From: an uncultured Lutibacter sp.
Lineage (GTDB): Bacteria; Bacteroidota; Bacteroidia; Flavobacteriales; Flavobacteriaceae
Direction: 5' to 3'
Assembly (NCBI RefSeq): GCF_937891065.1
Contig: NZ_CALAEQ010000206.1
Location: 1 to 33,493 of the forward strand
DNA: 33,493 bases
The position numbers and the translations under genes were made by a program. The notes below the pieces were generated by a model that saw nothing but the letters and a program-made list of their open reading frames with translations, was not told the DNA's origin and did not search any database. Position 1 is the stretch's first letter; every line of letters begins with the position of its first letter. This document shows, in pieces, positions 1 to 33,493 of the stretch.

Positions 1-2
1 AA

Positions 3-1268
3 AAAGATTTTATAAAAATACTAGCTATCTTTTCTCTTTTAATTTCGCATTCTATGCATGCGTCATTCATTTTAATTCCAATGGATGATGTAACACAAAC
101 CAATCATTTAAAAGCTTACGGAATTACTTATTGGTCTTTGCAACAGGGCAATACTGCAAAATGGTTATTAAATTATGAAGGTGGTTCTTTTTTATTAGAA
201 GATAATGAGCCTACTAGAAATGAATGTAAAATAAGAGGAGTTACTTTTCATGTAATTTCAGATACTCAAGCAGCGCAAATTTTAGAAGAAATAAGTAGTC
301 CATCAAAGAATATGGATGCCGTATTGTTAGAAAAAGCACCTAAAATTGCAGTGTACTCTCCAAAAGGTAATTTACCTTGGGATGATGCTGTTACTTTGGT
401 TTTAACGTACGCTGAAATTCCTTTTGATGTGATTTATGATGAAGAAGTTTTAGAAGAAAAACTGTTGTTGTATGAATGGTTGCATTTGCATCATGAAGAT
501 TTTACAGGTCAATTTGGTCGATTTTATGGAGCATATAAAACAGCACCTTGGTATATTGAACAAAAAAAAGACGCTGAAGAATTAGCACTAAAATTAGGGT
601 ATTCTAAAGTATCTAAGGAAAAATTAGCGGTTGCTTTTAAAATTAGAGATTTTGTAATTGGAGGAGGCTTTATGTTTGCTATGTGTTCAGCAACTGATAG
701 TTTTGATATTGCATTAGCTGCTGAAGGCGTGGATATTTGTGAAACAATGTTTGATGGAGATCCTTCTGAAATGGACTATCAAAATAAAATAGATTTCAAT
801 AAAACATTAGCTTTTAAGGATTTTACATTAATTAGAAACCCTATTGAATACGAATTTTCTTCAATTGATATGACTAGAAAAAGAAGTAATATTAAACGTA
901 CTTCAGATTATTTCTCATTGCAAGATTTTTCAGCAAAATGGGACCCAATACCAACGATGTTGTGTCAAAACCATACACAATTAGTAAAAGGATTTATGGG
1001 ACAAACAACATCTTTTGAAAGAGAATCGGTAAAATCAAATGTATTGGTATTAGGAGAAAATAAATCAAATAGAGAAGCACGATATATTCATGGCGTAAAA
1101 GGAAAAGGAATGTTTACTTTTTATGGGGGTCACGACCCTGAAGATTATCAGCATAGAGTAGGTGATCCAAAAACAGAACTCGATTTACACCCAAACTCAC
1201 CAGGATATAGATTAATATTAAATAATGTATTGTTTCCTGCTGCTAAAAAGAAAAAACAGAAAACTTAA
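3..1268 (+). CDS. Secreted/periplasmic protein of the kind often labelled 'asparagine synthetase B' in Flavobacteria; 5'-truncated by the window edge
   Basis: The reading frame is open upstream of the listed Met (KDFIKILAIFSLLISHSMHASFILIPMDD...), giving a signal-peptide-like hydrophobic N-terminus, so the real start lies before position 1. The family label is from memory of similar flavobacterial proteins; function unclear. Confidence 0.6.
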   Translation, partial: KDFIKILAIFSLLISHSMHASFILIPMDDVTQTNHLKAYGITYWSLQQGNTAKWLLNYEGGSFLLEDNEPTRNECKIRGVTFHVISDTQAAQILEEISSPSKNMDAVLLEKAPKIAVYSPKGNLPWDDAVTLVLTYAEIPFDVIYDEEVLEEKLLLYEWLHLHHEDFTGQFGRFYGAYKTAPWYIEQKKDAEELALKLGYSKVSKEKLAVAFKIRDFVIGGGFMFAMCSATDSFDIALAAEGVDICETMFDGDPSEMDYQNKIDFNKTLAFKDFTLIRNPIEYEFSSIDMTRKRSNIKRTSDYFSLQDFSAKWDPIPTMLCQNHTQLVKGFMGQTTSFERESVKSNVLVLGENKSNREARYIHGVKGKGMFTFYGGHDPEDYQHRVGDPKTELDLHPNSPGYRLILNNVLFPAAKKKKQKT

Positions 1269-1362
1269 TTTGTTGATAATGCAGCAATAACTTTATTTTA
1301 TAATTTTAGTATTTCAAGTTTCAAAAACACTATTTTTGCTCCTTTAAATTAAATAATAAACA

Positions 1363-2208
1363 ATGGCAACTACACAAGAACTGCAAGATTTTGCACAACA
1401 AGTAAGAAGAGATATAGTTAGAATGGTACACGCTGTACAATCTGGACATCCAGGTGGTTCATTAGGTTGTAATGAATTTTTAACTGTGCTGTTTCAAGAA
1501 GTGATGGAGTATTCTACTGATTTCACAATGGATGGTAAAAATGAAGATTTATTCTTTTTATCAAACGGTCATATTTCACCAGTTTATTATAGTGTTTTAG
1601 CACGAAGTGGTTTTTTTCCAGTTGCTGAATTAGCAACTTTTAGAAAATTAAACACACGTTTACAAGGGCATCCAACAACACATGAAGGTTTACCAGGTAT
1701 TAGAATTGCGTCTGGCTCACTTGGTCAAGGCATGAGTGTTGCGTTAGGAGCTGCACAAGCTAAAAAATTGAATGGTGACAAAAAATTAGTGTATTCTTTA
1801 CACGGTGATGGAGAATTACAAGAAGGTCAAAATTGGGAAGCAATTATGTATGCTGCTGGTAAAAAAGTAGATAACTTAATCGCAACTGTAGATTATAATA
1901 AGCAGCAAATTGATGGAGCAACTAATGATGTAATGCCATTGGGAGACTTAAGAGCTAAATTTGAAGCTTTTGGTTGGATTGTTTTAGATGTTGAAAAAGG
2001 AAATGATATTGAAAGTATAAAAAATGGTTTGGCAGAAGCTAAATTGTTAACTGGAAAAGGAAAACCAGTTTGTATTTTATTGCATACTGAAATGGGGAAT
2101 GGAATAGATTTTATGATGCATACACATGCTTGGCATGGAAAAGCACCTAGTGACGCTCAATTAGAAAATGCTTTAAATCAAAATCCTGAAACTTTAGGAG
2201 ATTATTAA
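1363..2208 (+). CDS. Transketolase, N-terminal (thiamine diphosphate-binding) subunit
   Basis: 281 aa; motifs SGHPGGSLG, LSNGHISPVYYSVLARSG, GSLGQGMSVALGAA, GDGELQEGQNWEA typical of the split transketolase N-subunit. Confidence 0.93.
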   Translation: MATTQELQDFAQQVRRDIVRMVHAVQSGHPGGSLGCNEFLTVLFQEVMEYSTDFTMDGKNEDLFFLSNGHISPVYYSVLARSGFFPVAELATFRKLNTRLQGHPTTHEGLPGIRIASGSLGQGMSVALGAAQAKKLNGDKKLVYSLHGDGELQEGQNWEAIMYAAGKKVDNLIATVDYNKQQIDGATNDVMPLGDLRAKFEAFGWIVLDVEKGNDIESIKNGLAEAKLLTGKGKPVCILLHTEMGNGIDFMMHTHAWHGKAPSDAQLENALNQNPETLGDY

Positions 2209-2230
2209 AAGTGTTCTATTTATAAATTAT

Positions 2231-2267
2231 AAAAACCTCTTTCATTATAGTTGAAGGGGGTTTTTTT
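2231..2267 (+). terminator. Imperfect rho-independent terminator after transketolase
   Basis: AAAAACCTCTTTCA-ttatag-TTGAAGGGGGTTTTTTT imperfect inverted repeat with T tract. Confidence 0.6.
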
Positions 2268-2393
2268 ATGATATATTTATAAGTTTCAAATCATAATATT
2301 GTAAGAATACTTTTATATTTACGACTAGTTTGGTTTTTATGATAATTGGAATTATTTTTCAATTTTTTAACAATAATTTTTGAATTAATATTT

Positions 2394-3527
2394 ATGAAAA
2401 TAGGAATTGTTTGTTATCCAACATTTGGAGGAAGTGGAGTAGTAGCAACCGAATTAGGAATAGCTTTGGCTGAAAGAGGTCATGAAGTACATTTTATTAC
2501 GTATAAGCAACCTGTTAGACTTGATTTAATTGCAAATGATATACATTTTCACGAAGTTTTTGTTGAAGAATATCCTTTATTTCATTTTCAACCTTATGAA
2601 TTAGCATTGTCTAGTAAAATGGTTGAAGTAGTAGAAATGTATGATTTAGAAATTTTACATGTTCATTACGCAATTCCGCATGCATATGCGGCGTATATGG
2701 CAAAACAAATGCTAAAGGAAAAAGGGATTGATATTAAAGTAGTTACTACACTGCATGGAACTGATATTACATTGGTTGGAAGTCATCCAAATTATAAAAC
2801 AGCTGTAGAATTTAGTATCAATAATTCGGATGTAGTAACCACAGTGTCAGAGAGTTTAAAAAAAGATACATTACGTTTATTCAATATCAGGAAAGATATA
2901 AAAGTGATTCACAATTTTATAGATTTTGAACAATATCCTGAAATTGGTTCAGAAGATTGTAAAAGACATACAATAGCCAATGAAAATGAACGAATTATTA
3001 CGCATATTAGTAACTTACGCCCAGTAAAAAGAGCTGCTGATGTTATTGATATTTTTTATAAAATTCAAAAAGAAATTCCTTCAAAATTATTATTGGTTGG
3101 TGAAGGTCCTGATAGAGAGCATATTGAATTACAGGCTAAAAATTTAGGAATATTAGATAAAGTTCTTTTTATGGGAAATAGTAACGAAGTTAGTAAGTTG
3201 CTTTGTTATTCAGATTTGTTTTTATTACCATCAGAAACTGAGAGTTTTGGTTTGGCAGCTTTGGAAGCTATGGCAGCAAGAACACCTGTTATTTCAACAA
3301 ATTCAGGAGGTTTGCCAGAAGTAAATATAAATGGAGTTACAGGGTTTTTGAGTAATGTTGGCGACACCACTGATATGGCTAAAAACGGTATTTATATATT
3401 AAAAGATTTAGAGAGACTTCAACAATTTAAACAAAATGCATTAAACCAAGCAAAACAATTTAGTTTAGAAAATGTTTTACCAGCCTATAAAGAAGTTTAT
3501 AGAGAATTAATTAAAAATTGTTGTTAA
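2394..3527 (+). CDS. bshA: N-acetyl-alpha-D-glucosaminyl L-malate synthase BshA (GT4 glycosyltransferase, bacillithiol pathway)
   Basis: MKIGIVCYPTFGGSGVVATELGIALAERGHEVHFIT, VTTLHGTDITLVG, LLPSETESFGLAALEAMA; start moved from the ORF-track Met (2346) to MKIGIV at 2394. Confidence 0.9.
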   Translation: MKIGIVCYPTFGGSGVVATELGIALAERGHEVHFITYKQPVRLDLIANDIHFHEVFVEEYPLFHFQPYELALSSKMVEVVEMYDLEILHVHYAIPHAYAAYMAKQMLKEKGIDIKVVTTLHGTDITLVGSHPNYKTAVEFSINNSDVVTTVSESLKKDTLRLFNIRKDIKVIHNFIDFEQYPEIGSEDCKRHTIANENERIITHISNLRPVKRAADVIDIFYKIQKEIPSKLLLVGEGPDREHIELQAKNLGILDKVLFMGNSNEVSKLLCYSDLFLLPSETESFGLAALEAMAARTPVISTNSGGLPEVNINGVTGFLSNVGDTTDMAKNGIYILKDLERLQQFKQNALNQAKQFSLENVLPAYKEVYRELIKNCC

Positions 3528-4591
3528 GAATTATAATAATTTAACGCTTCAATAATTAGTGATTTTTCCACGTTGCAATCTAATTTGTAATTCTCAAAAT
3601 CAGTTAATAATACAAAATTAACTTGTCCAGCAACATTCTTTTTATCGTGGATTAAAAGTTCAATAATGGCATCATAATCTAAGGTTTCAATTTTAACTCT
3701 TCCGAAGATATCAATAATTGAATTTTTTATATTTTTTAACCCTTCTGAAGGAAAACCTAATAAAACTTTAGAAATATAAGTTTCGGTAATCATACCAATA
3801 GCAATAGCTTCACCATGAGTTAAGTTTTCTTTATCTTCAGATTCTAAAAAATAAGATTCAATTGCGTGACCAAGTGTGTGACCAAAATTTAAAACTTTGC
3901 GAATTCCCGCTTCTTTTGGGTCTTTGGTAACTACTTCATTTTTAATTTCAACAGAGCGATGTATTATACTATTTAAATTACTAATAGTTAAATCTTTAAA
4001 ATTGATTACTTCATTCCAAACATTAATATCATATGTGATTCCATATTTAATAATTTCAGCCAAACCAGAACGGATCTCTCGTTTTGAAACTGTTTCTAAA
4101 TAAGAAGGGTCAATAATAACCATTTCGGGATCTGAAAATAACCCAATTTGATTTTTTAAAACACCTAAATCTACACCCGTTTTTCCACCAACTGAAGCAT
4201 CAACCATACTTAATAAAGTTGTAGGAATATTTACAAAAGAAATGCCTCGTTTGTACGTTGAAGCTACAAATCCACCCAAATCTGTTATTACACCACCACC
4301 TAAGTTTAAAAGTAAACTTTTTCTGTCAGCACCAAGTTCAGTTAAAGCATTCCAAACGCCTGAACAAGTGTCTAAATTTTTATTTATTTCACCAGGTTCA
4401 ATCTCAATTATTTCAATTGGTTGTTCAGTTTCAATCTGCTCAAGCAATAATGGTAGACAATCATCACCTGTGTTTTCATCAACTAAAATAAATATTATAG
4501 AAGGTTTATATTCTGAAATATACTTGTTAAACTTGATATAAGCATCTTCTTGAAAATTAACGTAATAATTATTGGATAAAATCGGATTCAT
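3524..4591 (-). CDS. aroB: 3-dehydroquinate synthase
   Basis: LNLGGGVITDLGGFVASTYKRGISFVNIPTTLLSMVDASVGGKTGVD, NFGHTLGHAIE, HGEAIAIGM; start placed at MNPILSNN (4591). Convergent with bshA with a 4-nt overlap. Confidence 0.93.
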   Translation of the reverse strand: MNPILSNNYYVNFQEDAYIKFNKYISEYKPSIIFILVDENTGDDCLPLLLEQIETEQPIEIIEIEPGEINKNLDTCSGVWNALTELGADRKSLLLNLGGGVITDLGGFVASTYKRGISFVNIPTTLLSMVDASVGGKTGVDLGVLKNQIGLFSDPEMVIIDPSYLETVSKREIRSGLAEIIKYGITYDINVWNEVINFKDLTISNLNSIIHRSVEIKNEVVTKDPKEAGIRKVLNFGHTLGHAIESYFLESEDKENLTHGEAIAIGMITETYISKVLLGFPSEGLKNIKNSIIDIFGRVKIETLDYDAIIELLIHDKKNVAGQVNFVLLTDFENYKLDCNVEKSLIIEALNYYNS

Positions 4592-4678
4592 TTTGGATAA
4601 TATGTTTGTGCAAATTAAGGGCAAAAAAACGAAAAAATAAACACTTTGTAATTATCTTTGATATAAATATGAATTAAA

Positions 4679-5848
4679 ATGAGAGATTTATTTAATAATA
4701 CTGAAGTGGCTTTTAGCCTTAAATCAAATAATCAGGTTAATAGGGCTTATTATTTGTTTGAAATGATAAAACGAGAACCGCTTGTAAAAATAGGTACAGC
4801 AGTAACTAAATTTGCTTTAAAAACACATTTACCAGTTGAGGGTATCATTCGAGCTACAGTTTTTGACCATTTTTGCGGTGGTGTAAATGAAAAAGGCTGT
4901 ATGCGTATCATAGATAATATGTATACTAAAAATGTACATTCTGTTTTAGATTATTCTGCTGAAGGAAAAGAAGTTGAGGAGCATTTTGATTTATCAATGG
5001 AAAAAACTTTGAATACTATAAAAATATATGGTAAAGAAAAAGCTAGTATTCCATTTGCTGTATTTAAACCTACAGGTTTTGGTAGATTAGCTGTTTATCA
5101 AAAGGTTACCGAAGGAATAGCCCTAGATCCACATGAAGAAACTGAATGGAGAAGAATTAGAGAACGATATGAAATTGTTAGTAAGGCTGCTTTTGAAAAT
5201 AATGTACCATTATTAATTGACGCCGAGGAAACTTGGATGCAAGATGCTGCTGATGATTTAATTGAAGAAATGATGGTAAAATATAATAAAGAGAAGGTTA
5301 TTATATTTGGAACCTTACAATTATACCGTTGGGATCGTTTTGATTATTTAAAGAAAATGCATCAACGCGCTAAAGAACAAGGATTTAAAATTGGTATGAA
5401 GTTGGTACGTGGTGCTTATATGGAAAAAGAACGTGAGCGAGCTGAGGAATATGGTTATAAAGATCCAATTTGTGTTGATAAAGCGGCAACTGATAAATTG
5501 TACAATGAAGTTCAAGAATATATGATTAATAACATTGATGAAATGGCCGTTTTTTCAGGAACTCATAATGAAGAAAGTTCTTATGATTTAATGGATTTAA
5601 TTGAAAAGTATGAATTATCTAAAGATGACAAAAGAATTTGGTTTGGTCAATTATTCGGTATGAGTGATCATATTAGCTATAACTTAGCTAAAGAAGGCTA
5701 TAATGTAGCTAAATATTTGCCATATGGTCCTGTTAGAGATGTAATGCCTTATTTAATTAGACGAGCAGAGGAAAATACTTCTGTTGCTGGTCAAACTACT
5801 AGAGAACTAGAATTGTTAAAGCGTGAGCGAGAAAGACGTAAAATATAA
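4679..5848 (+). CDS. Proline dehydrogenase
   Basis: 389 aa; GMKLVRGAYMEKERERAEEYGYKDPI, FSGTHNEESS, FGQLFGMSDHISYNLA, KYLPYGPVRDVMPYLIRRAEEN typical of PRODH. Confidence 0.92.
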   Translation: MRDLFNNTEVAFSLKSNNQVNRAYYLFEMIKREPLVKIGTAVTKFALKTHLPVEGIIRATVFDHFCGGVNEKGCMRIIDNMYTKNVHSVLDYSAEGKEVEEHFDLSMEKTLNTIKIYGKEKASIPFAVFKPTGFGRLAVYQKVTEGIALDPHEETEWRRIRERYEIVSKAAFENNVPLLIDAEETWMQDAADDLIEEMMVKYNKEKVIIFGTLQLYRWDRFDYLKKMHQRAKEQGFKIGMKLVRGAYMEKERERAEEYGYKDPICVDKAATDKLYNEVQEYMINNIDEMAVFSGTHNEESSYDLMDLIEKYELSKDDKRIWFGQLFGMSDHISYNLAKEGYNVAKYLPYGPVRDVMPYLIRRAEENTSVAGQTTRELELLKRERERRKI

Positions 5849-5870
5849 ATTCGTTAGTAATTAACTATAA

Positions 5871-5897
5871 AAAGAGCTGATAAATCAGCTCTTTTTT
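5871..5897 (+). terminator. Rho-independent terminator
   Basis: AAAGAGCTGA-taaa-TCAGCTCTTTTTT. Confidence 0.85.
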
Positions 5898-6057
5898 CTT
5901 TTAAGAATTTTTTTTATCATTTCTCATTGCTAAAACAAAACTTCACAAAAACATAACAAGTTAAAAATTAAAATCTTACAATATTTATCATTATTTAACT
6001 TTTGTGATATAATACGGAATAAAACAACTACTTTTGCAGCCTCTAAAAAATAAGAAA

Positions 6058-7827
6058 ATGCAATCTATCAGAAACATCGCTATAATAGCACACGTTGACC
6101 ACGGTAAAACTACATTGGTTGATAAAATTATTGACCAAGCTCATATCCTAGATGAGCGTAAGGTGAGAACAGAATTATTATTAGATAATAATGATTTAGA
6201 ACGTGAAAGAGGGATTACAATTTTATCTAAAAACGTTTCTATAATATATAAAGATGTAAAAATTAATGTTATTGATACACCTGGTCACGCGGATTTTGGA
6301 GGAGAAGTTGAACGTGTATTGAAAATGGCTGATGGGGTATTATTATTAGTTGATGCTTTTGAAGGTCCAATGCCACAAACTCGTTTTGTATTAGGAAAAG
6401 CCCTAGAATTAGGCTTAACCCCAATTGTTGTTATCAATAAAGTTGACAAACAAAACTGTACACCAGATTTGGTTCATGATAAAGTATTTGATTTAATGTT
6501 TGCTTTAGATGCAACTGAAGAACAGTTAAATTTTGCGTCAGTTTATGGTTCAGCAAAACAAGGTTGGATGAGTTATGACTGGAAAGAGGAAACAGATAAT
6601 ATTATTCCATTGTTAGATTCTATTATTGAAAATATTCCTGCATCTCCTTATTATGAAGGAACACCTCAAATGCAAATTACTTCATTAGATTTTACATCTT
6701 TTGTTGGTCGTATTGCAATTGGGCGTGTATTTAGAGGAGATTTAGAAGAAGGAAAGGATTATATGCTGTGTAAAGCAGATGGAAGTACTAAAAAAGTTAG
6801 AATTAAAGAATTGCATACTTTTGAAGGCTTAGGTAAAGATAGAGCTTCAAAAGTAAGAAGTGGAGACATTTGTGCGATTACGGGTATTGAAGGATTTGAA
6901 ATTGGTGATACAATTGCCGATTTAGAAAACCCAGAAGCATTACCAAGGTTAAAAGTAGATGAGCCTACAATGAGTATGTTATTTACTATTAATAACTCTC
7001 CTTTCTATGGAAAAGAGGGAAAATATGTTACCTCTCGTCACTTACGTGATAGATTATATAAAGAAACTGAAAAGAATTTAGCACTTAGAGTTGAAGATAC
7101 AGATACTGAAGATAAATTTAATGTTTTTGGCCGTGGAATTTTGCATTTATCAGTTTTAATTGAAACAATGCGTAGAGAAGGTTATGAGATGCAAGTTGGT
7201 CGTCCACAAGTTATCATAAAAGATATTGATGGCGTTAAATGTGAACCTTATGAGACTTTAGTAATTAATGTTCCTGAAGCATTAGCAAGTAAAGCTATTA
7301 ACTTGGTAACTATTAGAAAAGGAGATATGTTGGTTATGGAACCAAAAGGAGATATGCAACATTTAGAGTTTGATATTCCTTCACGTGGTTTAATAGGTTT
7401 GCGTAATAAAATATTAACAGCTACGCAAGGAGAGGCTATTATAAACCATAGATTACGTGGTTTTGATGCTTATAAAGGAGATATTTCAACTTCTAATAAT
7501 GGTGCTTTAATTTCAGGTGATGCTGGTAAAGCAACAGCGTATTCTATTGATAAACTAGGAGATAGAGGTATTTTCTTTATTGATATTAACCAAGAAATTT
7601 ACAAAGGACAAATTGTTGGCGAAAATAATAGACAAGATGATATGTCTATTAATTTAACGAAAGGTAAAAAATTAACAAACGTTCGTAAATCTGGAACAGA
7701 TACAGCTGTTAATATTGCTCCAAAGAAAGAATTTTCTTTAGAAGAATGTATGGAATATATTAAAGATGATGAGTATTTAGAGGTTACGCCGCTTAGTTTA
7801 CGAATGCGTAAAATTGAATATAGATAA
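6058..7827 (+). CDS. typA: Translational GTPase TypA/BipA
   Basis: [59 protein letters not shown]; start set at MQSIRN (6058). Confidence 0.95.
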
Positions 7828-7853
7828 AATTTTAAAAAAATATAAATTTTTTT

Positions 7854-7883
7854 AAAGCTTCCATTAATTTGGAAGCTTTTTTT
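7854..7883 (+). terminator. Rho-independent terminator after typA
   Basis: AAAGCTTCCA-ttaatt-TGGAAGCTTTTTTT. Confidence 0.85.
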
Positions 7884-8010
7884 ATGGTGATCAATCAAAA
7901 ACTTATTTAGTAAATATAAAAGTTGAATAGTAACTTTTGTTACCGTTATTGCTTCAAACTTTTACAATTATACGTGGTCAAAGAGTTATATAAAAAAACA
8001 AAAATATATA

Positions 8011-8634
8011 ATGAAAAATTTAACTTTATTTACTATGATTGCTAGTTTAACACTTATTAGTAGTTGTTCAGACAATGACACTGATGCCGATATAAACATC
8101 AAAGATGAAATTCTATCTATAGAAGAAATAGATGATTTAAAATTTTTAAGAGAAGAAGAGAAATTAGCACGTGATGTGTACTTATATTCATATAGTATAT
8201 ATAATCTTCAAATTTTTAAAAACATTTCTAATAGTGAGCAAATGCATATGGACATTGTATTGGAATTATTAAATACATATAATCTGCAAGATCCAGCCTC
8301 AGAAAGTATAGGAGAATTTAATAACCCTGAATTACAGAATATTTACAATGATTTAATTCAAAAATCATCAATTTCAATGTTAGATGCTTTGATAGTTGGA
8401 AATATTATTGAAGATTTAGATATAAAAGATATTGCTCTGAATGAAGGAAGATCTGATAATGTAGATATATTAAATGTGTATAGTTCCTTAAAATGTGGTT
8501 CAAGAAATCATTTAAGAAATTATTACGCACAACTTATTGAAAATGACGGTATTTATTCTCCTTCGTATATTTCATTAGAAGATTTTGAAGCCATTATTAC
8601 AACATCAAATGAACAATGTAATATTAATAATTAA
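8011..8634 (+). CDS. DUF2202-type ferritin-like lipoprotein
   Basis: Lipobox-like LTLISSC; LKFLREEEKLARDVYLYSYSIYNLQIFKNISNSEQMHMDIVLELL and CGSRNHLRNYYAQL are typical of DUF2202. Confidence 0.8.
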   Translation: MKNLTLFTMIASLTLISSCSDNDTDADINIKDEILSIEEIDDLKFLREEEKLARDVYLYSYSIYNLQIFKNISNSEQMHMDIVLELLNTYNLQDPASESIGEFNNPELQNIYNDLIQKSSISMLDALIVGNIIEDLDIKDIALNEGRSDNVDILNVYSSLKCGSRNHLRNYYAQLIENDGIYSPSYISLEDFEAIITTSNEQCNINN

Positions 8635-8647
8635 AATTTTAAAAATT

Positions 8648-9145
8648 ATGCGAAATAGTTTTATATTAATATTACTGGCATTTTCTTTAACTAATTGCAA
8701 TTCTTCAATAAAAAAATCAAAAATAACAGAGCTTAAAGTGGTCGATTTAAGTGAAAAGGAAGTTGAAGGTTTACTACTCTTACAACAAAAATGCTATCCC
8801 TGTCATTCCGTAATAGCCGAAACTCATGATAATATTATTGCACCTCCTATGGAAGCAATAAAAAGAAGATATAAGATTTCTTATAAAACGAAAGTAGAAT
8901 TTGTTGATGCAGTTACTATTTGGGTTATAGATCCAAAAGAAGAAAATGCTTTAATGCGTGGAGCAGTTAATCAATTTAAGGTTATGCCTAAGCAAGCCTT
9001 TATTAAAGAGGATATCATTAAAATTGCTGGATATATTTATGATAATGAATTAGAAAAGCCTATATGGTTTGAAAGTCATTTTAATGATGAGCACCCAAAT
9101 GGTATCGGAAACGGACAAGGAAGAGGAATGGGTAAAAAAAGTTAA
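8648..9145 (+). CDS. CxxCH (c-type heme-binding-like) lipoprotein
   Basis: Lipobox-like FSLTNC; a single heme motif CYPCH; C-terminal VMPKQAFIKEDIIKIAGYIY cytochrome-c-like helix; start at MRNSF (8648). Confidence 0.7.
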   Translation: MRNSFILILLAFSLTNCNSSIKKSKITELKVVDLSEKEVEGLLLLQQKCYPCHSVIAETHDNIIAPPMEAIKRRYKISYKTKVEFVDAVTIWVIDPKEENALMRGAVNQFKVMPKQAFIKEDIIKIAGYIYDNELEKPIWFESHFNDEHPNGIGNGQGRGMGKKS

Positions 9146-9202
9146 ATAAATAGATTGATTAGCCATTTGTAAACTGTATTTCAAAATATAAGTAAGTGTA
9201 CA

Positions 9203-9235
9203 AAAATAGCTTTGGGTCATAACTTAAGCTATTTT
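9203..9235. terminator. Hairpin with flanking A/T tracts, possible terminator
   Basis: AAAATAGCTT-n13-AAGCTATTTT. Confidence 0.5.
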
Positions 9236-9307
9236 ATTAAATTTCAAATAGCAATAAATAAAGGTGAATATCTTTATGGTTAAACCATTTTTTTTAAAAC
9301 TAATTTT

Positions 9308-9703
9308 TTACTGATGATGATGGTTTTTACTTCCACAATTACAATTGCAACCTGATTTATTATAGGATACAGGAACTATAGCATCTAGTATCCTATTTAT
9401 TAGTTTTTCAATATCAAGATCTTTCTTCAATTTTATAACAAACCACATTATTTATAGCTAATTTTTGAATTTACTCTTCACCAATACCCCTTGTTAATAA
9501 AATACAATACCAGAAAAGGAACTATTAAAAATACCATTTTCATCATGAATAGTATGCTGTAAAGTTTTATTTTCTGTTAGCTCTAATGCTTTTAAACTTT
9601 CAATAATTGCGTCATTGTTGTGTAAATTTAAAATTACAAAGTTTAATCGCTTGTTCAGATATTATTTTTCCTTCTTAGAAGCCACAGTAACTCTTATTTT
9701 CAT
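9308..9703 (-). pseudogene. Degraded NifX/NifB-family (dinitrogenase Fe-Mo cofactor biosynthesis-like) small protein
   Basis: Reverse-strand fragments in shifting frames: MKIRVTVASKKEK* / NKRLNFVILNLHNNDAIIESLKALELTENKTLQHTIHDENGIFNSSFSGIVFY* / IQKLAINNVVCYKIEER / DLDIEKLINRILDAIVPVSYNKSGCNCNCGSKNHHHQ*. In-frame stops and at least two frameshifts. Confidence 0.65.
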
Positions 9704-10094
9704 AATACACTATTTTATACAAACATAGCTCTATTAACTAATGTGATTTCCATTCTAAGTTACTCCATTTTACCTTTTTTATAGTGATTATTTTACCCAT
9801 ATTAGAGTTATCCTTATTAACAATATTCATACTTATTAACAATTTTTAAAATATAATATAAGATATTAACTAATTCTTAAGAAGAGTATATTATGTTGTT
9901 TTTAGTATTGTTATAGTAAATATCAAAAATACAGAATAACCTAAAACACCTATAAACACTAAGAAAATATCACCTTAATTATTTATATTTAAGTTTCGTA
10001 ATCAAATGGTTAAATATAAATATGATTGCTTTTAAACTTTGAATTTTACAATAATCTAAAAGTTTTTAACAAAAATATTTGTTTGTTTTAATAA

Positions 10095-10121
10095 TTGTAC
10101 ATACATTTGATGTATATACAA
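10095..10121. promoter_or_regulatory. Putative MarR-type operator (near-perfect palindrome)
   Basis: TTGTACATACAT-TTG-ATGTATATACAA, one mismatch, directly upstream of the MarR gene. Confidence 0.6.
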
Positions 10122-10153
10122 TAGTAGTATAGATAATTGTTGTCCCCCCGAAG

Positions 10154-10600
10154 TTGAATAAAAATGATAAAAATGATGAGTTAAATTTACCTGACTTAAC
10201 AATTGCAAATATTTTGCATACAGGTAATTGGATGAATGAAAAGTTTTCAGATCATCTAAAACAATACGCATTATCTATTCAACAATTTCAAGTATTAAGT
10301 TCTTTAAGAGTATTGAAAGGTGAACCTGCAAATCTTTTAACCTTACAAGCCGAAATGGTGAGTAAGAATAGTAATACAACACGTTTGGTTGAAAAACTAA
10401 GATTGAAAGGTTTAATAACAAGAATTCAAAGTGAAGAAAATAGGAGGAAGGTTGAAATCAGAATTACAGATGCTGGTTTAAATTTATTGAATGAGATTGA
10501 AATTTTGCATTCAGATTTTCAAAATGACATTGTAGGTAATTTAACATACAATGAAATTTTAACTCTTAACAAATTATTGGAAAAAATAAGGAATAAATAA
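10154..10600 (+). CDS. MarR family transcriptional regulator
   Basis: Winged-helix pattern LSIQQFQVLSSLRVLKGEPANLLTLQAEMVSKNSNTTRLVEKLRLKGLITRIQSEENRRKVEIRITDAGLNLLNEIE; the listed start is a TTG. Confidence 0.85.
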   Translation: MNKNDKNDELNLPDLTIANILHTGNWMNEKFSDHLKQYALSIQQFQVLSSLRVLKGEPANLLTLQAEMVSKNSNTTRLVEKLRLKGLITRIQSEENRRKVEIRITDAGLNLLNEIEILHSDFQNDIVGNLTYNEILTLNKLLEKIRNK

Positions 10601-10995
10601 GTCAACCCCAAGCACGAGTGATTTATTATGATATAGCGTTTATCACCCCATGAATGCTATATCATAAAAGTCAAAAACAAGTTAGTATTAACAATTAATT
10701 AGTGAAAAGTATGAATAAATAAATCGACCCCAAACAAAATTGGTTTTGTTAAATAATATTAAATACCCAATAATATAATGATGGAAACCAAATTAGATTA
10801 TAAGCATGATTGAAAAGTAAGATCAAATTAATTAGTAAGAATTTGTAAACAATAAATCAGCACTAAGAGGTAGTCTCACTGTAGTCACATACAAAATAAA
10901 GCAGTCCGAAAAATGTTTTAAGATGTTAGATGATTAGTAAGAACTTTGTTTCTGCCTCTTTAATTTAAAGAAAAGAATAATTAAATCAACCCCAA
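10591..10995. repeat. Three direct copies of GAATAAWTAARTCRACCCCAA (10591-10611, 10713-10733, 10975-10995)
   Basis: Read directly: GAATAAATAAGTCAACCCCAA, GAATAAATAAATCGACCCCAA, GAATAATTAAATCAACCCCAA. Confidence 0.8.
10626..10667. repeat. Long hairpin with CACCCC loop downstream of marR
   Basis: TTATGATATAGC-GTTTAT-CACCCC-ATGAAT-GCTATATCATAA: 12 perfect pairs plus 6 more including two G.U. Confidence 0.75.
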
Positions 10996-11170
10996 AAACC
11001 CCAAAAAATTATGATTTCAAAATCATTAATTGTTTCAAAGTTTACTTATATAGTTGCTCCAATCAAAAGTTTTGTGATTAAAAGTAGTACTAGTACAACT
11101 TCTTCTTTGAAATATAATTTTACTTCAGTTTTAACTGATTTTGAAAATTTATTATTCTTTTTAGAAATAA

Positions 11171-11253
11171 AAAAATCAGCCGTAACATATTTATCAATAT
11201 AAAAACCTTTCCCACAACGGTGTATTGTACGATAATAATTGCGGCTGTCTTTT
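11171..11253. repeat. Structured repeat, copy 1
   Basis: Closing stem CAGCCGTAA (11177-11185) / TTGCGGCTG (11239-11247) with central CCCACAACGGTGTA. Confidence 0.65.
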
Positions 11254-11300
11254 TAAACTTATAAACTAGAATTTAACCCCAAATTTCAACCCCACAAACA

Positions 11301-11795
11301 ATGAACCCCTCAAAAATTAACCTACTATTATTCGCTTTCGTTTGCACTGTTATAACTTCTTGCTCTATAGAAGAAAATGGAATTTATTTTGATGAAATAA
11401 ATGAAGTAAAAGAAGGATATTCCATCATGGAATTAGAAATAATGGACTTAGTTAATAATCATAGAGAAGAATTAGGTCTGTTCCCATTAATTAATTTAAA
11501 CATTATATCTTCTGTAGCATTATCACATACAACCTATATGGTTGAAACAAACGTGGTAAACCACAATAATTTTGCAGAGAATCATAAAAACTTAGTTATA
11601 AAAGCTAATGCAAAATCTGTAGGTGAAAATGTAGCTTATGGTTTTGAAACAGCATCTGGAGTTGTAAATGGATGGTTAAATAGTGAAGGACACAAAGCAA
11701 TTTTAGAAAAAAGTAATTATACCCACTTTGGAATTTCAATTGAGCAAAATAGTGAAGGAAGAAATTATTTTACCCAAATATTTATTCAACAATAA
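11301..11795 (+). CDS. CAP (SCP/PR-1-like) domain lipoprotein
   Basis: Lipobox-like VITSC; LVNNHREELGLFPL, ALSHTTYMVE, SVGENVAYG, VVNGWLNSEGHKAILEKSNYTHFGI typical of the CAP superfamily. Confidence 0.88.
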   Translation: MNPSKINLLLFAFVCTVITSCSIEENGIYFDEINEVKEGYSIMELEIMDLVNNHREELGLFPLINLNIISSVALSHTTYMVETNVVNHNNFAENHKNLVIKANAKSVGENVAYGFETASGVVNGWLNSEGHKAILEKSNYTHFGISIEQNSEGRNYFTQIFIQQ

Positions 11796-11955
11796 ATTAT
11801 TAAATTTTAATTATGATTTTATTAGAAAAAATCCCGGCTGAAAAGATAAAAACTAAATTCGAAAGAATTTATATAAATACAATTACTCCATATTTTGAGT
11901 TTAAAAATAAAGATGGAAGAGGCGTATTACCAATAAAACGATGTATTAGATTATA

Positions 11956-11982
11956 AATATTAAGTTGTCCCCACTTAATATT
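11956..11982. repeat. Perfect hairpin with TGTCCCC loop
   Basis: AATATTAAGT-TGTCCCC-ACTTAATATT. Confidence 0.75.
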
Positions 11983-12057
11983 AAAACAGTTGTAAAATCT
12001 TATAATTGTCGTCCCCACAACGGTAGTATAATAAGAGTTTGAATTACAACTGTTTTA
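11982..12057. repeat. Structured repeat, copy 3
   Basis: Perfect 14-bp arms TAAAACAGTTGTAA (11982-11995) / TTACAACTGTTTTA (12044-12057); inner TTGT-CGTCCCC-ACAA hairpin. Confidence 0.75.
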
Positions 12058-12078
12058 TTTTAAATTATTAAGTTTCAT

Positions 12079-12158
12079 AAAAAACAGCCGCAACATACTT
12101 GAAAAAAACTGTCGTCCCCACGATAATTTCTTATTATTCAGTTTATTACGACTGTAAA
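12079..12158. repeat. Structured repeat, copy 2
   Basis: AAAAAACAGCCGCAACATA is a 17/19 match to 11171-11189; inner TCGT-CCCC-ACGA; right arm TTACGACTG (12146-12154). Confidence 0.6.
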
Positions 12159-12329
12159 TCTTTTAACCATATTTAGTAAATAATGTTAAAAGATTAAATA
12201 TTCTTGAACTATTTTTAGGTTTTGTAAATGTAATTTATAACATCTATAATTCCAATTATTTTTTACCTAAATTTAGATGCAGTTTTATACTGCATATTTT
12301 TAATTTGTCTTATTCATTTAATTTTTAAA

Positions 12330-12734
12330 ATGGAAAATTTTAATAGATTTACTTTTACATTAATCGTCACCAATAATGAATTAGATGATTTAAATCATGT
12401 GAATAACATTCATTATATAAAATGGGTACAAGAAGCAGCTCAAAAACATTGGAAAATATTAAGTAACACCAATTTAGACACTAAATATGTATGGGTTGTT
12501 TTAAGACATGAAATAGATTACATAGCATCGGCTATATTACATGATATAATAACTGTAAACACTTGGATTGTAAAATCTTATGGTGTAAAGTCTGAACGTT
12601 TTGTTGAAATAAAAAAAGGTTCAAAAACAATTGCAAAAGCTAAAACTATTTGGTGTTTATTAGATAAAACAACGATGAAACCAGCAAGAATTCCTTCAGA
12701 AATTCTAGAAATTTTAGAGACTAAAAAAGAATAA
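12330..12734 (+). CDS. Acyl-CoA thioesterase (4HBT/hotdog fold)
   Basis: DDLNHVNNIHYIKWVQEAAQKHW hotdog-thioesterase motif; 134 aa. Confidence 0.85.
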   Translation: MENFNRFTFTLIVTNNELDDLNHVNNIHYIKWVQEAAQKHWKILSNTNLDTKYVWVVLRHEIDYIASAILHDIITVNTWIVKSYGVKSERFVEIKKGSKTIAKAKTIWCLLDKTTMKPARIPSEILEILETKKE

Positions 12735-12748
12735 AATATTAACTATTA

Positions 12749-13978
12749 TTACTTGTTTTTTTCTTCAATCCACTTAGCCATATATTTTGTACTTTTTAAC
12801 GTATGATGCATTAATATTGCTCCTGTAAAGTTGTTTAATCGATGTTCAAATGTATTTTTAATTAGAAATTCAATTTTCTTAATTAATTTTTTACTGAATT
12901 TTTCTTTTGAAAAACAGCGGTTAATAATTTCAACACCATTTTGTTGTGCTTTTAACCATAATTTTTCATTGGTATATAATTCTATTGCATTTAAAGCAAA
13001 CTCTTTCGGTTCATTAGTTATACAACCATTCCAGGGTAATTTACTATGCATAGCTTCAGCTCCAATAGTTGAAGTTATGCTAGGTGTTCCATACTGCATA
13101 GCATCAACTAATTTTCCTTTTAATCCAGCTCCGAATTGAAGTGGTGCTAAACATATTTTTGAATTCTTAAATATTTCTTTTGAACTTTCTGCCCAACCTT
13201 TTATTAAAAAACCTTCTTTTTCATTGTGCAATTGATATACTTTTTCGGTAGCGTAGGCTCCATAAACAAGCATCTTTGCATCAGGTAATTTTCGTTTAAT
13301 TAAAGGCCAAATGTTAGTCTTTAAATAGATAACAGCATTCCAATTGGGTTCATGTCTAAAATTTCCAATAGTCATAAAATGATTTCTATCTTGAAAAGTA
13401 GGGTAGGAGTTTAATAAATTTACATTCAAACTTTCAAGTAAAAAAGGAACATATTGCAAAAGCGATTTGTCCACTTTAAAAATATTCGTTAATAGCTTCA
13501 TTTCATATTTTGAAATAATAAGAGTTAAATCACAACGGTAAATACTTGCTAATTCGCGCTTTGTTAAATCATTCATTAATAAATCTAATGATACTTCAGC
13601 ATTATTTTTATGAGCTATTTGTCTTGCGTTTCTTAAAAAATGTAAATCTTCAGTATCTAATATTCTTAATGCATTAGGACAATTTTCAGCAATTCTCCAT
13701 CCAAATTGTTCTTCTATTAAAAATCTATCAAATAAAACAATTGTTGGATCTAATTCAAGTATAAAGGAATCGAAACTAGAATTATTTAGTTGAATTTCAG
13801 TTGTTTGAATATTAAATTTTTCTAAATTATATGAGTTGTCAGTTTTAGCTGCAGCACTAGCAAAAGTTATTTTATAATTATTAAGTTGAAATACTTCAAT
13901 AAGTTGAAGCATTCTAGTTCCTGCAGCAGTTGATGTAGGTTCGGGCCAAACAAACCCAATAATTAACAGTTTTTTCAT
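12749..13978 (-). CDS. Glycosyltransferase family protein
   Basis: WPEPTSTAAGTRMLQLIEVF, TIGNFRHEPNWNAVIYL, CLAPLQFGAGLKGKLVDAMQYGTPSITSTIGAEAM, a GT4-like C-terminal domain. Confidence 0.85.
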   Translation of the reverse strand: MKKLLIIGFVWPEPTSTAAGTRMLQLIEVFQLNNYKITFASAAAKTDNSYNLEKFNIQTTEIQLNNSSFDSFILELDPTIVLFDRFLIEEQFGWRIAENCPNALRILDTEDLHFLRNARQIAHKNNAEVSLDLLMNDLTKRELASIYRCDLTLIISKYEMKLLTNIFKVDKSLLQYVPFLLESLNVNLLNSYPTFQDRNHFMTIGNFRHEPNWNAVIYLKTNIWPLIKRKLPDAKMLVYGAYATEKVYQLHNEKEGFLIKGWAESSKEIFKNSKICLAPLQFGAGLKGKLVDAMQYGTPSITSTIGAEAMHSKLPWNGCITNEPKEFALNAIELYTNEKLWLKAQQNGVEIINRCFSKEKFSKKLIKKIEFLIKNTFEHRLNNFTGAILMHHTLKSTKYMAKWIEEKNK

Positions 13979-14008
13979 ATAACTTCAAAAATAATAAAGT
14001 TTAAGCAT

Positions 14009-14042
14009 AAAAAACCCTGAATTTTAAAATTCAGGGTTTTTA
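14009..14042. terminator. Palindromic bidirectional terminator
   Basis: AAAACCCTGAATTTT|AAAATTCAGGGTTTT perfect 30-nt palindrome. Confidence 0.85.
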
Positions 14043-14066
14043 TAACTTGTTTAAGCTTAGTAATGG

Positions 14067-14495
14067 TTAAATCCATCCTTTTTCTTGACATTTTTTAGAA
14101 TACCAAATTAAAAATACAGCAATTCCTATAACAACTATTGGCATTATCGCTTTAGATGGAGATAATTCCATATAATCTTGTATAAAAAAGTTATAAACAA
14201 ACTGTACAAGAACTGTCAATAATGATATAATAAATAGAGTTACAGCCCATTTTTTTCTTATTAAAAGAGCAATACACCCTACAAAACCAGCAAAAACGGC
14301 AATTGCAAAAGCAGCAGTAACCCAAGCAGGAACGTTGGTGTAATATAGTTGGTCAGCTTCTGGCAGTGCACTTAAAATTTCATCGGTCATATAAGCTTGT
14401 CCTATATAAGCGGCTACTCCCATAATGTTCCAAAATAATGCTGCAACACCAATTACCCAAAAAGTTGGCGTTGGTTTGTTAAGTGAATTTGTCAT
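14067..14495 (-). CDS. Small four-TM membrane protein, function unknown
   Basis: Hydrophobic segments; start set at MTNSLN (third residue of the listed ORF). Confidence 0.7.
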   Translation of the reverse strand: MTNSLNKPTPTFWVIGVAALFWNIMGVAAYIGQAYMTDEILSALPEADQLYYTNVPAWVTAAFAIAVFAGFVGCIALLIRKKWAVTLFIISLLTVLVQFVYNFFIQDYMELSPSKAIMPIVVIGIAVFLIWYSKKCQEKGWI

Positions 14496-14855
14496 AATCA
14501 AAAGTTTTAAGTTAGTTAAATATTCTAGTTTAAATTGTCGATTACAAATTAAGTAAATATTTGAATTTACACAAGCTAAGAACTTTCAGTATAAAATTCA
14601 TATTAATAGCTTCTAAAATTAAATGTATTTTTACCTAAAAATAGAGTTAATTCATATTTAAATCTGGAATATTTAAGCTTTTATATTGATTTAAATAGGT
14701 GAATTTGTTAATGAGTTGTACAAAAAACCTATTAAAAATCGGCTTTTTTAGCTCTAAACAATTAAAAACAACTATTTTACTGAAATAGTTTTTAAAAATT
14801 AAAATTGAAATGTTATATTTGCAAAAAATAAATAACCTAAAATATATAATAGTTA

Positions 14856-15296
14856 ATGGCTGGATCACAAGAAACCTTTGGTAAAAAAGAAAGAGAAAAA
14901 AAGCGTCTGAAGAAAAAACAAGATAAACTGTTGAAGAAAGAGGAGCGAAAAGCTAGTGGACAGGAGAATGAGTTTATTTATGTTGATGAATTTGGGCAGC
15001 TTACTGATACGCCAATGGATCCTTCTAAAAAAATTAAAGTTGATGCTTCAACTATTGAAATAGGAATACCTAAAAAAGAAGATAGAGAAGTAGAAGAAGT
15101 GGCTGATAAAGTAGGTAAAGTTTCTTTCTTTGATACTTCTAAAGGATTTGGTTTTATTATTGATACAACTTCTCAAGAGAAATATTTTGTACACGTAAGT
15201 GGATTATTAGAAGAAATTAAAGAAAACGATAAAGTAACTTTTGAATTAGAACGTGGTTTAAAAGGTATGAATGCTGTTAGAGTTAAGAAAGTTTAA
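14856..15296 (+). CDS. Cold-shock-domain protein with Lys/Arg-rich N-terminal extension
   Basis: GKVSFFDTSKGFGFIIDTTSQEKYFVHVSGLLEEIKENDKVTFELERGLKGMNAVRV; N-terminus KKEREKKRLKKKQDKLLKKEERK. Confidence 0.88.
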   Translation: MAGSQETFGKKEREKKRLKKKQDKLLKKEERKASGQENEFIYVDEFGQLTDTPMDPSKKIKVDASTIEIGIPKKEDREVEEVADKVGKVSFFDTSKGFGFIIDTTSQEKYFVHVSGLLEEIKENDKVTFELERGLKGMNAVRVKKV

Positions 15297-15355
15297 GTAT
15301 AAACCTTCTTAAATGATTCATGCTTAATTAGTTTAAAGTTATTGTAAATTTTTAT

Positions 15356-15388
15356 AAAAAACCAGAGATATTAATTCTCTGGTTTTTT
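15356..15388 (+). terminator. Rho-independent terminator
   Basis: AAAAAACCAGAGA-tattaat-TCTCTGGTTTTTT. Confidence 0.85.
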
Positions 15389-15591
15389 GCATTAATGCAT
15401 TAACTTGTCTTATAATAGTACTGAAATATAACAATTTTTATGATGTTTTTTTGTCAAAAAAAGCGCTCATAATTATAATAAGTATTACTTTTGAGCAACT
15501 TTTTCAAGTTAATTTTAAAAAAACTATAATTCTGTTTGGTCAATCTTCTAAATATTTAAATCTATAATGACAATTTTATACAAGCAATATT

Positions 15592-16437
15592 ATGGCAATT
15601 AAAAAAGCCATAAAACATATGCTTATTAGCACACTAGCTTTTGCTTGTATGAATGTTACAGTAAAATATTTAGAGAATGTAAATGCATTTCAAATTGTAT
15701 TTTTTAGATCCGCAAGCTCCTTATTTTTTACCTTCGGGTTTCTTTTGAAAGAAGGTATTCCAATTCTTGGAAATAATAAAAAATTGCTAATTATTAGAGG
15801 CTTGGTAGGTGTAACTTCTATGACACTTTTTTTTATGTCGATAAAATATTTATCAGTTGGTACTGCAGTTTCTTTAAGATATTTGGCTCCAATTTTTGCA
15901 GGTATTTTTGCTGTGATATTCATGAAGGAAAAAATATGGCCTTTGCAATGGTTGTTTTTTGTATTGGCATTTTTAGGCGTGCTTATATTAAAAGGTTTCG
16001 ATTCCCAATTAAACACTTTTGGTCTTATTTTGGTGTTAATTGCTTCCATAACTAGTGGATTGGTATACATAATTATTTCTAAAATCGGGAAAAGTGAACA
16101 TCCTGTTGTTGTTGTTAATTATTTTATGGTAATTGCAACTTTAGTAGGTGGTGTTTTATCTATTAAAAACTGGGTGAACCCTGAAGGAGTAGAGTGGCTC
16201 TTGCTATTAAGCTTAGGTGTTTTCGGTTATTATGGACAGTTAAACATGACCAAGGCTTTTCAAACAGGTAAAACCAACCAAGTGGCACCAGTTAAATATG
16301 TTGAAGTAATTTTTACTGTATTATTTGGTTTATTCTTATTCAATGAGGTTTATTCCTTTTGGAGTTTATTAGGTATCGCTATGATTATAGGTTCATTAGT
16401 ATTAAATGTGTTTTATAAAACTCATAAGGGAAACTAA
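15592..16437 (+). CDS. DMT superfamily (EamA) transporter
   Basis: Multi-TM; VFFRSASSLFFTFGFLL, ISLRYLAPIFAGIFAVIFMKEKI-type half-repeat, APVKYVEVIFTVLFGLFLFNEV. Confidence 0.88.
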   Translation: MAIKKAIKHMLISTLAFACMNVTVKYLENVNAFQIVFFRSASSLFFTFGFLLKEGIPILGNNKKLLIIRGLVGVTSMTLFFMSIKYLSVGTAVSLRYLAPIFAGIFAVIFMKEKIWPLQWLFFVLAFLGVLILKGFDSQLNTFGLILVLIASITSGLVYIIISKIGKSEHPVVVVNYFMVIATLVGGVLSIKNWVNPEGVEWLLLLSLGVFGYYGQLNMTKAFQTGKTNQVAPVKYVEVIFTVLFGLFLFNEVYSFWSLLGIAMIIGSLVLNVFYKTHKGN

Positions 16438-16725
16438 TTATTTTTTTAAATAAAATACGTATAAAACTTACTAACAAAAAGAGGGAAGCATAATGTATTT
16501 AAAATTATGACTAATTTTAAATAACTATTTCATCTATAGGTTTTTACAAACTTAAATTTCAAAATATACCTAATGAGGTAAACTATATTTCTAAAGAATT
16601 CTACGAATGGATATTTTGATAACGTATTTATCAAAAGAATATAATATAGTAGAAATAAAGGCTGCGTTTCCTAAAAAAAATCTTAATTTTAGGTTGCCAA
16701 AATTAAAGTAATTAACATACTGCCA

Positions 16726-18750
16726 ATGAAAATAATTTCAACTGTTTGTCCTCGAAATTGTTACAGTACTTGTAGCTTTAAAGTGGTAATTGAAAATAAT
16801 TTGGTTAAAAGTATTCAACCTCACTCAGGGAATCTTGCGACACTTGAAGGACCTTGCATAAAAGGACTAGCCTATATTGAGCGAGCCAATTCAAAAGATA
16901 GAATTTTACATCCTCAAAAAAGAATTGCTGCAGGAAAATATGAACGCATTAGCTGGGAAGAAGCAATTGAGACAATAGCCAGTAAGTTAAGTTATTACAA
17001 AGGTGATTTTGGCCCACACTCAGTGCTGTTTTTTGCATCAAGCGGTATGTCTGGTTTATTAAATGGTGTAAGCACATCATTTTGGAAAATGTTTGGTGGT
17101 GCCACAACAACTTATGGTAATTTATGTTGGCCAGCAGGTCTTGAAGCTACTCGTTTAACTTTAGGTGCTAATAATCACAATGCACCTTGGGATCTTGAAA
17201 ATGCAAAACTCATTATTGTTTGGGGTAAAAATCCTGCGGAATCTAATATTCAGCAAATGATTCCAATTGAAAAAGCTCAACAAAATGGGGCTAAATATAT
17301 TGTAATTGATCCTAGACGAACTTCTTCAAGTGAACGTGCTAATGTTTTATTTCAAATTAAGGCAGGAACAGATGCTGCTTTAGCTTTAGGACTTGCTAGA
17401 GAAATTATTAAGAATAACTGGATAGATACAGACTTTATAAATAAAAATGTTGTTGGTTTTGAGAGTTTTAAGAAACATGTAGCATCTTATACTCCTGAAA
17501 AAGTAGCTGAAATATGTCGTATTTCAACTTCTTCAATAATAGAGTTAGCCAGACTTATTGGAACCATAAAACCAATGACTCTTATTCCTGGTTATGGAAT
17601 GCAGCGTTATGAAAATGGCGGTCAAACAACACGTTGTTTGCTGGCTTTATCCGTTATAACAGGAAATATCGGTAAAAAAGGTGCTTGTTGGCATTATGCA
17701 AATCTTCAAAGTTATGTTTTTGATGATTTAAAAGAGCCAGAAAATTATTACCCTGGTTGTGAACATCCAAGCTTCCGAAGAAAAATATCTGTTGCAAAAT
17801 TAGGCGAGGATATGTTAAAAATGGTTAACCCAGAAATTAAAATGATTTGGGTAGAAAGAGGTAACCCTTTAACACAGAACCCAAACACAAACAAAATTAG
17901 AAAAGCTTTTAGAAAAGCTGATTTTAGAGTGGTAGTTGATCAATTTATGACAGATACAGCGTATGAAGCAGATATTATTTTACCTGCTAAAAATATGTTT
18001 GAACAATCTGATATTATTGGTTCTTATTGGAATCCATATGTGCAGTTAAAGCAAAAGGCGCTGGAACCAGCAGGAGAAGTAAAACCAGAAACAGAAATCT
18101 ATTGCTTATTGGCTCATAAATTAGGAATGAATTCAGATGAAATAAAAAAGAATATTCCAGAACCGAATGATGCAGAAGTTGAAAAATACTTAAATAAATT
18201 TTTAGAACCATTTCCAGAACTAACTTTAGAAAAATTAAAAGAAGGACCATTATTACCAAATTCTTTTGAAGAAATTCCATTTTCAGATACTATATTCCCT
18301 ACACCTTCAGGAAAAATAGAATTATATAGTGAAGAAGCTAAAAGCAGGTGGGGAGTTAATCCTTTGCCCGATTATGTTCCTTTAGTTCAAGAAAAAACAT
18401 ATCCATTACAACTATTATCACCAAACTCCAAAAATAGAATTCATTCTCAATTTGGAAATCTAAATATTATCAAACAATTTGAACCAGAAGCATATTTATT
18501 CATACATCCCAATGATGCTAATGATAGAGGAATTATAAATTTTGAATTGGTAAAACTATTTAATAATGAAGGAAGTGCTGAAGTTAAAGTTCAATTTGAT
18601 CTAGGATTAAGACTAGGAAATGTTGTTCTTACTAATGGACATTGGGCTGTTGATGGTGCTACACCAAATTTGTTTACAAAAGGGATTGAAACTGATATGG
18701 GACACGGAACAGCTTTTCACAACACTTGGGTTCAAATAAAAAAGATATAA
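16726..18750 (+). CDS. Molybdopterin (bis-PGD) oxidoreductase catalytic subunit, CISM type
   Basis: N-terminal [4Fe-4S] motif CPRNCYSTC...GPCIKG; KNPAESNIQQ, IDPRRTSSSERA, PGYGMQRYENGGQTTRCLLAL, C-terminal molydop-binding domain; no Tat signal upstream of the cysteine motif. Confidence 0.9.
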   Translation: MKIISTVCPRNCYSTCSFKVVIENNLVKSIQPHSGNLATLEGPCIKGLAYIERANSKDRILHPQKRIAAGKYERISWEEAIETIASKLSYYKGDFGPHSVLFFASSGMSGLLNGVSTSFWKMFGGATTTYGNLCWPAGLEATRLTLGANNHNAPWDLENAKLIIVWGKNPAESNIQQMIPIEKAQQNGAKYIVIDPRRTSSSERANVLFQIKAGTDAALALGLAREIIKNNWIDTDFINKNVVGFESFKKHVASYTPEKVAEICRISTSSIIELARLIGTIKPMTLIPGYGMQRYENGGQTTRCLLALSVITGNIGKKGACWHYANLQSYVFDDLKEPENYYPGCEHPSFRRKISVAKLGEDMLKMVNPEIKMIWVERGNPLTQNPNTNKIRKAFRKADFRVVVDQFMTDTAYEADIILPAKNMFEQSDIIGSYWNPYVQLKQKALEPAGEVKPETEIYCLLAHKLGMNSDEIKKNIPEPNDAEVEKYLNKFLEPFPELTLEKLKEGPLLPNSFEEIPFSDTIFPTPSGKIELYSEEAKSRWGVNPLPDYVPLVQEKTYPLQLLSPNSKNRIHSQFGNLNIIKQFEPEAYLFIHPNDANDRGIINFELVKLFNNEGSAEVKVQFDLGLRLGNVVLTNGHWAVDGATPNLFTKGIETDMGHGTAFHNTWVQIKKI

Positions 18751-18752
18751 AT

Positions 18753-20144
18753 ATGGAGAAGAATGCGTTCATATTTAATACCAATAAATGCGTAGGTTGT
18801 ATGGCGTGCGTAGTTGGTTGTACTATTGAAAATGGAACAGAAATACCTCTTAATTGGCGCATAGTAAATGGTCACAACCATATAAAGCATCCTGAGCTTC
18901 CAGTATTTCATTTTTCATTGGCTTGTAACCATTGCGAAGATGCTCCTTGTATGAAACATTGTCCAGCATTAGCTTATACACGAGATAAAAAAACCGGAGT
19001 AATAATACATCATGCCGAAGCTTGTATCGGCTGCACGTATTGTACTTGGGTTTGTCCTTATGATGCTCCAAAATATAATGAAACAACAAGAATTGTTGAA
19101 AAATGTAATTTTTGCGTAGACAGAATTTCAGAAGGAACTAAACCTGCTTGTACAGAAGCATGTCCAACAGGAGCTTTAGATTTTAGCTTTCAAGAAGAAG
19201 TTGATTTAAATAATCATATTACACCAGGATTTGTAAATGTTGGTATTAAACCATCTATTCAATTAATTCCTTTACGTAAGGAACATACAAAACCAGAAAT
19301 AGTAAATATAGATGCTGTTAAAATTGATGCTGAATATTTGGATAATTATGTACCAAAACCTACATCAAAAATTCATTTACGAAAGGAATGGACTTTGGTA
19401 CTTTTTACACTTTCAGTTTCAGGTTTAGTAGCTTGGCAAGCATCTGGAATAACAAGTAATGTGTTCGTTTCACCTATAGCATTCTTTATTATTGCGATTT
19501 TCGCAATTGTACTTACGTCATTTCATGTTGGAAAAAAATTAAGAATGTGGCGCTTTATTTTAAATGTAAAAGGCTCTTGGCTAAGTAGAGAAATAGTTGG
19601 GTTTGGTATTTTTTTTAGTTTAGGAATTATTACATTATTTATTAAAGATAACATCTTTGATTTTAACGAGTTACTTCCATTTGTTAACAGTAATGCTTTA
19701 GGGTATATTACCATAATGTTTGGAATTTTTACTTTAATATCAATTGATATGGTATATAGTTTATTAGTTCGTAAAGACAAATTTAAACTGCATAGCGCTA
19801 TGGTTTGGCTTACTGGATTGTTGCTATTTGCTTGGTTTTCGGATTTTATTTTATTGATATTTTTAATTACATTATTTAAATGTGTTTTGTATTTAATGAG
19901 AAAACAAGCGCTTTTTAATCAAAAAATAACCTATTTTCCATTAATTACATCCATTAGATTATTAGTTTTAGTAATACCTTTGATTGTATTGATAGCTTTC
20001 CCAGAAATTTCAAATTCGAGTTTAGTAATTCTTGTTTTTATAGGTGAAATTATAGATCGAAGCGAATTTTACTATGAATCTGACGTAAAGACACCAAATG
20101 GAGCCTTGACTGATTTATTCCGAAATACTGTAAAAACAACATAA
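18753..20144 (+). CDS. Fused DmsB-like (4x[4Fe-4S]) and DmsC-like membrane anchor protein
   Basis: CVGCMACVVGC, CNHCEDAPCMKHCP, CIGCTYCTWVCP, CNFCVDRISEGTKPACTEACPTGAL, then ~8 hydrophobic segments; start at MEKNAF (18753), 2 nt after the oxidoreductase stop. Confidence 0.88.
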   Translation: MEKNAFIFNTNKCVGCMACVVGCTIENGTEIPLNWRIVNGHNHIKHPELPVFHFSLACNHCEDAPCMKHCPALAYTRDKKTGVIIHHAEACIGCTYCTWVCPYDAPKYNETTRIVEKCNFCVDRISEGTKPACTEACPTGALDFSFQEEVDLNNHITPGFVNVGIKPSIQLIPLRKEHTKPEIVNIDAVKIDAEYLDNYVPKPTSKIHLRKEWTLVLFTLSVSGLVAWQASGITSNVFVSPIAFFIIAIFAIVLTSFHVGKKLRMWRFILNVKGSWLSREIVGFGIFFSLGIITLFIKDNIFDFNELLPFVNSNALGYITIMFGIFTLISIDMVYSLLVRKDKFKLHSAMVWLTGLLLFAWFSDFILLIFLITLFKCVLYLMRKQALFNQKITYFPLITSIRLLVLVIPLIVLIAFPEISNSSLVILVFIGEIIDRSEFYYESDVKTPNGALTDLFRNTVKTT

Positions 20145-20173
20145 AAATTTAAAACTTTAAAAATAGTTACAGC

Positions 20174-21346
20174 ATGAAAATTAAAAATGTAAACGCATCA
20201 CATACACCGTTATATAGAGAAGCTGGTTTTAACTTAAAAAACTCAAAATTAACAAAAGAAACTTTTTCTAATGAACTTGAGCATCCTCATGAACCAGATA
20301 ATTATATTTATTCTCGTTACCGGAATCCTACTGTTGTGCAGGTAGAGAAGCAATTAATGAAACTAGAAGAATGTAATTGGGCGTTGTTAGTTGAAACTGG
20401 AATGGCAGCTATTGATGTAGCAGTTTCTGTTTTTCAGAAAGGAGCAAAAAAAAGGCCTTGGCTATTTTTTAATGAAATTTATGGAGGTACAAATTCATTC
20501 ATAGATTCCGTTTTAATTAAAAGAAGAGATTTAGATATTCATCGATTTTTTGCCAATAATGGAAGTTATGATTATGTTAAATTAGAAAATATACTTAAAG
20601 AAATAAAACCTGAGTTTTTATACTTTGAAGCAGTGTCAAACCCAATGCTTATTGTGGCTGATGTAAAACAAATTTTAGATCTTGCTAAAAAATATGAAAC
20701 GAAAATTATAGTTGATAACACTTTTGGAACTCCTTTTTTATGGAAGCCACTTGCTGATGGAGCTGATTTAGTGATTCACTCAGCAACAAAATATCTTAGC
20801 GGACACGGTAATATTACTGCAGGAGTTATTTGTGGTAATGATATTGAATTGATGAAAGAAGCCATTGAATACAGAAAATGGGCAGGACACTTTTTGAGTC
20901 CTGATGATGCTTATAGGTTAGGTTCACAATTAAAAAGTTTTAATTTAAGGTTTAAACAACACTGTGAAAATGCGATAGTTATTGCAAATTATTTAGAAAA
21001 CCATTCAAAAATAGAAAATGTACTTTATCCGGGACTAACATCACATCCAACTAATAAAGAAGCTGTTAGTTTATTTAAAAACAAAGGCTTTGGAGGTGTT
21101 ATTACTTTTGATATTAAAGGAGACAATGAGAAAGATAAAAGAGAAAAGTGTAATATCTTTATTGAGGCCATAAGCGAGTATATTCCTTTGGTTCCAACAT
21201 TGGGTGAAGCTGATACTATTTTATTACCTGTTGAACCTGTTTGGGGAGCAAAATATCCATTGCCTGGTGTTATTCGTTTATCTATTGGTATAGAAGAAAC
21301 TAAAGTTTTACAGGAGATAATAGAAATGGGATTAAGTCATTTATAA
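20174..21346 (+). CDS. Cys/Met metabolism PLP-dependent enzyme (cystathionine/methionine gamma-lyase-like)
   Basis: YIYSRYRNPTVVQVEKQLMKLEE, VDNTFGTPFLWKPLADGADLVIHSATKYLSGHGNITAGVI (PLP lysine), PGVIRLSIGIEE. Confidence 0.9.
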   Translation: MKIKNVNASHTPLYREAGFNLKNSKLTKETFSNELEHPHEPDNYIYSRYRNPTVVQVEKQLMKLEECNWALLVETGMAAIDVAVSVFQKGAKKRPWLFFNEIYGGTNSFIDSVLIKRRDLDIHRFFANNGSYDYVKLENILKEIKPEFLYFEAVSNPMLIVADVKQILDLAKKYETKIIVDNTFGTPFLWKPLADGADLVIHSATKYLSGHGNITAGVICGNDIELMKEAIEYRKWAGHFLSPDDAYRLGSQLKSFNLRFKQHCENAIVIANYLENHSKIENVLYPGLTSHPTNKEAVSLFKNKGFGGVITFDIKGDNEKDKREKCNIFIEAISEYIPLVPTLGEADTILLPVEPVWGAKYPLPGVIRLSIGIEETKVLQEIIEMGLSHL

Positions 21347-21354
21347 TTAAGTGT

Positions 21355-21555
21355 GAGTAAATTATAATATTAAATTGAGTTGAAATGTACTTTACTGAGA
21401 ATCGTATATTTGAATTTTTCTTAACCTAAGTACAGAATATCGTAAAGAAATAAAAGGCTTCTTAGATATTTTGCATAATATACAAAAGGAACACTTATTA
21501 TACTGACCAATGAAAGGAGAGAAGTGTAATAAGTGTGGAGTGATAATTAACTATT
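21355..21555. repeat. Intergenic repeat island A
   Basis: Exact 20-mer CTGAGAATCGTATATTTGAA (21395-21414) and 15-mer GATATTTTGCATAAT shared with 31.9-32.0 kb; 3' block (21487-21552) shared with 27735-27799. Confidence 0.7.
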
Positions 21556-21617
21556 ATAAAGTTTATTAATACTCTTTTTATATGTTTGTCCAATTGGAAT
21601 TTTATATTGACAAGCTA

Positions 21618-22313
21618 TTATAAATTAATTATAGGTTCTAAAACAGTCCAAACATTATTTGCCAGTATTTTATGGCCATCAACCGTTGGGTGAATTCCAT
21701 CCGCCTGGTTTAGGGCTGGATTACCGCCAACATCTTTCAATAAAAATGGAATTAAATAGAGTTTGTTTTTTTTAGCTAATTCAGGAAAAATAGTTTTAAA
21801 CTCTGTAATATAATCGTGTCCCATATTTGGAGGTAATTGCATTCCAGCCAATATAATTTTAGTATCTGAATTTTTTTCTAACACAGCATCTATTATGGCT
21901 TGCAAATTTCCCCGTGTTTCTGTTAAAGGCACACCACGTAAACCATCATTAGCTCCTAATTCCAAAATAAAAATATCAATTTTTTGATTCAGCACCCAAT
22001 TTATTCTACTTTTTCCTCCAGCAGTTGTTTCACCACTCACGCCAGAATTAATAACGGTATAACCCAATGAAAGTGAGTCTATTTTAGTTTGAATTAGTGC
22101 TGGAAAAGCATCATTTACATCGTCTAAACCATAACCAGCTGTTAAACTATCACCAAAAACTAAAATAGTTTTTGTAGTACTACTTTCTTGAACATTATTT
22201 TCTGTTTCAACTAGAGCTTTTTCAGAAATTTTTTCTTTTTTTGAGGTGTCTGATCCACAAGAGAGTAACACTATTAATATTGAAAAATAACAAAACTTTA
22301 AGAAAATCTTCAT
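21618..22313 (-). CDS. SGNH/GDSL arylesterase-like lipoprotein (TesA-like)
   Basis: Lipobox-like LIVLLSC; ILVFGDSLTAGYGL, NSGVSGETTAGG, LELGANDGLRG, DGIHPTVDGH; start set at MKIFLK (22313). Confidence 0.9.
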   Translation of the reverse strand: MKIFLKFCYFSILIVLLSCGSDTSKKEKISEKALVETENNVQESSTTKTILVFGDSLTAGYGLDDVNDAFPALIQTKIDSLSLGYTVINSGVSGETTAGGKSRINWVLNQKIDIFILELGANDGLRGVPLTETRGNLQAIIDAVLEKNSDTKIILAGMQLPPNMGHDYITEFKTIFPELAKKNKLYLIPFLLKDVGGNPALNQADGIHPTVDGHKILANNVWTVLEPIINL

Positions 22314-22395
22314 TACATTATTGTTAAAATTCAAAATCAAATGTTTATTTTTCAAGTTCAGCATATTTTGACAGCATATATATTAAATAAGTACT

Positions 22396-23085
22396 ATGAC
22401 AAAGATATTAAAGATTCATGAACTAGAGAAAACTTATACTAGTGGTTCCAAAAAATTAACGGTATTATCCAATATTTCTTTTGAAATTGAAAAAGGAAGT
22501 ATTTTTTCTATTGTTGGTCCTTCTGGCAGTGGTAAAACTACTTTACTTGGTTTATGCGCGGGTTTAGATTACCCAAGCGCCGGTACTATAGAATTATGTG
22601 GAAGTAATTTAGAAAACTTAAATGAAGATGAACGAGCTCAATTACGTAATAAAGAAGTTGGTTTTATATTTCAGAATTTTCAATTATTACCTACATTAAC
22701 TGCTCTAGAAAATGTAATTGTTCCCTTAGAACTTCAAGGCGAAAAAAATGCAGCTAAATTTGGCATGGAATTGTTACAAAAAGTAGGATTAGCAGATCGT
22801 TCTCATCATTATCCATCGCAATTATCAGGTGGTGAACAGCAACGAGTAGCATTAGCTAGAGCTTTTTCTAACAAACCAAGTATTTTATTTGCCGATGAAC
22901 CTACGGGGAATTTAGATGAAGAAACAGGCGAAAAGGTTATTCAATTACTTTTTCAATTGAATAAAGAAGCAGGAACTACTTTAGTTATTATTACGCACGA
23001 TTTAGATTTAGCAAACAGAACACAACAAATATTGAGATTAAAAGGAGGAAAAATAATGTCTAACGAAAAAACAATTGCAGTTTAA
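22396..23085 (+). CDS. ABC transporter ATP-binding protein (YbbA/LolD-like)
   Basis: Walker A GPSGSGKTT, LSGGEQQRVALARAF, ILFADEPTGNLD. Confidence 0.93.
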   Translation: MTKILKIHELEKTYTSGSKKLTVLSNISFEIEKGSIFSIVGPSGSGKTTLLGLCAGLDYPSAGTIELCGSNLENLNEDERAQLRNKEVGFIFQNFQLLPTLTALENVIVPLELQGEKNAAKFGMELLQKVGLADRSHHYPSQLSGGEQQRVALARAFSNKPSILFADEPTGNLDEETGEKVIQLLFQLNKEAGTTLVIITHDLDLANRTQQILRLKGGKIMSNEKTIAV

Positions 23086-25625
23086 TGAGCAATTTATCCT
23101 CAAAAGCTTCCGTGCAATGGCTATTTAAAATGGCTTGGAGAGATGGAAAAGCAAGTCTTTCTAGATTAATGCTTTTTATGGCATCTATTATTTTGGGTAT
23201 TGCAGCTGTTGTTTCTATTCAATTATTTAGTGAGAATTTAAAACAAAATATTAAAAATCAGTCAAAAGCTTTAATGGGTGCTGATTTTATTATTGATAGT
23301 AGACAGCTTCCATCTAAAAAAGTGCTAGCTATTATAGATTCTTTAAATGTAGCGGCTTCAGAAGTTAATTTCGTTTCTATGGCTGCATTTCCTAAAAATG
23401 ATGGAACAAAACTGGTGAAAGTACGTGCTATAGAAGGTGATTTTCCTTTTTACGGAACCTTAGACACCGAACCAATTAATGCCGCTACGCAATATCAAGA
23501 ATTAGGAGGGGCATTAGTAGATGCTACATTAATGCTTCAATTCAATTTAAAATCGGGTGATTCTATTAAATTAGGAAAACTAACTTTTCCAATTATTGGT
23601 GCTTTAAAATCTATTCCAGGTAGCACAGCTATTTCTACTTCAGTTGCACCTACTGTGCTTATTCCTTTTCGTTTTATTGACGAGACAGAATTATTACAAT
23701 TAGGAAGCAGAAAAGAATACCAATACTTTTTTATAGCCCCACCAACACTAGATTTGGAGTTATTAGATAAAAAATTAGATCCTATTTTAGATGCCGAAAA
23801 CGCAGATTTAGATACACATACCAGTACTAGTGAACGATTAGGTAGAAGATATGATAACGTAAGTAGGTTTTTAAATTTAGCAGCATTTATAGCCCTTTTA
23901 TTGGGTTGTGTAGGAATTGCAAGCTCTGTTCATATTTATATTAAAGAAAAATTGAAAAATGTAGCAGTTCTAAAATGCTTAGGGGCCACAAGAAAACAAA
24001 CATTTTTAATTTATCTAACACAAGTTGTTGGAATTGGGCTAATTGGAGGCCTTTTAGGTGCTGCTATTGGAATTGGATTGCAATATGCATTTCCTTATAT
24101 TTTACAAGATTTTTTACCTTTTAATGTTCAAATATCAATTACTGTACAACCATTAATAATGGGAGTAACTTTAGGTATTTTAATGTCAGTATTATTTGCT
24201 TTACTACCATTATTAGGTACTTGGTATGTTTCACCGTTGGAGGTTTTAAGAGGTACAGATGAAAACTTGGTAAAACCAAGAAAAGCAAGACTTTTTACTT
24301 TAGCGGCAATTTTACTTTTTATATTTTTATTTTCATTCTGGTTGTTGAGAGATGCCTTATTCGGATTGTTTTTTACTGTGGGAATTTTAATTACGTTTTC
24401 AATTATGGCTGGAATTTCAAGCCTTTTTATGAACCTTATTAAAAAATATTTTCCTAGTAATTGTGGGTTTACAAAACGACAAAGTTTGTTGAATTTATTT
24501 CGCCCAAACAATCAAACAATGGTGCTGATTCTAGCTATTGGTTTTGGAACTTTTTTAATTAGTACCTTGTATTTTACTAAAGATATTCTGTTAGCTAAAA
24601 CAGCTATTGAAAACAATTCAGCCAATCCAAATATTATTTTAATGGATGTGCAAACTTCACAAAAAGAAGCAGTTATAAATACAGTGCTTCCAAAAGGGTT
24701 AGAGGTAATTGATAACATTCCTATTGTAACGATGAGATTGCATCAAATTAAAGGTGAGTTGGTGAATACTATTAGAAAGGACACTACTTCAACTATGAAT
24801 CAATGGATTTTAAACCATGAATTTAGGGTAACATATCGTGATTCATTATTGGCATCAGAAGAACTTTTAGAAGGAACCTGGACTGGAGAAATAGGGCAGG
24901 GTGAACCTATTTTAATTTCAATATCAGATAATATTGCAAGAGATGCTTCTTTAGAAATTGGAGATCAGCTAGTTTTTAATGTTCAAGGAGTTTTACTGGA
25001 AACTGTAATTGGAAGTATTCGGAAAGTAGATTGGGGACGTATGCGATTGAATTTTTCTATTGTATTTCCAATTGGTGTTTTAGAAAATGCACCACAATTT
25101 AATGTGTTAACTACTTATGTGCCAAATGATGCTATTTCTGCAGACTTACAACGTGATTTGGTAAAGAATTTTCCAAATATTTCAGTGTTAGATTTAAGAC
25201 AGATTTATACCATAATTGAAGACATTCTAGATAAAATTTCTTGGATTATTAATTTTATGGCTTTCTTTAGTATTCTTACAGGAATTATTGTTTTAATTGG
25301 CTCTGTTAGAAATAGTAAATATCAACGAATTAAAGAAAGTGTGTTGTTAAGAACCTTAGGCGCAAAGAGCAAACAAATTATACAAATTACAGCGCTAGAA
25401 TATATCTATTTAGGAATGATAGGTAGTTTGGTAGGAATTTTATTATCTCTTATCAGTAGTCAATTACTAGCTGTGTTTTTATTTAAGGAGCCTTTTATTC
25501 CATCTGTTGTTCCATTTTTAGTGTTTCTTCCTGGAATTACTTTATTGGTTTTATTAATTGGTTTAAGTAATATTAGAAGTGTTTTAAAAAGTCCACCTTT
25601 AGAAGTACTAAGAAGAGAAGTTTAA
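23085..25625 (+). CDS. FtsX-like ABC transporter permease (YbbP-like)
   Basis: 846 aa; two FtsX-type domains with LKCLGATRKQ and LRTLGAKSKQI; overlaps the ATPase stop by 1 nt. Confidence 0.92.
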   Translation: MSNLSSKASVQWLFKMAWRDGKASLSRLMLFMASIILGIAAVVSIQLFSENLKQNIKNQSKALMGADFIIDSRQLPSKKVLAIIDSLNVAASEVNFVSMAAFPKNDGTKLVKVRAIEGDFPFYGTLDTEPINAATQYQELGGALVDATLMLQFNLKSGDSIKLGKLTFPIIGALKSIPGSTAISTSVAPTVLIPFRFIDETELLQLGSRKEYQYFFIAPPTLDLELLDKKLDPILDAENADLDTHTSTSERLGRRYDNVSRFLNLAAFIALLLGCVGIASSVHIYIKEKLKNVAVLKCLGATRKQTFLIYLTQVVGIGLIGGLLGAAIGIGLQYAFPYILQDFLPFNVQISITVQPLIMGVTLGILMSVLFALLPLLGTWYVSPLEVLRGTDENLVKPRKARLFTLAAILLFIFLFSFWLLRDALFGLFFTVGILITFSIMAGISSLFMNLIKKYFPSNCGFTKRQSLLNLFRPNNQTMVLILAIGFGTFLISTLYFTKDILLAKTAIENNSANPNIILMDVQTSQKEAVINTVLPKGLEVIDNIPIVTMRLHQIKGELVNTIRKDTTSTMNQWILNHEFRVTYRDSLLASEELLEGTWTGEIGQGEPILISISDNIARDASLEIGDQLVFNVQGVLLETVIGSIRKVDWGRMRLNFSIVFPIGVLENAPQFNVLTTYVPNDAISADLQRDLVKNFPNISVLDLRQIYTIIEDILDKISWIINFMAFFSILTGIIVLIGSVRNSKYQRIKESVLLRTLGAKSKQIIQITALEYIYLGMIGSLVGILLSLISSQLLAVFLFKEPFIPSVVPFLVFLPGITLLVLLIGLSNIRSVLKSPPLEVLRREV

Positions 25626-25771
25626 CTATGCTCAAAACTATTATATTACATTGGAAAACCAAACAACCAGATTTATAATAAATTGAAAAGAAGTCAATTA
25701 AATTGATGTATGTTAGAAAAATGGCACCATCTTTGCAAATTAATAATTATTATAAATTAAAATACATTAAA

Positions 25772-25963
25772 ATGAGTAAAGGAACAGTAAAATTTTTCAA
25801 TGAAACTAAAGGTTTTGGATTTATCACTGAAGAAGGAGTTGAAAAAGATCACTTTGTACACATTTCTGGATTAATTGATGAAATTCGTGAAGGCGACCAA
25901 GTTCAATTTGATTTACAAGATGGTAACAAAGGATTAAACGCAGTAAACGTAAAAGTTATTTAA
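25772..25963 (+). CDS. Cold shock protein (CspA family)
   Basis: MSKGTVKFFNETKGFGFITEEGVEKDHFVHISGLIDEIREGDQVQFDLQDGNKGLNAVNVKVI; start moved to 25772. Confidence 0.94.
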   Translation: MSKGTVKFFNETKGFGFITEEGVEKDHFVHISGLIDEIREGDQVQFDLQDGNKGLNAVNVKVI

Positions 25964-25982
25964 TATATACTTCAAGTTTTAT

Positions 25983-26013
25983 AAAAGCCCATCAACAATG
26001 ATGGGCTTTTTTT
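25983..26013 (+). terminator. Rho-independent terminator after csp
   Basis: AAAAGCCCATCA-acaa-TGATGGGCTTTTTTT. Confidence 0.88.
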
Positions 26014-26083
26014 ATGGTCAATTTTAAATATCTATAAAGCCAAATATATTTTACTTTTAACTTTATTTTAAAATATTTTTGTT

Positions 26084-26728
26084 TTATTCAAACGTATAGC
26101 GTTGTTCTTCTGTTGAAGACTCGTTTAGTAATTGGTTAAATGTTGCTATAGTATTAAAATCACGGGTGATTTCTCCAGATACTGCAATTCCAGAAATACC
26201 CGTTGTTAATATGTCTGTAACATCTTCTGTGGTTATGCCTCCAAAACCAATAATTGGTGTTTCAGTTTTTAATGTTTCTGTAATTGTAGTATAACCGCTT
26301 AAACCTAAAGCCTTACTTAAATTATCTTTGGTTGTTTTAACCCTAAAAGGGCTTAAACTAATATAATCGACATTTTTAACAATTAATGATTCGCAATCTT
26401 GCAAGGTGTGTGCTGTTCCGCCAATTAGTTGCCAAGTGTATAAATGCTCGCGCGCTATAGTAGGGCTGGAATCTGTTTTTCCTAAATGAACACCATCTGC
26501 TTTAATGGCTTTTGCTATTTTATAATAATTGTTTATAATTAATCTGGTTTGAAAATGAGCTGTGATTTCTCTAGCCTCATTGGCTAACTTTAAAAATTTC
26601 TTTTCTGAAACGTTTTTTAAATGTAATTGCACCAATTCTGCACCAGCTGAACAAGCTTTTTGGATGTTTTCAAGATGCTCTTTTGGAGAGTTTCCTTGAG
26701 ATATATAATGTAGTTTAGGTATTATCAT
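26084..26728 (-). CDS. thiE: Thiamine phosphate synthase
   Basis: LHYISQG, GAELVQLHLKN, RLIINNYYKIAKAIKADGVHLGKTD, IGGTAHTLQDC, IIGFGGITTEDV, GISGIAVSGEI. Confidence 0.88.
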   Translation of the reverse strand: MIIPKLHYISQGNSPKEHLENIQKACSAGAELVQLHLKNVSEKKFLKLANEAREITAHFQTRLIINNYYKIAKAIKADGVHLGKTDSSPTIAREHLYTWQLIGGTAHTLQDCESLIVKNVDYISLSPFRVKTTKDNLSKALGLSGYTTITETLKTETPIIGFGGITTEDVTDILTTGISGIAVSGEITRDFNTIATFNQLLNESSTEEQRYTFE

Positions 26729-26804
26729 GTCTTCGTATTTTGTTGGGGCATTATATCTATGAGAAAGTATACATTCTATTTATTACTCATAAATTATAGG
26801 TATC

Positions 26805-27416
26805 CTAAACCGTTACTTTTTTAGAGTATTCCATAAAATAGGATTCAAAGCGTTTGAGTAATGGGTGCATTTTTTCTAAATATAGCACATACTGGCACTT
26901 GTCAATACTTTGAGTAATCGACATCAACGCATTATATGCTTTTTTTTGAACTAAAAACTCAGCGTCATCAATGCTAAATATCTTTAATTGAGAAGTGCTT
27001 ACTCCATTTGATAAGAACAACTTATTTATTGTTGTGGGCGTAGAAATAAGAATATCTATACCTTCAAAGATTTCTGATTTTTGCACATCAATATGAAGCT
27101 GTTCATACCCTACATAAACTCGTAACGAATTATATCGCGTATATGTTAAAAAAGCATCAAATAATTCTAAGGCTCTTTCCTTATTTTCTACAAGAACTAT
27201 GGCCCTTGGAAGAGTTCCAACTGCCTCATATTTTAATTTTTGCAAGGTAGTAAGTATAAGCGAGGTTGTTTTTCCACTATCTTTTGCAGCGGTGCAATAA
27301 ACATTGGAACCACTTTTTATTACAGGAATACTCTTGCTCTGAAAAGGAGTAGGTGTTACTATTTCGAGATATTCTAGCTTCTCTTGTATATCAGAATGTA
27401 ATTTTTTAAAAGGCAT
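26805..27416 (-). CDS. DEAD-box helicase-like protein, N-terminal RecA domain only, with degenerate motifs
   Basis: TPTPFQSKSIPVIKSGSNVYCTAAKDSGKTTSLIL (Q-motif and altered Walker A), ILISTPTTINKLF, FSIDDAEFLV in place of DEAD; 203 aa with no C-terminal helicase domain. Confidence 0.75.
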   Translation of the reverse strand: MPFKKLHSDIQEKLEYLEIVTPTPFQSKSIPVIKSGSNVYCTAAKDSGKTTSLILTTLQKLKYEAVGTLPRAIVLVENKERALELFDAFLTYTRYNSLRVYVGYEQLHIDVQKSEIFEGIDILISTPTTINKLFLSNGVSTSQLKIFSIDDAEFLVQKKAYNALMSITQSIDKCQYVLYLEKMHPLLKRFESYFMEYSKKVTV

Positions 27417-27506
27417 AAGAATTAAAGGAGTGACTAATTAGCGTAATATTAATAATGAAGGCAAATATACAACTAAATTGACGTGATTATTTTTTTCTAA
27501 TGAGCC

Positions 27507-27799
27507 ATTTGTAATTGGTAACTAAGTAGTAATCACAAACACACCTTTATAAAATAAATATACTGTGAATAATTTAGCATAATGTTCTGCGTTACGTTAC
27601 TTTGCTTTGGTTAAAAGCAAAGTATTACTTTTCATTTTATGTAAAGTCTTATACTCGAAAGTTAATTCTACAATTTTAATGAAATCGATGAAAGGAGATT
27701 CACGAGCTCTTATTTGAAAAATAAAAGAGTTACGAGTAAACACTTATTAAACCTAATGACGAAAGGAGGGAAGTGCGATGTGTGTGGAATGACTAACTT
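27507..27799. repeat. Intergenic repeat island B
   Basis: 27507-27584 aligns with 31758-31834; 27735-27799 aligns with 21487-21552; internal perfect 11-bp hairpin at 27598-27624. Confidence 0.7.
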
Positions 27800-27807
27800 A
27801 TTTATAT

Positions 27808-28626
27808 TTAAAAATAGCCTAAAATTATTTTTACTTCATCTTTATATTTTCTCCCAACCGGAATAGAAATTCCTTTGAGAATTAATTTACTTGGTGAAAA
27901 TGAGTCAATAAATTTAATGGCAACAATATAAGAACGGTGTACTCTTAAAAATTGTTTTTTAGGTAATAATTCTTCAATTGATGAAATACTTTTATGAGTA
28001 ATAATTTCTCTTTCTGTAGTTTTTAATTTTATGTAATTCTTCTGACTTTCAATATAAACAATGTCTTTCATGAAGACTTTTTGAAGTGATTTTTCTATTT
28101 TCAAATATATGAAATCTTCTTCCTTATTTTGCTTTAAATATTGCTGTTCTAATTCTATAGTTTTTTGATTTGTTTTTTGCCAGCTTTTTAAAAAAACATA
28201 TCCTAACGGGATAATTACTGCAAGATTAACATCTAAAACAGTATTCATGATTTCTGTAATTGCAAAGAAATGGTCACTCTTAAAACTATTTAAATACAGC
28301 GGTTGCACAACATAATAAATAATGGGTCTTTGAATAAAAACAGATACTATAATTAATAAAAGTAAAAATGACACGATAAACCCTGTATACTTCTTTTGAA
28401 GGAAAAAAGAAGGAATTAAAATGTATAAGGTTACATAAACTAAAGTTAATCTAGCAGGTAAACTAAAAACTTGAATCATGAAATTCCGATAATAGTCGTT
28501 ATCATATGTTCCCCATATAATTGTAAAAAAAAGGATAAACACCAACCAGTAGAGGCAATGTTTTCCAACTCTAATGGCAAAGTTACTATTCGTAAACAAA
28601 GGAAACTTTATATTATTAAAATTCAT
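27808..28626 (-). CDS. Membrane-anchored LytTR-family transcriptional regulator
   Basis: N-terminal TM segments, coiled linker, then a LytTR DNA-binding domain: VFMKDIVYIESQKNYIKLKTTEREIITHKSISSIEELLPKKQFLRVHRSYIVAIKFIDSF. Confidence 0.88.
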   Translation of the reverse strand: MNFNNIKFPLFTNSNFAIRVGKHCLYWLVFILFFTIIWGTYDNDYYRNFMIQVFSLPARLTLVYVTLYILIPSFFLQKKYTGFIVSFLLLLIIVSVFIQRPIIYYVVQPLYLNSFKSDHFFAITEIMNTVLDVNLAVIIPLGYVFLKSWQKTNQKTIELEQQYLKQNKEEDFIYLKIEKSLQKVFMKDIVYIESQKNYIKLKTTEREIITHKSISSIEELLPKKQFLRVHRSYIVAIKFIDSFSPSKLILKGISIPVGRKYKDEVKIILGYF

Positions 28627-28863
28627 ACAGCTAAAATCTGAAAAATAATCTGAATAACCATTAGTTAAGTATAAACAACTACTAATTTTATACAGATAAC
28701 AGCTTTAAATAGCATTTTACATTTTTATAAAACCGTTCCTTATTTTTATGAAAAACAGTTAAATAAAGTAGTTTGGCACATTTAAATAGTTTTCTGTACT
28801 ATCCGTTTGTTTGCTTTGAATTTCCGTTTTAATATTGACTTTTATAATTTAAAACTTAACAAA

Positions 28864-30711
28864 ATGTATTCACTATTTAGAGCTTTTATTACTTGTTTAT
28901 TCCTGTTTATTTCCATTCAAATTGTTAGCGCTCAAAGCGTAAATTTGAATAGAGTGGAACCTCCAAATTGGTGGATCGGAATGGAAAATACCGAATTACA
29001 ATTAATGATTTATGGAGAAAATATTAGTACAACAAAACCAATAATTCAATATGAAGGCGTTACTATTAATAGCATATCAAAACTTGAAAACGCTAATTAT
29101 TTATTCCTAAACCTTACTATTGATATGAATACAAAAGAAGGTGCTTTTGATATTGTTATTAATACTGATAGTGGGGAAAAATTAATTTATAAATATGAAT
29201 TAATGCAAAAAAAGAGTAGAAATAATCTAAGTCAATCAATTGATGCTTCTGATGTGATGTACTTAATAACACCAGATCGTTTTGCGAATGGAAATCCAAA
29301 AAATGATTCCACCGATGATACTATTGAAAAAGTAAATAGAAAAAATCCAGATGGTAGACACGGTGGAGACATTAAAGGTATTATAAATCATTTAGATTAC
29401 ATAGATAATTTAGGTGTCACAACATTATGGTTAAATCCATTTTTGGAAAACGACCAACCTGCATATTCTTATCATGGCTATGGAATATCAGATTTCTACA
29501 AAACTGATTCAAGGTTTGGAACTAATAATGATTATAAAAATTTGGTTAGTCTTTGCCATGAAAAAGGAATGAAGGTAATAATGGACCAAGTTTTTAATCA
29601 TTGTGGTGCAGGGCATTGGTGGATGAACGACTTACCTTCTAACGATTGGCTGAATCAATGGGATACATTTACAAGAAGCAATTTTACCAATATTGCGGCT
29701 TCTGATCCTCACGCTTCAAAAAGTGATTATGATTTATTTACAAAAGGTTGGTTTGATACTAATTTACCTGATTTAAACTTAGGAAATCCGTTTTTAGCAA
29801 CATATCTAATTCAAAATTCTATTTGGTGGATTGAATATGCTCAGTTAGATGGTATTAGAATGGATACGTATCCTTATCCTGATAAAAAAGTGATGGCAAC
29901 GTGGGTAGAAACTATTAATACAGAATACCCAAACTTTTATATTGTTGCAGAAACTTGGGAAGCAAAAGCATCCTCATTATCTTATTGGAATAATGGAGGA
30001 ATTAATAACGACGGTTATCAATCTCCAGTAAATAGTGTTTGTGATTATCCTTTATATTATGCAATGTTAAATGCATTTGGCGAAGAAGGAAATACATATA
30101 AGCTTTATGAAACGTTGGCTGAAGATTTTGTGTATGGAGATGCTTTTAATAATAAAATTTTTAATGGAAATCATGATGTAGGTAGGTTATTTACCTTATT
30201 GAATGAAGATATTGACAAACTAAAATTAAGTATGGCGTTTATTTTAACTACCAGAGGAATTCCGCAATTGTATTATGGAGATGAATTATTATTTAATGGA
30301 GATAAACCAGACGGTCAATTGCGAAAAGATTTTCCTGGCGGATGGAAATTGGATAAAAATAATGCCTTTACAAAAGAAGGTAGAACAACCCAAGAAAAGG
30401 ATAGTTATGATTTTGTGAGTACTATTTTAAATTGGAGGAAAACTGCTGAAGAAATACATTATGGAGAATTGAAACATTTTCAACCTTTAGAAAACATCTA
30501 TGTATATTTTAGATATACAGCTATAGAAAGTACCATGATTATTATAAATAACAACAAAAAAGATATTACCAATTATAGTTTAGAACGTTATAAAGAATCT
30601 TTGAGTGGATATTCATATGGAATGGATATTATAACCAAAAGGGAAATTTCCTCGTTAAAATCGTTACACTTAAAAGCTAATTCAGCTTTAATTATTAAAC
30701 TTAAAAACTGA
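28864..30711 (+). CDS. Secreted GH13 alpha-amylase family protein (neopullulanase/cyclomaltodextrinase-like)
   Basis: Signal peptide MYSLFRAFITCLFLFISIQIVSAQ; DRFANGNPKND, GDIKGIINHLDYIDNLGVTTLWLNP, VIMDQVFNHCG, DGIRMDTYPYP, IVAETWE, FNGNHDVGR; start set at 28864. Confidence 0.92.
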   Translation: MYSLFRAFITCLFLFISIQIVSAQSVNLNRVEPPNWWIGMENTELQLMIYGENISTTKPIIQYEGVTINSISKLENANYLFLNLTIDMNTKEGAFDIVINTDSGEKLIYKYELMQKKSRNNLSQSIDASDVMYLITPDRFANGNPKNDSTDDTIEKVNRKNPDGRHGGDIKGIINHLDYIDNLGVTTLWLNPFLENDQPAYSYHGYGISDFYKTDSRFGTNNDYKNLVSLCHEKGMKVIMDQVFNHCGAGHWWMNDLPSNDWLNQWDTFTRSNFTNIAASDPHASKSDYDLFTKGWFDTNLPDLNLGNPFLATYLIQNSIWWIEYAQLDGIRMDTYPYPDKKVMATWVETINTEYPNFYIVAETWEAKASSLSYWNNGGINNDGYQSPVNSVCDYPLYYAMLNAFGEEGNTYKLYETLAEDFVYGDAFNNKIFNGNHDVGRLFTLLNEDIDKLKLSMAFILTTRGIPQLYYGDELLFNGDKPDGQLRKDFPGGWKLDKNNAFTKEGRTTQEKDSYDFVSTILNWRKTAEEIHYGELKHFQPLENIYVYFRYTAIESTMIIINNNKKDITNYSLERYKESLSGYSYGMDIITKREISSLKSLHLKANSALIIKLKN

Positions 30712-31604
30712 TGAAAAATATATTTATTATTGGTGGAGCATCCTACAATTCAGTAATTACTTTAGATGAATTTCCAAAAGCAATTCCTCAAACCATTCAT
30801 AACTGTTATTTTAATGAAACAATTGGAAATACTGGAGCAGGTAAAGCACTAACGCTATCAAAATTGGGTTTTAATACTACTTTTCATTCATTAATAGGTG
30901 ATGACTCTTTTGGGAATAAAGTGCGTTCATATTTAGAAGAGTCAAATCTGAATTTTATTTCAGATATAGATTCAAAAGGAACTGAACGGCATTTAAATAT
31001 TATGAATAGTAGAGGAGAGCGCATTTCTATTTTTATAAATCCTAGTTCTGATACTCCAGAAATTGACTATTCAAAATTTGAAAAGAATATAAAAAAGTCA
31101 GATTATATCATCGTAAATATTGCTAATTATTGCCGAAATATTTTACCGATTTGCAAGCAATTAAATAAAGACATTTGGACAGATTTACACGATTATGATG
31201 GTAAAAACGAATACCATCAAGATTTTATAGCTGCTGCCAATTATATTTTTTTAAGTTCCGATAATTTACCCTATTATAAACCATTTATGCTGCAACAAAT
31301 AGCAAATGGAAAAAAATTAGTTGTTTGCACTCACGGAAAAGGTGGAGCCACTGCATATACCAAAGAAGGCGGTTGGATTGAAACACCAATAATAGATGCT
31401 TATAAAATGAGAAATGCCAACGGAGCAGGAGATTCTTTCTTTTCGGGGTTTTTATATGGTTTTTCTAAAGGGTATGACACAAAAAAATGTATGCAATTTG
31501 GTACTATTACGTCAGGTTTGTGTATAGAGTCAGAGTTGATTGCTAACGATAAATTAAGTAAAACATTAGTTGAAAGAGAGTTTTTAAATTATTATGTTAA
31601 ATAG
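30711..31604 (+). CDS. PfkB-family carbohydrate kinase
   Basis: ETIGNTGAGKALTLSKLGFNTTFHSLIGDDSFG, MRNANGAGDSFFSGFLYGF; start overlaps the amylase stop by 1 nt. Confidence 0.9.
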   Translation: MKNIFIIGGASYNSVITLDEFPKAIPQTIHNCYFNETIGNTGAGKALTLSKLGFNTTFHSLIGDDSFGNKVRSYLEESNLNFISDIDSKGTERHLNIMNSRGERISIFINPSSDTPEIDYSKFEKNIKKSDYIIVNIANYCRNILPICKQLNKDIWTDLHDYDGKNEYHQDFIAAANYIFLSSDNLPYYKPFMLQQIANGKKLVVCTHGKGGATAYTKEGGWIETPIIDAYKMRNANGAGDSFFSGFLYGFSKGYDTKKCMQFGTITSGLCIESELIANDKLSKTLVEREFLNYYVK

Positions 31605-32197
31605 AATGTTTAAAACGGCCTCATAAAACTTTGGCTAAAACAATAGATTACTTTTTATTGGCGTTGGCAAGCGGCTGCAAATTACTCGTCTGTTTTTTAT
31701 TTGTTTTTATTTGAACTCGTGAATGCTGCGCATTTGTGTTTACAAAACAATAAAGCGCTTGGTAGCGGCAACTACGAAGTAATCACGAACACAGATTTAT
31801 AAAATAAAAAAGCTGTGAGTAATTTAGCATAATGGCAAATTATAGCTACAAATTGTGTTAGATTGTTGTTTGCTGAGAATCGTATATTTGAAAATTTATG
31901 GGGTATTGTACAGAATATTGGATTTAAGCGCAATGCTAATACTAGAATGATTCATGACCCAAGTATAAAAGTTTCTTATGAAAGTAAAAAATTGTGCGAT
32001 ATTTTGCATAATGTAGAATTACAACTTACAAATAAAATCTAGAACTATAAGCCGTAATTGCTTTTAACATAATTGTTGACGATATAGACCTAAAGGCACT
32101 ATATCTGCAATTATGTGTAAATAGCCTGAAATTCGGCTATACAGCAATTACTGTATATTTGTATTATAATTTATATTATGTTAAATAGAATGTTTAA
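31590..32197. repeat. 24-bp perfect direct repeat (31590-31613 and 32174-32197) bounding a ~560 bp segment (island C)
   Basis: TATTATGTTAAATAGAATGTTTAA at both positions; the first copy contains the 3' end and stop of the PfkB gene. Confidence 0.85.
32054..32151. repeat. Three-way-junction-like inverted-repeat element
   Basis: P1 GTAATTGC (32054-32061)/GCAATTAC (32144-32151); P2 CATAATTG..GATATAG..CTATATC..CAATTATG (32068-32115); P3 ATAGCC/GGCTAT (32121-32140). Confidence 0.6.
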
Positions 32198-32221
32198 TTT
32201 AATCAAACCCTAACAAAATAG

Positions 32222-32824
32222 TTACCCTCTCTTTTCAATGACCAATGTTGTCATACTTCTTTTTTTTTCAACAATTGTTGTTTTTACATCTTCTATCATT
32301 AAAACACATTCTCTATTTATAATGTCTTGCAGAATATTAGTTGTTAATAAAAACCGAGTTGAACCATCAGGTAATTTATAAATTCCATTTTCTAAAACTT
32401 TTACTTGATCTTCAATTCCAAAATTAGATGCAGTTCTTATAAATAAACTCCCTTGAGGTTTTAATATTCTCATCAATTCATTAAGCATTTGTGTAAAATG
32501 GCTTAAATCTTTAGCAAAATGTAAAACCGCATTGCAAATCACATGATTAAAAGTATTTGATTCAAACGACATTTGATCTACTGAAGCCACACTAAAATTT
32601 TCATTTTGTAATTTATAGAGTTCTTTGCAATATTGTATGTCTTCTAAATTTATATCAATTCCATAGGTTTGAAAACCTGAATTATAAAACCACTTCAAAT
32701 TTCTACTACTTCCGCATCCTGCATCTAAAATTTTTGAGCCAATCGGGTATCTATCTTTTAAAATTTGATCTATAATATAAATATCAACACCTTCAATACT
32801 TTCCTTCAGCGCTTTTATGTTCAT
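32222..32824 (-). CDS. Class I SAM-dependent methyltransferase
   Basis: GSKILDAGCGSSRNLKWFYNSGFQTYGIDIN, HVICNAVLHFAKD, ELMRILKPQGSLFIRT. Confidence 0.9.
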   Translation of the reverse strand: MNIKALKESIEGVDIYIIDQILKDRYPIGSKILDAGCGSSRNLKWFYNSGFQTYGIDINLEDIQYCKELYKLQNENFSVASVDQMSFESNTFNHVICNAVLHFAKDLSHFTQMLNELMRILKPQGSLFIRTASNFGIEDQVKVLENGIYKLPDGSTRFLLTTNILQDIINRECVLMIEDVKTTIVEKKRSMTTLVIEKRG

Positions 32825-32915
32825 GAATGAGAAATTTAAGAATGCAAATTACAAATTCTTATTTAGTGATAACATTTTACAATGACAAAAACGCAATACC
32901 ATAACACAATTACTG

Positions 32916-32923
32916 TACATTTG
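32916..32923 (+). promoter_or_regulatory. Candidate Bacteroidetes -7 box (TAnnTTTG) for the MFS gene
   Basis: TACATTTG immediately upstream of the ATG at 32928. Confidence 0.4.
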
Positions 32924-32927
32924 CCAA

Positions 32928-33493
32928 ATGCAAAAACAGCATTCCTCCCAATTTGAATTTATAGCATTAATGGCATCTTTAATGTCTATAGCTGCACTCG
33001 CTATTGACGCTCTCCTACCTGCTTTAGAATATATTGGTTTTTCAATTGGTACAACAAACGTAATTGATAATCAATTATTAATTACCATGATATTTTTAGG
33101 ATTGGGATTAGGTCCATTATTTTTTGGACCAATTTCTGATAGTTTGGGTAGAAAACCTATTGTATATATGGGATTTGGTCTATTTATAATTGCAAGTATT
33201 ATTTGTGTTTTATCAGAAAGTTTAGAAATGATGGTTTTTGGAAGAATTTTACAAGGAATTGGACTTTCAGCACCTAGAACCATTAGTATTGCAATGGTTC
33301 GTGATACCTACAATGGTGATTATATGGCACGTATTATGTCGTTTGTAACAGTGGTTTTTATCTTTGTTCCTATCATTGCTCCTGCTCTAGGAAAATTTAT
33401 ACTAGATTATTATAATTGGCAAGCGATATTTTATATTCAACTGATATTTAGCGTGTTAGTATCTTGGTGGTTTTGGAAAAGACAGCCTGAAAC
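32928..33493 (+). CDS. Bcr/CflA-type MFS drug-resistance transporter, 3'-truncated by the window edge
   Basis: Frame opens at ATG 32928 and runs off the end: MQKQHSSQFEFIALMASLMSIAALAIDALLPALEYIG...LGLGPLFFGPISDSLGRKPIVYMGF...GRILQGIGLSAPRTISIAMVRD. Absent from the ORF track because it has no stop. Confidence 0.88.
   Translation, partial: MQKQHSSQFEFIALMASLMSIAALAIDALLPALEYIGFSIGTTNVIDNQLLITMIFLGLGLGPLFFGPISDSLGRKPIVYMGFGLFIIASIICVLSESLEMMVFGRILQGIGLSAPRTISIAMVRDTYNGDYMARIMSFVTVVFIFVPIIAPALGKFILDYYNWQAIFYIQLIFSVLVSWWFWKRQPE

Follow-up and report, generated by a model that had tools for sequence, protein, structure and literature searches.

The window, a stretch of 33,493 nt of DNA from an uncultured Lutibacter sp., holds three similar blocks of about 80 nt around a gene for a CAP-domain protein, and this raises the question of what kind of element these repeats are. 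A preliminary description had seen in them structured repeats under selection as folded nucleic acid and had offered an attC-like recombination site, a structured non-coding RNA or a REP/MITE-like element as explanations. Among these three options, a structured RNA fits best. We propose, with a probability of about 0.52, that the repeats belong to a Lutibacter structured-RNA family and that the - strand of the window locus (locus A) gives rise to a small RNA (sRNA), which would pair via GGGG loops with CCCC sites in the CAP mRNA.

All three blocks lie where they had been placed, and each forms a hairpin that exceeds chance. Copy 1 (11177-11247, + strand, arms CAGCCGTAA/TTGCGGCTG) lies 5′ of the CAP gene and carries the C-rich loop CTTTCCCACAACGGT; its folding z-score on the + strand is -5.2 and, by energy, it folds well on both strands. 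Copy 2 (11987-12052, - strand, arms CAGTTGTAA/TTACAACTG), with the core GTTGTGGGGACGAC on the - strand, has a z-score of -4.4 on the + strand and is the candidate last hairpin and terminator of the sRNA, of which copy 3 (12085-12154, - strand, arms CAGCCGCAA/TTACGACTG, GGGG loop TCGTGGGGACGA) is the candidate central hairpin. A minimal core hairpin (TTAAGTTGTCCCCACTTAA, 11960-11978), identified from its sequence and given here with no strand, is found between copy 2 and the small ORF (smORF) that follows the CAP gene. Copy 3 folds strongly on the - strand (z -4.9, -25.4 kcal/mol) and only weakly on the + strand (z -1.4, -9.1 kcal/mol), because two C·A mismatches on the + strand become G·U pairs on the - strand. 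These mismatches had been read as the possible decay of one copy, a view which the G·U pairing overturns; on the - strand, both positions are G-U or A-U in 13/13 relatives of copy 3. In this way, the RNA-carrying strand can be recognised from a C·A 'mismatch' on one of the two strands. Two labels also had to be corrected: the arms attributed to copy 3 in the preliminary description are those of the middle block and the arms attributed to copy 2 are those of the last, and the 11-mer thought to be common to copies 1 and 3 (CCCACAACGGT) in fact occurs in the first block and the middle one. On the + strand, the loop of copy 1 is therefore the exact complement of the - strand of copy 2. The loops of copies 2 and 3 read, on the - strand, UUGUGGGG and UCGUGGGG, respectively.

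The changes in the arms are compensatory. In alignment A8, 12 cells were changed on both sides, compared to 3.4 in shuffled alignments, and 0/500 shuffles reached 12, but these changes are confined to three pairs, a number of pairs reached by 64/500 shuffles, and the signal is carried by the paralogue classes, not by many independent events. The copies were chosen for near-complementary arms, which inflates the overall pairing rate and leaves open whether G·U or C·A occurs; this outcome was one-sided: the arms of the copy 1 class (26 copies) have eight G-U and no C-A on the + strand (8:0 for +), the copy 3 class has 0 on the + strand and 20 on the - strand (20:0 for -), and the hairpin behind the OmpA gene (locus B) gives 33:0 for the - strand, with the copy 2 class neutral, all of these being counts from related sequences and hence not p-values. 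In the consensus fold of copy 3 on the - strand, an outer stem of 9 bp is followed by a long inner stem with GGGG at its tip. Accordingly, copy 1 is assigned here a fold on the + strand, and both copy 3 and the locus B hairpin are assigned one on the - strand. In summary, compensatory arm changes, strand-specific wobbles and conservation across the genus support the claim of selection on a folded nucleic acid.

A covariance model of the repeats and a search for further copies, both suggested in the preliminary description, could be carried out, and the model was built without the genome of the window (its E-values are rough). It recovered copy 2 (66.1 bits, E 5e-11) and copy 3 (60.2 bits, E 7e-10) on the - strand; copy 1 was a weaker match (31.6 bits, E 4e-4). 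The genome of the window contains a further full copy (C25:3675-3749) and three cores lacking the CAG/CTG arms (C136:153-248), and CCCACAACGG occurs at only two more places in it, on contigs C191 and C268. Across other genomes, the model matched 37/38 of the same genus and 1/161 of the others, this one being from a sister genus. The core TCCCCACAACGGTAGTAT, when allowing up to two mismatches, was found in 36/38 same-genus genomes and, only as two-mismatch matches, in five other genomes, of which the two that were folded are without the arms; the named records that carry the exact core are mostly Lutibacter. A single match in viral contigs lies in an apparently coding stretch and has no arms. 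In Rfam, the window had no match above the gathering score, with only weak, chance-level matches in 10590-12340, and a literature search on Lutibacter repeats or flavobacterial attC arrays found nothing relevant. Judged from sequence, the hairpin family is present in nearly every Lutibacter genome and the window repeats are real members of it. The sole hairpin outside the genus (L191:2114-2180; genome G040, contig C28) lies 5′ of an rfbA-like gene, at a distance of about 800 bases, and neither CAP nor the smORF was seen beside it.

Each genome has about four hairpin copies, and most of them recur at three loci shared between species, which disfavours the REP/MITE-like option. Locus A, that of the window, has the order MarR gene, copy 1, CAP, smORF, copies 2 and 3, thioesterase and glycosyltransferase. 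Locus B has an M3 peptidase gene, CAP and smORF either present or absent, one to three hairpins and then, on the opposite strand, the genes for OmpA and PorP; its hairpin is on the sense strand of OmpA, and in duplicated units the hairpin is retained while the OmpA tail decays. At locus C, two cores lie between gcvP and pdhA, and this tandem two-hairpin layout is again more stable on the - strand. At the end of other CAP-smORF units lie core arrays that lack the CAG/CTG arms.

At locus A, copies 3 and 2 look like an unannotated sRNA of about 235 nt, antisense and 3′ to the CAP lipoprotein gene and the smORF. This candidate (11980-12220, - strand) would comprise a 5′ hairpin (12157-12195), copy 3, copy 2 and a T-tract. 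The - strand of 11980-12217 folds into three hairpins (-56.2 kcal/mol, z -5.5), compared to -40.4 kcal/mol and z -3.1 on the + strand. To the right of copy 3, the promoter-like sequence TTGGAATTATAGATGTTATAAATTACATTTA (12225-12255, - strand; TTG-N20-TANNTTTA) predicts a transcript start near 12220, and the pattern TTG-N20-TANNTTT[GA] is found on the - strand at the same place in 25/25 locus-A relatives, against a background of about 0.03 per 300 nt. Except for its last base, an A and not a G in most sites, the locus-A site fits TAnnTTTG, the -7 box of flavobacterial sigma-A (PMC9723704). The copies at loci B and C yielded no conserved promoter. The copies of class 2 are followed, on average, by 7.8 T in 9 nt on the - strand and by 5.5 on the + strand; copy 2 of the window has a shorter T run than this average.

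We then consider the possible target. The CAP gene (11301-11795, + strand) encodes a protein of 164 aa with a lipoprotein-like N-terminus (PF00188, E 1.5e-14). Its leader contains two CCCC sites (11277-11297, + strand), the second of which, CCCCACAA (11290-11297), lies just before the ATG at 11301 and is an 8-nt complement of the copy 2 loop. CCCC within 30 nt of the start is found in 27/32 CAP leaders, compared to 4/223 control leaders from other ORFs at the same loci, and for this reason GGGG:CCCC pairing is the likeliest mode of action that we infer. In smORF leaders, the count is 6/46. With its four bases, CCCC is a short match. Genome-wide, CCCC before an ATG is at chance level (14 matches, with 14 for the reversed pattern), and no wider regulon is visible. 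The smORF (11813-11956, + strand) encodes 47 aa with the motif YINTLxPxFxYxNxxG, seen in an alignment; it matched no Pfam family, is essentially confined to the genus, and is small, multicopy and fast-changing, and its structure prediction (mean pLDDT 57) is not usable. Some smORF paralogues have no hairpin core nearby (L076:4016-4524 and L159:2318-2459), including two between purE and an M3 peptidase gene and one on contig C7 of the window's genome.

The region upstream of copy 1 has features of its own. A small ORF (11011-11202, + strand; 63 aa, 51-86 aa in relatives) starts after a leader, AAAACCCCAAA, and extends as far as copy 1 or into it; the leader is conserved, unlike the protein. This variable, overlapping ORF reads the copy 1 core in all three frames; the conservation of the core is therefore not coding, and a coding explanation was rejected. 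A second conserved structured element, AGAGGTAGTCTCACTG...CTGCCTCT (10876-10959, + strand), has a stem ending in a T-rich run, no Rfam match and about one copy per Lutibacter genome, beside the MarR gene where the neighbourhood was seen; it is possibly another small RNA or leader. A ATCAACCCCAAA-type motif occurs three times upstream of copy 1 (10602-10995, + strand) and at the same locus in relatives; its hairpins hold CACCCCA in the loop (10626-10667), and the motif is at chance level genome-wide.

The proposed mechanism would operate as follows. A promoter to the right of copy 3 would transcribe the - strand into an sRNA of about 235 nt, with copy 3 followed by copy 2, ending at the T-tract after copy 2, and each hairpin would display a GGGG loop. 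The UUGUGGGG loops would bind the CCCC sites of the CAP mRNA, both beside the start codon and in the copy 1 loop (the exact 11-nt complement), and the pairing would block CAP translation or alter the stability of the mRNA. The same RNA may also come from the hairpin that follows OmpA and from the gcvP-pdhA pair. In this scheme, the genomes directly show the family, its fold and preferred strand, the conservation of the promoter-like sequence and the CCCC in CAP leaders, while transcription, pairing and the effect on CAP and the smORF are what we would expect from these. A broader version, which we regard as rather unlikely, is that one motif in opposite orientations gives both regulator and target, a self-contained RNA circuit controlling multiplying CAP-smORF modules. 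The copies with G-loops (window locus, OmpA 3′-UTR and gcvP-pdhA gap) would form the antisense RNA family, and its matching sites would be the CCCC leaders, the arrays of cores that follow smORFs and the C-rich loop carried by copy 1.

Other explanations have to be weighed against trans-acting pairing. The hairpins could be transcription terminators or stabilisers of mRNA 3′ ends, some of them bidirectional, insulating the CAP module and terminating the OmpA operon, with the invariant core as the site of an RNA-binding protein and no RNA acting in trans. We give this only a minor chance: the edges are A-rich on the left and T-rich on the right on both strands, and the locus B hairpin comes after the OmpA stop codon, as expected from such a role, but the cores in arrays occur without the CAG/CTG arms, an ordinary terminator lies 3′ of the hairpin on C25 anyway, and a plain terminator does not require about 25 near-invariant core bases. 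Moreover, the - strand promoter-like site and the CCCC leaders would be left unexplained.

The small, multicopy, fast-changing smORF directly adjoins the candidate antisense RNA, which would suit a type I-like toxin-antitoxin pair with CAP as a passenger gene. However, the peptide is, by inspection, basic and not a hydrophobic membrane peptide, the CCCC sites precede CAP and not the smORF, and locus B retains hairpins even in the absence of CAP and smORF, making this reading improbable. Least probable of all, and by our estimate very improbable, is a role of the hairpins in moving CAP-smORF cassettes, as sites for recombination or transposition (integron attC-like, MITE/REP). CAP-smORF-repeat units do occur at two loci and in tandem, and attC sites also show strand-specific folding, as well as being imperfect hairpins beside small gene units. 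Against this, the integron integrase TIGR02249 exceeded the cut-off in 0/39 genomes (its matches are split around model positions 180-240), which counts against the attC-like option, and the few copies are mostly at fixed loci, always with the same CAP-smORF genes. In addition, at locus B the covariance model search gave no hairpin match 5′ of CAP; these units are therefore not flanked by copies, and gene cassettes flanked by att sites were dropped as an explanation.

The preferred reading, an sRNA that pairs with the CAP mRNA, places the repeats among multicopy (paralogous) structured sRNA families, a known kind, although as to expression the family is a candidate; related copies across species and a conserved structure on a defined strand were both found. 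In the same phylum, FopS/GibS of Bacteroides thetaiotaomicron are multicopy paralogous sRNAs, with intergenic, antisense and 3′-UTR-derived members, a conserved seed and targets at mRNA starts (PMC11697453). FopS has a single-stranded 5′ seed and a terminator hairpin and targets SusC-type genes, whereas in Lutibacter the nested hairpins would use their GGGG loop as the seed, and the candidate target is the CAP gene; the two were set side by side by description, the sequence comparison being the Rfam scan only. Likewise by description and not by sequence, the family resembles Rfp18 of Flavobacterium psychrophilum, a flavobacterial structured sRNA conserved across its genus, whose stem-loop pairs with mRNAs of secreted proteins (PMC9723704). 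Unlike the candidate Lutibacter sRNA, Rfp18 has been tested in vivo and targets metalloproteases (PMC9723704).

In marine Flavobacteriaceae, control at the post-transcriptional level has received little study. If the proposal is true, Lutibacter would possess a conserved, directly testable sRNA family whose likely target can be named, a secreted protein of the CAP type, together with a new small protein.
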